A DNA stretch of 64,000 bases from Proluteimonas luteida (GTDB lineage Bacteria; Pseudomonadota; Gammaproteobacteria; Xanthomonadales; Xanthomonadaceae): the NCBI RefSeq assembly GCF_021191695.1, contig NZ_JAIWPT010000004.1, positions 62,001-126,000 on the forward strand, in the 5' to 3' direction. Positions 1 to 64,000 of this stretch are shown in pieces. The notes under the pieces are model-generated. The model ran no database searches, was not told the DNA's origin, and saw only the letters and a list, made by a program, of their open reading frames with translations. Made by a program: the position numbers and the translations under genes. Every line of letters begins with the position of its first letter. The stretch's first letter is position 1.

Positions 1-1147
1 CCTCGTAGGTCGAGGCGATCAGGCGGATGGTCTCGTTGACGCGCTTGGGGTCCAGCCGCAGGTCGTGCTTGCGGGCGACCTCGCCGACCAGCAGGCCGAC
101 CAGGACCCGCTTGCGCGCCGGTTCCATGAAGCCCTGGTGGGCGTCGGCGCCGACTTCGGGGTTCTGGCCACGCCGGCGCGCCTCGTCGAGCGTCTGGCGC
201 AGCAGCGAACGCGCCTCGGCCTCGACCAGCTTGGGCGGCAGTTCGACGTGCGAATAGGCGGCGACCAGCTGCTCGCCGACCTCGCGACGCAGGCGCCCCA
301 TCAGCGCGCCCTTGAGCTCGCGCTCCAGGTTGGTGCGGATTTCGGTGCGGAACTGCGCCATCTCGCCGCTCTTGACGCCGAAACTGCGGATGAACGCGCC
401 GTCGACCTCCGGCAGATGCTGCTCGGAGACCTGCTCCACCTTCACGTGCACTTCGGCCTGCTTCCCGGCCAGCTGCGGCACCCGCCAGTCGCCGGGGAAG
501 GTGACCTCGACGGTTTTCTCATCGCCGGCCGACAGGCCGACAAGCGCATCCTCGATCGCCGGGAACATCGCGCCAGAGCCCAGCACCGTGGTACCGCGCT
601 CAGCGCCCTCGGCCGGCAGGCGCTGGTCGCCGATCTGCGACCAGGTCTCGACGTCGACCGCATCGCCGGTCTGCGCCGGACGTGTGACCGCGCTCCAGCT
701 GCGGCGCTGCAGGCGCAGGTTCTCGATCATGCGGTCGATGTCGTCCTCGGCCACGTCGGCCGTGTGCCGCACGACGGTCAGCTTCTCCAGGTCGATCTCG
801 CCGAAATCCGGCACGATCTCGAAGGTCGCGGTGAAGGCCAGCTCGCCCTCGCCCGCCTCGCCGTCCGGCGCGATCTGCGGCTGGCCGGCCAGGCGCAGTT
901 CGTTCTCGCGCACCGCCTGGTCGAAGCCCTCGCGCAGCAGGGTGTCCAGCACCTCGGCGCGGACCTGCTCGCCGAAGCGCTGCTCGACCACCTTGGCCGG
1001 CACCTTGCCCGGACGGAAGCCCTTGAGGCGCGTGGTGCGCGCGATCTCGCGCAGACGCCCCCCGACCTGGGTCTCCAGGCGTTCGGATGGCACGCGGAAC
1101 GTCACTTTGCGTTCCAGGCTGCCCAGCGATTCGACCGAAACTTGCAT
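1..1147 (-). CDS. tig: Trigger factor (ribosome-associated chaperone), 3' end cut by window edge
   Basis: Peptidyl-prolyl isomerase and chaperone that binds the ribosome exit tunnel and holds nascent chains. The start [17 protein letters not shown] and the ribosome-binding signature GFRPGK (about residues 43-48, followed by [11 protein letters not shown]) are diagnostic. The FKBP-like PPIase domain and part of the C-terminal chaperone domain follow. About 382 codons are visible against a usual length near 430, so roughly the last 50 residues lie outside the window. The ATG at 1147 is preceded on the minus strand by an AGGAG Shine-Dalgarno. In related genomes clpP, clpX and lon usually follow tig; that part is not visible here. 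Confidence 0.96.
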
Positions 1148-1907
<760 letters not shown>

Positions 1908-1980
1908 GATCGTGCGCCGCCTGCGGCGGACCGGCGCATCGTAGACGATCGCCGCCCCTGCCTGCATCCATCACCTCGCC

Positions 1981-2073
1981 AGGCGAACCGCAGGTTCGAA
2001 TCCCGCGCACGCCCCCGAAAACAAAAACACCCGGCACTACCAGGCGTTTCGTGGAACGGGTGGGCCGTCAAGG
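1981..2073. repeat. Tandem-type repeat copy 1 (tRNA fragments plus hairpin)
   Basis: This 93-base block is about 90% identical to 2155-2248, 174 bases further on. It begins with a plus-strand T-arm-like piece (GCAGGTTCGAATCCCGC), continues with a decayed hairpin (CCCGGCACTACCAGGCG) and ends with a copy of the 3' tip of the minus-strand tRNA-Lys (GTGGGCCGTCAAGG). No tRNA-Lys body follows, so this copy is a truncated relic. The hairpin here has mispairs that are absent from copy 2, suggesting decay. Confidence 0.75.
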
Positions 2074-2154
2074 GTGAGCCCGGGCCGCTCGCGAACCACC
2101 GGTTCGCGCCCGGGCGAACGCCATGCGCGCTGCGCATGGCCGGACCTGCGCAGC

Positions 2155-2248
2155 AGGCGAACCGCAGGTTCGAATCCCGCATACGCCTCCGAAAACGAAA
2201 ACGCCCGGCATTGCCGGGCGTTTTCGTGGAACTGGTGGGCCGTCAAGG
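2155..2248. repeat. Tandem-type repeat copy 2, running into tRNA-Lys
   Basis: This is the intact partner of the block at 1981-2073. It has the same T-arm-like fragment, a perfect hairpin, then the real 3' end of tRNA-Lys. The duplicated unit therefore covers the tRNA-Lys 3' end plus its downstream terminator and an older tRNA 3' remnant in the opposite orientation. Confidence 0.75.
2191..2226. terminator. Bidirectional intrinsic terminator downstream of tRNA-Lys
   Basis: The stem ACGCCCGGCA/TGCCGGGCGT is perfect over 10 pairs. It is flanked by T-rich sequence on one strand (TTTTCG) and, read on the minus strand, by TTTTCGTTTTC. It sits a few bases past the 3' end of the minus-strand tRNA-Lys, which is where that transcript should stop. 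Confidence 0.75.
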
Positions 2249-2308
2249 ATTCGAACCTTGGACCTATTGATTAAGAGTCAACTGCTCTACCAACTGAGCT
2301 AACGGCCC
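2233..2308 (-). tRNA. tRNA-Lys (anticodon CUU)
   Basis: Minus-strand cloverleaf: acceptor GGGCCGT with ACGGCCC, D-arm TAGCTCAGTTGGTAGAGC, anticodon context GACTCTTAATC giving CUU, T-arm CAAGGTTCGAATCCTTG, and an encoded CCA at 2233-2235. It is very close to the usual lysine tRNA except for C in place of U at the wobble position. Confidence 0.96.
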
Positions 2309-2381
2309 GATGAAGCGGGCGCGCAGTTTACGCAACTTCGCGCGCCTGGGCAACACCTTGCGGCATCACCCGGTGGAACGG

Positions 2382-2458
2382 TGGGGTGGCTGAGGGGATT
2401 CGAACCCCCGACCACTGGAATCACAATCCAGTACTCTAACCAACTGAGCTACAGCCAC
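2382..2458 (-). tRNA. tRNA-His (anticodon GUG)
   Basis: Minus-strand cloverleaf with acceptor GTGGCTG/CAGCCAC, anticodon context GATTGTGATTC giving GUG, T-arm GGGGGTTCGAATCCCCT, C73 and an encoded CCA. The base just 5' (position 2459) is G on the minus strand and can pair with C73. This is the extra G-1 that histidyl-tRNA synthetase requires. Confidence 0.96.
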
Positions 2459-2747
2459 CAGAAACGCTTTCCATGCCGCGATGCGACTCGCCGCGGCGGG
2501 CCGCGCATTCTATCCCGATTCGGCATGAAACGGCATGCCTTGGGAACAGTCGGCGCAGCGGGCGCGCATTGTAGCGCGCCGTTGCCGGAAATGTCAGACG
2601 CGCGGCTGCCGCATCCGCATTGCCGGCCACGACGGCCGGCCTCTCCTGCACGCCATCCCGAGGCGGGCGCAGGCGTCACGCGATTCCGACACGGCCGGCG
2701 CAATAACACCGCACGACGACGCCACGCGTGGACCGCCCTGCCCGACG

Positions 2748-3290
2748 ATGACCGACGCTCCCGCCCTGCTGATCCTGGACATGATCAGCACCTTCGACTT
2801 TCCGCGCGGCGACGCATTGCGTCGCGCTGCGATCGCGGCCGCGCCCGGCATCGGACGACTCAAGCGCCGGGTCAGGCGTGGTGGCGGGACATGCATCTAC
2901 GTCAACGACAACTTCACCGCGTGGCGATCCGAATTCCCGGCGCTGGTGGCGCTGGCGCGCGAATCGAAGGCGGCGCCGATCCTCGACCATCTGGCCCCGG
3001 ACGCCGACGACGACCTGGTGCTGAAACCCCGGCATTCGGCGTTCCACCAGACTCCGCTGCAATTCATCCTGGAACGCACCGGCATCCGCCGCCTGCTGAT
3101 CACCGGGGTCTCGACGGAGGCCTGCGTGCTGGCGACGGCGCTCGATGCGCGGATGTTCGCATTCGACGTCGTCGTGGTCTCCGACTGCGTGGCCTCGAGC
3201 AGTCCCCGGCGCCGCAGCGATGCGCTGGCGGTGCTGCGGCACTGCGAGTTCAAGGTCAGACGCGCGGCGGCGGCGCTGGATGCGCCCTGA
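2748..3290 (+). CDS. Isochorismatase-fold cysteine hydrolase
   Basis: A 180-residue protein of the isochorismatase-like cysteine hydrolase family, which cleaves amide or ether bonds in small metabolites (nicotinamidase, ureidoacrylate and isochorismate hydrolases). The family catalytic triad is in place: D11 in LLILDM, K93 in LVLKPRHSAF, and C126 in GVSTEACVLATA. A cis-peptide-type GVSTEAC turn precedes the cysteine. The ATG at 2748 is the first that puts the LLILDM strand near the N-terminus; no strong ribosome site precedes it. The gene stands alone on the plus strand between tRNA-His and tRNA-Arg, which run the other way. The substrate cannot be told from sequence. Confidence 0.85.
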   Translation: MTDAPALLILDMISTFDFPRGDALRRAAIAAAPGIGRLKRRVRRGGGTCIYVNDNFTAWRSEFPALVALARESKAAPILDHLAPDADDDLVLKPRHSAFHQTPLQFILERTGIRRLLITGVSTEACVLATALDARMFAFDVVVVSDCVASSSPRRRSDALAVLRHCEFKVRRAAAALDAP

Positions 3291-3317
3291 TCCGCCGGGC
3301 CGGGCCGCGGCCGGGAA

Positions 3318-3394
3318 TGGCGCGCCCGACAGGAATCGAACCTGTAACCCCCGGCTTAGAAGGCCGGTGCTCTATCCGGTTGAGCTACGGGCGC
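3318..3394 (-). tRNA. tRNA-Arg (anticodon UCU)
   Basis: Minus-strand cloverleaf with acceptor GCGCCCG/CGGGCGC, anticodon stem CCGGC/GCCGG enclosing CTTCTAA (anticodon UCU), T-arm ACAGGTTCGATTCCTGT, G73 and an encoded CCA at 3318-3320. UCU reads the rare AGA/AGG codons. Confidence 0.96.
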
Positions 3395-3426
3395 CTGCGG
3401 GAATGACGGGACGACGATGCGTCCGG

Positions 3427-3503
3427 TGGTCGGGGTAGAGGGATTCGAACCCCCGACATCCTGCTCCCAAAGCAGGCGCGCTACCAGACTGCGCTATACC
3501 CCG
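3427..3503 (-). tRNA. tRNA-Pro (anticodon UGG)
   Basis: Minus-strand cloverleaf with acceptor CGGGGTA/TACCCCG, D-arm AGCGCAGTCTGGTAGCGC, anticodon stem CCTGC/GCAGG enclosing TTTGGGA (anticodon UGG), T-arm CGGGGGTTCGAATCCCTC, A73 and an encoded CCA at 3427-3429. It is the first gene of the tRNA cluster in the direction of transcription. Confidence 0.96.
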
Positions 3504-3655
3504 CCGGAACGAGCGGTCGACGTCGCGCGGGCGAGGCCGGCCGACGGCAGGCATTGTGGGAAGCGGCAGGCGGGCTGTCAACGCGGCCATGCCCTGCATC
3601 GATGCCGTGTATCCTCGGCACCAGTCCATTTCACGCAACTACAGGGGTTTCATCC

Positions 3656-4420
3656 ATGCGCAGCGGCAATCCGACCCTCAAGGAATCGACCTTCCTCGAC
3701 CTGGCCAGCGGCAGTGTCGTCTCCCGTCCCGGCGAGGTGATGACGCTCAACGGCACCGTCAACAAGACCGGCTTCCTGCTGCTGCTGACCGTGCTCACCG
3801 CCGCCTTCGCCTGGTCGCAGGTGGAGTTCGGCGTCGACGGCCGCCCGCAGCCGGGATTCGGCATGTACGTCTGGGGCGGTGCGATCGGCGGTTTCGTGCT
3901 GGCGATGATCACGGTGTTCAAGAAGGAATGGGCGCCGGTCACCGCGCCGCTGTACGCGCTGGTCGAAGGGTTCTTCCTCGGCGCGATCTCGGCGATGTAC
4001 AACTTCGTCTACGACGGCATCGTCATGCAGGCGGTGCTGTTGACCTTCGGCACCCTGTTCGCGCTGCTGTTCGCCTACCGCAGCGGGCTGATCAAGGCCA
4101 CCGAGAACTTCCGGCTCGGCGTCGTCGCCGCGACCGGCGGCATCGCGCTGGTGTACCTGGCGACCATCGTGCTGGGCTTCTTCAACATCAACATCCCGTT
4201 CATCCACGACAGCGGCCTGATCGGCATCGGCTTCAGCCTGTTCGTGGTCGTCGTCGCCGCGCTGAACCTGGTGCTGGACTTCGACCTCATCGAGACCGGC
4301 GTCGAACAGGGCGCACCGAAGTACATGGAGTGGTACGGCGCCTTCGGCCTGATGGTGACGCTGGTGTGGCTGTACATCGAGTTCCTGCGCCTGCTGTCGA
4401 AGCTGCAGTCGCGCAACTGA
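3656..4420 (+). CDS. Bax inhibitor-1/YccA-type membrane protein
   Basis: A 254-residue integral membrane protein of the Bax1-I (BI-1/YccA/YbhL) family, a group linked to ion leak channels and membrane protease control. After a soluble N-terminus of about 40 residues there are seven hydrophobic segments. The family signature region DFDLIETGVEQGAPKYMEWY lies before the last helix, followed by GLMVTLVWLYIEFLRLL at the C-terminus. The ATG at 3656 follows an AGGGG ribosome site; an in-frame upstream extension has no such signal. The gene is monocistronic and closes with its own hairpin terminator. The exact function in this organism is unknown. Confidence 0.9.
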   Translation: MRSGNPTLKESTFLDLASGSVVSRPGEVMTLNGTVNKTGFLLLLTVLTAAFAWSQVEFGVDGRPQPGFGMYVWGGAIGGFVLAMITVFKKEWAPVTAPLYALVEGFFLGAISAMYNFVYDGIVMQAVLLTFGTLFALLFAYRSGLIKATENFRLGVVAATGGIALVYLATIVLGFFNINIPFIHDSGLIGIGFSLFVVVVAALNLVLDFDLIETGVEQGAPKYMEWYGAFGLMVTLVWLYIEFLRLLSKLQSRN

Positions 4421-4435
4421 CGGCGCTGCAAACGA

Positions 4436-4470
4436 CGGAAGAAGGGGCGCGCAAGCGCCCTTTCTTCGTT
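4436..4470 (+). terminator. Intrinsic terminator after the Bax1-I gene
   Basis: Stem AAGAAGGGGCGC with GCGCCCTTTCTT and loop GCAA, one G-T pair, followed by CGTTT. It starts about 17 bases past the stop codon at 4420. Confidence 0.75.
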
Positions 4471-4570
4471 TGGGGCAGAGGCCGCCGTACACGTCAGGGA
4501 ATCTTCACCCGCCCCCGGCGCACAATCAACGCCGGGAGGCGGGAAACAGTCGGGGAAACAGGAGATTCTC

Positions 4571-6340
4571 ATGTACTACAGCAGCGGCAACTACGAAGCC
4601 TTCGCGCGCCCGCGCAAGCCCGAAGGCGTGGACGGCAAGAGCGCCTGGTTCGTCGGATCAGGCCTGGCGGCCCTCTCGGGCGCGGCCTTCCTGATCCGTG
4701 ACGGGCACATGCCCGGCGAGCGGATCACCATCCTGGAGCGGCTGCAGCTCCCGGGCGGCGCGCTGGATGGGCTCAAGGTGCCGGAGAAAGGCTTCGTGGT
4801 CCGCGGCGGGCGCGAGATGGAGAACCACTTCGAGTGCCTGTGGGACCTGTTCCGCTCCATCCCGTCGCTGGAGATCGAGGGCGCCAGCGTGCTCGACGAG
4901 TTCTACTGGCTCAACAAGGACGATCCCAACTTCTCCCTGCAGCGCGCCACGGTGAACCGGGGCGAGGACGCGCACACCGATGGCCTGTTCACCCTCAGCG
5001 ACCAGGCGCAGAAGGAGATCGTCAGGCTGTTCCTGGCCACCCGCGAGGAGATGGAGAACAAGCGCATCGACGAGGTGCTGGGCCGGGATTTCTTCGCCAG
5101 CAACTTCTGGTTGTACTGGCGCACGATGTTCGCCTTCGAGGAATGGCACTCCGCGCTGGAGATGAAGCTGTACCTGCATCGTTTCATCCACCATATCGGC
5201 GGCCTGCCGGACTTCTCGGCACTGAAGTTCACGAAGTACAACCAGTACGAGTCGCTGGTGCTGCCGCTGGTCAAGTGGCTGCAGGACCATGGCGTGGTGT
5301 TCCAGTACGGCACCGAGGTCACCGACGTCGATTTCGACATCGCGCCCGGGCGCAAGCAGGCCACCCGCATCCACTGGCGCAGGGACGGTGCCGCCGGCGG
5401 CGTCGACCTGGGGCCGGACGACCTGGTGTTCATGACCATCGGCTCGTTGACCGAGAACTCCGACGATGGCGACCACCACACGCCGGCGCGGCTCGACGAA
5501 GGACCGGCGCCGGCCTGGGACCTGTGGCGGCGCATCGCCGCGCAGGACCCGGCGTTCGGCCGTCCCGACGTGTTCGGCGCGCATATTCCCGAAACCAAAT
5601 GGGAGTCGGCCACCGTCACCACGCTCGATGCCCGCATTCCCGAGTACATCCGCAGGATCGCCAAACGCGACCCGTTCAGCGGCAAGGTGGTCACCGGCGG
5701 CATCGTCACCGCCAGGGATTCCTCGTGGCTGCTCAGCTGGACGGTGAACCGGCAGCCGCATTTCAAGCAGCAGCCCAAGGACCAGATCGTGGTGTGGGTC
5801 TACGCGCTGTTCGTCGACACGCCCGGCGACTACGTCAAGAAGCCCATGCAGGACTGCACCGGCGAGGAAATCACCCAGGAGTGGCTGTACCACATGGGCG
5901 TGCCGGTCGAGGACATCCCGGAACTGGCCGCGACCGGGGCGAAGACCGTGCCGGTGATGATGCCCTACGTCACCGCGTTCTTCATGCCGCGGCAAGCCGG
6001 CGACCGGCCCGACGTGGTGCCCGAGGGCGCGGTCAACTTCGCCTTCATCGGCCAGTTCGCCGAGTCGAGGCAGCGCGACTGCATCTTCACCACCGAATAC
6101 TCGGTGCGCACGCCGATGGAAGCGGTCTACACCCTGCTCGGGGTCGAGCGCGGCGTGCCGGAAGTGTTCAATTCGACCTACGACGTCCGCACGCTGCTGG
6201 CCGCGACCGGGCGCCTGCGCGACGGCAAGGAGATCGAGATCCCCGGCCCGGCGTTCCTGCGCCACCGGCTGATGCAGAAACTCGACAGCACCCAGATCGG
6301 CGTACTGCTCAAGGAGTTCCATCTGGTCGCGGACGACTGA
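4571..6340 (+). CDS. ohyA: Oleate hydratase (myosin-cross-reactive antigen family)
   Basis: A 589-residue FAD-dependent hydratase that adds water to the cis-9 double bond of oleate and related unsaturated fatty acids, giving 10-hydroxy fatty acids. The N-terminus carries the FAD-binding loop SAWFVGSGLAALSGAAFLIRDG. The family signature RGGREMENHFECLWDLFRS (about residues 78-96) holds the catalytic-site glutamate and lipid-binding residues. Length matches the family (about 560-650). The ATG at 4571 has a textbook AGGAG nine bases upstream. There is no signal peptide, so it should act at the inner face of the membrane. In other bacteria the enzyme detoxifies host or environmental unsaturated fatty acids. 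It appears monocistronic. Confidence 0.95.
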   Translation: MYYSSGNYEAFARPRKPEGVDGKSAWFVGSGLAALSGAAFLIRDGHMPGERITILERLQLPGGALDGLKVPEKGFVVRGGREMENHFECLWDLFRSIPSLEIEGASVLDEFYWLNKDDPNFSLQRATVNRGEDAHTDGLFTLSDQAQKEIVRLFLATREEMENKRIDEVLGRDFFASNFWLYWRTMFAFEEWHSALEMKLYLHRFIHHIGGLPDFSALKFTKYNQYESLVLPLVKWLQDHGVVFQYGTEVTDVDFDIAPGRKQATRIHWRRDGAAGGVDLGPDDLVFMTIGSLTENSDDGDHHTPARLDEGPAPAWDLWRRIAAQDPAFGRPDVFGAHIPETKWESATVTTLDARIPEYIRRIAKRDPFSGKVVTGGIVTARDSSWLLSWTVNRQPHFKQQPKDQIVVWVYALFVDTPGDYVKKPMQDCTGEEITQEWLYHMGVPVEDIPELAATGAKTVPVMMPYVTAFFMPRQAGDRPDVVPEGAVNFAFIGQFAESRQRDCIFTTEYSVRTPMEAVYTLLGVERGVPEVFNSTYDVRTLLAATGRLRDGKEIEIPGPAFLRHRLMQKLDSTQIGVLLKEFHLVADD

Positions 6341-6464
6341 GAGGAGCATCTGGTCCGGGACACGGATGAAGCAGGTCCCTCGCTGCGCCCGGGACGACAG
6401 CGGGATGTTTGCAGGCAATCCCGGATCGCAGCGGTCGAGAATTCCCGGGAATCAGAGAAGGAAA

Positions 6465-6494
6465 AAAAAACGGGACGCGCGTGCGTCCCGTTTC
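6465..6494. terminator. Strong terminator between convergent ohyA and isocitrate dehydrogenase genes
   Basis: Stem AAACGGGACGC with GCGTCCCGTTT and loop GCGT. On the minus strand it is followed by a run of about nine T, the stronger direction, serving the isocitrate dehydrogenase gene. Read forward it is followed only by CC, so it is weaker for ohyA. Confidence 0.8.
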
Positions 6495-6547
6495 CTGTGG
6501 TGGCATCGGGCCTGTCGCCAGGCGGTTGGATGCCTGCCCGCCCTCCC

Positions 6548-7555
6548 CTACAGGCGCGCGGCGATCGCCTGGGCGAAGCTGGTCGTGGTGCCGCTGCCGC
6601 CGAGGTCCGGGGTCACCCCGTCCCTGGCTTCGAGCGTGGCGACGATCGCCTTGCGCAGGCGCTGCGCCTGCTCCGGCAGCGCCAGGTGGTCGAGCATCTG
6701 CGCGGCCGCAAGCAGCAGCGCGCAGGGATTGGCGACGCCCTTGCCGGCGATGTCCGGCGCGGAGCCGTGCACGGCCTCGAAGATCGCCACGTCGCTGCCG
6801 ATGTTGGCGCCCGGCGCCAGGCCCAGGCCACCGACCAGGCCGGCGCACAGGTCGGAGATGATGTCGCCGAACAGGTTGGTGGTGACGATGATGTCGAACT
6901 GCTCCGGACGCATCACCAGCTGCATGCAGGTGTTGTCGACGATCATCTCGTTGGCCTCGATGTCCGGATACTCGGCCGCGACCTCGCGGGCGATCTTCAG
7001 GAACAGGCCCGACGTGCTCTTGAGGATGTTGGCCTTGTGCACGATCGTCACCTTCCTGCGGCCGGTCTTGCGGGCCAGCTCGAAGGCGTAGCGGACGATC
7101 CGCTCCGACCCCTTGCGGGTGATGCGGGTGATCGAGATCGCGGTTTCGCCGTCGGCCGAGACTTCCTGGCCTTCGCTGATGTACGAGCCCTCGGTGTTCT
7201 CGCGGATCGTGATCAGGTCCACGCCACTGTCGAAGCGCGAGCGCGTGTTGGGGAACGAGGTCGCCGGGCGCACGTTGGCGTAGAGGTCGAACTGGCGGCG
7301 CAGTTCGACGTTGATCGAGCTGAAGCCGCCGCCGACCGGCGTGGTCAGCGGGCTCTTGAGCGCGACCTTGTTGCGGCGGATCGAATCCATCGTCGCGGCC
7401 GGCAGCAGCTCGCCGTGCTTCTCGAGGGCCATCAGGCCGGCGTCGGCGTCTTCGTAGCGGAGGCCGAGCTGCATCGCGTCGAGCACGTGCAGCGTGGCGT
7501 CCATGATCTCCGGGCCGATACCGTCGCCGCGGATGACCGTAATCGTGTGGGTCAT
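6548..7555 (-). CDS. NAD-type isocitrate dehydrogenase (short beta-decarboxylating dehydrogenase)
   Basis: A 335-residue enzyme of the isocitrate/isopropylmalate dehydrogenase family, oxidatively decarboxylating isocitrate to 2-oxoglutarate in the TCA cycle. Features seen: N-terminal TVIRGDGIGPEI; substrate loop SSINVELRRQFDLYANVRP; IRENTEGSYISEGQE; catalytic K in VTIVHKANILKSTSG; metal-binding NLFGDIISDLCAG; and the cofactor loop EAVHGSAPDIAGKGVANP. The short length and the loop before NPCALL fit the NAD-dependent type common in xanthomonads rather than the 415-residue NADP enzyme. Homoisocitrate dehydrogenase is the main alternative. The ATG at 7555 begins directly at the first strand. The transcript ends at the terminator around 6470-6494. 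Confidence 0.85.
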   Translation of the reverse strand: MTHTITVIRGDGIGPEIMDATLHVLDAMQLGLRYEDADAGLMALEKHGELLPAATMDSIRRNKVALKSPLTTPVGGGFSSINVELRRQFDLYANVRPATSFPNTRSRFDSGVDLITIRENTEGSYISEGQEVSADGETAISITRITRKGSERIVRYAFELARKTGRRKVTIVHKANILKSTSGLFLKIAREVAAEYPDIEANEMIVDNTCMQLVMRPEQFDIIVTTNLFGDIISDLCAGLVGGLGLAPGANIGSDVAIFEAVHGSAPDIAGKGVANPCALLLAAAQMLDHLALPEQAQRLRKAIVATLEARDGVTPDLGGSGTTTSFAQAIAARL

Positions 7556-7578
7556 GTGGAGTTTGATCCGTGCGCAAG

Positions 7579-7600
7579 GATGCCGCGCGGACGCGGCATC
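7579..7600 (-). other. Hairpin in the presumed 5' leader of the isocitrate dehydrogenase gene
   Basis: A perfect 9-bp stem (GATGCCGCG/CGCGGCATC, 4-nt loop) lies about 24 bases upstream of the ATG at 7555. On the minus strand it comes after a -10-like CATAAT element near 7622-7629, so it would be in the mRNA leader. No T-run follows. A role in mRNA stability or attenuation is possible but unproven. Confidence 0.4.
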
Positions 7601-7763
7601 GAGTGGAAGGGAAACCCGCGCATTATGCCCGAGCGGGCTGCCGCTTCCCAAATCGCCACGCCGCGCCGGCGCGGGAACGACATGGCGAAACCGCCGAACA
7701 AGGGCGCCGCGTCGCGCCTGCGCGCATGCCGCGCGGCGGCCGCGTCACCCGCGCCGCGGCAGG

Positions 7764-8159
7764 TCAGGCGTGGGTGTCGCAGTCGGGCGCGGCGGCTTCG
7801 CCCTGTTCCAGCTGGTCGAGGAAATCCACCGCCCGGCGCAGGTGCGGGATGACGATGCTGCCGCCGACCACCAGGCCCACCGAGAACACCTCGAACATCT
7901 CGTCTCGGCGCACGCCCGCTTCGCGGCACTGGGCGACGTGGTAGCTGATGCAGTCGTCGCAGCGCAGCACCAGCGACGCCACCAGGCCCAGCATTTCCTT
8001 GGTCTTCAGGTCCAGCGCGCCGGCCTGGTAGGTCTGGGTATCGAGGGCGAAGAAACGGCGCACGACCTGGTTGGGCTCGGCCAGGATGCGTTCGTTCATG
8101 CGCTTGCGGAACGCGGTGAACTCGGCGATGCGGTCGCCTTCGCCGGCCTCCGCGCTCAA
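7764..8159 (-). CDS. Carboxymuconolactone decarboxylase (AhpD-like) family protein
   Basis: A 131-residue protein of the CMD/AhpD family, small alpha-helical proteins that act as decarboxylases or thiol-based peroxidase partners. The AhpD-type redox motif LRCDDCISYHVAQC (CxxC followed three residues later by His) is present, which favours a thiol-disulfide role. The best start is the TTG at 8159, overlapping the stop of the upstream glutaredoxin gene in a TTGA arrangement with GGGGA upstream. An internal ATG (MNERILAE) would cut off the first helix. Coupling to a glutaredoxin gene supports a redox job. The natural reductant or substrate is unknown. Confidence 0.82.
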   Translation of the reverse strand: MSAEAGEGDRIAEFTAFRKRMNERILAEPNQVVRRFFALDTQTYQAGALDLKTKEMLGLVASLVLRCDDCISYHVAQCREAGVRRDEMFEVFSVGLVVGGSIVIPHLRRAVDFLDQLEQGEAAAPDCDTHA

Positions 8160-8446
8160 GCGGCGTCCCCGGCGAGCAGCGGCGCGAACCTGCCGGCGCG
8201 GTGCAGCGCCATCATGTCGTCGTAGCCGCCGACGTGGACATCGCCGACGAAGATCTGCGGCACGCTGGTGCGGCGGGCGAGTTCGACCATGCGCGCGCGC
8301 GCTTCGGGATCCAGGTCGACCCGGACCTCGGTCCAGGCCAGCCCCTGGTTCTTGAGGAAGGTCTTGGCGGCGACGCAATAGCCGCAGATCGCGCTGGTGT
8401 AGACGGTGATTTCGGGCGGGGTGCCGGCCGGTGCGGGGACATTCAA
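8156..8446 (-). CDS. grxC: Glutaredoxin (GrxC class)
   Basis: A 96-residue glutaredoxin that reduces protein disulfides and glutathione mixed disulfides using GSH. The active site CGYC follows the first strand (ITVYTSAICGYCVAAKTFL). The cis-proline TSVPQIFVGD and the glycine pair VGGYDDM, which bind glutathione, are also present. No in-frame ATG gives a sensible length. The TTG at 8446 is preceded by GGAG with a 7-base gap, so TTG is the likely start. The downstream CMD/AhpD-like gene begins within its stop codon, making a two-gene redox operon that uses two TTG starts. Confidence 0.88.
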   Translation of the reverse strand: MNVPAPAGTPPEITVYTSAICGYCVAAKTFLKNQGLAWTEVRVDLDPEARARMVELARRTSVPQIFVGDVHVGGYDDMMALHRAGRFAPLLAGDAA

Positions 8447-8661
8447 GGGAGGACTCCGGAAACTTGTGACGGGATCGCCTGTCAGAGTCTGGAGGCGCCC
8501 GGCCCGGTTTTCCAGCCGGCGGGACGCTGATGGCAACGCGGACCGGGCCCGCCGCTGCCGGCCAACCGCGACACGGGGACCGGACCGCGCTGCTTTAACA
8601 TGCCATTCACGCCGCTGGCGCTCCGCGCCTGCATGCTGGGCTGCCGTCGTGTCGCGACGGG

Positions 8662-10395
8662 ATGCCCGCCGACGAACCGAGTCCGATGCGCCGAGCCCGC
8701 CCCGCCCCAACCCGCCCTGACCGAGGCCTGCGCGCCCGCGGTGCCTTCGCCGCGTCCGCCGTCGCGCTGGCGCTGTCTGGTGGCGCGCTGTCCACCGCGC
8801 CGTTGCCGACCGCCGCGCAGGACACCCGCCTGCCCGACATCGGCTCCTCCGCCGGCACCGTGCTCAGCCCGGCGCGGCAGAGCGAATACGGGCAGATGCT
8901 GCTCAGCCAGCTGCGCAACTACAACTACGTGCTCGAGGATCCGCTGGTCGACAGCTGGCTGCGCGCCACCGGCGTGCGCCTGGCGGCGGCCAGCGACCAG
9001 CCGCAGCAGCCCTTCACGTTCTTCATGATGCGCGACCGCAGCATCAACGCCTTCGCCACGCTGGGCGGCTACATCGGCATGAACGCGGGCCTGGTGCTGG
9101 CCGCGCAGAGCGAGGACGAGGTCGCCGCGGTGCTGGCCCACGAGGTCGCGCACGTGACCCAGGCGCACGTGCTGCGCGGCGTGGAGCGCGCCCAGCGCGA
9201 CCAGGTGCCTATGCTGCTGGCGATGCTCGGCGCGATCGCGGTCGCCTCGCAGAGCAGCAGCAATTCCGCCGACGACGCGGCGATGGCGGTGCTGGCCGGC
9301 GCGCAGGGCCTGGCGATCCAGCGCCAGATCGACTACACCCGGTCCAACGAATCGGAAGCCGACCGCCTGGGCATCCGCACGCTCGCGCGCAGCGGCTACC
9401 AGCCCGAAGCGATGGCGACGATGTTCGAGCGCATGCAGGCGGTGTCGCGGACCAACCAGGGCGGCGACCGCGAACGCCTGCCCGACTACCTGCGCACCCA
9501 CCCGGTGACCACCACCCGCATCAGCGAGGCGCGCTCGCGCGCCGACCAGATGGCCGGCAACAGCGTGCAGGCGGTGACCACCACGCCGCAGGGCAGCCGT
9601 TCGGAGCGGGTGCCGCTCGACGGCGCGATCGACGCGTCGCTGCGCATCGCCGACAACCCCATGCTGCCCGCTTCGCTGCGGGTGTCGGTCACCGGCGGCA
9701 ATGCGCCCGATGGCGCCCAGTTCGGCTGGGCCCGCGAACGCCTGCGGGTGCTGAGCGCCGATACCGCGGCCGCCGCGATCCGGGAATACGAGGCGATGCG
9801 CCGCACCGCGCCGCTGACCGACGCCCAGCGCTACGGACTGGCGGTCGCGCGCCTGCGCAACAACGACGCCGACGCCGCGTCGAAGACGCTGGCCGAGCTG
9901 CTGGGCGAGTATCCCGGCGACGTCTGGCTGTCGGTCACCCTGGCCGAGGCCGACGCCCGCGCCGGACGCGGCGTCGCCGCCGACCACCGCTTCGAGGCGC
10001 TGCTCGACCGCATGCCGCGCAACCCGGCCGTCGTGCTCAGTTACGCGATGGTGCTGGCCGAGCGCAACACGCCCGAGGCCGGGCGCCGCGCCCAGGAAAT
10101 CCTGCGGCCGCTGCTCAACGCCTCCGGCAGCGACCCGGTGTTCCAGCGCAGTTTCGCCCGGGCCAGCGAGATGGCCGGCGACCCGGTCCGGGCCGGCGAG
10201 GCCTGGGCCGAGGCCGCGTTCCTCGGCGGCCGCCCGGAGCAGGCGCTGGTCCAGCTCAACACCCTGAAGAAGCGCGACGACCTGGATTATTACGCCCGCG
10301 CGCGGATCGACGCCCGGATCGCCTCGATCACGCCCACCGTCCTGGAACTGCACCGCCAGGGCATCCGCGACGAAGACCTGCGCCGCCGCCGCTGA
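8662..10395 (+). CDS. bepA: M48 family metalloprotease with TPR repeats (BepA/YfgC-like)
   Basis: A 577-residue periplasmic protease/chaperone of the BepA type, which in E. coli assists or removes stalled LptD and other beta-barrel proteins at the BAM complex. A basic, hydrophobic signal peptide ends near SGGALSTAPLPTAAQ (residues about 39-53). The zinc motif HEVAH lies at 160-164 and the third ligand is in NESEADRLGIRT (about 229-240). The C-terminal third (from about residue 370) is helical TPR-like sequence. A second ATG at 8686 would also leave a good signal peptide, so the start is uncertain by eight residues. The gene is divergent from the glutaredoxin gene and followed by phoB. Confidence 0.9.
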   Translation: MPADEPSPMRRARPAPTRPDRGLRARGAFAASAVALALSGGALSTAPLPTAAQDTRLPDIGSSAGTVLSPARQSEYGQMLLSQLRNYNYVLEDPLVDSWLRATGVRLAAASDQPQQPFTFFMMRDRSINAFATLGGYIGMNAGLVLAAQSEDEVAAVLAHEVAHVTQAHVLRGVERAQRDQVPMLLAMLGAIAVASQSSSNSADDAAMAVLAGAQGLAIQRQIDYTRSNESEADRLGIRTLARSGYQPEAMATMFERMQAVSRTNQGGDRERLPDYLRTHPVTTTRISEARSRADQMAGNSVQAVTTTPQGSRSERVPLDGAIDASLRIADNPMLPASLRVSVTGGNAPDGAQFGWARERLRVLSADTAAAAIREYEAMRRTAPLTDAQRYGLAVARLRNNDADAASKTLAELLGEYPGDVWLSVTLAEADARAGRGVAADHRFEALLDRMPRNPAVVLSYAMVLAERNTPEAGRRAQEILRPLLNASGSDPVFQRSFARASEMAGDPVRAGEAWAEAAFLGGRPEQALVQLNTLKKRDDLDYYARARIDARIASITPTVLELHRQGIRDEDLRRRR

Positions 10396-10430
10396 GTCCC
10401 GCAGGCGGCGGTGATTGCATTCCGGCGACG

Positions 10431-10459
10431 GTGTCACCAACCGGTCACAAAACTGTCGT
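10431..10459 (+). promoter_or_regulatory. Triple PHO-box repeat upstream of phoB
   Basis: Three 7-base direct repeats start at 10431 (GTGTCAC), 10442 (CGGTCAC) and 10453 (CTGTCGT), exactly 11 bases apart; the last two are separated by AAAA. This matches the PhoB-binding consensus of CTGTCAT repeats with a 4-base AT-rich spacer. A -10-like TGTAAT overlaps the end of the third repeat. It implies autoregulation of phoB under phosphate starvation. Confidence 0.85.
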
Positions 10460-10498
10460 GTAATGGCGGTGCCATCCGGCCAGACAGGTGATCCGTCC

Positions 10499-11188
10499 AT
10501 GCAGAAGCGCATCCTCATCGTCGACGACGAACCGGCCATCCGCGACATGGTGGCGTTCGCGCTGCGCAAGGGCGAGTTCGAGCCGATGCACGCGGCCGAT
10601 GCGCGCGAGGCGCAGTCGGCGATCGTCGACCGGGTCCCGGACCTGATCCTGCTCGACTGGATGCTGCCCGGCACCAGCGGCCTGGAACTGGCGCGACGCT
10701 GGCGCAAGGAGCCGCTGACCCGCGACATCCCGATCATCATGCTGACCGCGCGCGGCGAGGAGAATGACCGCGTCGGCGGCCTCGAGGCGGGCGTGGACGA
10801 CTACGTGGTCAAGCCGTTCTCGGCGCGCGAGCTGCTGGCGCGGATCCGCGCGGTGATGCGCCGTGCCCGCGACGACGACGAGGACGGCAGCGTCAGCGTC
10901 GGCGAGCTGCGCATCGACGGCGCCGCGCACCGGGTGTTCGCCGGCGGCGAGCCCATCACCATCGGCCCGACCGAATACCGGCTGCTGCACTTCTTCATGA
11001 CCCACCCGGAACGCGTGTACTCGCGCTCGCAGCTGCTCGACCACGTCTGGGGCGGCAGCGTCTACGTCGAGGAGCGCACGGTCGACGTGCACATCCGCCG
11101 GCTGCGCAAGACCCTCGAACCCAGCGCACTGGACGGCATGGTGCAGACGGTGCGGGGATCGGGATACCGGTTTTCGGCCTCCGTGTGA
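10499..11188 (+). CDS. phoB: Phosphate regulon response regulator PhoB
   Basis: A 229-residue OmpR/PhoB-family regulator. The receiver domain (1-120) has the acidic pocket D9/D10, phospho-acceptor D53 ([10 protein letters not shown]), T83 and K105 (VVKPFSAR). The winged-helix DNA-binding domain (about 130-229) ends [20 protein letters not shown]...VRGSGYRF, typical of PhoB. The ATG at 10499 begins [10 protein letters not shown], directly at the first receiver strand. The gene sits behind PHO boxes and ahead of phoR, which supports the assignment over other OmpR-family members. It should activate phosphate-scavenging genes, including the predicted target at 16592-16620. Confidence 0.95.
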
Positions 11189-11400
11189 CCGGGACGTCGC
11201 GCGCCGGCGCGCTTCGCGCTCCCAGCGGCCGTCGGCGCCACATCCGGCCCCGCGGCGCGCCACCGCCATGACGCGTACCGGGATGCCCCGGACAGCCGCG
11301 GGCATCCGCTTTCCACGCAACCGCACAAGCGCACGCCGGCGCATCGCCGCCGCGCACGCTGACGCAGACCTGTCACGCCACATTGCCTAGACTTGCCCCC

Positions 11401-12725
11401 ATGCCACCCCGCATCCGCGCCGCCTGGACCCGCACCCTGCTGCAGCTCGCCGCGATCCTCGCCGCCGCGATCGTCGTCGGCGCATTGCTCGGGCAGGTGT
11501 GGATGGCGCTGGCGCTGACCGCGCTCGGCGTCGTCGCCTGGCACTACTGGAAGCTCTACGACCTGCTGACCCGGTTGACCTCGCGGCGCCGCGTGCCGCC
11601 GCCGCAGGGCGACGGAGTGTGGCAGGAAACCGACCGCCTGCTGCATCGCGGCCAGCAGGACATGCGCGCGCGCAAGCGGCGCCTGATCGCCATGCTGCGC
11701 GCCTACCGCGCGGTCGCCACCGCGCTGCCGGACGCGGTCGTCATCGTCGACCGCAATTCCCAGCGCGTGCGCTGGTTCAACCGCGCGGCGACGACGCTGC
11801 TGGGCATGCGCCATCCGCGCGACCTGGACAAGCCGGTCGGCGACTGCCTGCAGCCGCTGCCGGTCTCGCACTGGCTGGCGCAGGGCCGGCGCGCCGAACC
11901 GATGCTCGACGTCCCCTCGCCGTTCTCGTCGGGCACGCGCCTGGACCTGCGCCTGATCCCCTACTCCGAGGATCTGTGGCTGCTGCTGGCGCGCGACGTC
12001 ACCAAGCTGGTGAAACTGGAGCAGATGCGGCGCGATTTCGTCGCCAACGTTTCCCACGAGCTGCGCACGCCGCTGACCGTCGTGCACGGCTACCTCGACA
12101 TGCTCGACCCCGCCGAGCAGCCGGACTGGGCGCCGATGCTGCAGGAGATGCAGCACCAGTCGACGCGGATGACCCAGCTGGTCGAGGACCTGCTGACCCT
12201 GTCGCGGCTCGAGGCGCAGGACAGCATCGGCAACGAGACGGTGTCGATGGCCTCGATGCTGGCGTCGTTGCGGCGCGAGCTGGAAATGCTCAGCCAGGGC
12301 CGCCATACCATCAGCGTCGAGGACGGCGCCGGCACCGACCTGTCCGGCTCCATCCGCGAGTTGCACAGCGCGTTCTCCAACCTGGTCAGCAACGCGGTGC
12401 GCTACACCCCGGCCGGCGGCCGCATCGCGATCCGCTACGATGCGACGCCCGACGGCGGCGCCGTGCTGTCGGTCGAGGATTCCGGCTACGGCATCCCGCC
12501 CGCGCACCTGCCGCGCATCACCGAGCGCTTCTACCGCGTCTCGACCAGCCGCTCGCGAGAATCCGGCGGCACCGGGCTGGGGCTGGCGATCGTCAAGCAC
12601 GTGCTGCACCTGCACCAGGCCCGGCTGGAGATCGACAGCGAAGTCGGGCGCGGCAGCCGCTTCGCCTGCGTTTTCGGACCCGAGCGGGTGCGCCCGCGCG
12701 AGACTTCCTTCCATGGAGCGACCGT

Positions 12726-12729
<4 letters not shown>
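11401..12729 (+). CDS. phoR: Phosphate regulon sensor histidine kinase PhoR
   Basis: A 442-residue membrane kinase that phosphorylates or dephosphorylates PhoB. One hydrophobic segment pair near residues 11-48 anchors it, with no real periplasmic domain, as in E. coli PhoR. A PAS domain follows (about 95-200: ALPDAVVIVDRNSQRVRWFNRAA). The HisKA box RRDFVANVSHELRTPL has the phospho-accepting H219. The HATPase domain shows NLVSNAVRYTP, DSGYGIP and GTGLGLAIVKHVL. An in-frame TTG at 11383 is an alternative start. The last codons overlap the GTG start of ppk1 by four bases, so translation of the two is coupled. Confidence 0.94.
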
Positions 12730-14882
<2,153 letters not shown>

Positions 14883-15000
14883 GCCCGGCGGCAACGCGAT
14901 GCCCGGGCCCGTCGCGGCCGCGGGCCGGGCGCCATGCATTACCATGCGGAACCCCACCGCAACGCGGCGCGGCCTCCGCTGTGCGCCCCGCAGGAATCCG

Positions 15001-16545
15001 ATGACCGGCCAGCAAACGTTCGCACTCGCCGAGGCCATGACCCCGCCACTGGAAGACGGCGACATGCTCGCCGCGATCGACCTGGGGTCCAACAGTTTCC
15101 ACATGATCGTCGCCCGCTACACGCTGGGCCAGGTCCGCATCATCGACCGCCTGCGCGAGACCGTGCGCATGGCCGAGGGACTGGACGCGCGCGGCGGCCT
15201 GTCGCCCGAGGTGCGCCAGCGGGCGTTGCAGTGCCTGTCGCGCTTCGGCCAGCGCATCCGCGACATCCCGCCGCAGCGGGTGCGCGCGCTGGCCACCAAC
15301 ACCGTGCGCAAGCTGGCCGCGCCGCAGGCCTTCCTGGTGCCGGCCGAGACCGCGCTGGGTCACGCGATCGAGGTGATCTCCGGCCGCGAGGAAGCGCGCC
15401 TGATCTACCTGGGCGTCGCCCACGCGCAACCGCCGAAGCCGGACCAGCGGCGGCTGGTGATCGACATCGGCGGCGGCTCGACCGAGTGCATCATCGGCGC
15501 GGGCACGCGCACCCTGGAGCGCGAGAGCGTGCAGGTCGGCTGCATCGCCAGCACCCGGCGCTTCTTCGCCAACGGCAAGCTGACCAAGAAGCGCTGGCGC
15601 GAGGCACGGGTCGAGGTGGCGGCCGAGTTCCAGCAGTTCGCCAGCACCTATCGCGCGCTCGGCTGGCAGGAAGTGGTCGGCGCATCGGGTACCAACAAGG
15701 CGATCGGCGAGATCTGCGCGGCGATGAAGCTGACCAAGGGCGCGGTGACCGCCGAGGCGATGCCGCTGGTCCGCGACCGCCTGCTGGAGGCCGGGCACAT
15801 CGACGCGATCGCCCTGCCCGGCCTGTCCGACGACCGCCGGCCGATCATCGCCGGCGGCATCCTGGTGCTCGAGGCCGCGTTCGACGTGCTCGGCATCGAG
15901 CGCATGCAGGTCAGCAAGGCGGCGATGCGCGAGGGCGTGCTGCAGGACATGCTCGGACGCGGCGGCGAGGACGACCCGCGCGAAGCCTCGATCGAGGCGC
16001 TGATCCAGCGCTACGGCATCGACGATGCGCAGGCGACGCGTGTCGAGAGCACCGCCTTGCGGCTGTTCGACCAGGTCGCGCGCGACTGGGCGCTCGACGG
16101 CGACAACCTGCGCATGCTGGCATGGGCCGCGCGCGTGCACGAGCTGGGACTGGTCATCGCCCACAGCCAGTACCACGTGCACGGCGCCTACGTGCTGGAA
16201 CATTCCGACATCGCCGGTTTCTCGCGGCAGGAACAGCAGTTCCTCGCCGCGCTGGTCCGCTGCCACCGGCGCAAGGTGCCGAAATCGGCGTTCGACGCCC
16301 TGCCCGAACGCCTGCTGTCGGCGGCGCGGCGCAGCGCGGCGCTGCTGCGGCTGGCGGTGCTGCTGCATCGCAGCCACGAGGCCGAGACCATCCCGCAGCT
16401 GGACGCGAGCGCCGAAGGCAACCACCTGCGCGTGCGCTTCTCGCGACGCTGGCTCGACAGCCTGCCGCTGCTGCGCGCCGACCTCGACGGCGAACACCAG
16501 GACATCGCCGCGCTCGGCATTACCCTGGACCTGGGCGCCGACTGA
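15001..16545 (+). CDS. ppx: Exopolyphosphatase Ppx/GppA family
   Basis: A 514-residue actin-fold phosphatase that removes terminal phosphate from polyphosphate and may also hydrolyse pppGpp. The N-terminal ATPase-like domain shows the phosphate-1 loop AAIDLGSNSFHMIVARY, the phosphate-2 loop VIDIGGGSTECIIG and VVGASGTNKAIGEI. The C-terminal HD-type domain begins about residue 330. Length matches E. coli Ppx (513). The ATG at 15001 is preceded by AGGA; longer in-frame starts upstream lack a ribosome site. It lies 118 bases after ppk1, giving the usual kinase/phosphatase pair for polyphosphate turnover. Confidence 0.94.
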   Translation: MTGQQTFALAEAMTPPLEDGDMLAAIDLGSNSFHMIVARYTLGQVRIIDRLRETVRMAEGLDARGGLSPEVRQRALQCLSRFGQRIRDIPPQRVRALATNTVRKLAAPQAFLVPAETALGHAIEVISGREEARLIYLGVAHAQPPKPDQRRLVIDIGGGSTECIIGAGTRTLERESVQVGCIASTRRFFANGKLTKKRWREARVEVAAEFQQFASTYRALGWQEVVGASGTNKAIGEICAAMKLTKGAVTAEAMPLVRDRLLEAGHIDAIALPGLSDDRRPIIAGGILVLEAAFDVLGIERMQVSKAAMREGVLQDMLGRGGEDDPREASIEALIQRYGIDDAQATRVESTALRLFDQVARDWALDGDNLRMLAWAARVHELGLVIAHSQYHVHGAYVLEHSDIAGFSRQEQQFLAALVRCHRRKVPKSAFDALPERLLSAARRSAALLRLAVLLHRSHEAETIPQLDASAEGNHLRVRFSRRWLDSLPLLRADLDGEHQDIAALGITLDLGAD

Positions 16546-16591
16546 GCGGCGTGCATCCCGCGGGACGGCTCCCCGGTCCGCCCTGCGCACG

Positions 16592-16620
16592 CTGTCACCG
16601 CGGCGTCACCCCGCTGTCAT
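16592..16620 (+). promoter_or_regulatory. Triple PHO-box repeat upstream of the glycosyltransferase/PAP2 pair
   Basis: Repeats CTGTCAC (16592), GCGTCAC (16603) and CTGTCAT (16614) are exactly 11 bases apart, the same geometry as the site upstream of phoB. The last repeat ends 54 bases before the ATG at 16675. Two of the three units match the PhoB consensus at six or seven of seven positions. Confidence 0.85.
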
Positions 16621-16674
16621 CGCCGCGGCACGTGCGGGCGCCAGCATGCCGGCATCAGCACAGCGGATGGACCG

Positions 16675-17862
16675 ATGCGCTACGCGATCGTCACCGACAC
16701 CTATCCGCCGGACGTCAACGGCGTGGCGTTGACGCTGCAGTCGTATGCCCGCGGCCTGCGCGAACGCGGGCATGCGGTCGAGGTGATCCGCTCCGCGCTG
16801 CACGGTGAATCGCCCGGCCAGGACCAGGACACGCTGCGCATCCGCAGCCTGCGGCTGCCGTTCTATCCGACGCTGCGGCTGGCATGGCCGGCCGGCCGGC
16901 GCCTGCGGCGCCACTGGCGCCGGGCGAAGCCGGATGCCGTCTACGTCGCCACCGAAGGCCCGCTGGGCTGGTCCGCCATCCGTGCCGCCCGCGCGCTCGG
17001 CATTCCGGTGGTGACGGCGCTGCATACGCGCTTCGACCTGTACATGGCCGACTACGGCATGCCGTGGCTGCAACCGGTCGCGGTGCGCTGGATGCGCCGC
17101 TTCCACAACCGCGCCGACACCACGCTGGTCGCGACCCAGGCACTGGCTGAATTCCTGCTCGGACACGGGTTCGGCCGGGCCGTGGTGCTGGCGCGCGCGG
17201 TCGACACCACGCAGTTCGCGCCGGCGCACCGCGATGCCGCGCTGCGCGCCGCCTGGGGCTTGGCCCCCGGGGCGTTGGCGGTCGTGCATGTCGGCCGCAT
17301 CGCCGCGGAAAAGAACCCGGACCTCGCGGTCCGCGCCTTCCGCGCCCTGCAGGCGCAGCGCCCGGACGCGCGCCTGGTGTGGATCGGCGACGGACCGCTG
17401 CGCGCCGGCCTCGAACGCGCGCATCCGGACTTCGTGTTCTGCGGCATGCGCCGCGATGCCGACCTCGCCCGCCACTTCGCCAGCGGCGACCTGTTCCTGT
17501 TTCCCAGCCGCAGCGAAACCTTCGGCAACGTGGTGCTGGAATCGATGGCCTGCGGCGTGCCGCTGGTCGCCTTCGACCACGGCGCGGCCTCGGAGTACCT
17601 GTGCGACGGCCTGCACGGCGCGAAGCTGGCCTGCGACGACGACGCCGGCTTCGTCGCCGCGTCGCTGCAGCTGGCCGGCGACGACGAGCGGCGGCGCGCG
17701 ATGGGCCTGGCCGCGCGCGAATCGGTGCTGCGGCTGACGCCGGACCGGGTCGCCGCCGATCTCGATGCGCTGCTGTCGGCGCTGCCGCCGGCCGGCCGGC
17801 CGGCAGCGGCGGTCGCGCCATCCGTTTCCTCCCCGCAGGACGCCACCCATGCACGCGCCTAG
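16675..17862 (+). CDS. Glycosyltransferase family 4 (MgtA/PimB-like), predicted Pho regulon member
   Basis: A 395-residue GT-B glycosyltransferase. The N-terminal half starts MRYAIVTDTYPPDVNGVALTLQSYARGL, the usual acceptor-side glycine loop. The C-terminal half has the donor-binding pieces VVHVGRIAAEKNPDLAVRAF and the EX7E motif in FPSRSETFGNVVLESMACG. It resembles enzymes often annotated as GDP-mannose-dependent alpha-mannosyltransferases and also glycolipid synthases; the donor cannot be fixed by eye. It sits behind a triple PHO box and overlaps a PAP2 phosphatase gene by 14 bases. That suggests making phosphorus-free glycolipids from diacylglycerol when phosphate runs out. That role is inference. 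Confidence 0.85.
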   Translation: MRYAIVTDTYPPDVNGVALTLQSYARGLRERGHAVEVIRSALHGESPGQDQDTLRIRSLRLPFYPTLRLAWPAGRRLRRHWRRAKPDAVYVATEGPLGWSAIRAARALGIPVVTALHTRFDLYMADYGMPWLQPVAVRWMRRFHNRADTTLVATQALAEFLLGHGFGRAVVLARAVDTTQFAPAHRDAALRAAWGLAPGALAVVHVGRIAAEKNPDLAVRAFRALQAQRPDARLVWIGDGPLRAGLERAHPDFVFCGMRRDADLARHFASGDLFLFPSRSETFGNVVLESMACGVPLVAFDHGAASEYLCDGLHGAKLACDDDAGFVAASLQLAGDDERRRAMGLAARESVLRLTPDRVAADLDALLSALPPAGRPAAAVAPSVSSPQDATHARA

Positions 17863-18379
17863 CCGCCTGCAGCGCCACGACGCCGGCTGGTGCCTGCTGG
17901 CCAACCGCGCCTGCGCGCGCGGCGGAATCCGCCGCTACTTCGCGACCGTCAGCCGGCTCGGCGACGGCGTGTTCTGGTACCTGCTGATGGGCCTGCTGGT
18001 GATCGCCGACGGCCTCGACGGACTCTTCGCCGCGGCCCACATGGCCGCGACCGGCGGCGTCGCGCTGCTGCTGTACAAGCGGCTCAAGCGCTGGACCCGG
18101 CGGCCGCGGCCGTTCGCCGCCGACGGCCGCATCCGCGCCTGGGTCGCGCCGCTGGACGAGTTCAGCTTCCCGTCCGGGCATACGCTGCATGCGGTCGCGT
18201 TCTCGATGGTCGCCGTCGCCCACTACCCGGTGCTGGCCTGGCTGCTGGTGCCCTTCGCGACCAGCGTCGCGGTCTCGCGCGTGGTGCTGGGCCTGCACTA
18301 TCCCAGCGACGTGCTGGCGGCAACCGCGATCGGCAGCGCGCTGGGCGGCGCGTCGTTGTGGCTGGCGGGGATCGTCTGA
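17849..18379 (+). CDS. PAP2 superfamily phosphatase
   Basis: A 176-residue membrane phosphatase. All three PAP2 motifs are present: KX6RP (KRWTRRPRP), PSGH (SFPSGHTLHAV) and SRX5HXXXD (SRVVLGLHYPSD), with four or five hydrophobic segments around them. Such enzymes dephosphorylate phosphatidate, undecaprenyl pyrophosphate or related lipids on the outer face of the inner membrane. The ATG at 17849 lies inside the end of the glycosyltransferase gene, with AGGA upstream, so the two are translated together and share the PHO-box promoter. Conversion of phosphatidate to diacylglycerol for the partner enzyme is a reasonable but unproven reading. Confidence 0.88.
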   Translation: MHAPSRLQRHDAGWCLLANRACARGGIRRYFATVSRLGDGVFWYLLMGLLVIADGLDGLFAAAHMAATGGVALLLYKRLKRWTRRPRPFAADGRIRAWVAPLDEFSFPSGHTLHAVAFSMVAVAHYPVLAWLLVPFATSVAVSRVVLGLHYPSDVLAATAIGSALGGASLWLAGIV

Positions 18380-18491
18380 CACGCGCCATGCGGGACGGGT
18401 CGCGACCCGCGCTGCGGCTTCGACCGGCGATTGCCTGGCCGGTCATGACCCGCCCTGCCGATTCCTTCCGCGGCGCGGGCAAGCGCGATCC

Positions 18492-19100
18492 TCAGCCCGT
18501 CGTTGCCAGCGGCCGTGTCCAGAAGGTCAGCGCGTGCGGCACGTCGCCCACGCCCGCCTCCTGCCAGCGCAGCAGCATGGTCATCCCCGGCTGGCGCACA
18601 TAGCCGCGCTTGCGCCAGAACGCGCTGTTGTCGCGATGGCCATCGGGGCGCCTCGGGTCGCCGGCGTCGCGGTCGACGGCGGCGAAGGCGGTCAGGTCGA
18701 AGCCGCCGAGCGCGCGCGCATGCGCCTCGCGCGCATCGAAGAACGCGTGGCCGATGCCGTGGCCGCGCCAGTCCGGCAACAGCACCGATTCGCCGAAGTA
18801 GAACACCCGCTCGACGGCGACGTCCTGTGCGGCGAACGGCGCCTGGAACGCGGCATCGTCATCGACCAGCGGCAGGCCGGTCGAGGCACCGACGACCGCG
18901 TCTCCATCGAACGCGAGCACGAACACGCTGCGCGGCGAGCGCGCGTAGGCGGCCAGGTAGCCGCGCTCGTAATCGGGATCGCCGGCGTAGAGATACGGCC
19001 AGTCGCCGAACACGCGCATGCGCAGCCGCGCGACATCGTCGAGGAACGGCTGTATCGCCTCGCCGGACAGCACGCGCAACGTGGGAACGGAACGGCTCAT
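18492..19100 (-). CDS. GNAT family N-acetyltransferase
   Basis: A protein of about 202 residues with a GNAT fold. The acetyl-CoA loop is seen in FGESVLLPDWRGHGIGHAFFDAREAHA (Q/RxxGxG/A-type, WRGHGIG). The late strand pair AFWRKRGYVRQPGMTMLLRW is usual for this family. The N-terminal part (RLRMRVFGDWPYLYAGDPDYERGYL) is conserved among environmental GNATs of unknown substrate. Two ATGs compete for the start (19100 and 19109, the latter adding MHG); neither has a clear ribosome site. The gene is convergent with the PAP2 gene and follows the creBCD operon on the same strand. Confidence 0.82.
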   Translation of the reverse strand: MSRSVPTLRVLSGEAIQPFLDDVARLRMRVFGDWPYLYAGDPDYERGYLAAYARSPRSVFVLAFDGDAVVGASTGLPLVDDDAAFQAPFAAQDVAVERVFYFGESVLLPDWRGHGIGHAFFDAREAHARALGGFDLTAFAAVDRDAGDPRRPDGHRDNSAFWRKRGYVRQPGMTMLLRWQEAGVGDVPHALTFWTRPLATTG

Positions 19101-19183
19101 GCCGTGCATTCTGGCATGCGTGCCCGATTGATACGCCGGGGCCGCGGACATCGCCGCGGCCCCGGCAGGCAGGTTGCGGGGGC

Positions 19184-20578
19184 TCAACGCGCCGGCAGCG
19201 GCGGCGGCGCGGGCGCCGGTCCCGGCGATGCAGCCGCGACCTGGTACCAGTCCACGCGCCGGGTCGCCAGCATGATCGCGGCCAGGATCACGAACAACAG
19301 TCCCGCGCCGAGCACCAGCGCGTTGTCCTCCGACACCAGCAAGCCGTACAGCGCCGCGTAGAGCAGCGCCAGCAGCGCGGTGAAGCCGATGCCCCAGGCG
19401 CGGCTGCGCAGTACCGCCACCAGGTAGGCGCCGAGCAGGCCGACGCAGGCCACGCTGGCGACGAGATAGGCCCAGCCGAACGCGATGCGCTCCGACAAGC
19501 TGACCAGCAGCAGGAAGAAGATCGCCAGCGCCAGCCCGACCAGCGCGTACTGGACCGGATGGATGCGAAGCTGCTGCAACAGCTCGAACATGAAGAAGCC
19601 GGTGAAGGTCAGCAGCACGAACAGGATGCCGTACTTGCTGGCGCGGTCGGCACGCAGGTAGGCGTCGACCGGATCCACCAGCGAGATGCCCAGCAGGTCG
19701 AGGTCGGCGCTGCCGTGTTCGAGCAGCATCGGCGCGGTATGGCGATCGATGCGCCCGCCGTTGCGGTACTGCCGCTGCGCGTCGCTGGCCAGCGACGAAA
19801 TCGCCCAGTCGGCGCGGAACCCGTCGCTGCCGATCTCGCGGCTGGTCGGCAGGAAGCGGCCATTGAACTGCGGGTGCGGCCATGGGGAATCGACGACGAC
19901 GCGGTTCTCGCCCGCCAGCGGCATCACCGCCAGCGACTCGGTCCCGGCGAGCGCGAAGTCGAACACGCTGGACAGTCGCAGCCGCTGGCCGGGCCGGACC
20001 GCGCCAAGCTCGACATGCAGGCCCGAGCCCATGTCGCCGCCGGCGCCCTGCTGCAGCGCCACCGCCGCATCGTCGATGCGCAGCCGCGGCGTGCCGCGCA
20101 GGCCGCGCACGTCGGCGATGCCGTAGCTCAGGAACGGCCGGCCGATGCGGCGCGCCGCCGCGCTGTCGGCGGCATTCTCCTCATCGGGGATGCGCACGTC
20201 GAACGCGGCCTTCATCTGCCCGCCGAGCGCGTACATGCGCACCTCGTGCAGGCCGAGACGGCGCGAGTACGGCGCGAGCGTGCCGGCCATGTCCATCGTC
20301 GTCGGGAAGAACAGCCACTGCCGCTGGCGCTCGCGCAGCACCGTGCCCAGCGGACGGCCGTTCGCGTCCTTCTCCTCGACCTCGACGGTCTCGGTATAGG
20401 GCACCACCAGCACCGGCGCGGCCAGCGCCTGGCCACCGGCCTCGCTGCGGCCGATCTGCGCGACCGCCTCGGCGCGGTAGCGCTGGCGGTCATGGATCAC
20501 GCCGCGGATCAGCAGCAGCGGCAACAGGATCGCCAGGCTCAACCCGGCGACGATCAGGATCTTCAGGGCCAGTCGCAT
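19184..20578 (-). CDS. creD: Inner membrane protein CreD
   Basis: A 464-residue membrane protein of the CreD family, the classical output of the CreBC system, linked to envelope stress and beta-lactam response. An N-terminal helix (MRLALKILIVAGLSLAILLPLLLI) is followed by a large periplasmic domain starting VIHDRQRYRAEAVAQI. Four to five C-terminal helices follow from about residue 320 (KYGILFVLLTFTGFFMFELL), including RIHPVQYALVGLALAIFFLLL, a strongly conserved CreD stretch. A proline-rich tail ends the protein. The ATG at 20578 has GGAG 8 bases upstream. It is last in the creB-creC-creD order on the minus strand. Confidence 0.93.
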   Translation of the reverse strand: MRLALKILIVAGLSLAILLPLLLIRGVIHDRQRYRAEAVAQIGRSEAGGQALAAPVLVVPYTETVEVEEKDANGRPLGTVLRERQRQWLFFPTTMDMAGTLAPYSRRLGLHEVRMYALGGQMKAAFDVRIPDEENAADSAAARRIGRPFLSYGIADVRGLRGTPRLRIDDAAVALQQGAGGDMGSGLHVELGAVRPGQRLRLSSVFDFALAGTESLAVMPLAGENRVVVDSPWPHPQFNGRFLPTSREIGSDGFRADWAISSLASDAQRQYRNGGRIDRHTAPMLLEHGSADLDLLGISLVDPVDAYLRADRASKYGILFVLLTFTGFFMFELLQQLRIHPVQYALVGLALAIFFLLLVSLSERIAFGWAYLVASVACVGLLGAYLVAVLRSRAWGIGFTALLALLYAALYGLLVSEDNALVLGAGLLFVILAAIMLATRRVDWYQVAAASPGPAPAPPPLPAR

Positions 20579-20653
20579 CGCACCACTCCATCGGGAAAGT
20601 GGCGGCAGCGTGCCGCGCGCGCGTGGGCGCACGAAGGCGGCTGTGTGAAGCGG

Positions 20654-22102
20654 CTATGAAGTGGCGACAGTGCGTGCCAGCGGCAGTTCGACGCTCGCGA
20701 TCGCGCCGCCGCCTGCGCGGTTCTCCAGCGTCGCGCGCCCGCCGTGCAGCGCCGCGACCTCGGCCACGAACGCCAGGCCGATGCCGCTGCTGCGGCTGCC
20801 GCCATCGGGCCGTGGCAGCGAATAGAACCGCTCGAACACCCGGTCCAGCGCGTAGCCGGGGATGCCGGGGCCGCGGTCGGCGACGGTGATGCGCACGCGC
20901 TCATCGCCGGCCGGCGCGAGCGCGACTTCGACCTCGCCGCCAGCCGGCGAGAAATCGCAGGCGTTGTCGACCAGGTTGGCGACCATCTGCCGCAGCAGGA
21001 ATGCATCGCCCGGGACCACTGCATCGCGGCACGCGGGAGTGACCTTCAGCCGCAGCATCACCCGGCGCGGATCGGCCTGGAACGCGGCCAGCACCGTATC
21101 GAGCAGCGCCGGCAGCGGCACCCGCTCCGGCTGCTCGATACGCTGGCGGTGCTCGACCGCGGCCAGCGCCAGCAGCTTGTCGATCATCTGCGCCATGCGC
21201 TCGCTCTGGCTGCGCACGCTGGCGGCGAAGCGTGCGCGGTCGGCGTCGGGCAGCGGCGCCTCCAGCAGTTCCGACGCGCCGCGGATCGCCGCCAGCGGCC
21301 CCTTGAGCTCGTGGGTCAGCGCATGCACGTAGCGCTCGACGTACTGCCGGCCTTCCAGCCGCTCGCGCATGGTCTCCAGTGCGCGGCCCAGGTCGGCGAA
21401 CTCGCCGGCCGACGCCGGCGGCGTCGCCCGCTGCCCGGCCGTCACCGCGTCGGCATAGCGGCGCAGGCCGCCGAGCTGGCGCGACAGCCACCACGCGGCC
21501 AGCAGTCCGATCAGCAGCGCGGTGCCGAGCAGCAGCAGGCCCCAGCGCATGATCGTGCGTTCGCTGCGGGCGATGAACGGTGCGATCGCCTGGTTGGGCT
21601 TGGCCACCGCGAGCACGCCGACGATGCGGCTTCCGTCGCGGATCGGGGCGGCGACGTGCATCACCGAACTGGTCTCGTCGTCGGGATCGCTGCGCGTGGA
21701 GCGCGCGCCGTAGCGTCCGCGCAGCGTCAGGTAGACGTCGTTCCAGCGGGAATAGTCGCGGCCGAGGTCGCGGCCGGACGAATCGAACACGACGATGCCG
21801 TCGGCGTCGGTGACGTAGACCCGGTAGTCGGCCGCACGCTTGCGGAAGCCCCAGATGTTGGCGCCGATGTCGCGCGCGCCCAACGCCCGCACCCGGTAGG
21901 CGAACCGGCCGTCGTCGATGCGCCCGGCCAGGAAATCGTCGGTCGCCAGTTCCGCGAGCACGTTGGCGGTGTCGGCCAGCGTGTCCTCCATCGCCTGGCG
22001 CACGCCCGGCTTCACTTCCTGCGAGAACACCCGCATCAGCAGGAACGCGGCCAGCGCGACGATGACGAAATAGCCGAGCAGGATGCGCAGGCCGATCTTC
22101 AT
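20654..22102 (-). CDS. creC: Two-component sensor kinase CreC
   Basis: A 482-residue membrane histidine kinase. An N-terminal helix (GLRILLGYFVIVALAAFLLMRVF) and a second near residues 187-206 enclose a periplasmic sensor domain of about 160 residues with the CreC-like GANIWGFRKRAADYRVYVTD. A HAMP-like linker precedes the HisKA motif HALTHELKGPLAAIRGA (H264). The HATPase domain shows NLVDNACDFSP, DRGPGIPG and SSGIGLAFV. It should phosphorylate CreB. Its stop lies 75 bases ahead of the creD start and its ATG is 40 bases after creB. Confidence 0.92.
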   Translation of the reverse strand: MKIGLRILLGYFVIVALAAFLLMRVFSQEVKPGVRQAMEDTLADTANVLAELATDDFLAGRIDDGRFAYRVRALGARDIGANIWGFRKRAADYRVYVTDADGIVVFDSSGRDLGRDYSRWNDVYLTLRGRYGARSTRSDPDDETSSVMHVAAPIRDGSRIVGVLAVAKPNQAIAPFIARSERTIMRWGLLLLGTALLIGLLAAWWLSRQLGGLRRYADAVTAGQRATPPASAGEFADLGRALETMRERLEGRQYVERYVHALTHELKGPLAAIRGASELLEAPLPDADRARFAASVRSQSERMAQMIDKLLALAAVEHRQRIEQPERVPLPALLDTVLAAFQADPRRVMLRLKVTPACRDAVVPGDAFLLRQMVANLVDNACDFSPAGGEVEVALAPAGDERVRITVADRGPGIPGYALDRVFERFYSLPRPDGGSRSSGIGLAFVAEVAALHGGRATLENRAGGGAIASVELPLARTVATS

Positions 22103-22142
22103 CGGGCCGCTACCCCGTGCCGGCCGCCGCTCGCGGCCGCCA

Positions 22143-22826
22143 TCAGCCCACGTCCAGCGAGTAGCCAAGCCCGCGGTGGGTACGCAGCGGGTCGCTGTCG
22201 GGTGCGACCGCGCGCAGCTTGGCGCGCAGCGTCTTGACGTGGGTGTCGACGGTGCGGTCGCCGCTGTCGAGCGCATCGCCCCAGACCCGGTCCATCAGCT
22301 GCGCCCGCGACAGCACCGCACCGGGCCGCGCCAGCAGCGCCGCCAGCAGGCCGTACTCGTAGCGGGTGAGATCCAGCAACCGGCCGCGAAAGCGGATGCG
22401 CCGGCCTTCCGCGTCATGGACGAAGCCGCCGGCCACATGCGCCCCGAGCGCGGGGCCCGGCGCCGGGGCGGCACGGCGCAGCACCGCGCGCACGCGGGCC
22501 GCGAGCTCGCGCGGCGAAAAGGGTTTCGGCACGTAGTCGTCGGCGCCCAGCTCGAAGCCGAGCACGCGGTCGGCCTCGGCGTCCTGCGCGGTCAGGAAGA
22601 TCACCGGCAACGGCGCGCGTGCGCGCAGTTCGCGGCACAGCGCGAAGCCGCCGAGGTCCGGCAGGCCGACGTCGAGGATCGCCAGGTCGAACGCACGCGA
22701 CCCGGCCGCCTCCAGTGCCGCGCGCGCGGTCAGACAGTGATGCACCGCGTGGCCGTCGCCGCGCAACGCGTAGGCAACGGTATCGGCGATCGCGGTCTCG
22801 TCCTCGACCAGCAGGATCTGCGGCAT
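22143..22826 (-). CDS. creB: Two-component response regulator CreB
   Basis: A 227-residue OmpR-family regulator. The receiver has D8-E9 (VEDE), phospho-acceptor D52 (LAILDVGLPD) and K101 (YVPKPFSPREL). The winged-helix domain ends DRTVDTHVKTLRAKLRAV...HRGLGYSLDVG; the KTLRAKL helix is typical of CreB. The ATG at 22826 has GGAGG nine bases upstream. It is first in the creBCD operon and divergent from rlmJ with a 168-base shared upstream region. Confidence 0.92.
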   Translation of the reverse strand: MPQILLVEDETAIADTVAYALRGDGHAVHHCLTARAALEAAGSRAFDLAILDVGLPDLGGFALCRELRARAPLPVIFLTAQDAEADRVLGFELGADDYVPKPFSPRELAARVRAVLRRAAPAPGPALGAHVAGGFVHDAEGRRIRFRGRLLDLTRYEYGLLAALLARPGAVLSRAQLMDRVWGDALDSGDRTVDTHVKTLRAKLRAVAPDSDPLRTHRGLGYSLDVG

Positions 22827-22994
22827 TCGCTCGTTCCTCCCCGGATGCGACAGGATACGGCGTCGGCGTCCGCTGGCGCTGCCGCGGCCCCGGTCGCGCA
22901 ATGACGCCCGCGTCCGCCCGCGTCGACAGGCGCCGCGGCGCGGCCGGCGCGCACGCGCATGGCCGCCGCCGGCCGCTGCGGCTACGCTGGCGCG

Positions 22995-23852
22995 ATGAAC
23001 TACCGCCACGCCTTCCATGCCGGCAACCATGCCGATGTCCTCAAGCACGTCGTGCTGCTCGCGATCTGCGACGCGCTGACCGCCAAGCCCGCGCCGTGTT
23101 TCGCGCTCGACACCCACGCCGGCGCAGGCGTCTACCGGCTGCAGGCCGAGGAGGCCCGGCGCACCGCCGAGGCCGACGACGGTATCGGCCGGCTGCTGGC
23201 ATCGTCCCCGAGCGACCCGCTGGTGAGGCGTTACCTCGACGCGGTCGCCGCCTGCCGCATCCAGCACGGTGCCGACAGCTACCCCGGCTCGCCATGGCTG
23301 CTGGCGCACGCACTGCGCCAGCAGGACCGCATCGCCTGCTGCGAGCTCGAGCCCGGTGCGCTGGAAGCACTGCGCCGCAGCGTCGGCCACGATCCGCGCG
23401 TGGCCGTGCACGCGCGCGACGGCTATGGCGCGTTCAGGGCGCTGCTGCCGCCTCGGATCGGCGCGCAGCGCTTCGCCCGCGGGCTGGTGCTGGTCGACCC
23501 ACCCTACGAGGCCCAGCAGGCCGAGTTCGACGCCGCGCTGGCGGCGCTGCGCGAAGGCCTGGCGCGCTGGCCGCAGGGCATCTACGCGCTGTGGTACCCG
23601 ATCAAGCAGCGCCGCACCCTGCACGGCTTCCTGCGCAAGGCGGGGCTGCTGCAGACGAAATCGACCCTGGTCGTGGAACTGCTGGTGCGCGCCGACGACT
23701 CGCCGTTGCGGATGAACGGCAGCGGGCTGCTGCTGCTCGATCCGCCATGGCAGCTGGCCTCGGCGCTGGTGCCGGCGCTGCGCGTGCTGCAGCAGGCGCT
23801 CGGCGACGGCGGCGCCTCGACCCGCGTGCACTGGCTGCGCGAGCAGCCCTGA
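22995..23852 (+). CDS. rlmJ: 23S rRNA (adenine-2030 N6)-methyltransferase RlmJ
   Basis: A 285-residue SAM-dependent methyltransferase that modifies A2030 of 23S rRNA. The N-terminus MNYRHAFHAGNHADVLKHVVL is a hallmark of RlmJ. FALDTHAGAGVYRL forms the SAM-binding loop and LVLVDPPYE is the catalytic (D/N)PPY motif. The C-terminal stretch WYPIKQRRTLHGFLRK and the MNGSGLLLLDPPW segment are also conserved. Length fits the family (about 280). The ATG at 22995 is chosen over an in-frame upstream ATG at 22959 because the family starts at MNYRHAFHAG. The gene is monocistronic. Confidence 0.94.
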   Translation: MNYRHAFHAGNHADVLKHVVLLAICDALTAKPAPCFALDTHAGAGVYRLQAEEARRTAEADDGIGRLLASSPSDPLVRRYLDAVAACRIQHGADSYPGSPWLLAHALRQQDRIACCELEPGALEALRRSVGHDPRVAVHARDGYGAFRALLPPRIGAQRFARGLVLVDPPYEAQQAEFDAALAALREGLARWPQGIYALWYPIKQRRTLHGFLRKAGLLQTKSTLVVELLVRADDSPLRMNGSGLLLLDPPWQLASALVPALRVLQQALGDGGASTRVHWLREQP

Positions 23853-23946
23853 ACCTCGCACCCGGCCACGGCCGTTCGCAACGCCTTCACGATGCCTGAA
23901 TCGGCACCTCGTTTAAGGTCGGTGGACCTTCCCAGACCGACTCTCG

Positions 23947-24522
23947 ATGACCGCCCGCAACCGCCTGCCCCCGTGGCACGAAGAGATCCGGCTGGCCAAT
24001 GGCCGCCAGGTCCTGGTCCGACCGATCCGCCCCGCCGACGCCGAACCGCTGCGCGCCGCGTTCGACCTGCTGCAGCCCGACGAGGTCCGGCAGCGGTTCC
24101 TGTACGCGAAGAAGGAACTCTCGCCGGAAACCGCGCTGCGTCTGACCCAGCCCAATCCCAAATCCGAGTTCGTGCTGGTCGCGGCCGAGCCATTGACGCC
24201 CGGCGATGCATTGCTGGGCGCGGTCGCGCGCGCGGCGGTGCTGCCCGGCACCCGCCACGCCGAGTTCCACATCCTGGTCAGCCACTACGTGGCCGGCATG
24301 GGACTGGGCCGGCACCTGATGCGCCGGCTGGTGCGCTGGGCCAAGGGCAAGCGGCTGGAATGCCTGTACGGCGACGTGCTCGAGGAAAACGAGCCGATGC
24401 TGGCGCTGGCCAGGTCGCTGGGGTTCCAGCAGAGCCCGATCGAGGCGCCCGGCATGGTCCGGGTCTCGCTGGATCTCAAGCGCCCATCCGCCGAGGCCAC
24501 AGCCGACACGCCGCAGGACTGA
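23947..24522 (+). CDS. GNAT family acetyltransferase (Pat/AcuA-like domain)
   Basis: A 191-residue stand-alone GNAT domain. It opens with a strand rich in receptor-like sequence (IRLANGRQVLVRPIRPADAEPLRAAFDLL) and a segment RQRFLYAKKELS that resemble the acetyltransferase domain of protein lysine acetyltransferases. The acetyl-CoA site is in AGMGLGRHLMRRLVRWAKGKR, and DVLEENEPMLALARSLGF closes the fold. No CoA-ligase or cNMP domain is fused to it. Protein acetylation is possible but the substrate is unknown. It lies alone between rlmJ and mfd on the same strand. Confidence 0.82.
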   Translation: MTARNRLPPWHEEIRLANGRQVLVRPIRPADAEPLRAAFDLLQPDEVRQRFLYAKKELSPETALRLTQPNPKSEFVLVAAEPLTPGDALLGAVARAAVLPGTRHAEFHILVSHYVAGMGLGRHLMRRLVRWAKGKRLECLYGDVLEENEPMLALARSLGFQQSPIEAPGMVRVSLDLKRPSAEATADTPQD

Positions 24523-24728
24523 ACCGCACGGACTCCGGCCGCCGGAAGCAGACCGGATCCGCGTAGGGCCGGTCCCGACCCGCCACCGCCCGGACACGAT
24601 CCGGACGGTCCGCACCCGCCCCCTGTCTCAGGCCCTGCGACGCATTCGTCTAGAATTGCGGGTTCGCAGCGCCGGCCGCAGGGCTTTCGGCGCTGTCGTC
24701 GTTTCGCCGATCTGGAAGACCGCACCGT

Positions 24729-27700
24729 ATGACCCCCGCTGCCTCCGCCCCGCCGCGCCCCGGCTCGGGCCAGTCCCGCGCCTGGTGGCGCGCCCCTGCC
24801 AGCCGTAGTGCGCTGGCGTGGTCGGTGCTGCAGGCCGCGGCCGCGCACGACGGCCCGCTGCTGCTGGTCGCCCGCGACAACCAGGCCGCGCAGCAGCTGG
24901 AGCACGACCTGCGCACGCTGGCCGGCGACAACCGCGAGCTGCCGGTGCTGGCGTTCCCCGACTGGGAAACCCTGCCCTACGACCGCTTCAGCCCGCATCC
25001 GGACATCGTCTCGCAGCGCCTGGCGGCGCTGCACCGGCTGCCGACGCTGGGCCGCGGCATCGTCGTGGCGGCGGTGCAGACGCTGATGCAGCGGCTGGCG
25101 CCGGTGCAGCACGTGGTCGGCGGCAGCTTCGACCTGGCGGTCGGCCAGACCCTCGACCTGGACGCGGAAAAGCGCCGACTGGAGAATGCCGGCTACGGCA
25201 ACGTGCCGCAGGTCCACGATCCCGGCGACTTCGCCGTGCGCGGCGGCCTGCTCGACGTCTACCCGATGGGCGCCGACCAGCCGTACCGCATCGAGCTGTT
25301 CGACGATGCCATCGAGTCGATCCGCGCGTTCGACCCCGACTCGCAGCGCTCGCTCGACCACGTCCAGGCACTGCGGCTGCTGCCCGGCCGCGAGGTGCCG
25401 CTCGACGACGCCGCGGTCGCCCGCGCGATGGACGCGCTGCGCGAGCGCTTCGACATCGACACCCGCCGCAGCGGCCTGTACCAGGACCTCAAGGCCGGTG
25501 CCGCGCCGGCGGGCATCGAGTACTACCTGCCGCTGTTCTTCGCGCCGCCGCGGCGCGCCTCGCTGGCCGAGCGCGAGGCGCCGCTGGCGACCGCGACGCT
25601 GTTCGACTACCTGCCCGCGACCACCCTGCCGCTGCTCGACGCCGGCGCGTCCGACGGCGCCGACCAGTTCTGGCAGCAGATCGCGCACCGCTTCGATCAG
25701 CTGCGCCACGACATCGAACGGCCGCTGCTGCCGCCGGCGGAGCTGTGGCTGGCACCCGATGCGCTGCGCGAGCGGCTCAACCAGGGCCAGCGCATCGAGG
25801 TCTGCGACGCCGCGCACGCGCGCCACGCGCAGGCCACGGCGCTGGGCGAGCAACCGGCGCCCGAGCTGCCGCTGGCCGCGCGCGACCACGCACCCGCCGA
25901 TGCGCTGCAGTCGTTCCTCGGCCACTATCCGGGCCGGGTGCTGATCGCCGCCGATTCGGCCGGGCGCCGCGAGGCGCTGCTGGAAATCCTCCATGGCGCC
26001 GGGCTGCGGCCGGTGGTGCTGCCGGACTTCCCGGACTTCGCCGCCGACGCCGGCGCGCGCTTCGCGATCGCGATCGCGCCGCTGGAGGACGGCTTCGCGC
26101 TCGACGCGCCGCAGCTGACCGTACTGACCGAACGCCAGCTGTTCCCCGAGCGCGCCACCCAGCCGCGTCGGCGCAAACGCGCCGCGCGCGATCCCGAGAG
26201 CATCATCCGCGACCTCGGGGAGCTCAGCGAAGGCGCGCCGATCGTGCACGAGGACCATGGCGTCGGCCGCTACCGCGGCCTCGTCGTGCTGGAGGCCGGC
26301 GGCCAGCCAGGCGAATACCTCGACATCGAATACGCCAAGGGCGACCGGCTGTACGTGCCGGTCTCGCAGCTGCACCTGGTCAACCGCTACACGGGCGCCT
26401 CGCCCGAGACCGCGCCGCTGCACTCGCTCGGCGGCGAGGCCTGGACCAAGGCGCGCAGGAAGGCGGCCGAGAAGGTCCGCGACGTCGCCGCCGAGCTGCT
26501 GGAAATCCAGGCCAAGCGCCAGGCCCGCGCCGGGCTCGCGCTGGAGGTCGACCGCGCGATGTACGAACCCTTCGCCGCGGCCTTCCCGTTCGAGGAGACG
26601 CCCGACCAGCACGCGGCGATCGAGGCGGTGCTCCGCGACCTCGGTTCCAGCCAGCCGATGGACCGCGTGGTCTGCGGCGACGTCGGCTTCGGCAAGACCG
26701 AGGTCGCGGTGCGCGCGGCCTTCGTCGCCGCCGCGGCCGGCAAGCAGGTCGCGGTGCTGGTGCCGACCACGCTGCTGGCCGAGCAGCACTACCGGACGAT
26801 GGCCGACCGCTTCGCCGACTGGCCGCTGCGCGTGGAGGTGCTGTCGCGCTTCAAGAGCACGAAGGAGATCAAGGCCGAACTGGAGAAGCTGGCGCGCGGC
26901 GAGATCGACGTCATCGTCGGCACCCACCGGCTGCTGCAGCCGGACGTGAAGTTCAAGGACCTGGGCCTGGTCATCGTCGACGAGGAACAGCGCTTCGGCG
27001 TGCGCCAGAAGGAAGCGCTCAAGGCGCTGCGCGCCAACGTGCACCTGCTCACGCTCACCGCCACGCCGATCCCGCGCACGCTGAACATGGCGATGGCGGG
27101 GCTGCGCGACCTGTCGATCATCGCCACCCCGCCGCCGAACCGGCTGGCGGTGCAGACCTTCGTGGTGCCCTGGGACGACGCCCAGCTGGGCGAGGCGTTC
27201 CAGCGCGAGCTCAGCCGCGGCGGCCAGGTGTATTTCCTGCACAACGACGTCGAGAGCATCGGCCGCATGCAGCGCCAGCTGCAGGAACTGGTGCCCGACG
27301 CGCGCATCGGCATCGCCCACGGCCAGATGCCCGAGCGCGAGCTGGAACGGGTGATGCTGGACTTCCAGAAGCAGCGCTTCAACGTGCTGCTGTGCTCGAC
27401 GATCATCGAGTCGGGCATCGACATCCCCAACGCCAACACCATCATCATCAACCGCGCCGACAAGTTCGGGCTCGCCCAGCTGCACCAGCTGCGCGGGCGC
27501 GTCGGCCGCTCGCACCACCGCGCCTACGCCTACCTGGTCATTCCCGACCGGCGCAACATCACCAGCGACGCGCGCAAGCGGCTGGAGGCGATCGCCTCGA
27601 TGGACGAGCTCGGCGCCGGCTTCACCCTGTCGACCCACGACCTGGAGATCCGCGGCGCCGGCGAGCTGCTCGGCGAGGGCCAGAGCGGGCAGATGGCCGA

Positions 27701-28247
27701 GGTCGGCTTCAGCCTCTACACCGAGCTGCTGGAGCGCGCGGTGCGCAGCATCCGCCAGGGCAAGCTGCCGGACGTCGACGACGTCGAGGCGCGCGGCGCC
27801 GACATCGAGCTGCACGTCCCGGCGCTGATCCCCGAGGACTACCTGCCCGACGTGCACACGCGCCTGATGCTGTACAAGCGCATCAGCAGCGCCCGCGACG
27901 GCGACAGGCTGCGCGAGCTGCAGGTCGAGATGATCGACCGTTTCGGCCTGCTGCCCGACCCGGCCAAGCACCTGTTCGCGGTCGCCGACCTCAAGCTGCA
28001 GGCCACCGCGCTGGGCGTGCGCAAGCTCGACCTCGGCGAGGCCGGCGGCCGCGTGCAGTTCGTCGAGAAGCCGAAGGTCGACCCGATGGCGGTGATCCGC
28101 CTGATCCAGGGCCAGCCGGCGCACTACCGCATGGACGGTCCCGACCGGCTGCGCGTCAGCCTCGACCTGCCCGACGCCGATGCGCGCATCCGCACCGCGC
28201 GCGGGCTGCTGATCGCACTGGCGCCGGCCGCGGCGAGCGCACGCTGA
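24729..28247 (+). CDS. mfd: Transcription-repair coupling factor Mfd
   Basis: A 1172-residue ATP-dependent translocase that pushes stalled RNA polymerase off DNA and recruits UvrA. Order seen: UvrB-homology region (FPDWETLPYDRFSPHPDIVSQRLAAL); RNAP-interaction domain (PIVHEDHGVGRYRGLVVLE, about residue 505); RecG-like helicase with Walker A GDVGFGKTEVA (about residue 653); DEEQ box (VIVDEEQRFGV); TATPIPRTL; motif VI QLRGRVGRS; and the C-terminal TRCF domain that masks UvrA binding. Length is normal. The ATG at 24729 follows a leader with a -10-like TAGAAT at 24651-24656. Confidence 0.97.
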   Translation: MTPAASAPPRPGSGQSRAWWRAPASRSALAWSVLQAAAAHDGPLLLVARDNQAAQQLEHDLRTLAGDNRELPVLAFPDWETLPYDRFSPHPDIVSQRLAALHRLPTLGRGIVVAAVQTLMQRLAPVQHVVGGSFDLAVGQTLDLDAEKRRLENAGYGNVPQVHDPGDFAVRGGLLDVYPMGADQPYRIELFDDAIESIRAFDPDSQRSLDHVQALRLLPGREVPLDDAAVARAMDALRERFDIDTRRSGLYQDLKAGAAPAGIEYYLPLFFAPPRRASLAEREAPLATATLFDYLPATTLPLLDAGASDGADQFWQQIAHRFDQLRHDIERPLLPPAELWLAPDALRERLNQGQRIEVCDAAHARHAQATALGEQPAPELPLAARDHAPADALQSFLGHYPGRVLIAADSAGRREALLEILHGAGLRPVVLPDFPDFAADAGARFAIAIAPLEDGFALDAPQLTVLTERQLFPERATQPRRRKRAARDPESIIRDLGELSEGAPIVHEDHGVGRYRGLVVLEAGGQPGEYLDIEYAKGDRLYVPVSQLHLVNRYTGASPETAPLHSLGGEAWTKARRKAAEKVRDVAAELLEIQAKRQARAGLALEVDRAMYEPFAAAFPFEETPDQHAAIEAVLRDLGSSQPMDRVVCGDVGFGKTEVAVRAAFVAAAAGKQVAVLVPTTLLAEQHYRTMADRFADWPLRVEVLSRFKSTKEIKAELEKLARGEIDVIVGTHRLLQPDVKFKDLGLVIVDEEQRFGVRQKEALKALRANVHLLTLTATPIPRTLNMAMAGLRDLSIIATPPPNRLAVQTFVVPWDDAQLGEAFQRELSRGGQVYFLHNDVESIGRMQRQLQELVPDARIGIAHGQMPERELERVMLDFQKQRFNVLLCSTIIESGIDIPNANTIIINRADKFGLAQLHQLRGRVGRSHHRAYAYLVIPDRRNITSDARKRLEAIASMDELGAGFTLSTHDLEIRGAGELLGEGQSGQMAEVGFSLYTELLERAVRSIRQGKLPDVDDVEARGADIELHVPALIPEDYLPDVHTRLMLYKRISSARDGDRLRELQVEMIDRFGLLPDPAKHLFAVADLKLQATALGVRKLDLGEAGGRVQFVEKPKVDPMAVIRLIQGQPAHYRMDGPDRLRVSLDLPDADARIRTARGLLIALAPAAASAR

Positions 28248-28451
28248 CCGCCCACGCGGCGGCAGGGCGGCGGCCTCCGCGAGGCACCGGCCGGGGGCGC
28301 GGCCTACGGGTTTACCCCGGCTGGGGCAGACGCGAGCTGTGTGCCGACGGCGGCAGGCGTATGGTCGGAACGGCCGCAGGGTCCGCCGCCGGGGCGGCAG
28401 GCGCCCACGGCCCGGGCGCCGCCTGCGTCCGCCATCTCTGGGAGGGGAACC

Positions 28452-29315
28452 ATGCGTCAGAACGCCATCATCCTGGCCGCGCTGCTCACCGCGACCATGC
28501 TCCCGGCCGCCGCGCTGGCCAACACGGGCGTGGCCTTCGTCCACGGCACCAGCAAGCACACCAATGCCGCCGCCGACTACTGGACCCACGCCAACATCGA
28601 CTCGGTGCGGCAGGGCCTGCCGGACCCGGCCAACTACACCGTCATCAACTGCGACTTCACCCAGTACATGTGGCATGCCGATGCCGCGGGCTGCGTCGCC
28701 GGCCAGCTGAAGGCGTTCATCGATGCGCGCGGCATCACCGACCTGGTGGTGATCACGCACAGCAACGGCGGCAACGTGCTGCGCTGGATCCTGTCCAATC
28801 CGACCTGGGACAGCCGCTATCCGGAGATCATCCCGAGGATCCGCTGGGTCAATGCGCTGGCGCCCTCGTCCGCCGGCACCCCGCTGGCCGACGCGGTGAT
28901 GGCCGGCAACGTGTTCGAATCCGCGCTGGGCTGGCTGATGGGCTACCAGAACGACGCGGTGCGCATGCAGCAGCTGGGCTGGATGGCCAGCTACAACGCC
29001 AACTGGCTCTACGGCACCAACGGCCGCCCGTCGCTGCCGCGCAGCTTCTACAACGTGGTCGGCACCGACGTGCGCTCGATGCCGTTCACCGCCAATGCCA
29101 ACTGCGGCGGCTACGCGCAGAGCGTCGGCCTGGAATTCACCCAGAACTGGCTGGCGTCGTGTTCGGACGGCTTCCTGGAATGCGCCAGCCAGTCGGCGGC
29201 CGGCACCACCTGGTTCCGCGACGTGCAGCGCACCGACAGCCAGCGCGTGCTCAACCACAACCAGAGCCGCCGCGACTGCTTCGGCCTGGACGTGATCCTG
29301 CGCAACGACCTGTGA
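28452..29315 (+). CDS. Secreted alpha/beta-hydrolase (lipase-like)
   Basis: A 287-residue exported protein. The signal peptide MRQNAIILAALLTATMLPAAALA ends at AxA before NTGVAFVHGTSKHTN. The strand/oxyanion segment VAFVHGT and the nucleophile elbow THSNGGNVL (S104) mark an alpha/beta-hydrolase fold close to triacylglycerol lipase/palmitoyl-thioesterase relatives. Five cysteines (CDF, GCV, NCGG, SCSDG, ECAS) plus a late DCFG could form disulfides in the periplasm or medium. The ATG at 28452 has a strong GGGAGGGG site. The downstream DUF4785-like secreted protein begins 11 bases after its stop, so the pair is an operon. Confidence 0.83.
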   Translation: MRQNAIILAALLTATMLPAAALANTGVAFVHGTSKHTNAAADYWTHANIDSVRQGLPDPANYTVINCDFTQYMWHADAAGCVAGQLKAFIDARGITDLVVITHSNGGNVLRWILSNPTWDSRYPEIIPRIRWVNALAPSSAGTPLADAVMAGNVFESALGWLMGYQNDAVRMQQLGWMASYNANWLYGTNGRPSLPRSFYNVVGTDVRSMPFTANANCGGYAQSVGLEFTQNWLASCSDGFLECASQSAAGTTWFRDVQRTDSQRVLNHNQSRRDCFGLDVILRNDL

Positions 29316-29326
29316 GGACCCGCCCC

Positions 29327-30568
29327 ATGACCCTCCTCCGCATCTCCCTGCCGGCCATCGCCGTTGCCGTTGCGCTCGCCACCAATGCCGCGGCCCAGGA
29401 CACCCGCCTGTCCGCCGCCCCCGGCGACGTCCTGGTCCAGGCGCTGGTCACCGACGCCCCGCCATCGCCGCCGTCGATCGAGCGCGCGCCGGTGCATTTC
29501 GCCTGGCCGCTGGCCGCCGACGCCGGACCGATCGAGGCCCCCGCGCCGTATACCGCCGTCAGCCGCGAGCACTGGCGCGACGCGGACGGCGCGGAGCTCG
29601 CGCGCGGCCTGGCCATCGAGACCACCGCACCCGGCGCGCTGGTGCTGATCAGCCCGGTGGGGCGCGACAGCCGCCCGGTCGAACGCGACGGACTGCACAT
29701 CCTGCGCGGCGGCCAAGTGCTGAAGGCCGATGCGGCCACCGCGACGCTCGCGCCGCAGGCCGCGCTGGAGGCGGTCACCGGCACGCGCTTCGCGCCCGGC
29801 GCGCTGGGCTTCCGGCTGGCGCCGGACCTGGGCAGCGGCCGTTTCGACCTGCAGGTCGCCGGTGCGCGGGGCCGGTACGTGGTCCACGTGCGCGAACCCG
29901 ACAGCCCGTTCGCGCTGCACGTGGACAGCCCAGCGCCCGGCTATCTGGCCGGCGACCGCGTCCGCCTGCTGGCCGCGCTCGACAGCGGCGGCAGGCCAGC
30001 GTCGCTGCACGAGGTCGGCGGCATGCTGGTCGCGCCCGACGGCCGCGAGTTCCCGCTGCGCGCGGTGCGCACGCACGCCGGCGTCGCCCTCGACGCGGCG
30101 CTGCCGCGCGAGGCGTCCGCCGTGCCCGGCCTGTGGGAGGCGCACGTGCTGGCGGTCGCCGATGCCGGCGGCAGCGAGGTCCTGCGCGACGCCAAGGTCG
30201 CGTTCGAGGTCACCGCGCCCACCGCGCGGCTGGCCGGCGCACACGCGGCCCGCAGCGACGCCGACGGCCGGCTGACGTTCGAGCTGCCAGTGGAGGTCGG
30301 CAGCCCCGGCCGCTACGAGGCGCGGGCGGTGCTGTACGGCACCAGCCATGCCGGCGACCTGGTGCCGGTCGCCGTGGGCCACGCCGCCGACTGGCTCGAC
30401 CCCGGGACCGGCCGGCTCACGCTGGTGTTCCCGGCGGCGGTCCTCGCGGGCGCGCAGGCGCCGTTCGAGCTGCGCCAGCTGGCGCTGCACGACCAGGGCC
30501 GGATGGGACGGCTGGAGTACCGCGAACGGGCCGCGCGGGTGGCCCGGCCGCTGCGCGACGGGCGCTGA
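29327..30568 (+). CDS. Exported multi-domain protein (DUF4785-like), partner of the lipase-like gene
   Basis: A 413-residue protein with a signal peptide (MTLLRISLPAIAVAVALATNAAAQ, cleavage after AAA or AAQ). The rest is beta-rich with no enzymatic motif I can recognise. It has repeated Ig-like or bacterial-alpha-2-macroglobulin-like phrasing (SPAPGYLAGDRVRLLAAL; GRLTFELPVEVGSPGRYEARAVLYGTSHAGDLVPVAVGHAADWL). The organisation resembles DUF4785 proteins seen next to lipases in related genomes, but I have not verified this by search. Tight coupling (11-base gap) to the hydrolase suggests it helps that enzyme outside the inner membrane, for example as a foldase, inhibitor or adaptor. Confidence 0.65.
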   Translation: MTLLRISLPAIAVAVALATNAAAQDTRLSAAPGDVLVQALVTDAPPSPPSIERAPVHFAWPLAADAGPIEAPAPYTAVSREHWRDADGAELARGLAIETTAPGALVLISPVGRDSRPVERDGLHILRGGQVLKADAATATLAPQAALEAVTGTRFAPGALGFRLAPDLGSGRFDLQVAGARGRYVVHVREPDSPFALHVDSPAPGYLAGDRVRLLAALDSGGRPASLHEVGGMLVAPDGREFPLRAVRTHAGVALDAALPREASAVPGLWEAHVLAVADAGGSEVLRDAKVAFEVTAPTARLAGAHAARSDADGRLTFELPVEVGSPGRYEARAVLYGTSHAGDLVPVAVGHAADWLDPGTGRLTLVFPAAVLAGAQAPFELRQLALHDQGRMGRLEYRERAARVARPLRDGR

Positions 30569-30639
30569 CCCTGACCGGGCGCGCCACCTACCGGCGCGCA
30601 CGACCCGAGCGCATCGCGCGCGCCTGACGCCCGCGGCCG

Positions 30640-31128
30640 CTACAGCCGCGAATACGACCAGGACTGCATCGCGCCGTCGCGATACGGCATCACCCCGTGG
30701 AAGGCGCGCGGGTCGTCGTCGAACACCAGCGGCAGGAAGTGGCGGTCGCCGTCCCACAGCGGCAGCTCGAGGATGCGGTCGATGTGGACCCATTCCAGCG
30801 TGCCTTCCGGATTCTCCGCCAGCGGCGTGCCGGTCCACGATTCGACCAGGAACACGAAGCCCAGCCAGTCCTCGCCGTGCTTGCCGAAGCCGGGCCAGCT
30901 GATCGTCCCGCGCAGCGACATCGCCGTGCATTCGATCGCGGCCTCCTCGCGGATCTCCCGGCGCATCCCGGCGACGACGTCCTCGTCGGGCTCGACCTTG
31001 CCGCCGAGGCCGTTGTACTTGCCCAGGTGGTGGTCGCCCGGCCGCGCGTTGCGATGGACCAGCAGCACCTGGCGGCGGTCGGGCGACAGCACGTAGCCGA
31101 GGGTGGCGACGATCGGGGTGTAGGGCAT
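30640..31128 (-). CDS. Nudix hydrolase (8-oxo-dGTPase/MutT-like)
   Basis: A 162-residue Nudix protein. The full Nudix box GX5EX7REUXEEXGU is seen as GGKVEPDEDVVAGMRREIREEAAI (starting about residue 42), with A in place of the last conserved G. The segment HHLGKYNGLGGKVE and the substrate-pocket FPL-type C-terminus (LWDGDRHFLPLVFDD) resemble human MTH1-like 8-oxo-dGTP diphosphatases. The ATG at 31128 gives a short lead into the first strand. It lies convergent to the DUF4785-like gene and upstream of a hybrid kinase on the same strand, with 105 bases between. Nucleotide sanitation is the likely role. Confidence 0.88.
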   Translation of the reverse strand: MPYTPIVATLGYVLSPDRRQVLLVHRNARPGDHHLGKYNGLGGKVEPDEDVVAGMRREIREEAAIECTAMSLRGTISWPGFGKHGEDWLGFVFLVESWTGTPLAENPEGTLEWVHIDRILELPLWDGDRHFLPLVFDDDPRAFHGVMPYRDGAMQSWSYSRL

Positions 31129-31233
31129 TGGATCTGCCGGCGGCGGGCGGGCCGGCATTGTAACGGGGGCGTCCACGGCACGATGACGGCCGCGGGCCGG
31201 ATAAACCGCACGCGCCGGGCGCGTTGGCCCGAC

Positions 31234-34200
31234 CTACGAGCCCTGCGTCGCGCGCATGCGGTCGAGCACCGACTTGAGCGCCAGCGGGCGCACCGGCTTG
31301 GGCAGCAGGCCGAGGCCGCTGTCGAGCACGTCGCGGCGCACGTCGAGGTTGTCGTCGGCGCTGAGGATCAGCGTCGGCCGCGCGCCGAAGCGCTGCGACA
31401 GCCGGGCATGCAGGGCGACGCCGGTATCGCCGTCGTCGAGGTGGTAGTCGAACACCCACAGCACCGCAGGCCGGCGTTGCAGCGCGGCCGTGGCGGCCTC
31501 GCCGTCGGCGACCGCATCGACCGCGCAGCCCCAGCCTTCCAGCAGCTGCCGCAGCGCCTGCAACGCGGCCGGGTCGTTGTCGACCACCAGCACCGTCGCG
31601 CCGGCAAGACCGGGCCGTGCACTGACCGGCGCGGCGACGCGAGCCGTTGCCGCCGCCGGCAGCGTGACCGCGAACGTGGTGCCCCGCCCGGGCCGGCTGC
31701 GCAGCCGCAGCGGCGCATCGAGCAGGCGCGCGATGCGGTCGGCGATCGCCAGCCCGAGCCCCAGTCCCTGCCCCACCGCGTTCTCGCCGCGGCGGAATTC
31801 CTCGAAGATCAGCGCCTGCTGTTCCGGCGCGATGCCCGGACCGGTGTCGTGGACCTCGACCCGCAGCGTATCGCCGGCACGCCGAACGCCGACCAGCACG
31901 CTGCCCGACGCGGTGTAGCGGACCGCATTGCCGAGGAAGTTCTGCAGCACCCGGCGCAGCAGCTGCGGGTCGCTGTCGACCCAGGCGCGCGTGGGCACGT
32001 GGCGGAAGCGCAGGCCGCGCTCGTCGGCCAGCGCGCGGAATTCGGACACCAGCGGTTCGAGCACCTCGGCCAGCGGGAACGCACGCGGCTGCGGCACCAG
32101 CCCGCCGGCCTCCAGCCGCGACATGTCGAACAGCCCGGTCAGCAGGTCGCTGGTCGAATCCAGCGCGCCGCGGATCTGGCGCAGGCGCTGGCGCTGCGCG
32201 TCGCCCAGGGCCTGCTGCGCCAGCGAGTCGGTGAACAGCTGCGCGGCATGCAGCGGCTGCAGCAGGTCGTGGCCGACCGCGGTCAGGAACCGGGTCTTGG
32301 CGTGGTTGGCGCGCTCCGCCTCCCGGCGCGCCTGGTCGAGGCTCTCGGTGCGTTCGCCGACGCGCTGCTCCAGGGTCTCGTTGGCCAGCCGCAGCGCCTG
32401 TTCGTGGCGGCGGAACTCGGTGACGTCGGTGAAGGTGGCGACGAAGCCGCCGCCGGGCATCGGATTGCCGCGGATCTCGATGACCGCCCCGCCCGGCAGT
32501 CGCCGCTCGGTCACGTACTGGGTACCGGCGCGCATGTGGCGCAGGCGCTTGTCGACCTCGCGCTCGACGTCGACCGGGCCGATGACGCCGCCCGCCAGGT
32601 TGTGGCGCACCAGCGCCGCGACCTCGACGCCGACCCGCAGCAGCGACGACGGATAGCCGAACAGTTCGGCGTAGCGCGCGTTCCACGCGACCAGCCGCAG
32701 CTGGTCGTCGACCACGCTGATGCCCTGGCTCATGTTCTCCAGCGCGGCCTCGAGCAGGCGCTGGTTGAAACGCAGGTCCTGCGAGGCCTCGCCGACGATG
32801 TCGGCGATGGTGTCGAGATCCGGCCCGGCGTCGCGACGCGCGGCTTCCAGCAGCAGGCGCGCCGAGGCCGCGCCGAGCACCGCCGACAGTTCGCGCTCGA
32901 GCTGGCGCTGGATCCGGCGCGGCACCGGCCCCTGCGCCGGTGCATCGCGCAGCAGCGCTTCGACCCGCGCCGGCGGCAGGAAGCGGCGACCGGCCTTGTA
33001 CAGCGTCTGGCGGCTGGCGCCGGGCCGGCGTTCGGCCTGCGCCGCGTCCACCGCGGCCCGCGGCCGCAGCGCCGACCACAGCAGCGGTGTCGCGACACCG
33101 ACGAACAGGCTGGCGCCGACCGCGCGCCCGAGCCGGCTCCAGCCGGTCAGGCCGAACAGCGCATCGGGCGCCAGCCAGGCCAGGCCCAGCGGCCCGGACT
33201 GCAGCCACGCGGGGTCGCCGTGCGCGGCGGCCAGCGTCGGCAGCAGCATGACCCAGGCCCATGCCGCGAAGCCGGCCAGCACGCCCGCGACCACCGCCGC
33301 CGGTGGCGTCTGTGGCCGCAGTACCGCGAACCCCAGCGCCGGCACCAGCGTCGCCAGCGCCGAGAACGACACTTCGCCGACGTCGGCCAGCGCGGCATTG
33401 CCGCTGACCAGGCGGCTGTAGGCCCAGCCCAGCAACATGATCGCCACGATCACCACGCGCCGCAGCAGCAGCAGCGCGCCGCGGTGGTCGTCGGCCTCGC
33501 CGCGCGACCACACCCCGCGCAGCAGCCCGGGCGCGAACCAGTGGTTGCCGATCATCAGGCTCAGCGTCAGGGTGCTGACGATGACCATGCCGGTGGCCGC
33601 GCTCAGGCCGCCGAGGAACACCAGCAGCGCCAGCGCGTCGTGCCCCTGCGAGATCGGCAGCGCCAGCGCGTACATGTCCGACGACACGCTGTTGCCGAGC
33701 AGCGCGGTGCCGGCGCGCGCCAGCGGCAGCATCGGCAGCGCGATCAGCACCAGGTACAGCGGGAACTGCCAGCGCGCCGCGGCGGCATGGCGCTCGTCGC
33801 GGCATTCGACGACGCCGACATGGAACTGGTGCGGCATGATGAACATCGCCACCGCGCCCAGCAGCACCAGCGGCACGAAGCCGCCGGCGTTGTCCATCAC
33901 CGGCGCCGCCGCGGCCTGCGCCGCCGGCAGCCCGCGCAGGCCGAACCAGACGAACAGGCCCAGCGCCAGCATCGCCACCAGCTTGAACAGCGACTCGAAT
34001 CCCATCGCCAGCACCAGCCCGCGGTTCTGCCCGGCCGCGCTGGCGCGGCGGGTGCCGAACAGCATCGTGAACAGCGCCATCGCCAGGGCGACGTACAGCC
34101 CGCTGTCGTGCCACGGCGCGACGCGTACGTCCTGCATCGGCACGTGGCTGGTCAGCGTCGCGTAGCTCATCGCCACCGCCTTGAGCTGCAACGCGATGTA

Positions 34201-34584
34201 CGGGACCAGGCCCAGCGCCGCGACCAGCGTCACCGTCGCCGCCAGCCACGCGTCGCGGCCCAGGCGCGTGGCGATCAGGTCGGCCAGCGAGGTCGCATTG
34301 CTGTCCCGCGCCAGCTGCACCAGCCGCACCATGACCCGCCAGGCGAGGACGTAGAACAGGATCGCGCCGAGGAAGGTCGGCGGCAGCGGCCAGCCGTAGC
34401 GCGCCGCCTGGGTCACGGTGCCGTAGAAGGTCCACGAGGTGCAGTGCACCGCCAGCGACAGCACGTAGACGTGCCGCCAGCGCGCGCCCAGCGCATCGGG
34501 GTGGCGCTCGCCGTAGATCGCCGTGGCGAACATCGCCGACAGCCACAGCAGCACCGCGACGACGACGACGCCCGTGCTCAGCAT
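31234..34584 (-). CDS. SSS-transporter-type hybrid sensor histidine kinase (CbrA-like)
   Basis: A protein of about 1116 residues. The first half is a sodium:solute-symporter-like membrane domain with 12-13 helices (from MLSTGVVVVAVLLWLSAMF). A PAS domain follows (ENMSQGISVVDDQLRLVAWNARYAELFGY), then HisKA (RFLTAVGHDLLQPLHAAQLF), HATPase (NFLGNAVRYT, DTGPGIAPEQ, GQGLGLGLAIADRI) and a C-terminal receiver with phospho-acceptor D in WVFDYHLDDGD. The HDLLQPL form of the His box is typical of this CbrA/PutP-kinase group, which links nutrient import or sensing to regulation. Upstream in-frame starts exist (ATG 34632, GTG 34683). No cognate response regulator is nearby. Confidence 0.88.
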   Translation of the reverse strand: MLSTGVVVVAVLLWLSAMFATAIYGERHPDALGARWRHVYVLSLAVHCTSWTFYGTVTQAARYGWPLPPTFLGAILFYVLAWRVMVRLVQLARDSNATSLADLIATRLGRDAWLAATVTLVAALGLVPYIALQLKAVAMSYATLTSHVPMQDVRVAPWHDSGLYVALAMALFTMLFGTRRASAAGQNRGLVLAMGFESLFKLVAMLALGLFVWFGLRGLPAAQAAAAPVMDNAGGFVPLVLLGAVAMFIMPHQFHVGVVECRDERHAAAARWQFPLYLVLIALPMLPLARAGTALLGNSVSSDMYALALPISQGHDALALLVFLGGLSAATGMVIVSTLTLSLMIGNHWFAPGLLRGVWSRGEADDHRGALLLLRRVVIVAIMLLGWAYSRLVSGNAALADVGEVSFSALATLVPALGFAVLRPQTPPAAVVAGVLAGFAAWAWVMLLPTLAAAHGDPAWLQSGPLGLAWLAPDALFGLTGWSRLGRAVGASLFVGVATPLLWSALRPRAAVDAAQAERRPGASRQTLYKAGRRFLPPARVEALLRDAPAQGPVPRRIQRQLERELSAVLGAASARLLLEAARRDAGPDLDTIADIVGEASQDLRFNQRLLEAALENMSQGISVVDDQLRLVAWNARYAELFGYPSSLLRVGVEVAALVRHNLAGGVIGPVDVEREVDKRLRHMRAGTQYVTERRLPGGAVIEIRGNPMPGGGFVATFTDVTEFRRHEQALRLANETLEQRVGERTESLDQARREAERANHAKTRFLTAVGHDLLQPLHAAQLFTDSLAQQALGDAQRQRLRQIRGALDSTSDLLTGLFDMSRLEAGGLVPQPRAFPLAEVLEPLVSEFRALADERGLRFRHVPTRAWVDSDPQLLRRVLQNFLGNAVRYTASGSVLVGVRRAGDTLRVEVHDTGPGIAPEQQALIFEEFRRGENAVGQGLGLGLAIADRIARLLDAPLRLRSRPGRGTTFAVTLPAAATARVAAPVSARPGLAGATVLVVDNDPAALQALRQLLEGWGCAVDAVADGEAATAALQRRPAVLWVFDYHLDDGDTGVALHARLSQRFGARPTLILSADDNLDVRRDVLDSGLGLLPKPVRPLALKSVLDRMRATQGS

Positions 34585-34759
34585 GGCGGCCTGCGCGGGC
34601 AGGAGGTCGAAGGCGGCATCGCGACGCGGCATCCCCTGAAAACGTCGGCGAGCATAGCGCAGTGCAGCGGCCGCGTACGGCACCGCCGGCAGCGCGCGCC
34701 GGTACGCGACAAGGCCGCCCGGAGGCGGCCCTGGTGTCGGTCACGCGGCATCGGCGATG

Positions 34760-37084
34760 TCAGAAGTTGTAGCGCACCGACAGCGACCAGTCGCGCGGAC
34801 GCCCGTAATAGGCGGTCTGGATGTTGCCCACGCTGGAGAACTCCTGGCCCTCGACCTTGTAGACCTCGTCGGTCAGGTTGCGCACGCCGGCGCGCACCTG
34901 CCACACGTACTGCGGGGAATCCCACACCCCGTACAGGCCGACCAGGGTGTAGGCCTCCTGCATCAGGTTGGCGCGGTTGTCGACCGACAGCCAGGTGTCG
35001 CCGCGGTAGGAGACGTCGCCGCCGAGGGTCAGCGTGCCGCTGCCGCCCAGCGAGAACGCGTGCTGCAGGGCGACGCGCGCGGTCCAGTCCGGGGTGAACG
35101 GCACGTGCGCGTGCAGCGTGGGATCGTAGGCGGGGTTGGTCGGGTCGGTGGTGCGCAGGTCGGCGAAGTTCTTGTAGCTGGCATCGGTCCAGCCGAGCTG
35201 CGCGCTCAGCGTGGTGGCCTCGCCGAGTCGCGCCACGCCCTCGAACTCGAAGCCGTTGATCTCCATCTCCGCGGCGTTGAGCACCGGGAAGGAGAACGTC
35301 GGCGTCGGCGAATCCGGGTTCAGCACTTCGGACACGCGCGCCTGGAAGTCCTCGTAGCGGCTGTGGAATGCGGCGACGTTGGCCTGCAGGCGTCCGTCGC
35401 CCGAACGGAACTTGAAGCCGGCCTCGTAGGTCCAGACGAACTCGGGATCGAACACTGCGGCTGTGGTCTCCAGCGCGCTGTTGGCGCGGCCGTTGAAGCC
35501 GCCCGACTTGAAGCCGCGGTTGGCCGAGACGTAGCCGCTGGCGTTGTCGCTGAAGGCCTTGTGCAGGCTCAGCGACGGCGTCACCGCGCTCCACTTCTGC
35601 CGCGCCTGGAATGCGACCGTCTCGTTCAGCGCGGAGAACGGCAGGACCCCGAGGAACAGCGAGTCCGATGCCCAGAACGTGCTGGTCGAGCGGGTGTAGT
35701 CCTTCTCGTCCTCGGTGTAGCGCACGCCGGCCGCCAGCGTCCAGGTCGGCGCGAACTCCCAGTTGAAATGGGCGAACGCCGCCTTGCTGGTGGTCGACAG
35801 GTCGTCGTCGATGGTGCGCAGGAAGTCGACCGGCACGCCGCCGTTGAAGAACAGGTCGTCGGCATAGGCTTCCTGGTACGACGGCACGTCCTCCTTCATG
35901 TAGTACAGGCCGAAGGTCGCCTGCAGGTTGCCGCCGTTGTCGTACTGCAGCTGCAGCTCCTGGCTGACCTGGTCCTGGTCCAGCGCCACCAGCACGTCGC
36001 CGAGTTCGAACTCGGACGCGTCGATGTCGATGAAGGAATGGGTCTGCAGCTCGCGGTAGGCGCTGATGCTCTTCAGCAGCAGGTTGTCATTGAGGTCCCA
36101 TTCGGCGGTCAGCGACACGCCGGTGTGGGTCATCTCCTGCCCCTGCCACGGCGCGAACGAGGTCCGTGTCCTGAAATCGTACTCGCCGGTCGGCGCCGGC
36201 TTCAGCACCACCGGGCCGAGTACCAGGTCGGTCGCGACCAGCGGCGCGGTCGGGTGGCCGACCGTCAGGTCGGTGTCCTGGCGGGTGCGGTCGACCGACA
36301 GCGTGGCGCGGAAGCCGTCGGTCGGCTGGAACACCGCCTTGGCGCGGAACGCGAAGGTGTCGTCGCCATTGAAGGTGCGGCGGCTGTCGGGGTCGTGGAT
36401 GAAGCCGTCGTTGTCGATCTTGGCCAGCGCCACGCTGGCGGCGACCGTCTCGCCCAGCTGCCCGCCGACGTAGAACCGGCCCTCGCGCCGGCCGTCGCCG
36501 CCGACGACGAGCTCGGCCGCGCCGCCGGTGTCGTCGAACGGATTCCTGGTCGCGATCTTGATCGCGCCGCCGGTCGAGTTCTTGCCGTACAGCGTGCCCT
36601 GTGGGCCGCGCAGCACCTCGACCTGCTGCACGTCGAACAGCGAGAACAGCGCGCCGTTGATGCGCGCGTAGTAGACGTCGTCGACGTACATGCCCACGCC
36701 CGGATCGAAGGTCTGCAGCGCGTCCGGCTGGCCGATGCCGCGGATGAACACGTTGACGCTGTTGGCCGAGCCGCGGCCCTGCACGATGTTCATGTTCGGC
36801 ACCGCGCCCTGCAGTCCGTCGATGTTGCTGGCCTGCAGGTCCTTGAGCTGTTCCTCGCCGAAGGCGCTGACCGCGACCGGCACGTCCTGGATCGACTCGC
36901 TGCGGCGGCGCGCGGTGACGGTGATCGCGTCGAGCGTGGTCGCGCGACCGTCCTCGACGACCTCGACTTCCACCTCGGTGACGTCGATCTCAGTCCGTGC
37001 CTGCTGGGCGTGGACTGCGGGCACCGACAGCCCGAGGCCGATCGCCAGGCTGAGTGCGGAGTGCCGGATGGTGTTGCGCTTCAT
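34760..37084 (-). CDS. TonB-dependent outer membrane receptor
   Basis: A 774-residue receptor. After a signal peptide (MKRNTIRHSALSLAIGLGLSVPAVHAQ) comes a TonB-box-like acidic stretch (TTLDAITVTARRRSESIQDVPVAV). The plug domain (VNVFIRGIGQ, VEVLRGPQGTLYGKNSTGGAI) and a 22-strand barrel follow, ending in aromatic WSLSVRYNF, the outer-membrane insertion signal. The ATG at 37084 has GGGAGGGG just upstream. The gene points away from the RiPP export cassette, sharing a 217-base upstream region with it. It belongs to the broad catecholate/nutrient class of xanthomonad receptors. The ligand is unknown, and a link to the neighbouring peptide is only a possibility. Confidence 0.92.
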   Translation of the reverse strand: MKRNTIRHSALSLAIGLGLSVPAVHAQQARTEIDVTEVEVEVVEDGRATTLDAITVTARRRSESIQDVPVAVSAFGEEQLKDLQASNIDGLQGAVPNMNIVQGRGSANSVNVFIRGIGQPDALQTFDPGVGMYVDDVYYARINGALFSLFDVQQVEVLRGPQGTLYGKNSTGGAIKIATRNPFDDTGGAAELVVGGDGRREGRFYVGGQLGETVAASVALAKIDNDGFIHDPDSRRTFNGDDTFAFRAKAVFQPTDGFRATLSVDRTRQDTDLTVGHPTAPLVATDLVLGPVVLKPAPTGEYDFRTRTSFAPWQGQEMTHTGVSLTAEWDLNDNLLLKSISAYRELQTHSFIDIDASEFELGDVLVALDQDQVSQELQLQYDNGGNLQATFGLYYMKEDVPSYQEAYADDLFFNGGVPVDFLRTIDDDLSTTSKAAFAHFNWEFAPTWTLAAGVRYTEDEKDYTRSTSTFWASDSLFLGVLPFSALNETVAFQARQKWSAVTPSLSLHKAFSDNASGYVSANRGFKSGGFNGRANSALETTAAVFDPEFVWTYEAGFKFRSGDGRLQANVAAFHSRYEDFQARVSEVLNPDSPTPTFSFPVLNAAEMEINGFEFEGVARLGEATTLSAQLGWTDASYKNFADLRTTDPTNPAYDPTLHAHVPFTPDWTARVALQHAFSLGGSGTLTLGGDVSYRGDTWLSVDNRANLMQEAYTLVGLYGVWDSPQYVWQVRAGVRNLTDEVYKVEGQEFSSVGNIQTAYYGRPRDWSLSVRYNF

Positions 37085-37167
37085 GTGTCCCCTCCCACGG
37101 GTCGCAAGTCGTGCGGCACGCTGCCGCCCGACGCCAAGACTAGGGAGTGGCCGGACGCGGCGGCATC

Positions 37168-37189
37168 GTACCTTCGGACAATGGCCGCG
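37168..37189. repeat. 22-bp direct repeat, left copy
   Basis: This 22-base segment begins GTACCTTCGGACAATGG and occurs again without mismatch at 42284-42305. The two copies enclose exactly the adaptor, exporter, precursor and ligase genes. This copy lies between the divergent receptor gene and the adaptor gene. Confidence 0.85.
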
Positions 37190-37301
37190 CATGCCCCCGG
37201 GACGCGCCGCAACGCGACCGCGCGCACGGATCGGACGCGATATCGACACACCGTCGACCGCGCCGGCCAATAATGCCGGTCGCCCCGTCCTCCCTGGCCC
37301 C

Positions 37302-38579
37302 ATGTCCGACGAACTCTTCCGGCGCGAAGTCCTGGACGCCCGCAAGGCCGAATCGCTGGGGCGCGTGCACCTGTCGACCACCCCGATGGCATGGCCGGCA
37401 GCGATCGTCGCCGCCGCGGCGGTGCTCGCGCTGGTCGCGATCCTGGCGTTCGGCAGCTATACGCCCAAGGCGACCGTCCACGGCCAGCTGGTGCCCGCCG
37501 GCGGGCTGCTGGACGTGGTGTCGGGCAGCGCGGGCCGGGTCTCGCACCGCTTCGTCGAGGAAGGGGAAGCGGTTGCCGCGGACCAGCCCTTGTTCGAGAT
37601 CTCGCCCGACGTCGAACCCGCCGGCGACGGCGGCGCGGTCGGCGCCCGCGTCGCCGAGGCCCTCGAACGCGAGCGCGCGGCGCTGCACGAGGAGCTGGCG
37701 GCGCTGGAACCCGCGCGCGCCGAGGAAGAGGCCGCGCTGCGCCGGGAAATCGCCGCGCAGCAGCGCCGGCTGGCGTCGACCACCGCGGAACTGGAGCTGC
37801 GCGAGCGCCAGGCCGCATCCGCGGCCGGCACGCTCGACCGCATCCGCCCGCTGCTCGACGAGAAGATCATCAGCGACGTGCAGCTGCAACAGTACGAGAA
37901 CGAGGCACTGAACGCCCGCGCGCAGCGCGAGAGCGTCGCGCGGGAACGCCTGGATGCCGGGACCGCGCTCGCCGACGCGCGGCGGCGGCTGGCATCGCTG
38001 CCGCGCGAGATCGCATCACGCCGCAATGCGCTGGGCACCGCGTTGTCGGAGGTCGAACAATCGATCGCCCGCAACGAGGCCGCGCGCGGCACGCTGTGGC
38101 GCGCACCCGCCGCCGGCACGGTCTCGGGCCTCGCGCGCGAGGCCGGACAGTCCGTGGCGGCCGGCCAGCGGCTCGCGTCGATCGCGCCGGCCGGCGCGCC
38201 GCTGCAGGCCGAGCTCTGGGCACCGTCGCAGGCGGTCGGCGGCCTGCGCGTCGGCGACCGGGTCGCGATGCGCTACGACAGCTTTCCGCATGCGGTGTTC
38301 GGCCAGCCCGGCGGCCGGATCGCGGGGATCGCGGAAAGCCCGCTTGGCGTGGACGAACAGCGCGCGCGCGGCTTCCCGCAGGCGACGGCGCCCGCCTACA
38401 GGATCCTCGTCGTACTCGACAGCCAGCGGATCGACGACGGCCGCGGCCCCCGGGCGCTGCGCGCGGGCATGTCGCTGGAGGCGGACCTGCTGCTCGAGCG
38501 GCGCCGGCTCCATCGCTTCCTGTTCGCCCCGCGGCGGGCGACGCCCGCCGCTGCCAATGTCGATGGGGACGGGCGATGA
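37302..38579 (+). CDS. HlyD-family membrane fusion protein of the RiPP exporter
   Basis: A 425-residue periplasmic adaptor that links an inner membrane ABC exporter to an outer membrane channel. It has a short cytoplasmic N-terminus (MSDELFRREVLDARKAESLGRVHL), one membrane helix (about 30-52), a lipoyl-type half motif (GQLVPAGGLLDVVSGSAGRVSHRFVEEGEAV) and a long coiled coil rich in E, R and A (about 125-260). The second lipoyl half (LWRAPAAGTVSGLAREAGQSVAAGQRLASIAP) and a beta-barrel end follow. This resembles bacteriocin-secretion adaptors of the CvaA type. The stop overlaps the exporter start (ATGA at 38576-38579), so the two are translationally coupled. No outer membrane TolC-like partner is in the window. 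Confidence 0.9.
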   Translation: MSDELFRREVLDARKAESLGRVHLSTTPMAWPAAIVAAAAVLALVAILAFGSYTPKATVHGQLVPAGGLLDVVSGSAGRVSHRFVEEGEAVAADQPLFEISPDVEPAGDGGAVGARVAEALERERAALHEELAALEPARAEEEAALRREIAAQQRRLASTTAELELRERQAASAAGTLDRIRPLLDEKIISDVQLQQYENEALNARAQRESVARERLDAGTALADARRRLASLPREIASRRNALGTALSEVEQSIARNEAARGTLWRAPAAGTVSGLAREAGQSVAAGQRLASIAPAGAPLQAELWAPSQAVGGLRVGDRVAMRYDSFPHAVFGQPGGRIAGIAESPLGVDEQRARGFPQATAPAYRILVVLDSQRIDDGRGPRALRAGMSLEADLLLERRRLHRFLFAPRRATPAAANVDGDGR

Positions 38580-40675
38580 TCGGCTCGGGACACCGCCGGC
38601 TGCCGGTGATCCAGCAGAACGAGATCGCCGAATGCGGACTCGCGTGCCTGGCGATGGTGGCCGCATGGCACGGACACGATGTCGACCTGGCCGGCCTGCG
38701 CCGGCGCTTCCCGGTCTCGACCCGCGGCGCCACGCTCTCGCGCCTGATGTCGGTCGCCGCCGCCCTCGGCTTCGACACCCGGCCGCTGCGGGCCGAGGTC
38801 GAGGACCTGCGCCAGCTGCAGTTGCCCTGCATCCTGCACTGGGACCTCAACCACTTCGTCGTGCTCGCGCGCATGGGCCGGGACACGGTGGAGATCCACG
38901 ATCCGGCGCGCGGGGCGGTCACGATGTCGCTCGCGGAATTCGGGCGCCATTTCACCGGAATCGCGCTCGAGCTCGCACCCGCGCCCGACTTCACGCCGAT
39001 CCGCGCGCGCGAACGCCTGCCGCTGCGCCGGCTGTTCGGTCAGGTCCGCGGCCTGGGCCGCGCCGCGACCCAGGTGCTGCTGCTGGCATTGGCGCTCGAA
39101 GCCTTCACCCTGGTGCTGCCGTTGGCCCTGCAGTGGGTCATCGACCTGGTACTGGTCTCCGGCGACCTGCAGCTGCTGACGCTGATCGGTATCGGTTTCC
39201 TCACCGTCGTGGTGTTCCAGGCGGCGATCGCGGTGATGCGTGGCTGGGTGGTGGCCGAGCTCGGCGCCTCGCTGAGCGCGCAGTGGGTCGGCAACCTGTT
39301 CGGTCACCTGCTGCGGCTGCCGCTCGACTATTTCGAGAAACGCAGCGTCGGCGGGGTGCTGTCGCGTTTCATCTCGGTGCAGAGCATCCAGCAGACCCTG
39401 ACCGGCAGCTTCATCGAGGCCCTGCTGGACGGACTGACGGTCGGCCTGGTCCTGATCCTGCTCGCGTTCTACAGCCTGCCGCTGACGCTGCTGGTGCTCG
39501 CCGCGTTCGCGCTGTATGCATTGCTGCGCTGGGCGACCTACCGACGCCTGCAGGCGCTCAAGGAAGCGCAGCTGGTCCACGTGGGCCGGCAGCAGGGCCA
39601 GATGATCGAATCGATCAGCGGCATGCAGACGATCAAGCTCGCCGGTCGCGAGGCCGAGCGCCGGGCGAAAATGACCAACGCCACGATCGAGGTCGCCAAC
39701 CGCGAGGCCGCGATCAACCGGATCACCGCCACGTTCGCGGCGCTGTCGAAGCTGATCTTCGGCGTGCAGCGCATCCTGGTGATCTGGATCGGGGCCGGGA
39801 TGGTGCTTGCAGGCAGCTTCACCGCCGGCATGCTCGTGGTCTTCGTCGCGTACGCGGAACTGTTCGCGACCCGCGCCGGCAGCCTGGTCGACAAGCTGAT
39901 CGAGTTCCGGCTGCTGGGCATGCACGGCGAGCGCATCGCCGATATCGCGCTCGCGACCGCCGAGCCGCACGTCCACGGCGGCTATGGCGGCCCGCCGCCG
40001 AAGCCGCGAATCGAGCTCGACGGCGTCGGCTACCGCTACGCCGAGGACGAGCCCTGGATCCTGCGCGACTGCAGCCTCGTCATCGAGGCCGGCGAGAACG
40101 TCGCGATCACCGGCCCCTCCGGGTGCGGCAAGACCACGCTGGCCAAGGTCCTGCTCGGGCTGCTGCCGCCCACGGCCGGGCGCGTGCGCATCGACGGCAT
40201 CGACATCCATCACCTGGGCCTGGCCCGCTACCGCACCCTGTTCGGCGCGGTGATGCAGGACGACGTGCTGTTCGCCGGATCGATCGCCGACAACATCACG
40301 TTCTTCGATCCCGACGCGACGCCGGCGCGGATCGAGCGCGCGGCGCAGGCGGCGTGCATCCACGAGGACATCGTGACGATGCCGATGGGCTACGAGACGC
40401 TGGTCGGCGACATGGGCGCCTCGCTGTCGGGCGGACAGCGGCAGCGCGTGCTGCTGGCGCGCGCGCTCTACCGCGAACCTGCGATCCTGCTGCTCGACGA
40501 GGCCACGAGCCATCTCGATGTCGCCCGCGAACGCGCGATCAATGCCGCGATCGCATCCCTGCCCATCACCCGCATCGTCATCGCGCACCGGCCGGAAACC
40601 ATCCGCAGCGCGGACCGGGTCATCGCCCTGCGCGACGGCCGTCCCGTTCAGGCTGATGAGCCCCGGCAAACCTGA
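38576..40675 (+). CDS. Peptidase-containing ABC transporter (C39 peptidase, double-glycine leader processing)
   Basis: A 699-residue PCAT-type exporter that removes a double-glycine leader and pumps the mature peptide out. The N-terminal C39 peptidase has its complete catalytic set: Q14 and C20 (QNEIAECGLACLAMVA), H93 (DLNHFVVL) and D109 (VEIHDPARG). Six membrane helices span about residues 160-430. The ATPase has Walker A GPSGCGKTT, signature LSGGQRQR, Walker B ILLLDEATSHLD and the H-loop IVIAHRPETI. It is coupled to the adaptor gene by ATGA and followed after 130 bases by the small precursor gene, whose leader ends in GG. The fit of enzyme and substrate in one locus makes the function secure. 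Confidence 0.95.
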   Translation: MIGSGHRRLPVIQQNEIAECGLACLAMVAAWHGHDVDLAGLRRRFPVSTRGATLSRLMSVAAALGFDTRPLRAEVEDLRQLQLPCILHWDLNHFVVLARMGRDTVEIHDPARGAVTMSLAEFGRHFTGIALELAPAPDFTPIRARERLPLRRLFGQVRGLGRAATQVLLLALALEAFTLVLPLALQWVIDLVLVSGDLQLLTLIGIGFLTVVVFQAAIAVMRGWVVAELGASLSAQWVGNLFGHLLRLPLDYFEKRSVGGVLSRFISVQSIQQTLTGSFIEALLDGLTVGLVLILLAFYSLPLTLLVLAAFALYALLRWATYRRLQALKEAQLVHVGRQQGQMIESISGMQTIKLAGREAERRAKMTNATIEVANREAAINRITATFAALSKLIFGVQRILVIWIGAGMVLAGSFTAGMLVVFVAYAELFATRAGSLVDKLIEFRLLGMHGERIADIALATAEPHVHGGYGGPPPKPRIELDGVGYRYAEDEPWILRDCSLVIEAGENVAITGPSGCGKTTLAKVLLGLLPPTAGRVRIDGIDIHHLGLARYRTLFGAVMQDDVLFAGSIADNITFFDPDATPARIERAAQAACIHEDIVTMPMGYETLVGDMGASLSGGQRQRVLLARALYREPAILLLDEATSHLDVARERAINAAIASLPITRIVIAHRPETIRSADRVIALRDGRPVQADEPRQT

Positions 40676-40805
40676 TCGCGCCGGGATCGCGAAAACACGA
40701 CACCGGTAACAGACATCTCGCGCGCGATCACCAAGGATCGATGCCGGTCGCCCCCGGAACGACCCGTATCCCGACTTCCGGTCCCTGACGAAGATGGAGA
40801 CATCC

Positions 40806-40985
40806 ATGAAGCAGCATCAGGAACACGTGGAACAGAACACAACCGAAGCCCGTCCCTTCGCCCGCGTCGCGGCGCGCGAACTGACCGAACGCGAGATCGA
40901 GGCGATCTCCGGCGGCCGCCCCCACACCACCAATGCCACCGGCCCCAACGGCGACGATCCCTCCGATCCCGGCACCTACCTCTGA
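40806..40985 (+). CDS. Graspetide-type RiPP precursor peptide with double-glycine leader
   Basis: A 59-residue peptide. The leader (1-37) carries RPFARVAARELT, similar to the PFFARFLE recognition helix of microviridin leaders. It ends in a canonical double-glycine site with L26 (-12), T27 (-11), E30 (-8), I31 (-7), I34 (-4) and G36-G37. The predicted core (38-59) starts RPHTTNATGPNGDDPSDP. Its threonines T41, T42 and T45 and aspartates D50, D51 and D54 have the same TTxxT/DDxxD spacing and are well placed for side-chain ester links made by the adjacent ATP-grasp ligase. The ATG at 40806 has GGAG 6 bases upstream; an ATG at 40794 overlaps that ribosome site and is unlikely. Confidence 0.87.
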   Translation: MKQHQEHVEQNTTEARPFARVAARELTEREIEAISGGRPHTTNATGPNGDDPSDPGTYL

Positions 40986-41078
40986 GGCAAGGCGTCGGTG
41001 CCGCCGGTGCACGCGGCGTCCCTGCCAACGCAGGCCGCAGCCGGACGGCACGACGCTCCCGATCGCGACAGCCATACC

Positions 41079-41101
41079 GGCGCCCCGCCCCGCGGGGCGC
41101 C
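41079..41101 (+). other. GC-rich hairpin between precursor and ligase genes
   Basis: A perfect 10-bp stem GGCGCCCCGC/GCGGGGCGCC with a 3-base loop lies 94 bases after the precursor stop and 40 bases before the ligase start. Only TTC follows, so full termination is unlikely. Such a structure could cause partial termination or protect the short precursor mRNA, giving more precursor than enzyme. Confidence 0.6.
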
Positions 41102-41140
41102 TTCGCGTTGCGCGCGCCACTCATCACCGGTCGATCGACG

Positions 41141-42256
41141 ATGCCCGCACCCCGGCCCCGCCCGCTGATCCTCTCCTGTCTCGCGCACGACCTGCATGCC
41201 CACGCCGCATGCTGGGGGCTGCGCCGCAACGGTTGCGACCCCCTGTGGATCTCCTCTTGGGCCGATCCCGCGCTCGAGCCGGTGTCGCTGCACTGCGATG
41301 CGCTCGACGGCGTCCGTGCCTGCGGTACCGCGCATGTACCGAGCGTGTGGTACCGGCGCCCGCGTCTTCCGGAGGCATTCGCTGGTGCCAACGCGGCGGA
41401 CCGGCCGTTCCTGCGCAACGAGTGGGGACGCTTCATCAACAACCTGCAGGCCAGTCCCGACGCCTGGGACGACGTCCTGTGGGTCAACCGCCCCGAGGCG
41501 GCGATCGCGGCGGAGAACAAGCTCACCCAGCTGCGCGCCGCACGCGCCGTGGGCCTGGCGTTCCCCGCCACGCTGATGTCGGCCGATCCCGTACGGATCC
41601 GCGAATTCGCCGCAAGCCACCGCCGCATCGTCTACAAGCCCTTCCAGACCCATTCCTGGCAGGACAGCGACAGCGGCCGCATCTTCAGCACCTATGCGCG
41701 CGTGGTCGAGGCGGACATGCTCGACGACGATGCCAGCCTGCGCCTGTGCCCGGGCATCTTTCAGGCGCTGGTCGACAAAACCGCCGACCTGCGCGTGATC
41801 CTGGTCGGCGAGCACGCCTACGCCGTGCGATTGGCCACGTCCGGCGACGCCACCTTCATCGACTGGCGCGCCGGCACGCTGGACCAGGCCCTGTCCGCGT
41901 CGCCGGCGACGCTCCCGGGGGCAACGCTCGACCGCCTGCGCGCGCTGATGCGCCAGCTCGGCCTGGTGAGCGGCAGCATCGACCTGGTGGTCGATGCGGA
42001 CGGCGACGTGCATTTCCTCGAGATCAACCAGGCCGGCCAGTTCCTGTTCCTCGAGGACGCGTTGCCCGGCCTGCCGCTGCTGCAGACCATGTGCGCGCTG
42101 CTGGCGAGCGGACGCAGCGACTGCGAGCCCTCGGCGATTGCCGGCGTTTCCTATGCGGCGTACCTGGCAAGCGAGGAGCATGCCCGCTGGTGGGAGACGG
42201 TGCGCGACGGCATCCGTGCCGCCGACGGCACGATTCCCGGGGTCAGCGTCGAATAG
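41141..42256 (+). CDS. ATP-grasp graspetide synthetase (MvdD/PsnB-like ester ligase)
   Basis: A 371-residue ATP-grasp enzyme, related to the ligases that join Thr/Ser hydroxyls to Asp/Glu side chains in microviridin and other graspetides. Seen: an N-terminal pre-ATP-grasp part; NRPEAAIAAENKLTQLRAA (116-134), the usual NxP...NK-Q-x-A entry; ATP-binding K166 in IVYKPFQTHSW; DLRVILVGEHAYAV (216-228); and the metal-binding DVHFLEINQAGQFLFLE (289-305), very like the FLEINPxGQW motif of MvdC/MvdD. GLPL follows it, also typical. The ATG at 41141 is preferred to an in-frame TTG at 41108. It is the last gene of the cassette. No second ligase or acetyltransferase is nearby. Confidence 0.88.
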   Translation: MPAPRPRPLILSCLAHDLHAHAACWGLRRNGCDPLWISSWADPALEPVSLHCDALDGVRACGTAHVPSVWYRRPRLPEAFAGANAADRPFLRNEWGRFINNLQASPDAWDDVLWVNRPEAAIAAENKLTQLRAARAVGLAFPATLMSADPVRIREFAASHRRIVYKPFQTHSWQDSDSGRIFSTYARVVEADMLDDDASLRLCPGIFQALVDKTADLRVILVGEHAYAVRLATSGDATFIDWRAGTLDQALSASPATLPGATLDRLRALMRQLGLVSGSIDLVVDADGDVHFLEINQAGQFLFLEDALPGLPLLQTMCALLASGRSDCEPSAIAGVSYAAYLASEEHARWWETVRDGIRAADGTIPGVSVE

Positions 42257-42283
42257 CACCCGTCCCGTTTCGCGGGGCCACCT

Positions 42284-42305
42284 GTACCTTCGGACAATGG
42301 CCGCG
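42284..42305. repeat. 22-bp direct repeat, right copy
   Basis: Identical over 22 bases to 37168-37189. It lies 27 bases after the ligase stop and 65 bases ahead of the gntP-type gene. Both copies contain GGACAATGG, which could also act as a -10-like element for the downstream plus-strand gene. Confidence 0.85.
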
Positions 42306-42370
42306 GACGCGCGCCGCCGCCGACACTGCCCGCCGTCTGGCCCGCGGGCCGCCTGTCGTGTGGGTCTGCC

Positions 42371-43768
42371 ATGGATTTCGTGATCGTACTGGGCGCGCTG
42401 TGTTTCCTGATGTACGTCGCCTACCGCGGCCACAGCGTGATCCTGTTCGCGCCGGTCGCGGCGATGGGCGCGGTGCTGCTGACCGACCCGAGCCTGGTCG
42501 CGCCGATGTTCACCGGCCTGTTCATGGACAAGATGGTCGGGTTCCTGAAGCTGTATTTCCCGGTGTTCCTGCTCGGCGCGGTGTTCGGCAAGGTCATCGA
42601 GCTGTCGGGTTTCTCCAAGTCGATCGTCGCCGCGACCATCCGGCTGTTCGGGCCGAAGCAGGCGATGCTGTCGATCGTCACCGTGTGCGCGCTGCTGACC
42701 TACGGCGGCGTGTCGCTGTTCGTCGTGGTGTTCGCCGTGTATCCGTTCGCGGCCGAGCTGTTCCGCCAGAGCGACATCCCCAAGCGCCTGATCCCGGGCA
42801 CGATCGCGCTCGGCGCCTTCACCTTCACGATGATGGCGCTGCCCGGCACGCCGCAGATCCAGAACATCATCCCGACCGCGTTCTTCGGCACCGATTCCTG
42901 GGCCGCGCCGGTGCTGGGCACGGTCGGCTCGGTGCTGATCTTCGCCGGCGGCATGGCCTACCTGGAGTGGCGCCGGCGCAGCGCGTCCGCCGCCAGCGAG
43001 GGCTACGGCAGCGAGCTGCGCAACGAGCCGGAGCCGTTCGCCGGCGACCGCCTCGCGCATCCGCTGGTCGCACTGCTGCCGCTGGTGCTGGTCGGCGTGT
43101 CCAACAAGCTGTTCACGGTACTGATCCCGCAGCTGTACGGCAGCAGCCACAGCTTCGTGCCGGCGGTGATGGGCGAGGCCGCGCCGGTGGTGCAGGAGGT
43201 CTCGCGGGTGTCGGCGATCTGGGCCGTCCAGGGCGCGCTGCTGGTCGGCATCCTCGCGGTCATCGCACTGGCCTGGCGGCCGGTCACGCGCAAGTTCGCA
43301 GAGGGCACGAAGACCGCGATCGGCGGCGCGCTGCTGGCGTCGATGAACACCGCGTCCGAGTACGGCTTCGGCGCGGTCATCGCCGCCCTGCCCGGCTTCC
43401 TGCTGGTCGCCAACGGCCTCAACAGCATCCCCGACCCGCTGGTCAACGAGGCGGTCACCGTGACCGCGCTGGCCGGCATCACCGGCTCGGCCTCGGGCGG
43501 CATGGGCATCGCGCTGGCGGCGATGGCCGAGAGCTTCATCGCCAACGCGCAGGCCGCGGGCATCCCCATGGACGTGCTGCACCGGGTCGCGGCGATGGCC
43601 TCCGGCGGCATGGACACCCTGCCGCACAACGGCGCGGTGATCACCCTGCTCGCCGTCACCGGCCTGACCCACCGCCAGTCCTACGGCGACATCTTCGCGA
43701 TCACGATCATCAGCACCGCCGCGGTGTTCGCGGTGATCGGGCTGTACTACCTGACGGGCTGGGTCTGA
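42371..43768 (+). CDS. GntP-family permease
   Basis: A 465-residue inner membrane symporter with 12 or more helices. It has the family-typical LFVVVFAVYPFAAELFRQSDIPKRLIPGTIALGAFTFTMMALPGTPQIQNIIP region and a late conserved segment GSASGGMGIALAAMAESF with ASGGMDTLPHNGAVITLLAV. GntP carriers import gluconate or related hydroxy acids, including D-3-hydroxybutyrate, with protons; the exact substrate is not clear here, and no sugar-acid kinase gene is nearby. The ATG at 42371 begins directly at the first helix. It follows the right 22-bp repeat and converges on the Fe-S carrier gene with a hairpin between them. Confidence 0.88.
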   Translation: MDFVIVLGALCFLMYVAYRGHSVILFAPVAAMGAVLLTDPSLVAPMFTGLFMDKMVGFLKLYFPVFLLGAVFGKVIELSGFSKSIVAATIRLFGPKQAMLSIVTVCALLTYGGVSLFVVVFAVYPFAAELFRQSDIPKRLIPGTIALGAFTFTMMALPGTPQIQNIIPTAFFGTDSWAAPVLGTVGSVLIFAGGMAYLEWRRRSASAASEGYGSELRNEPEPFAGDRLAHPLVALLPLVLVGVSNKLFTVLIPQLYGSSHSFVPAVMGEAAPVVQEVSRVSAIWAVQGALLVGILAVIALAWRPVTRKFAEGTKTAIGGALLASMNTASEYGFGAVIAALPGFLLVANGLNSIPDPLVNEAVTVTALAGITGSASGGMGIALAAMAESFIANAQAAGIPMDVLHRVAAMASGGMDTLPHNGAVITLLAVTGLTHRQSYGDIFAITIISTAAVFAVIGLYYLTGWV

Positions 43769-43780
43769 GCGCCATACCTG

Positions 43781-43799
43781 CTTCCGGCCTGGCCGGAGG
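43781..43799. terminator. Hairpin between convergent gntP-type and Fe-S carrier genes
   Basis: CTTCCGGCC pairs with GGCCGGAGG (one G-T) in the 46-base gap between two convergent stop codons. No T-run follows on either strand, so it is a weak terminator candidate. Confidence 0.4.
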
Positions 43800-43814
43800 C
43801 CGCAGGCGGCGCGC

Positions 43815-44156
43815 TCAGACCGCCTTGTCGGCGTCGGTGGTAAAGCTCTCGCCACAGCCGCACTCGGCGGCCGCGTTCGGGTTGCGGAACACGAATTCCT
43901 GGTTCAGTCCCTTCTGCGCGAAGTCGATCTCGGTGCCGTCGACGATCGGCCGGCTCTTCGCGTCGACGTAGATGCGCACGCCATCCTGCTCGGTCACGCT
44001 GTCGCCGGGCTGCTCGTCATGGGCCAGGTCGACGACATAGCCCCAGCCCGAGCAGCCGGTCTTGGTGACGCCGAAGCGGATGCCCAGGGCACCGGGACTG
44101 GCGGCGAGGAAGCGGCGGGCGCGTTCGAGGGCGGCGGGGGCGAGTGCGATGGCCAT
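43815..44156 (-). CDS. A-type iron-sulfur carrier protein (IscA/SufA/ErpA family)
   Basis: A 113-residue HesB-like protein that carries Fe-S clusters from the scaffold to target enzymes. The three ligand cysteines are C35 (KTGCSGWGY), C99 and C101 (ECGCGESF), with the usual spacing of 63 between the first two. LNQEFVFRNPNA is the conserved segment before the CGC pair. The SGWGY form is closer to the IscA/SufA branch than to ErpA, but I would not assign a symbol. The ATG at 44156 starts MAIALAPAALERARRFL. It is divergent from asnS, with 124 bases between the two starts, and not inside an isc or suf operon. Confidence 0.92.
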   Translation of the reverse strand: MAIALAPAALERARRFLAASPGALGIRFGVTKTGCSGWGYVVDLAHDEQPGDSVTEQDGVRIYVDAKSRPIVDGTEIDFAQKGLNQEFVFRNPNAAAECGCGESFTTDADKAV

Positions 44157-44280
44157 AGCGTGCAGTGTACTCCCGGGGAGCGGACCGGCGGCTGACCGCG
44201 GCGGCGGGCGCCGGCGCGGCGACGCGGTCCGGTAGACTGTGTCGCCCCGTGTTATCGGTTCGGATTTCCAGGATTCAAGC

Positions 44281-45678
<1,398 letters not shown>

Positions 45679-45685
45679 GGGTGCC

Positions 45686-45786
45686 GAGGCCAGAGACCAG
45701 GGGCCGGGGACCAGGGGTGCGGCGGAATCCGTGCGTACTGCCGTCGCCCTTCCCCGCTCTCTGGCCCCTGGCCCCTGGCCCCTGAT
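45686..45786. repeat. Inverted array of short CAGGGGCC/GGCCCCTG units
   Basis: The asnS downstream gap holds GACCAGGGGCCGGGGACCAG near 45697-45716. Three reversed units (CTGGCCCCTGGCCCCTGGCC) lie near 45762-45784. The arms are complementary and separated by about 45 bases. The last unit runs into the start of the next gene. It looks like a local satellite or REP-type element. Confidence 0.6.
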
Positions 45787-46087
45787 GACGCTCTTTCTCG
45801 CCCTGTGCTTCTTCGGTGTCGCGATCGGTGGCATCACCGCGTTCGTGATCTTCTGGCCGCTGTCGCTGGTGCACCTGCGCGAGCGCCATCCGCGGGTCCG
45901 CGAACGTCTGGGCGACAATGCATTTCTGCGCCCGGGCGCGCTGCGCTGGCTGCTGGCCGGCGGCTACCGCGAAGTGCCCGACCGCCAGTTCACCGGTCTC
46001 GCCACGCCGGCGCGGATCTCGTTGATCGTGATCCTGGGCGCGCTGACCGCTTCCGTGGTGCTGTGGCTGTGGTCGCTGGCGCCCTGA
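45785..46087 (+). CDS. Small membrane protein of unknown function
   Basis: A 100-residue protein with two clear hydrophobic segments: residues about 3-24 (LFLALCFFGVAIGGITAFVIFWPL) and about 78-98 (ISLIVILGALTASVVLWLWSL). A basic loop with a repeated RER/RHPRVRERLG pattern and GALRWLLAGGYREVPD lies between them. I recognise no family. The ATG at 45785 lies at the edge of the inverted repeat array and lacks a normal ribosome site, so the start is uncertain. It is 16 bases upstream of another small gene on the same strand and probably shares its transcript. Confidence 0.6.
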   Translation: MTLFLALCFFGVAIGGITAFVIFWPLSLVHLRERHPRVRERLGDNAFLRPGALRWLLAGGYREVPDRQFTGLATPARISLIVILGALTASVVLWLWSLAP

Positions 46088-46103
46088 TTTCGAGGAGGTT
46101 CCG

Positions 46104-46403
46104 ATGACAGATGCGCAATGGTGGCTGGCGATGCTCGGCCGCACGGTGGTGTGGGCGCGGCTGCGCGTGCTCGAGGCCGGCACCGCCGAGGTCTTCGACA
46201 GCGACGGCAACACCCTGCACTACGACAGCGAGGACACCGCACGCGGCATGCTGCTCGACGCCGATTTCGTCGCCTTCGACGGCCTCGACGCCGACGACGC
46301 GCTGGAACGCGGCTTCACCCTCGACGAACTTGCGCCGCCGCAGGCCGACGACGACGTCCAGTTGCGCGAACGCATGGTGCAGTCGCTCGGCGCGCGCGCG
46401 TGA
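46104..46403 (+). CDS. Small acidic protein of unknown function
   Basis: A 99-residue acidic protein (MTDAQWWLAMLGRTVVWARLRVLEAG...). It has a beta-rich first half (VEVFDSDGNTLHYDSEDTARGMLLDADF) and a second half rich in D and E (GLDADDALERGFTLDELAPPQADDD). I see no catalytic or nucleic-acid-binding motif and no membrane segment. The ATG at 46104 has a strong GGAGG site. It lies between the small membrane protein and the SDR gene and is probably in the same operon as the first. Function unknown. Confidence 0.72.
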   Translation: MTDAQWWLAMLGRTVVWARLRVLEAGTAEVFDSDGNTLHYDSEDTARGMLLDADFVAFDGLDADDALERGFTLDELAPPQADDDVQLRERMVQSLGARA

Positions 46404-46483
46404 CCACGGGAACCCGCCGCGCCCGCGCGATCACGGACCTGGTGCGCGCCGGCCCCACACTTCCACATCCGGAGACCTGAACC

Positions 46484-47269
46484 ATGGACCTCGATCTCGG
46501 CGGCCGCCACGCACTGGTCTGCGGCGCATCCGAAGGCATCGGCCGCGCGGCGGCGCAGGAACTCGCGCTGCTCGGCGCGTCGGTCACGGTGCTGGCGCGG
46601 CGCGCGGACGCGCTGCAGGCCGTCGCCGATGCGCTGCCCACGCCGCGTAGCCAGGTCCACTGCGTGCTCGCGGTCGACATGGCCGACACCGCGGCGCTGC
46701 AGGCCACCGTCGAGGCGCACGTCGCCGCGCATCCGGCGCAGATCCTGGTCAACAACACCGGCGGCCCGCCGGGCGGCCCCGCGCACACCGCGACCCTGGA
46801 TGCCTACACCGATGCCTTCCGGCGCCACCTGCTGGCCGGCCAGGTGCTGGTGCAGGCGCTGCTGCCGGCGATGCGCGCGGCGCACTGGGGGCGCATCGTC
46901 AACGTGGTGTCGACGTCGGTGCGCGAGCCGATCCCGGGGCTCGGCGTGTCCAACACCGTGCGTGGCGCGGTGGCCGGCTGGGCGAAGACGCTGTCGAAGG
47001 AACTCGGGCCCGACGACATCACCGTCAACAACGTGCTGCCCGGCTACACCGAAACCGGACGCATCGAGCAGATCGTCCACGACCGCGCTGCCGCGACCGG
47101 CAAGCCGGCCGACGCGATCCTGGCCGGCATGCGCGCCACCGTGCCGCTCGGCCGCTTCGCGTCCCCCGCCGAGACCGGCGGCGTCATCGCGTTCCTGTGC
47201 TCGCCGGCGGCGGGCTACATCACCGGGGTCAGCCTGCCGGTCGACGGCGGGCGCATGGCATCGATCTGA
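46484..47269 (+). CDS. Atypical short-chain dehydrogenase/reductase lacking the YxxxK pair
   Basis: A 261-residue Rossmann protein of the SDR superfamily. The cofactor loop GASEGIGRAAA (14-24), LARR after strand 2 (favouring NADP) and NNTGGPP (90-96, the NNAG equivalent) are clear, as is the C-terminal PVDGG. The serine region VVSTSVREPIPG is present, but where YxxxK should be the sequence reads SNTVRG (156-161), so both catalytic Tyr and Lys are missing. A subgroup annotated as 3-oxoacyl-ACP reductase-like has this feature. Normal carbonyl reduction is therefore doubtful; it may bind cofactor for another purpose. Its ATG at 46484 lies 80 bases past the previous gene. Confidence 0.85.
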   Translation: MDLDLGGRHALVCGASEGIGRAAAQELALLGASVTVLARRADALQAVADALPTPRSQVHCVLAVDMADTAALQATVEAHVAAHPAQILVNNTGGPPGGPAHTATLDAYTDAFRRHLLAGQVLVQALLPAMRAAHWGRIVNVVSTSVREPIPGLGVSNTVRGAVAGWAKTLSKELGPDDITVNNVLPGYTETGRIEQIVHDRAAATGKPADAILAGMRATVPLGRFASPAETGGVIAFLCSPAAGYITGVSLPVDGGRMASI

Positions 47270-47331
47270 ACGGCCGAACGCAGCGCCGCCGTTCGACGCC
47301 CCCACGACCCGCCGTCTGGAATAATGCCCGC

Positions 47332-47997
47332 ATGAAGAAAGACCTCGAGACCCTGCTGCAACGCAACCGCGAGTGGTCCGACCGCGTACGCCACGAAGAC
47401 CCGACCTTCTTCGACCGCCTGTCGCGCCAGCAGTCGCCGAAGTACCTGTGGATCGGCTGCTCCGACTCGCGCGTGCCCGCCAACCAGATCATCGGGATGG
47501 ACCCGGGCGAGGTGTTCGTGCACCGCAACGTCGCCAACCTGGTCATCCATACCGACCTCAACGCACTCAGCGCGATCCAGTTCGCGGTCGACCTGCTGAA
47601 GGTCGAGGACATCCTCGTCGTCGGCCACTACGGCTGCAGCGGCGTGCATGCCAGCCTCACCGACACCCGCGTCGGCCTGGCCGACAACTGGCTGCGGCAT
47701 GTCGGCGACATCGCCACCAAGCACGCGGAATACCTCGCGCGCGTGCCCACCGAGAACCTGCGTCACGCGCGGTTGTGCGAGCTCAACGTCATCGAGCAGG
47801 TCGCCAACGTCTGCCGTACGACCGTCGTGCAGGACGCCTGGGCCCGCGGCCAGAAGCTTGGCGTGCACGGCTGGGTCTACAGCCTGCGCGACGGCCGGGT
47901 GCGGCCGATGGCGATCGACATCTTCAGCGCCGACGACGTGGAGCCGGCCTATCAGGCCGCGATCGCCGGCATGCCGACCACCCAGCCGCGCGACTGA
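47332..47997 (+). CDS. can: Beta-class carbonic anhydrase
   Basis: A 221-residue zinc enzyme interconverting CO2 and bicarbonate. The ligands are all present: C43 and the D45-R47 dyad (WIGCSDSRVPA), H99 and C102 (VVGHYGCSGVHA). Length and the motif FVHRNVANLVI match E. coli Can. The ATG at 47332 follows AATAATGCCCGC, a pattern resembling the -10/start regions of other genes here. The next gene (ridA-type) starts 16 bases after the stop. It may therefore supply CO2/bicarbonate balance alongside the decarboxylating kynurenine pathway, though that link is speculative. Confidence 0.95.
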   Translation: MKKDLETLLQRNREWSDRVRHEDPTFFDRLSRQQSPKYLWIGCSDSRVPANQIIGMDPGEVFVHRNVANLVIHTDLNALSAIQFAVDLLKVEDILVVGHYGCSGVHASLTDTRVGLADNWLRHVGDIATKHAEYLARVPTENLRHARLCELNVIEQVANVCRTTVVQDAWARGQKLGVHGWVYSLRDGRVRPMAIDIFSADDVEPAYQAAIAGMPTTQPRD

Positions 47998-48013
47998 GCC
48001 ACGGGAGGCCGCG

Positions 48014-48736
48014 ATGTCCGACGCGATCCAGACCGGCACCGCCCCGCCACCCGTCGGCAGCTACCCGCACGCGCGTCGCGTCGGCGAACTGCTGTTGCTG
48101 TCGGGCATCGGGCCGCGCGACCCGGCGACCGGTACCGTTCCGGGCAACGTCGCCGATGCCGACGGCGCGCTGATCGCCTACGACATCGTCGCCCAGACCC
48201 GTGCCGTGTTCGCCAACGTCCGTGCCGTGCTCGAGGCCAGCGGCGCGCGCTGGGAGGATCTCGTCGACGTGACCGTCTACCTGACCGACATGGCCGGCGA
48301 CTTCGCCGCCTACAACGCGGTGTGGGCCGAACACTTCCCCGACCCCGCGACCGCACCCTGCCGCACCACGCTGGGCGTCACCGCGCTGCCGACGCCGATC
48401 GCGATCGAGCTCAAATGCATAGCGACCACCGGTCGCCAACCGACCCCCCTCTCCCGCGCTGCGGGAGAGGGGGGAACCGTCGGCAACGCCGACGGTGGGG
48501 TGAGGGCAACCCCCCATGCGCCCGTTCCTGACGACGGCGACCATCTCGCCACTGACGCGCCCCCATCCGCCCTTACGTGCCGCTCCCGCGGCACGCCCTC
48601 CGGGCCGGCTTCGCCGTTCGCTCCGGCATCCTGCATTAGCAGTCTGGCACCTTCCCCCGCGGGCGGGGGAAGGGAAACATCTGCGACACCGACGCAGTCC
48701 GCCCGCTCCGCGGGCCAGCCGGAGACCCCGCGATGA
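48014..48736 (+). CDS. RidA/YjgF-family protein (likely 2-aminomuconate deaminase) with repeat-derived C-terminal extension
   Basis: Residues 1-140 form a complete RidA domain ([21 protein letters not shown]; key arginine R117 in [17 protein letters not shown] at the end). RidA-type enzymes hydrolyse imine/enamine intermediates, and in kynurenine gene clusters they act as 2-aminomuconate deaminase. Families of this type normally end near residue 130-145. Here the frame stays open for another 100 residues of low-complexity sequence ([11 protein letters not shown]...), encoded by a dispersed two-hairpin repeat (48446-48509) and a second palindrome. The stop overlaps the haao start as ATGA. The ATG at 48014 has GGGAGG upstream. 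Confidence 0.85.
48446..48509. repeat. Dispersed two-hairpin repeat, copy A (inside the ridA frame)
   Basis: This copy has CTCCCGCGCTGCGGGAG, then GGGGGAACCG, then CCGTCGGC-AAC-GCCGACGG, then TGGGGTGAGGGCAA. It shares its fixed parts with copy B at 63255-63317. A further palindrome CTTCCCCCGCGGGCGGGGGAAG lies nearby at about 48652-48673. Confidence 0.75.
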
Positions 48737-49281
48737 TTCCCGCACCGCTGAACTTCCAGAAGTGGATCGACGAACACCGGCACCTGCTCAAGCCGCCGGT
48801 CGGCAACAAGTGCATCTACGACGGCGACTTCATCGTGATGGTGGTCGGTGGTCCGAATGCGCGCACCGACTACCACTGGGACGAAGGTCCGGAATGGTTC
48901 TACCAGCTGGAAGGCGAGATGGTGCTGCGCATCCAGGAGGACGGCCGCCCGCGCGACATCCCGATCCGCGCCGGCGAGACCTTCCTGCTGCCGCCGCGCG
49001 TGCCGCATTCGCCGCAGCGCGGGCCCGACTCGATCGGCCTGGTCGTCGAACGCAAGCGCCTGCCGCACGAGGACGATGGCCTGCTTTGGTTCTGCGAGCG
49101 CTGCAACCACAAGCTGTTCGAGCAGTATTTCCACCTGCACGACATCGAACAGGACTTCCCGCCGGTGTTCGACCGCTTCTACGGCTCGGTCGAGCACCGC
49201 ACCTGTACCGCCTGCGGCCACGTCAATCCGCGCCCGGCCCGCTACGACGCCGATCCGGACTCGCTGGCCGACATCACCTGA
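48733..49281 (+). CDS. nbaC: 3-hydroxyanthranilate 3,4-dioxygenase
   Basis: A 182-residue cupin dioxygenase that opens the ring of 3-hydroxyanthranilate to 2-amino-3-carboxymuconate semialdehyde. Catalytic iron ligands H48, E54 ([16 protein letters not shown]) and H92 (PPRVPHSP) are visible. A second rubredoxin-like iron site is formed by C121-C124 (WFCERCNHK) and C158-C161 ([10 protein letters not shown]), as in the bacterial enzyme. Length matches the family (about 174-190). The ATG at 48733 overlaps the stop of the ridA-type gene. It belongs to the kynurenine degradation set that continues after the toxin-antitoxin pair. Confidence 0.96.
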
Positions 49282-49604
49282 GGGCTTCCGATGCTGGTGT
49301 TGCGACACGCATCAGATGTCGCAGGCTCGGCGCAGCCTTCGGATCACAGCGCAATGCGCAGTCCGCCGCCAGGACTGGCCGTCCTGGCAAGGGCTGCAAC
49401 GCGGCGACGCGAGTCGAGGGCAAGCACAGACCGGTATTCGATGCGTGTCGCGACACTCGGGCCGGAAGTGCAGACTGGCTGCGCAGCATCGAGCGGAAGA
49501 CTCCGGAGATGCCCGAAATCGCACCCACGCCGTGTCCTTCTGTCCCCGCAAGGCCAGCCGAGTAGAATCCATGCAGGATCCGCCCTCGCACAGGAGCCAT
49601 GCAG
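49282..49604 (+). other. Intergenic stretch between haao and the toxin-antitoxin pair
   Basis: About 323 bases without a convincing gene, inside what would otherwise be a compact operon. A -10-like TAGAAT lies at about 49564-49569, some 36 bases ahead of the antitoxin ATG, so the inserted module probably has its own promoter. GGACTGGCCGTCC near 49373 is a small palindrome. No family resemblance was seen in any frame. Confidence 0.5.
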
Positions 49605-49811
49605 ATGAACCAGCCCGACACGCTTGCCCGCACCCCCAAGTCGGTCCTGCTCGATGCGATCGAGGCCCAGCCCGAAGATGCCAGCTACGAGGAAATCCTG
49701 CGGGAACTGGCCTTCGAGCGGATGCTCGAACGCGGCCTCTCCGATGTGCGCGCGGGACGCACGGTCGGCCATGCTGAGGTGCTGGAGAGAATCCGTTCGT
49801 GGCGAAGCTGA
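49605..49811 (+). CDS. Antitoxin of a ParE/RelE-type toxin-antitoxin pair
   Basis: A 68-residue acidic helical protein (MNQPDTLARTPKSVLLDAIEAQPEDASYEEILRELAFERMLERGLSDVRAG...). The EILRELAFERMLERGLSDVRAGRTVGHAEVLERI region is the usual C-terminal part of small addiction-module antitoxins. It wraps the toxin and, as a complex, represses its own promoter. The ATG at 49605 is chosen because AGGAG lies 8 bases upstream; an ATG at 49599 is too close to that site. The toxin gene starts 13 bases before its stop. Confidence 0.8.
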   Translation: MNQPDTLARTPKSVLLDAIEAQPEDASYEEILRELAFERMLERGLSDVRAGRTVGHAEVLERIRSWRS

Positions 49812-50098
49812 ACTGGTCGGCTGAGGCGCTGGCATGGCTGGAGGATATCCATGGCCATATTGCAGTGGACAATCCCGCCGCGGCAATCAAGGTGGTGGAC
49901 GGCATTGTCCAGCGCGCCGAGCAACTGCAGCAGTTCCCCGACATGGGCTCGCGCCTGCGCGCGGAGGCCGAAGGCGAGATTCGCATGCTCCTCTATGGGC
50001 ACTACCGCATCGCCTACCTGCACGCCGTGGATGACGACACACTGCATATCCTCGGCGTCTTCCATGGCGCCCTCGATATCGACCGTTACGTCCCCTGA
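49799..50098 (+). CDS. ParE/RelE-superfamily toxin
   Basis: A 99-residue basic toxin with the ParE-like layout: N-terminal strand and helix pair (LNWSAEALAWLEDIHGHIAVDNPAAAIKVVDGIVQRAEQL), then FPDMGSRLRAEAEGEIRMLLYGHYRIAYLHAVDDDTLHILGVFHG. The pattern FP-x-GS/R, then YRIAY, then ILGVFHGA is typical of ParE gyrase poisons rather than RelE ribonucleases, but this is not certain. The start is GTG at 49799, overlapping the antitoxin gene by 13 bases. The stop lies only 15 bases ahead of the acmsd gene, so transcription from the module must run into the kynurenine genes. Confidence 0.85.
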   Translation: MAKLNWSAEALAWLEDIHGHIAVDNPAAAIKVVDGIVQRAEQLQQFPDMGSRLRAEAEGEIRMLLYGHYRIAYLHAVDDDTLHILGVFHGALDIDRYVP

Positions 50099-50113
50099 CC
50101 ACCGGGTCCTCCG

Positions 50114-51124
50114 ATGCTCAAGATCGACATCCACGCCCATATCCTGCCGCGCGACTGGCCGGACCTGGCGGCGAAGTACGGCGAGATGCGCTTCCCGGTG
50201 ATCCACCACACCGAGGATGGCCGCCACCGCATCTACAAGGACGGCCGCTTCTTCCGCGAGATCTGGTCGCGGACCTGGGATCCGCAGGAACGCATCGACG
50301 ACTACGCGCGTTTCGGCGTGCAGGTCCAGGTCATCAGCACGGTGCCGGTGATGTTCAGCTACTGGGCACGACCGCAGCATGCGCTGGAACTGCACCAGTC
50401 GCTCAACGACCACATGGCCGCCATCGTGGCAGACCATCCTCGGCACTACGCCGGCATCGGCACGGTGCCGCTGCAATCGCCGAGGCTGGCGGTGCAGGAG
50501 CTGGAGCGCTGCGTCGACGAGCTCGGGCTCCAGGGCGTGCAGATCGGCAGCCACGTCGGTGACTGGAACCTCGACGCACCGGAGCTGTTCCCGTTCTTCG
50601 AGGCCGCCGCGGACCTGGGCGCGGCGATCCTCGTGCATCCCTGGGACATGATGGGCAGCGAATCGATGCCCAGGTACTGGCTGCCGTGGCTGGTCGGCAT
50701 GCCGGCCGAGCAGTCGCGCGCGGCCTGTTGCCTGATCTTCGGCGGCGTGCTGCAGCGCCTGCCGAAACTGAAGGTCTGCCTGGCCCATGGCGGCGGCAGC
50801 TTCCCCTACACCATCGGCCGCATCGAGCACGGCTTCAACATGCGCCCGGACCTGGTCGCGACCGACAATCCGCACAATCCGCGCGACTACCTCAAGCGGC
50901 TGTACTTCGATTCCTGGGTCGCCGACCCGCGCGCGCTCGAGTACCTGCTCGACACCTGCGGCGTCGACCGGGTGATGCTCGGCACCGACTATCCCTTCCC
51001 GCTTGGCGAACAACATCCGGGCGCCGGCATCGAGGCGATCGCGCTCGACGATGCCGCACGCGCCCGCATCTACCACGGCACCGCGCTGGAGTGGCTGGGC
51101 CTGCCCGCCTCGCGCTTCGCGTGA
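50114..51124 (+). CDS. nbaD: 2-amino-3-carboxymuconate-6-semialdehyde decarboxylase
   Basis: A 336-residue amidohydrolase-fold decarboxylase acting after the 3-hydroxyanthranilate dioxygenase, giving 2-aminomuconate semialdehyde. The N-terminal zinc pair H7-x-H9 (KIDIHAHILP) is clear. Other zinc/catalytic residues are in ILVHPWDMMG, CLAHGGGSFPYTIGRIEHGF and LGTDYPFPLGEQHPG. Length and the phrase FREIWSRTWDPQERIDDYARFGVQVQVISTVPVMFSYWA match ACMSD. The ATG at 50114 lies 15 bases after the toxin stop. The next enzyme for this branch (aminomuconate semialdehyde dehydrogenase) is not in the window. Confidence 0.95.
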   Translation: MLKIDIHAHILPRDWPDLAAKYGEMRFPVIHHTEDGRHRIYKDGRFFREIWSRTWDPQERIDDYARFGVQVQVISTVPVMFSYWARPQHALELHQSLNDHMAAIVADHPRHYAGIGTVPLQSPRLAVQELERCVDELGLQGVQIGSHVGDWNLDAPELFPFFEAAADLGAAILVHPWDMMGSESMPRYWLPWLVGMPAEQSRAACCLIFGGVLQRLPKLKVCLAHGGGSFPYTIGRIEHGFNMRPDLVATDNPHNPRDYLKRLYFDSWVADPRALEYLLDTCGVDRVMLGTDYPFPLGEQHPGAGIEAIALDDAARARIYHGTALEWLGLPASRFA

Positions 51125-51236
51125 TGCCGTGCCACGGCAGGCGCGCCGCGGGCGTCCGCACCATGGACAATGGCACCGTGGCGGGCATCCCAGCGCGTCG
51201 CGATGCCCGCCACAGCGCGCAATGACGAGTACCCGA

Positions 51237-52520
51237 ATGACCGACCCGCTTTCCGACCTGTTCTCCGATGACCATGCGCGGCAGCAGGACGCCGCCGACC
51301 CGCTGCGCGCGTTCCGCGACGCGTTCCTGATCCCGCGCTTCGGCGACGTGGAGCAGGCCTACTTCGTCGGCAACTCGCTGGGCCTGCAGCCGCGCGGCGC
51401 CCGCGCCCAGGTCGAGGACGTGCTCGACAAGTGGGCGATGGAAGCCGTCGAGGGCCATTTCCGCGGCAATTCGCAGTGGATGACCTACCACGCCCTGGTC
51501 GGCGAACAGCTCGCCGAGGTGGTCGGCGCCGAACCGTCGGAAGTGGTGGCGATGAACTCGCTGACCGCCAACCTGCACCTGCTGATGGTCAGCTTCTACC
51601 GGCCCACGCGCGAACGCCCGGCGATCCTGATGGAGGCCGGTGCGTTTCCGTCGGACCGCTACGCCCTCGAATCGCAGCTGCGCTTCCACGGTTTCGACCC
51701 GGCGACCGACCTGATCGAGCTCGAACCCGACGCGCCCGGCGGGCTGTTCTCGATGGCGGCGATCGAGGCCGCGATCGCCATGCACGGCCCGCGCCTGGCG
51801 CTGGTGCTGTGGCCCGGCGTGCAGTACCGCACCGGCCAGGCGTTCGATCTGGCCGAGATCACCCGGCTCGGCCATGCCGCCGGTGCAGTGGTCGGCTTCG
51901 ACCTGGCGCACGCGGCCGGCAACCTGCCGCTGCGACTGCACGACAGCGGCGCCGATTTCGCGGTCTGGTGCCACTACAAGTACCTCAACGCGGGGCCGGG
52001 TGCGGTGGCCGGCGCGTTCGTGCACGCGCGCCACGCGCATACCGACCGCCCGCGCTTCGCCGGCTGGTGGGGCCACGACGCGGCCACGCGCTTCCAGATG
52101 GGCCCGCACTTCCAGCCCACGCCCGGCGCCGAGGGCTGGCAGCTGAGCAATCCGCCGATCCTCGGCCTCGCGCCGCTGCGCGCCTCGCTGGACCTGTTCG
52201 CGCAGGCGGGCATGCCGGCGCTGCGGCGCAAGTCGGAAATCCTGACCGGCTATCTCGAAACGCTGATCCATGCGCAGCTGGACGACGTGCTCGACATCGT
52301 CACCCCGGACGAACCGGCACGCCGCGGCGCCCAGCTGTCGCTGCGCGTGCGCGGCGGCCGCGAGCAGGGCCGTGCGCTGTTCGAGTCGCTGGCCGCGCAG
52401 GGCGTGCTCGGCGACTGGCGCGAGCCCGACGTGATCCGCATCTCGCCGGCGCCGCTGTACAACACCCATGCCGACATCCTGCGCTTCGTCCGCGCGGTCC
52501 TGCACTGGCGGCAGGCATGA
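51237..52520 (+). CDS. kynU: Kynureninase
   Basis: A 427-residue PLP enzyme that cleaves kynurenine or 3-hydroxykynurenine to (3-hydroxy)anthranilate and alanine. The PLP lysine is K248 in VWCHYKYLNAGPG. FDLAHAAGN contains the aspartate that binds the PLP nitrogen, and YFVGNSLGLQPRGA is the typical N-terminal substrate loop. An in-frame ATG at 51222 (MTSTR added) is an alternative; 51237 fits the usual short N-terminus better. The gap from acmsd is about 110 bases, and kmo begins 37 bases after the stop. The two enzymes feed 3-hydroxyanthranilate to the dioxygenase encoded upstream. Confidence 0.96.
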   Translation: MTDPLSDLFSDDHARQQDAADPLRAFRDAFLIPRFGDVEQAYFVGNSLGLQPRGARAQVEDVLDKWAMEAVEGHFRGNSQWMTYHALVGEQLAEVVGAEPSEVVAMNSLTANLHLLMVSFYRPTRERPAILMEAGAFPSDRYALESQLRFHGFDPATDLIELEPDAPGGLFSMAAIEAAIAMHGPRLALVLWPGVQYRTGQAFDLAEITRLGHAAGAVVGFDLAHAAGNLPLRLHDSGADFAVWCHYKYLNAGPGAVAGAFVHARHAHTDRPRFAGWWGHDAATRFQMGPHFQPTPGAEGWQLSNPPILGLAPLRASLDLFAQAGMPALRRKSEILTGYLETLIHAQLDDVLDIVTPDEPARRGAQLSLRVRGGREQGRALFESLAAQGVLGDWREPDVIRISPAPLYNTHADILRFVRAVLHWRQA

Positions 52521-52557
52521 ATCCCGCGTCCGAAGCCTTCGGCGGGGCGCCGCGCTG

Positions 52558-53916
52558 ATGGCCACGCGCCACGTCACGATCATCGGCGCCGGCCTGGCCG
52601 GCGCGCTGCAGGCGATCCTGCTGGCCCAGCGCGGCTGGCAGGTCGACGTGTTCGAACGCCGCGGCGACCCGCGCCGGTTCGGCTATGCCGGCGGGCGCTC
52701 GATCAACCTCGCGCTGGCCGAGCGCGGGCTGCATGCGCTGCGCCAGGCCGGTGTCGACGGCAACGTGCTGCAGCAGGCGGTGATGATGCGCGGCCGCATG
52801 GTGCATCCGCTCGGCGGCGAACCGCAGTTGCAGCGCTACGGGCGCGACGACAGCGAGGTGATCTGGTCGATCAACCGCGGCGACCTCAACGTGGTGATGC
52901 TCGACGCCGCCGAGGCCGCCGGCGTGCGCCTGCATTTCGACCGCCGGCTGGACCGCGTGGACTTCGCCGCGTCCACCCTCTGGCTGCGCGGCGACCTGGC
53001 CGAACACGAGCACCGCTTCGCGCTGCTGATCGGCGCCGACGGCGCGGGCTCGACGCTGCGCGCGCAGATGCTGCAGCGCGCCGACCTCGGTGAGCGCACC
53101 GACTGGCTCGACCATGGCTACAAGGAGCTGGAGATCCCGCCCGGCTACGACGGCGGGTTCCAGATCGAACCCAATGCCCTGCACATCTGGCCGCGCGGCC
53201 ACTACATGTGCATCGCCCTGCCCAACGACGAGCGCACCTTCACGGTGACGCTGTTCATGCCGCACGAAGGGCCGTATCCGAGCTTCGAAACCATCACCGA
53301 GGGCGCCCAGGCGCTGGCCTTCTTCCAGCGCGACTTCCCCGATGCAGTGCCGCTGATTCCCGACCTGGCCCGGGATTTCGACGACAACCCGGTCGGCCTG
53401 CTGGCCACGCTGTACCTCGAGCGCTGGCACCTCGGCGGGCAGGCGGTGCTGATCGGCGATGCCGCGCACGCCATGGTGCCGTTCCACGGCCAGGGCATGA
53501 ACTGCGCGTTCGAGGACTGCGTGGCGCTGGCCAACCACCTGTGCGCGGGCGGCGACAGCGCGGCCGCATTCGCCGCCTTCGAGGCCGAGCGCAAGCCCAA
53601 CGCCCGCGCGATCCAGCAGATGGCGCTGGAGAACTACCACGAGATGCGCGACCGGGTCGACGATCCGGACTACCTGCTGCAGCGCGCGCTGGAACTGCAG
53701 CTGCAGGCGCGCCATCCGGACCGCTTCATCCCGCACTACGCGATGGTGACCTTCATGCGCATCCCCTATGCGACCGCCCTGCATCGCAGCGAACTGCAGC
53801 GCGACATCCTGCAGCGCGCGACTGCCGGCATCGACACCCTCGACGCGGTCGACTGGGCGGCGCTGGATCGCGACGTCCTCGCCACGCTGGAACCGCTGGC
53901 GGAGGCGCGCGCGTGA
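52558..53916 (+). CDS. kmo: Kynurenine 3-monooxygenase
   Basis: A 452-residue FAD-dependent aromatic hydroxylase producing 3-hydroxykynurenine from kynurenine with NADPH and O2. The FAD loop is VTIIGAGLAGALQAILLAQRG at the N-terminus. The DG-type motif LLIGADGAGSTLRAQM and the second FAD motif VLIGDAAHAMVPFHGQGMNCAFEDC are intact. RFGYAGGRSINLALAERG is typical of KMO. The C-terminal part follows the usual length without the membrane anchor found in mitochondria. The stop overlaps the GTG start of sbcB (GTGA). Tryptophan 2,3-dioxygenase and formamidase are not in the window. Confidence 0.96.
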   Translation: MATRHVTIIGAGLAGALQAILLAQRGWQVDVFERRGDPRRFGYAGGRSINLALAERGLHALRQAGVDGNVLQQAVMMRGRMVHPLGGEPQLQRYGRDDSEVIWSINRGDLNVVMLDAAEAAGVRLHFDRRLDRVDFAASTLWLRGDLAEHEHRFALLIGADGAGSTLRAQMLQRADLGERTDWLDHGYKELEIPPGYDGGFQIEPNALHIWPRGHYMCIALPNDERTFTVTLFMPHEGPYPSFETITEGAQALAFFQRDFPDAVPLIPDLARDFDDNPVGLLATLYLERWHLGGQAVLIGDAAHAMVPFHGQGMNCAFEDCVALANHLCAGGDSAAAFAAFEAERKPNARAIQQMALENYHEMRDRVDDPDYLLQRALELQLQARHPDRFIPHYAMVTFMRIPYATALHRSELQRDILQRATAGIDTLDAVDWAALDRDVLATLEPLAEARA

Positions 53917-55370
53917 GCGATACGTTCCTGTTCTACGACCTCGAAACCTTCGGCGCCGACCCGCGGCGCACGCGCATCGCCCAGTTCGCGGCGATCCGCA
54001 CCGATGCCGCGCTCAACGAGATCGAGGAACCGGTCGACCTGTTCGTGCGTCCGGCCGACGACCTGCTGCCCTCCCCGGTCGCCACCCTGATCACCGGCAT
54101 CACCCCGCAGGCCGCGCTGCGTGACGGCATCACCGAGGCCGACGCGTTCTCGCGCATCGTCGACGAGATGGCCCGGCCGAAAACCTGCACGCTGGGCTAC
54201 AACTCGCTGCGCTTCGACGACGAATTCATCCGCTTCGGCCTGTTCCGCAATTTCCACGATCCCTACGAGCGCGAATGGCGCGGCGGCAATTCGCGCTGGG
54301 ACCTGCTCGACGTGATGCGGCTGGCGCACGCCCTGCGTCCCGACGGCCTGGTCTGGCCGCAACGCGAGGACGGCGCGACCTCGTTCAAGCTCGAGCACCT
54401 GGCCGAGGCCAACGGCGTGCGCCAGGGCGACGCCCACGAGGCACTGTCGGACGTGCGCGCACTGATCGGCATCGCCCGCCTGTTCCGCAATGCCCAGCCG
54501 CGGCTGTGGGACTACACCGCGAAGCTGCGCGACAAGCGCCACGCGTCGTCGATGCTCGACACCGTCGCGATGACGCCGGTGCTGCATGTCTCGCAGCGCT
54601 ATCCGGCCGCGCGCCTGTGCGCCGCGCCGGTGCTGCCGCTGGCGCGGCACCCGAAGATCGACAGCCGCGTGATCGTGTTCGACCTGGACGAGGACCCCGA
54701 CGCCCTGCTCGACCTCGACGCCGACGCGATCGCCGCGCGCCTGTTCGTGCGCAGCCAGGACCTGCCCGAGGGCGTGCGCCGGGTGCCGTTGAAGGAAGTG
54801 CACAGCAACCGCTGTCCGGCGCTGGTCGCCTGGGACCACCTGCGCGAGGCCGACCTGCAGCGCCTGTCGATCGATTCCGTCGCGACCGAGGCCCGCGCAG
54901 CGCGCCTGCGCGCCGCGGGACCGGCGCTGGCCGAGAAAATCCGCCGCGTCTACGCGCTGGAACGCGAGTACGCACCGTCCGATGTCGACGGCTCGCTGTA
55001 CGACGGCTTCATCGGCGACGGCGACCGCCGGCGCTGCGCCCAGGTCCGCGCGACCGCGCCGGCGCAGCTGGGCACGCGCGATTTCGGTTTCGCCGACCCA
55101 CGCCTGCCCGAACTGCTGTTCCGCTACCGCGCGCGCAACTGGCCCGACACGCTGACGCCAGACGAGCGCACGCGCTGGGACGACTACCGACGCGCGCGCC
55201 TGGCGCCGGGCACCACGCTGTCCGAGCTGGGCCTGGACGACTATTTCACGCAGATCGCGGCCTTGCGCCTCGACAATCCCGACGACCTCCACAAACGCGC
55301 GCTGCTCGACGCCCTCGGCGACTGGGGCCGCGACCTGCAGGCGCAGCTGACCGCCCCGACAACCGAATGA
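53913..55370 (+). CDS. sbcB: Exodeoxyribonuclease I
   Basis: A 485-residue 3'-5' single-strand DNA exonuclease that processes recombination and repair ends. The DEDDh catalytic acids are visible: D and E in FLFYDLETFGADPR, D in LGYNSLRFDDEFIRFGLFRN, and H/D in GDAHEALSDVRALIGIA. The SH3-like and C-terminal helical domains follow (KLRDKRHASSMLDTVAMTPVLHVS; LLFRYRARNWPDTLTPDE). Length is close to E. coli ExoI (475). It starts with GTG at 53913, overlapping the kmo stop, with GGAGG upstream. It has no evident link to kynurenine metabolism beyond sharing the transcript. Confidence 0.95.
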   Translation: MSDTFLFYDLETFGADPRRTRIAQFAAIRTDAALNEIEEPVDLFVRPADDLLPSPVATLITGITPQAALRDGITEADAFSRIVDEMARPKTCTLGYNSLRFDDEFIRFGLFRNFHDPYEREWRGGNSRWDLLDVMRLAHALRPDGLVWPQREDGATSFKLEHLAEANGVRQGDAHEALSDVRALIGIARLFRNAQPRLWDYTAKLRDKRHASSMLDTVAMTPVLHVSQRYPAARLCAAPVLPLARHPKIDSRVIVFDLDEDPDALLDLDADAIAARLFVRSQDLPEGVRRVPLKEVHSNRCPALVAWDHLREADLQRLSIDSVATEARAARLRAAGPALAEKIRRVYALEREYAPSDVDGSLYDGFIGDGDRRRCAQVRATAPAQLGTRDFGFADPRLPELLFRYRARNWPDTLTPDERTRWDDYRRARLAPGTTLSELGLDDYFTQIAALRLDNPDDLHKRALLDALGDWGRDLQAQLTAPTTE

Positions 55371-56053
55371 CCACCTATTTCAGCGACAAGAGCTTCAAAT
55401 TCCTGCGCGGGCTGGCCCGCAACAACGACAAGACCTGGTTCGCCGCGCACAAGGCCGACTACGAAGCACACGTGCGCCAGCCGTTCCTGCAACTGATCAC
55501 CGACCTGCAGCCCGACCTCGCGGCTGTCAGCGGACACTTCCGCGCCGACCCACGCACCCAGGGCGGCTCGCTGTTCCGCATCTACCGCGACGCGCGCTTC
55601 TCCAACGACAAGTCGCCGTACAAGTCCTGGCAGGGCGCGCGGCTGTTCCACGAACGGCGCCGCGAGGTGCCGGCGCCCTCGTTCTACGTCCACCTGCAAC
55701 CGGGCGAAAGTTTCGTCGGCGCCGGGGTGTGGCATCCCGAACCGCCGACCCAGCGCCGGATCCGCCAGTTCATCGTCGACAACCCCGGCAGCTGGAAGGC
55801 CGCCGCGCACGACCCGAAACTGCGCCGCCGCTTCGAGTTCGAGACCAGCGAGATGCTGGTGCGCCCGCCGCGCGGCTTCCCGGCCGACTTCGAGTACATC
55901 GACGACCTCAAGCACAGGAACTGGGTGTTCTGGCGCACGCTCGGCGACGACACGATGACCGGGCCGCGACTGCGGCAGACCATCGCGAAAGACCTCGCAA
56001 CGCTGGGCCCGTTCGTCGACTACCTGTGCGCGGCGCTGGATCTGGAATTCTGA
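55367..56053 (+). CDS. DUF2461 family protein
   Basis: A 228-residue protein of the DUF2461 (TIGR02453) family. Hallmarks are the N-terminal FLRGLARNNDKTWFAAHKADYEAHVRQPF, the central DPRTQGGSLFRIYRDARFSNDKSPYKSWQGARLFH, and FYVHLQPGESFVGAGVWHPEPP. The family is widespread and has no established biochemical function. The ATG at 55367 overlaps the sbcB stop (ATGA), so it is the last gene of a run coupled from kmo onward. Confidence 0.9.
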   Translation: MTTYFSDKSFKFLRGLARNNDKTWFAAHKADYEAHVRQPFLQLITDLQPDLAAVSGHFRADPRTQGGSLFRIYRDARFSNDKSPYKSWQGARLFHERRREVPAPSFYVHLQPGESFVGAGVWHPEPPTQRRIRQFIVDNPGSWKAAAHDPKLRRRFEFETSEMLVRPPRGFPADFEYIDDLKHRNWVFWRTLGDDTMTGPRLRQTIAKDLATLGPFVDYLCAALDLEF

Positions 56054-56084
56054 GTTCGGATTCCTGACGACCGCAACAGGCCTG

Positions 56085-56268
56085 CTAGCCGTGCGCAGGC
56101 TTCGGGAACAGCGCCACCCCGGACAGCCCTTCGAAACGGGCATCGCAGGTCAGCAATTCCGCCCCCTGGTGTCGCGCTGTCGCATAGACGATGGCATCGG
56201 CGGCCGCCAGCTTGTGCTCGCGATGCAGGTCCGCGGCAAGCATCGACCACGCGCGGCGGCACTGCCAT
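56085..56268 (-). pseudogene. vapC toxin remnant (internal deletion)
   Basis: The vapB stop overlaps an ATG (TGATG) that opens MAVPPRVVDAC, the usual start of a PIN-domain toxin with its first catalytic Asp. After about 11 residues the sequence jumps, in another frame, to the C-terminal part of a PIN domain (EHKLAAADAIVYATARHQG then AELLTCDARFEGL) ending at a TAG at 56085-56087. About 65-80 codons, including the middle acidic residues, are missing. What remains cannot form an active nuclease. Confidence 0.75.
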
Positions 56269-56480
56269 CAATAGCGATCCTCGCGGTCGCGGTAACCGTC
56301 GGTGCGCGCGCCCTTGGCGATGCCCGCCAGCTGATCCAGTTCCGGTACCGGGATCACCAGCACGCCCTTGCCCTTCGGAATGCACACGAACTTCTGGCCG
56401 GCCTGCCAATGCTGCGCCTCGCGCACCGCCTTGGGCACGGAGATCTGGAACTTGCTGGACAAGGTGGCGGTTGCGGTCAT
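56268..56480 (-). CDS. VapB-type antitoxin with AbrB/SpoVT fold
   Basis: A 70-residue protein with a swapped-hairpin AbrB DNA-binding domain: TATLSSKFQISVPKAVREAQHWQAGQKFVCIPKGKGVLVIPV, the usual K-x-Q-[IV]-x-[IV]-P-x-x-[IV]-R pattern. The C-terminal tail (LDQLAGIAKGARTDGYRDRED) would normally wrap the partner toxin. The downstream toxin gene is reduced to a deletion remnant, so this antitoxin is an orphan. The ATG at 56480 starts MTATATLSSKFQ. Confidence 0.85.
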   Translation of the reverse strand: MTATATLSSKFQISVPKAVREAQHWQAGQKFVCIPKGKGVLVIPVPELDQLAGIAKGARTDGYRDREDRY

Positions 56481-56714
56481 TCCGTACCTTCATGGCATCG
56501 ATCGATGATTCGTAAGAACACGCAGTCCTTCCAATGAGACCAGCCATTGCGCGGGTCGGCCCGTCCTGGCGCTTCACACGAGTGGCGGGTCGGGCCCCAC
56601 CCTGCCTGGGCCCGCGTCGACCGTTCCCCACCGCGCCCGACCGCCGGTCACTTTCCGCAACCGCCGCGCGGGCCGGCTTGCGATGTTGGCGCCTCGACAA
56701 CTCCGAGGTGCGCC

Positions 56715-57428
56715 ATGTCCCGCCCCAGTTCCAGTTTCACAAGCGGCCTGATCGACCTGTTTCTCGCCCCTGTCTCGCTGTTCGAGGCACTGCCCACGCG
56801 CCGCTTCTGGGGCTGGGGTGCGTTCCTGCTGACCAGCGCGATCACGGTCGTGGCGCTGTACGTGTTCATCACGCCGATGTCGCCCGAGTGGATCGTCGAG
56901 CAGCAGGTCCAGCAGATGGGCGCGCGTATGTCCGGGCAGGAACTGGCCCAGGTCCGGCCGCAACTGCTGGCGATGGCGCCGTACACGGCACCGATCAGCG
57001 CGATCGGTGGTGTCTTCGCGAGCGGCCTGCTGGTCGTGCTGCTGGGCTCGGTGTACATGCTGCTCGAACGGCTGGCGACCCGCGGGCCGCGGCACGGCTG
57101 GGGCCAGTGGCTGCGGTTCACGGTCTGGACCCAGTTGCCGCAGGTGCTCTACGCGCTCGGCCTGATCGCACTTGCACTGCTCGCGCAGGCGCCCGACCAG
57201 CCGCTGACGCAGCTGGGCTACGCCTCGCTCAACGGCCTCGTGCTCGACCTGCCGCCGGGCCACCGCTGGGCCAACTGGGCCTCGAACCTGGGCCTGTTCC
57301 AGCTGTGGTCGATCGTGCTGGCGGCGGTGGGCATCCGCGTGTGGACGCAGGCCTCGTGGGCACGCGCCGCCGCGCTGGCCGCGCTGCCGTGGATCCTGGT
57401 GTTCGGCGTCTGGGCGCTGTTCGTATGA
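56715..57428 (+). CDS. Yip1-family membrane protein
   Basis: A 237-residue integral membrane protein resembling the YIP1 family (five or so helices). It opens with SGLIDLFLAPVSLFEALPTRRFWGWGAFLLTSAITVVALYVF. A periplasmic stretch with a conserved WIVEQQVQQMGARMSGQEL segment follows, then a long GG-rich helix (AIGGVFASGLLVVLLGSVYMLLERL). The function is not known in bacteria; several relatives lie beside ABC efflux genes. The ATG at 56715 has GAGG upstream. The stop overlaps the adaptor gene start (ATGA), beginning a chain of six overlapping genes. Confidence 0.8.
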   Translation: MSRPSSSFTSGLIDLFLAPVSLFEALPTRRFWGWGAFLLTSAITVVALYVFITPMSPEWIVEQQVQQMGARMSGQELAQVRPQLLAMAPYTAPISAIGGVFASGLLVVLLGSVYMLLERLATRGPRHGWGQWLRFTVWTQLPQVLYALGLIALALLAQAPDQPLTQLGYASLNGLVLDLPPGHRWANWASNLGLFQLWSIVLAAVGIRVWTQASWARAAALAALPWILVFGVWALFV

Positions 57429-58624
57429 AGAGGAAACTGGTCCTGGCGCTGTGCCTGCTCGGCGGCATCGCGATGCTGGTCGCGCTGTCGTCCGGGCGCG
57501 GCGGGCGGGCGCCGGAGGTCACCGTCGCCACGGCCGCGCAGGGACCGCTGGCCGACACCACCCTGGCCTCGGGCAACCTGGTGTTCGAGACCCAGATCCA
57601 GCTGCGTCCGGAAGTCAGCGGCCGGGTCGCCGAGGTGCTGGTGGAGGAAGGCGACGAGATCGAACAGGGCCAGCTGCTGCTGTTCCTCGACCGCGAGACC
57701 TTCGCCGCGAACCTCGCCAGCGCCAATGCCGGCGTCGAGGCGGCGCAGCTGTCGATCCGGCGCCTGCGAGAGGCCGACGCCGACCTGCGCCGCCAGGTGG
57801 AACGCCAGCGCGGCCTGCTCGACCGGCAACTGGTCAGCCGCGACATGGTCGACCAGCTGCGCAGCCGCCAGCAGATGTCGGCGCTGCAGGTCGGCGAGGC
57901 GCAGCAGGCGCTGGCCCAGCAGCTGGCGCTGCGCGACCAGGCCGCCGACCAGCTGCGCCGCAGCGAGTTCCGCGCGCCGATCGCCGGGCGGATCATCTCG
58001 GTCGACATCAAGCCCGGCGAGACCGTGATCGCCGGTACCACCAATATCGTCGGCTCGGACCTGATGACCCTGGCCGACACCAGCGCCCTGCTCGCCGAAC
58101 TGCGCGTGGACGAGGCCGACATCGCCCGGATCCGCCCGGGCCAGGCGGTCGAGGTGTTCGCGGCCGCGCGTCCGGAGGCCGCGATTCCCGGACGCGTGGT
58201 TCACATCGGCTCGTCGGCGCGCAAGATCGGCACCAGCGAAGGCCTCGCGTTCCGTGTGCGCGTGCTGCTGGACGGCGGCGGCGAGGACCTGTCGCCGGGC
58301 ATGAGCTGTCGCGCCGAGATCGTCACCACGCAGGGCGGCGACACCCTCAAGGTGCCGGTCGCCGCCCTGCGCCGCGACGCCGGCGGCGCCTTCGTCTGGC
58401 GGCTGGCCGACGACGGCACGGTGCGGCGCACGGCGGTGACGCCGGGACTGTCGAACGACATCGAGCAGGCGATCGAATCCGGCCTCGACGCCGGCCAGCG
58501 CGTGGTCACCGGACCGGGCCGGATGCTGGCGCAGCTGAGCGACGGGCAGCGTGTCGCGACCGCCGACGGCGCGGCGGATACGGCCGATGCAGCACCGGCG
58601 CCGACACAGGAGCCGGCACCATGA
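57425..58624 (+). CDS. MacA-like periplasmic adaptor of an ABC efflux system
   Basis: A 399-residue membrane fusion protein. An N-terminal membrane helix (KLVLALCLLGGIAMLVALSS) is followed by a lipoyl half motif (LRPEVSGRVAEVLVEEGDEIEQGQLLLFLD). A coiled-coil hairpin (about 90-185) rich in Q and R comes next, then the second half motif (FRAPIAGRIISVDIKPGETVIAG), and a beta-barrel plus proximal domain ending in an alanine/proline-rich tail. It links the following MacB-type permease to an outer membrane channel. It overlaps both neighbours by ATGA. The substrate (drug, lipid or peptide) cannot be told. Confidence 0.88.
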   Translation: MKRKLVLALCLLGGIAMLVALSSGRGGRAPEVTVATAAQGPLADTTLASGNLVFETQIQLRPEVSGRVAEVLVEEGDEIEQGQLLLFLDRETFAANLASANAGVEAAQLSIRRLREADADLRRQVERQRGLLDRQLVSRDMVDQLRSRQQMSALQVGEAQQALAQQLALRDQAADQLRRSEFRAPIAGRIISVDIKPGETVIAGTTNIVGSDLMTLADTSALLAELRVDEADIARIRPGQAVEVFAAARPEAAIPGRVVHIGSSARKIGTSEGLAFRVRVLLDGGGEDLSPGMSCRAEIVTTQGGDTLKVPVAALRRDAGGAFVWRLADDGTVRRTAVTPGLSNDIEQAIESGLDAGQRVVTGPGRMLAQLSDGQRVATADGAADTADAAPAPTQEPAP

Positions 58625-59334
58625 CCGCCACGCCGGTGATCGAACTGCACGGCATCGCCAAGCGCTACCGTATCGGCGACGGCTGGTTCACCGCGCTCGC
58701 CGACCTGTCGCTGCGCATCGACGAGAACGAATACGTCGCCATCGTCGGTCCGTCCGGTTCCGGCAAGTCGACGCTGATGAACCTGCTCGGCTGCCTCGAC
58801 GTGCCCGATGCCGGCCGCTACCTGCTGCACGGCCGCGACGTGGCCGGCCTCGACGAGGACCAGCTCGCGGTCGCGCGCAACCGCGCGATCGGCTTCATCT
58901 TCCAGAGCTTCAACCTGCTGCCGCGCGCCAGCGTGCTGGCCAACGTGATGCAGCCGCTGGTGTACCGGCGCATGGCCGGCGCCGAGCGCCGGCGGCGCGC
59001 GCTGGAAGCGCTGCGGCGTGTCGGCCTGGCCGACAAGCTCGACAACCTGCCCGGCCAGCTGTCCGGCGGCCAGCGCCAGCGCGTCGCCATCGCCCGCGCG
59101 CTGGTCACGCGGCCGCGCATCCTGCTCGGCGACGAGCCCACCGGCAACCTCGACAGCACCACCACGGCCGGGATCATGCGGTTGTTCGACCAGCTGCATG
59201 CCGAGGGCCAGACCATCATCCTGGTGACCCACGAAGCGGAGATTGCCGACCATTGCCAACGCAGCATCCGCTTGGTCGACGGCCGCATCGCCGAGGACCG
59301 CCGCCAGCCCGGACCGGAGGTGGCGCATGGCTGA
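58621..59334 (+). CDS. ABC transporter ATP-binding protein (MacB/LolD-like)
   Basis: A 237-residue ATPase. Walker A GPSGSGKST, Q-loop GFIFQSFNLLPRASVLANVMQPLVY, signature LSGGQRQRVAIARAL, Walker B ILLGDEPTGNLDS and switch histidine LVTHEAEIADHC are all intact. The FQSFNLLPR phrase is characteristic of the MacB/LolD/FtsE-type subfamily. ATGA overlap with the adaptor gene and an 8-base overlap with the permease gene indicate a single translational unit. Confidence 0.93.
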   Translation: MTATPVIELHGIAKRYRIGDGWFTALADLSLRIDENEYVAIVGPSGSGKSTLMNLLGCLDVPDAGRYLLHGRDVAGLDEDQLAVARNRAIGFIFQSFNLLPRASVLANVMQPLVYRRMAGAERRRRALEALRRVGLADKLDNLPGQLSGGQRQRVAIARALVTRPRILLGDEPTGNLDSTTTAGIMRLFDQLHAEGQTIILVTHEAEIADHCQRSIRLVDGRIAEDRRQPGPEVAHG

Positions 59335-60604
59335 CCGCATCCTGCACGCGGACGAGGCCGACCTCTCCAGCGGCCTGGTGCACGCGGTGCTGGAGGGCAG
59401 CCGCGCCGCGTTCGCCGCGATCCGCGCCAACGCCCTGCGCAGCGCGCTGACCGCGCTGGGCATCATCATCGGCGTGGCCGCGGTGATCGCGGTCGTGGCG
59501 ATCATGCAGGGCCTGAGCCGCAACATCGTTGCCCAGCTCGACGACCTCGGCAGCGACACGGTGACCCTGCGCGCCTGGACCTCGACCGAGCAGACCCTGC
59601 TCGGCACCGGCAACCGTATCGACTACAACGACTTCCTGGCGTTGCAGGGCCGGGTACCGGGCGTCCTCGACATGACCGCGCAGATGCAGGCCTACAGTTT
59701 CGGCAGCGGCGTCTCGCACGGCCGCAACACCACCCAGACCCAGGTCATCGGCACCGACAGCAGCTACCAGAACGTGGTCCGGGTGTATCCCGAGCGCGGG
59801 CGCTTTTTGACCGCCAGCGACGACGAGCGCCGGCGCCGGGTCGCGGTGCTTGGTGCCAGCGTGGTCGACAAGCTGGAGATCCCGGGCGACCCGATCGGCC
59901 AGTTCGTGCGCATCGGCAGCGAATGGTTCCGGGTGATCGGCGTGGCCGAGCGCCGCGGCAGCCTGTTCGGCATGGACCAGGACAACTACGTGATCGCGCC
60001 GTTCTCGACGATGCGCTCGCTCAACGGCGAACGGGTCGAACGCAACATCGAGATCATGTTCCGGCCCGCCGGCACCGAGCGGCTGCCCGCGATCCAGCAG
60101 CAGATGGGCCAGATCCTGCGCGCCCGCCACCGGGTGGCCGAAGGTGAACCCGACCCGTTCGAGTTCGTCACCGCCGAGCGCATCCGCGAACAGTTCGACG
60201 CGATCATCCGCGGCGTGACCCTGGTCGCCGGCGGCGTGGTCGGCATCAGCCTGATCGTCGGCGGCATCGGCATCATGAACATCATGCTGGTATCGGTGAC
60301 CGAGCGGACCCGCGAGATCGGCATCGTCAAGGCGCTCGGGGCCACGCCACGCTTCATCCTGGTGCAGTTCCTGATCGAGGCGGTGGTGCTGTCGCTGTTC
60401 GGCGGGCTGGTCGGGCTGCTGCTCGGCTGGGGGCTGGCGGCGCTGCTGGCGCTGTTCATTCCGGGCATGAGCGGCGCCGCGGTGCCGGTCTGGGCGATGA
60501 TGCTGGCACTGGGATTCACTTCGCTGATCGGTATCGTGTTCGGCCTCGCGCCGGCGGTGAAGGCGTCCCGGCTGCATCCCATCGACGCGCTGCGCTACGA
60601 ATGA
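59327..60604 (+). CDS. MacB-type ABC transporter permease
   Basis: A 425-residue permease with the MacB topology. One helix lies near the N-terminus (ALTALGIIIGVAAVIAVVAIMQGL), followed by a large periplasmic MacB_PCD domain (about 70-290), then three C-terminal helices (VGISLIVGGIGIMNIMLVSVTERTREIGIVKALGA...). It ends in the typical ASRLHPIDALRYE tail of the FtsX domain. It pairs with the separate ATPase just upstream rather than being fused to it as in E. coli MacB. The ATG at 59327 lies inside the end of the ATPase gene; the stop overlaps the next gene by ATGA. Confidence 0.92.
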   Translation: MADRILHADEADLSSGLVHAVLEGSRAAFAAIRANALRSALTALGIIIGVAAVIAVVAIMQGLSRNIVAQLDDLGSDTVTLRAWTSTEQTLLGTGNRIDYNDFLALQGRVPGVLDMTAQMQAYSFGSGVSHGRNTTQTQVIGTDSSYQNVVRVYPERGRFLTASDDERRRRVAVLGASVVDKLEIPGDPIGQFVRIGSEWFRVIGVAERRGSLFGMDQDNYVIAPFSTMRSLNGERVERNIEIMFRPAGTERLPAIQQQMGQILRARHRVAEGEPDPFEFVTAERIREQFDAIIRGVTLVAGGVVGISLIVGGIGIMNIMLVSVTERTREIGIVKALGATPRFILVQFLIEAVVLSLFGGLVGLLLGWGLAALLALFIPGMSGAAVPVWAMMLALGFTSLIGIVFGLAPAVKASRLHPIDALRYE

Positions 60605-61734
60605 CCGCCATGCCCGCTTCCCGACAGAGCTTCGCCGCGCAATGGCGCTGGCACGTGCGACACGCCAGCCGCGGCTACTGGATCGCGCAGGCCTTGTTCC
60701 TGTGCACGGTCTTCGGTCTATCTGCGTTGATGACGTTGGCACTCACGCAGTCCAGTGGCGCGCAGGCCCGCGAACCGGCGCACATGGTCTTCCGTTTTCT
60801 GACCGATGCTGGACTCCTGCTTCTGTTTACGCACGTGCTCATCCGCCCGCTGCTGCTGATGTTCTTCGTCCACCGGCGCCCGACCTGGCGAAGCCTGCTC
60901 GCCGGTCTCGGTCTGCTGTTCGTATACGGCTACATCAACCTGTTGGCCAGCTACCTGCTCGGCAAACTGATCACGCCGCGCGACGGCATCAACTTCGAGC
61001 AGATCCGCTTCCATGCCGGCGACAGCGCCTATGACTTCGATGTCGGCACCACACAGCTGATACTGCTCGGCGGCTTCAACCAGTTCACCATGCTGCTGCT
61101 GTGGTCGGTGCTGTACCTGGCCTGGAAGGAATTCGAGAGCCGGCGCCAGCTGCAGCGCCAGGTCCGCGATGCGCGGCTGCAACTGCTGACCGGCCAGCTC
61201 AGTCCGCATTTCCTGTTCAATGCGTTCAACACCATCCGCGGCATGATCTTCGAGGACCGCGAACGCGCGGCCGAGCTGGTGACGCAGCTCTCGGAGCTGT
61301 TCCGCTTCCATCTCAGCGCCGGGATCCGCACCGAGACCACGCTGGCCGAGGACTGGGAGATCGCCCGGCGCTATCTCGACCTGGAAGCGGTGCGGCTGGA
61401 ATCGCGGCTGCGGCTGGAGGTCGACCTCGATCCGGCTCTGATGCCGCGCACGCTGCCGATCCTGACCCTGCTGACCCTGGTCGAGAACGCGATCAAGCAC
61501 GGCATCGCGCCCAACCGCGATGGCGGACGGCTGTCGATCCGTGCGCAGGCGGCCGGTCGCGGCTGGACGCTGGAGGTCGAGAACAGCATCGGCCGCGGCG
61601 TGGCCGAGCATAGCGGCGGCCACGGCCTGGCCAACCTGCGCGAGCGCGTGAGCCTGGCCGGCGACGAGCGGGTCCGCCTGCACGTCGAGCACGACAGTGC
61701 GCGCTTCCTCGTGCGGCTGGAGCTGCCGCGATGA
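60601..61734 (+). CDS. LytS/YehU-type sensor histidine kinase
   Basis: A 377-residue membrane kinase of the His_kinase (LytS) class. Four hydrophobic segments lie in the first 175 residues (AQALFLCTVFGLSALMTLAL; LTDAGLLLLFTHVLIRPLLLMFF; LLAGLGLLFVYGYINLLASYLL; LLGGFNQFTMLLLWSVLYLAW). The signature LTGQLSPHFLFNAFNTIRGMI with phospho-accepting H203 follows. The HATPase part shows LTLVENAIKHGIAP and GGHGLANLRERV. It is translationally coupled on both sides (ATGA with the permease and with the LytR-type regulator). That implies it senses a signal related to the efflux system. Confidence 0.93.
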   Translation: MTAMPASRQSFAAQWRWHVRHASRGYWIAQALFLCTVFGLSALMTLALTQSSGAQAREPAHMVFRFLTDAGLLLLFTHVLIRPLLLMFFVHRRPTWRSLLAGLGLLFVYGYINLLASYLLGKLITPRDGINFEQIRFHAGDSAYDFDVGTTQLILLGGFNQFTMLLLWSVLYLAWKEFESRRQLQRQVRDARLQLLTGQLSPHFLFNAFNTIRGMIFEDRERAAELVTQLSELFRFHLSAGIRTETTLAEDWEIARRYLDLEAVRLESRLRLEVDLDPALMPRTLPILTLLTLVENAIKHGIAPNRDGGRLSIRAQAAGRGWTLEVENSIGRGVAEHSGGHGLANLRERVSLAGDERVRLHVEHDSARFLVRLELPR

Positions 61735-62438
61735 TCCGCGCGCTGATCGTCGACGACGAACGCCTGGCGCGCACCGAACTGCGCCGGCTGCTCGGCGCGC
61801 ATGCGGACGTGGAGATCGTCGGCGAGGCCGACAACGCCGCGACCGCGCTGCAGCAGGTCGCCGCGCTGTCGCCGGACGTGGTGTTCCTCGACATCCAGAT
61901 GCCCGAAACCACCGGCCTGACCCTGGCCGCCGAACTCGCCGGACAGACGCGGTTCGTGTTCTGCACGGCCTACGACAGCTTCGCCATCGACGCCTTCGGG
62001 CTGAACGCCGTCGACTACCTGGTCAAGCCGGTGGTGCCCGAGCGGCTCGCCGGCACGCTCGAGCGCCTGCGCGCGCAGCCGTCGACCCGCAGCGTGCTGC
62101 CATACGACCACGGCCTGTTGCTGCGCTTCGGCGAGCAGGCGCGCATCGTCCGCCTGCGCGAGATCGACCGCTTCGAGAGCATCGGCAACCACGCACGCGT
62201 GCACTGCGCGCACGGCAAGAGCTGGCTGCAGAGTTCGCTGAACCGGATCGAGCAGCGGCTGGACCCGAACTACTTCTTCCGGGTCAGCCGCGCCGACATC
62301 CTGCGGCTCGACGCGATCGCCGCGATCGAGCCCGACGTCGGCACCGGCTCGCTCGCCACCCTGCCCGACGGCAGCCGGGTCGCGGTCAGCCGGCGCCAGG
62401 CGCAACTGCTGAAGCAGCGCATGGGGCAGATCTTCTGA
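61731..62438 (+). CDS. LytR/AlgR-type response regulator
   Basis: A 235-residue regulator. The receiver has D8-D9 (IVDDE), phospho-acceptor D54 (VVFLDIQMPETTG) and the lysine in DYLVKPVVPERL. The C-terminal LytTR DNA-binding domain (about 125-235) shows IVRLREIDRFESIGNHARVHCAHGKSWLQSSLNRIEQRL and FFRVSRADILRLDAIAAIEP. Its ATG overlaps the kinase stop. It probably controls the six-gene operon and perhaps other envelope genes. LytTR sites (paired 9-base direct repeats) were not obvious upstream of 56715. Confidence 0.93.
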   Translation: MIRALIVDDERLARTELRRLLGAHADVEIVGEADNAATALQQVAALSPDVVFLDIQMPETTGLTLAAELAGQTRFVFCTAYDSFAIDAFGLNAVDYLVKPVVPERLAGTLERLRAQPSTRSVLPYDHGLLLRFGEQARIVRLREIDRFESIGNHARVHCAHGKSWLQSSLNRIEQRLDPNYFFRVSRADILRLDAIAAIEPDVGTGSLATLPDGSRVAVSRRQAQLLKQRMGQIF

Positions 62439-62471
62439 CCGGGGATTCCGATCCGCGGGAAACATCGTTGC

Positions 62472-62512
62472 GCCGTCTTCTTCGTCGTCTCCGCGCAGGC
62501 GGGGAAGACGGA
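62472..62512. repeat. Imperfect inverted repeat downstream of the efflux/two-component operon
   Basis: CCGTCTTC (near 62477) pairs with GAAGACGG (near 62503), and CCGCGCAGGCGG lies between. It is about 40 bases past the regulator stop and could end that transcript, though no T-run follows. Confidence 0.4.
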
Positions 62513-62685
62513 GCCTCGGCTCCTGATATCCGGAGGACGTTGCACGATGAAGAAACGCCGCCGACGCGGGAGCGGCATCGCTTCCCCGACCCCGGACCAG
62601 CGCGCTCGCCCACCGGAAACCTCCGTTCAGCCTTCATCCCTTCGCCGCCCGGACAATCGGAGCACCTTCCTGCTCCACGCCGCCG

Positions 62686-63219
62686 ATGAAGAAGCTCGCC
62701 TGGTCGTCCGCCATCGTCGCCGTCCTGCTGCTGGCCTACACCGCCGCAGGGCCCTTCCTGACGATCAACGCGATCCGCGCCGCGGTCCAGGCCGAGGATT
62801 CGCGGGCGCTGTCGAAGCAGGTCGATTTCCCGGCATTGCGCCAGAGCCTGCGCCTGCAGCTGGCCGACGCCATGGTGCGCGGGGCCGGCGCGGACGTGCA
62901 GTCGAGCCTGCTGGGCGCGATCGGCCTGCAACTGGCCGGCAGCGCGGTCGGCAGCGGCGTCGACCTGATGGTCAACCCGGTCGGCCTGAGCGCGCTGATG
63001 CGTGGGCGCCGGATCTGGAACCTGTCCACGGGCGCGCCGTTGCTCGACGACGGCGGTGACGCCACGCAGACGGACCTGCTGGCCGACGCCCGTTACCGCT
63101 ACCACTCGCCGTCGCGCTTCACCGCCACCGTCCGCGACGACCGTGGCCGGCCGATCGTGTTCGTGCTCACCCGCAAGGGCATCGGCTGGAAGCTGTCCGA
63201 CATCCGCTTGCCCACCTAG
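62686..63219 (+). CDS. DUF2939 family exported or membrane-anchored protein
   Basis: A 177-residue protein with an N-terminal hydrophobic segment (MKKLAWSSAIVAVLLLAYTAAGPFLTI) acting as signal anchor or cleaved signal. The DUF2939-type region AIRAAVQAEDSRALSKQVDFPALRQSLRLQL follows, with a C-terminal beta part (RYRYHSPSRFTATVRDDRGRPIVFVLTRKGIGWKLSDIRLP). The family has no known function; it is common in gammaproteobacteria. The ATG at 62686 opens the signal sequence. A competing ORF from 62547 in another frame overlaps it and is judged spurious. Confidence 0.82.
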   Translation: MKKLAWSSAIVAVLLLAYTAAGPFLTINAIRAAVQAEDSRALSKQVDFPALRQSLRLQLADAMVRGAGADVQSSLLGAIGLQLAGSAVGSGVDLMVNPVGLSALMRGRRIWNLSTGAPLLDDGGDATQTDLLADARYRYHSPSRFTATVRDDRGRPIVFVLTRKGIGWKLSDIRLPT

Positions 63220-63254
63220 AATCCTCTCCCGCCCACAGGCGGGAGACACCAACG

Positions 63255-63317
63255 TCCCTCGCCCGCCTGCGGGAGAGGGGGGAACCGCCTGCAGCGCAGG
63301 CGGTGGGGTGAGGGCAA
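63255..63317. repeat. Dispersed two-hairpin repeat, copy B
   Basis: CCCGCCTGCGGGAG, then GGGGGAACCG, then CCGCCTGC-A-GCGCAGGCGG, then TGGGGTGAGGGCAA. The fixed boxes match copy A at 48446-48509. The second hairpin differs in sequence but pairs equally well, so pairing rather than sequence is conserved. It lies in the gap between the DUF2939 and PAP2 genes. Confidence 0.75.
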
Positions 63318-63421
63318 ACGCGCCAGCGCACTCGCAGCAGCTGCCGCGATGCCAACCAACTGCCGCAGGACGGATCCCGACGCTTCATCGCCTCGATGCG
63401 GATGGCGGGTCGAGATCCGCC

Positions 63422-64000
63422 CTACTTCACCCACCAGCGCCTTGGCGGGTGGTACAGCAGCAGATACACGCCGACCACCCAGACCGACGCCGCGAGCCAG
63501 CCGGCGAGGATGTCGGAGGGGTAATGCACGCCCAGATAGACCCGCGACAGGCCCACCATCGGCACGAACACCGCCATCGCGATCAACGCAGGCCAGCGCC
63601 AGCGCGTCGGCCACAGCAGCAGGACGAGCACCAGCGCGAGCGTCATCGAGCCCATCGCGTGGCCGCTGGGAAAGCTGTAGGTCGTCTCGGGCGCGATCGA
63701 GTCCCACAGGTTCGGCCGGTCGCGGGCGAACAGCCGCTTGGTACCGAGGTTCAGCAGCGCCGAGCCGCCGAGCGCGGCGGCGGCGAACAGGCCCTTGCGG
63801 AAGCGCCGCGCGAGCAGCAGCCCGGCGACCAGCAGGATGTCGGCCGGGACCACGCCCCAGGCATAGCCGATCTCCGAGAAGAACAGGAAGACGCGGTCGA
63901 GCCCGTCGTGCGCCAGATCGTTGGCGAACAGCAGGACCGGATCGTCGAACGGGAACGCCTCGCCCTCGTGGACCTCGTCGGCGAGTTCCATGAAGCCCCA
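63422..64000 (-). CDS. PAP2 family phosphatase, 5' end cut by window edge
   Basis: At least 189 residues of a membrane phosphatase. PAP2 motifs: KRLFARDRP (KX6RP form), YSFPSGHAMGSMTLAL and SRVYLGVHYPSDILAGW, with about five helices. The opening MELADEVHEGEAFPFDDPVLLFANDLAHDGLDRVF is the normal N-terminal part of such proteins. The frame stays open to the window edge (WGF before the ATG at 63991), so the true start may lie outside. It acts on lipid phosphates or undecaprenyl pyrophosphate at the outer face of the inner membrane. It is distinct from the Pho-linked PAP2 at 17849. Confidence 0.88.
   Translation of the reverse strand, partial: WGFMELADEVHEGEAFPFDDPVLLFANDLAHDGLDRVFLFFSEIGYAWGVVPADILLVAGLLLARRFRKGLFAAAALGGSALLNLGTKRLFARDRPNLWDSIAPETTYSFPSGHAMGSMTLALVLVLLLWPTRWRWPALIAMAVFVPMVGLSRVYLGVHYPSDILAGWLAASVWVVGVYLLLYHPPRRWWVK

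Follow-up and report, generated by a model that had tools for sequence, protein, structure and literature searches.

A four-gene graspetide-type cassette with a predicted leader-cleaving exporter, very probably of the thatisin group, in a Luteimonas genome

The window analysed here, a stretch of 64,000 nucleotides from a Luteimonas genome, carries on its plus strand, at positions 37302-42256, genes for an HlyD adaptor, a C39-ABC exporter, a 59-aa double-glycine precursor and an ATP-grasp ligase, in that order. We consider it highly probable that they encode a graspetide-type pathway, with predicted Thr-Asp esters closing likely two and probably interlocked rings, cleavage at a Gly-Gly site and secretion. 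The peptide is very probably of the thatisin type (graspetide group 16), as judged from its match to the core attributed to thatisin.

Organization of the cassette

A preliminary description of this DNA had reported the four-gene row, and we found it at the same coordinates and on the plus strand, among the following features.

34760 to 37084, minus strand: TonB receptor gene, flank
37168..37189, plus strand: 22-bp perfect direct repeat, left copy (GTACCTTCGGACAATGGCCGCG), 112 bp ahead of the HlyD gene
37302..38579, plus strand: HlyD-type periplasmic adaptor of the exporter (Pfam HlyD_3 7.9e-14, HlyD_D23 5.1e-9)
38576..40675, plus strand: peptidase C39-ABC transporter, PCAT/NHLM type (Pfam Peptidase_C39 5.3e-36, ABC_membrane, ABC_tran)
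40806..40985, plus strand: precursor peptide, 59 aa (GGAG before the ATG at 40806; alignment of relatives; at least 137 homologues)
40806..40916, plus strand: leader peptide, ending in ...ARELTEREIEAISGG (RPx[AG]R and double-glycine pattern)
40917..40982, plus strand: core peptide RPHTTNATGPNGDDPSDPGTYL (T42, T45, D50, D51 and D54 invariant in a 26-row alignment)
41141..42256 (end of stop), plus strand: ATP-grasp ligase, 371 aa, graspetide-synthetase type (NCBIfam, PDB and fold matches)
42284..42305, plus strand: right copy of the 22-bp direct repeat, GTACCTTCGGACAATGGCCGCG, 65 bp before the putative permease gene (42371)
42371-43768: putative permease gene, flank

The exporter start overlaps the HlyD stop (ATGA). 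The description of the row as a complete system is to be qualified, as there is no outer-membrane channel gene among the four. The whole genome contains a single match to the graspetide-ligase model.

The precursor and its core family

A 63-aa reading of the precursor from 40794 also exists. We prefer the one of 59 aa, the length given for this double-glycine peptide in the preliminary description, since its ATG at 40806 follows a GGAG and the relatives begin at that Met. The precursor has no Pfam match. A database search that considered the best 7986 candidates yielded at least 137 homologues at E ≤ 1e-3, of which 120 are listed, the window's included. All 26 aligned precursors and all 120 listed homologues have the leader motif RPx[AG]R; the double-glycine pattern is shared by 25 of the 26 and by 114 of the 120. 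PFARV in the window also fits Phhx(1,2)h, which is present in 22 of 26 aligned and 101 of 120 listed sequences and is a graspetide leader motif according to the accessible text of Makarova et al. (2022; PMC8939145).

Across the 26 aligned precursors, RP..R..AREL...E.....GG and T-x-A-T-G-x-x-G-D-D-P-x-D-P are invariant, the fixed core positions being T42, A44, T45, G46, G49, D50, D51, P52, D54 and P55. The pattern T-x-[AQ]-T-G-x-x-G-D-D-P-x-D is kept in 117 of the 120 listed homologues, including the window's, mostly as THATGPNGDDP. Each of the three exceptions departs from it differently: one reads GEDPGH (D50 to Glu, D54 to His), another SNAT...GEDP (T42 to Ser, D50 to Glu), and the last, PPPHATG, is without the first Thr. 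Conserved in this family, nearly without exception, are two Thr donors and three Asp acceptors. Position 41, which immediately precedes the first conserved Thr, varies among the 101 listed homologues that fit a stricter core pattern: 56 have T, 33 have H and 12 another residue (N, R, Y or K in nine). As this position is variable, two conserved hydroxyl donors, T42 and T45, remain. With three conserved Asp for two Thr, the Thr-Asp pairing is not readable from the sequence.

At the second position of THAT, 85 of the same 101 homologues have H and 11 have N. The window's core reads TNAT, a variant found in 13 of the 120 listed homologues, the window's among them, and all 13 retain both Thr and all three Asp. 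The core contains neither Lys nor Glu, and a Lys lactam is therefore impossible. A comparison of 23 distinct core DNAs shows synonymous codons at all conserved positions except D50; these places had been picked by the core pattern, so that only synonymous variation is informative there.

The ligase and the exporter

The ligase scored 192 bits against NCBIfam TIGR04187 (GRASP_SAV_5884; 1.2e-56, cut-off 350), 140 bits against MvdC (6.9e-41, cut-off 425), 122 bits against MvdD (3e-35, cut-off 475) and 69 bits against grasp-with-spasm (cut-off 230). It passes none of these four curated graspetide cut-offs, which are those of the SAV_5884, MvdC, MvdD and grasp-with-spasm subfamilies and not of the whole graspetide class. 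A TIGR04187 match is not class-specific by itself, since 7 of 14 control genomes also have matches to the model under its cut-off. The models for RimK and glutathione synthase gave 20.7 and 20.3 bits, the RimK score likewise under its cut-off, and Pfam returned only sub-threshold ATP-grasp matches (GSH-S_ATP 0.07, YheCD 0.08). In a search of PDB sequences at E ≤ 1, the six matches were 5ig8, 7m4s, 9bou, 5ig9, 7mgv and 7drm, that is MdnB, AMdnB, PruB, MdnC, CdnC and PsnB (four of the names being taken from structure titles), the match to PsnB being 1e-6.

An AlphaFold2 model of the ligase, built with 52 sequences, reached a mean pLDDT of 93. Among the 50 matches listed in a fold search with this model, ranks 1-32 are the graspetide synthetases just named and RimK appears from rank 33. 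The FLEINQAGQF motif noted earlier is present, and D281, E294, N296, R243, K127 and K166 are invariant across 52 ligases; we take D281, E294 and N296 to be the usual ATP-grasp metal ligands. The ligase is closer to the MvdC, MvdD and SAV_5884 maturases than to RimK or glutathione synthase. Both the scores (192, 140 and 122 bits against 20.7 for RimK) and the fold ranks agree with the graspetide-type ligase proposed in the preliminary description; a grouping solely with RimK and glutathione synthase, which that description had named beforehand as the contrary outcome, was looked for and is not the case.

The C39 residues of the exporter reported earlier, Q14, C20, H93 and D109, are all intact and align with the Gln, Cys, His and Asp of the solved PCAT protease domain 6mpz (E 1e-23). 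Having this set together with the membrane and ATPase domains of an ABC transporter, and a double-glycine peptide as its putative substrate, the protein is of the PCAT type, and cleavage of the precursor is predicted. Its best NCBIfam match is NHLM_micro_ABC1, at 492 bits and below the cut-off of 853, and the HlyD adaptor reached 99 bits against type_I_hlyD, below the cut-off of 209. Compared with the PCAT/NHLM exporters 6mpz and 4ry2, the window's protein has the same C39 domain and ABC half-transporter, with aligned catalytic residues; it differs in scoring below the NHLM_micro_ABC1 cut-off and in being paired with its own HlyD adaptor.

Distribution and genomic site

When 297 genomes of the family were searched with the ligase, 55 matched at E ≤ 1e-3; 24 genomes, the window's included, score at least 342 bits and the others at most 175. 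Other genera of the family, too, have close relatives of the cassette. Recurrence of the order HlyD, C39-ABC, precursor, ligase in 19 of the 23 close-relative loci fetched with their flanks argues that the cassette is more than a chance association, two of the 19 (L056 and L057) matching only in the C-terminal part of HlyD. Two further loci, L062 and L063, have precursor and ligase with no exporter match in the 8-9 kb fetched upstream, and L065 and L067 are cut by contig ends. In trees made to follow a transfer of the cassette, the window's exporter falls in a six-row group of Luteimonas rows and rows of another genus, g20 (100/98), and its ligase has no firm place.

Of 52 Luteimonas genomes, 9, among them that of the window, have a related ligase at E ≤ 1e-60, eight of these with at least 477 bits. 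The distribution of the cassette in Luteimonas is patchy.

The window's cassette separates the TonB-receptor gene from the putative permease gene. These two genes adjoin each other, in divergent orientation, in 13 cassette-free Luteimonas loci, with receptors 67-82% identical to the window's in 11 loci and 33% in two, and neither stays beside the cassette in other genera; we rejected both as cassette members. The permease gene, for which resemblance suggests the name gntP, matches no Pfam or NCBIfam family, even at E ≤ 10.

The repeat GTACCTTCGGACAATGGCCGCG begins at 37168 and at 42284. Chance would give 0.04 occurrences in the window of a 17-base pattern allowing up to 3 mismatches; it has 2 exact ones. 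In the 13 cassette-free Luteimonas loci the element is a single copy beside the permease gene, and in the 16 loci compared it occurs once, directly before that gene. A 16-base core of the element, with at most 1 mismatch, is found in 40 of 52 Luteimonas genomes; two exact copies are found only in the window's. The same 17-base pattern, again allowing up to 3 mismatches, was sought in the carrier loci L032-L075 and matched only in L037 and L046, each time directly before the permease gene; as the other carriers searched are without a copy before hlyD, a role of the repeat as the cassette's own promoter motif is unsupported.

Other carriers have the cassette elsewhere. The pnp gene lies directly downstream of the ligase in all seven other close Luteimonas carriers and in both g20 carriers, and there was no pnp nearby in six loci checked from two other genera (g16 and g14). 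Of the seven other close Luteimonas carriers, four have the permease gene upstream of the cassette and on its strand, and the genomes of the remaining three contain no permease match. The window's genome has pnp on a different contig. Among these carriers, the window's is the only cassette that is separated from pnp and adjoins a duplicated element. The repeat would fit an insertion that duplicated its target as well as a tandem duplication with later loss.

Discussion

In the pathway that we propose, the leader segment RPFARVAAREL would recruit the ligase, which would use ATP for the phosphorylation of Asp residues in the core RPHTTNATGPNGDDPSDPGTYL, on their side chains, and Thr hydroxyls would then attack. 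Two ester bridges would form (-36 Da), a number carried over from the structure attributed to thatisin, and by the same analogy the rings would be crossed, that is interlocked. For the linear core the computed [M+H]+ is 2283.027, and with two esters it would be 2247.006. The C39 domain would cut after Gly37 of the Gly-Gly pair, the ABC/HlyD pair would export a 22-residue product, and onward export may use an outer-membrane channel of the cell's own. Phosphorylation of an acid side chain by ATP followed by hydroxyl attack is the general graspetide mechanism in the accessible part of PMC13097080. The graspetides characterised up to 2022 were protease inhibitors, as far as the available text of PMC8939145 goes, and by analogy protease inhibition may be taken as the class default role for the cassette peptide.

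Thatisin and iso-thatisin are reportedly group 16 graspetides of Lysobacter antibioticus with two interlocking macrolactones. A core of THATGPNGDDP type is presumably theirs, and the name fits THAT. The window's peptide shares with thatisin an NHLM-type exporter and, through its Lysobacter relatives, a THAT-type core that thatisin presumably has too; lactones without a lactam, as in thatisin, are predicted, its own core being free of Lys. It differs in having TNAT and not THAT, in its core flanks (RPH..., ...GTYL) and in its host genus, Luteimonas, and its ring pattern is a prediction. The strings GPNGDDP and HATGPNG were not found in the accessible running text of the literature searched. In the accessible part of Carter (2026; PMC13097080), thatisin and iso-thatisin make up group 16, which co-occurs with an NHLM-type transporter, a feature present in the window's cluster as the NHLM_micro_ABC1 match below cut-off. 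The same source gives NHLM-type exporters as co-occurring with seven other graspetide groups too, and the available text of PMC9826346 describes thatisin as having lactone rings and no lactam, as do plesiocin and thuringinin; because such an exporter and the absence of a lactam are common to other groups, this literature support for the thatisin identity is unspecific.

The preliminary description had called the core unlike those of microviridin and plesiocin, which stands; as a core of a family of at least 137 homologues, very probably that of thatisin, it is not of a new kind. The precursor belongs to a sizeable, very probably known core family, of which it is a new Luteimonas member. Microviridins have the core motif TxKxPSD, and plesiocin (group 2) has TTxxxxEE repeats. 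Homologous ATP-grasp ligases, a P-F-x-R leader motif and a GG site are shared with the microviridin systems (MvdC/MvdD, MdnB/MdnC), but the window has one ligase and not two, no Lys or lactam and no TxKxPSD; with a single graspetide-ligase match in the genome and a core without Lys, we excluded membership in that group. A single ligase for Thr-Asp/Glu esters, predicted ones in the window, is likewise shared with plesiocin (PsnB) and fuscimiditide (ThfB). Plesiocin membership is excluded as well, the window's core having no Glu and hence no TTxxxxEE repeats; PsnB is only a distant sequence match. Pre-fuscimiditide has two Thr-Asp esters and the rings of fuscimiditide are nested, according to the accessible text of PMC12291112, whereas rings of the thatisin kind are expected here; the window's cassette also differs in having no methyltransferase among its four genes. 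Among Lysobacter graspetides, the available part of Makarova et al. (2022; PMC8939145) places precursor cluster 859 in branch 3 with its own core pattern, and compared by description it resembles our system in Lysobacter occurrence, graspetide ATP-grasp branch, possession of an own core pattern and leader similarity. Gra-8, another Lysobacter graspetide, belongs to group 19 and was produced heterologously, as given in the accessible text of PMC9576775.

The bonds could differ from those that we propose, with three esters including T41 or a topology unlike that of thatisin, as the core is a TNAT variant. Three pairs are indeed possible with T41, T42 and T45 facing D50, D51 and D54, and TNAT is a minority form among the listed homologues (13 of 120). 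However, a third ester is not a family feature, since 33 of 101 homologues have His at position 41 and nine others have N, R, Y or K; the Asn of TNAT stands between the donor positions and not on one, and none of the 13 TNAT homologues lacks either Thr or any of the three Asp. We consider such a departure improbable. Still less probable is a cassette that has become a relic, whose intact genes would be silent or without use in this strain following a move. The patchy occurrence (9 of 52 Luteimonas genomes), the place of the cassette, different from that in the seven other close Luteimonas carriers, and a consensus scan of 36900-42500 that found no sigma-70-like promoter, sigma-70 being the only type scanned, would suit a relic, but all four frames are intact and the catalytic, donor and acceptor residues are kept.

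The ATP-grasp fold is common to graspetide synthetases and RimK, and a RimK-type enzyme would add amino acids or act on another substrate, leaving a plain bacteriocin to be cut by the C39 domain and secreted. RimK does appear in the fold search and gives 20.7 bits, and a graspetide model does match, below cut-off, in half of the control genomes (7 of 14). Against this, three graspetide models are ahead of RimK by 100-170 bits, RimK comes only from fold rank 33, an RPFAR motif of the kind expected for recognition by the ligase is present in the leader, and L062 and L063 pair precursor and ligase with no exporter match nearby. We regard a RimK-type reading as so unlikely that we set it aside, and retain the reading as an esterified, secreted graspetide.

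The position of the cassette allows a more tentative proposal. It may have left an ancestral site before pnp, moved to the permease gene with duplication of the 22-bp element upstream of that gene, and come under the control of the receptor and permease genes, a promoter capture that is conceivable but that we rather doubt. If it were true, a secreted cyclic peptide would share its control with a TonB receptor and a permease.

The cassette leaves the general picture of graspetides unaltered. Very probably it adds another Luteimonas genome to the range of a known graspetide group, here with a naturally occurring TNAT variant of the core. The family alignment indicates which residues are apparently required for the ring system, namely two Thr and three Asp, with two rings expected, and the comparison of occupied and empty sites shows that such a cassette shifts between loci.

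Chromosomal context of the cassette

Outside the four cassette genes, the window carries these features next to the cassette:

37168-37189 and 42284-42305, the two copies of a 22-bp perfect direct repeat that bracket the cassette
42371-43768, a putative multi-pass permease gene, the next gene after the cassette

The 22-bp element is present as a single copy at the corresponding sites of 16 other Luteimonas loci, where it lies immediately 5' of the putative permease gene. In 28 other Luteimonas genomes the product of this gene is matched over its full length at 80-91% identity; it looks like a multi-pass permease, and searches of Pfam and NCBIfam returned no family match for it even at E <= 10. 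A different neighbor was found in other carriers of a related cassette, with pnp directly following the cassette in seven other Luteimonas and in two members of another genus of the same family (L046, L048, L050, L137, L138, L139, L140, L045, and L047). The window cassette does not adjoin pnp, which in this genome is located on another contig.

A further reading with a double-glycine leader in the same genome

One further reading was matched by the precursor alignment (E 1e-5):

contig C11:153184-153288 (1468-1656 of locus L150), a 62-aa reading with a double-glycine leader

Its leader, ARELNDAEINAVAGG, is similar to that of the cassette precursor and its tail is different; a 357-aa ORF overlaps it.

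Related ligases and variation in cassette content

Ligase relatives with 37-41% identity adjoin small peptides in Frateuria and Oleiagrimonas (L041 and L043). The peptides of this type (L041, L043, and P0227-P0229) have an RPFGR leader and a core with TSGS..ND.PD and lack a double glycine. The database search gave no more than three matches to them, of which one is the same as the L041 peptide; no cassette exporter match was found near the ligase relatives. Each of three Luteimonas genomes (G301, G302, and G312) has a trio of related ligases, of which one is close (~480 bits) and the other two lie further off (~310-320 bits). P0024 and P0117, one ligase and one precursor, are both assigned to Pseudomonas sp. 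CGJS7 and lie on contigs of equal length (17,655). They appear Lysobacter-like, and the organism name may be wrong.

Cassette content also varies among carriers. Four of them (L045, L047, L048, and L037) hold two different precursor genes per cassette, and at L062 and L063 the fetched stretch contains precursor and ligase without HlyD or C39-ABC matches; peptide export in these two carriers would be provided in trans or lost.
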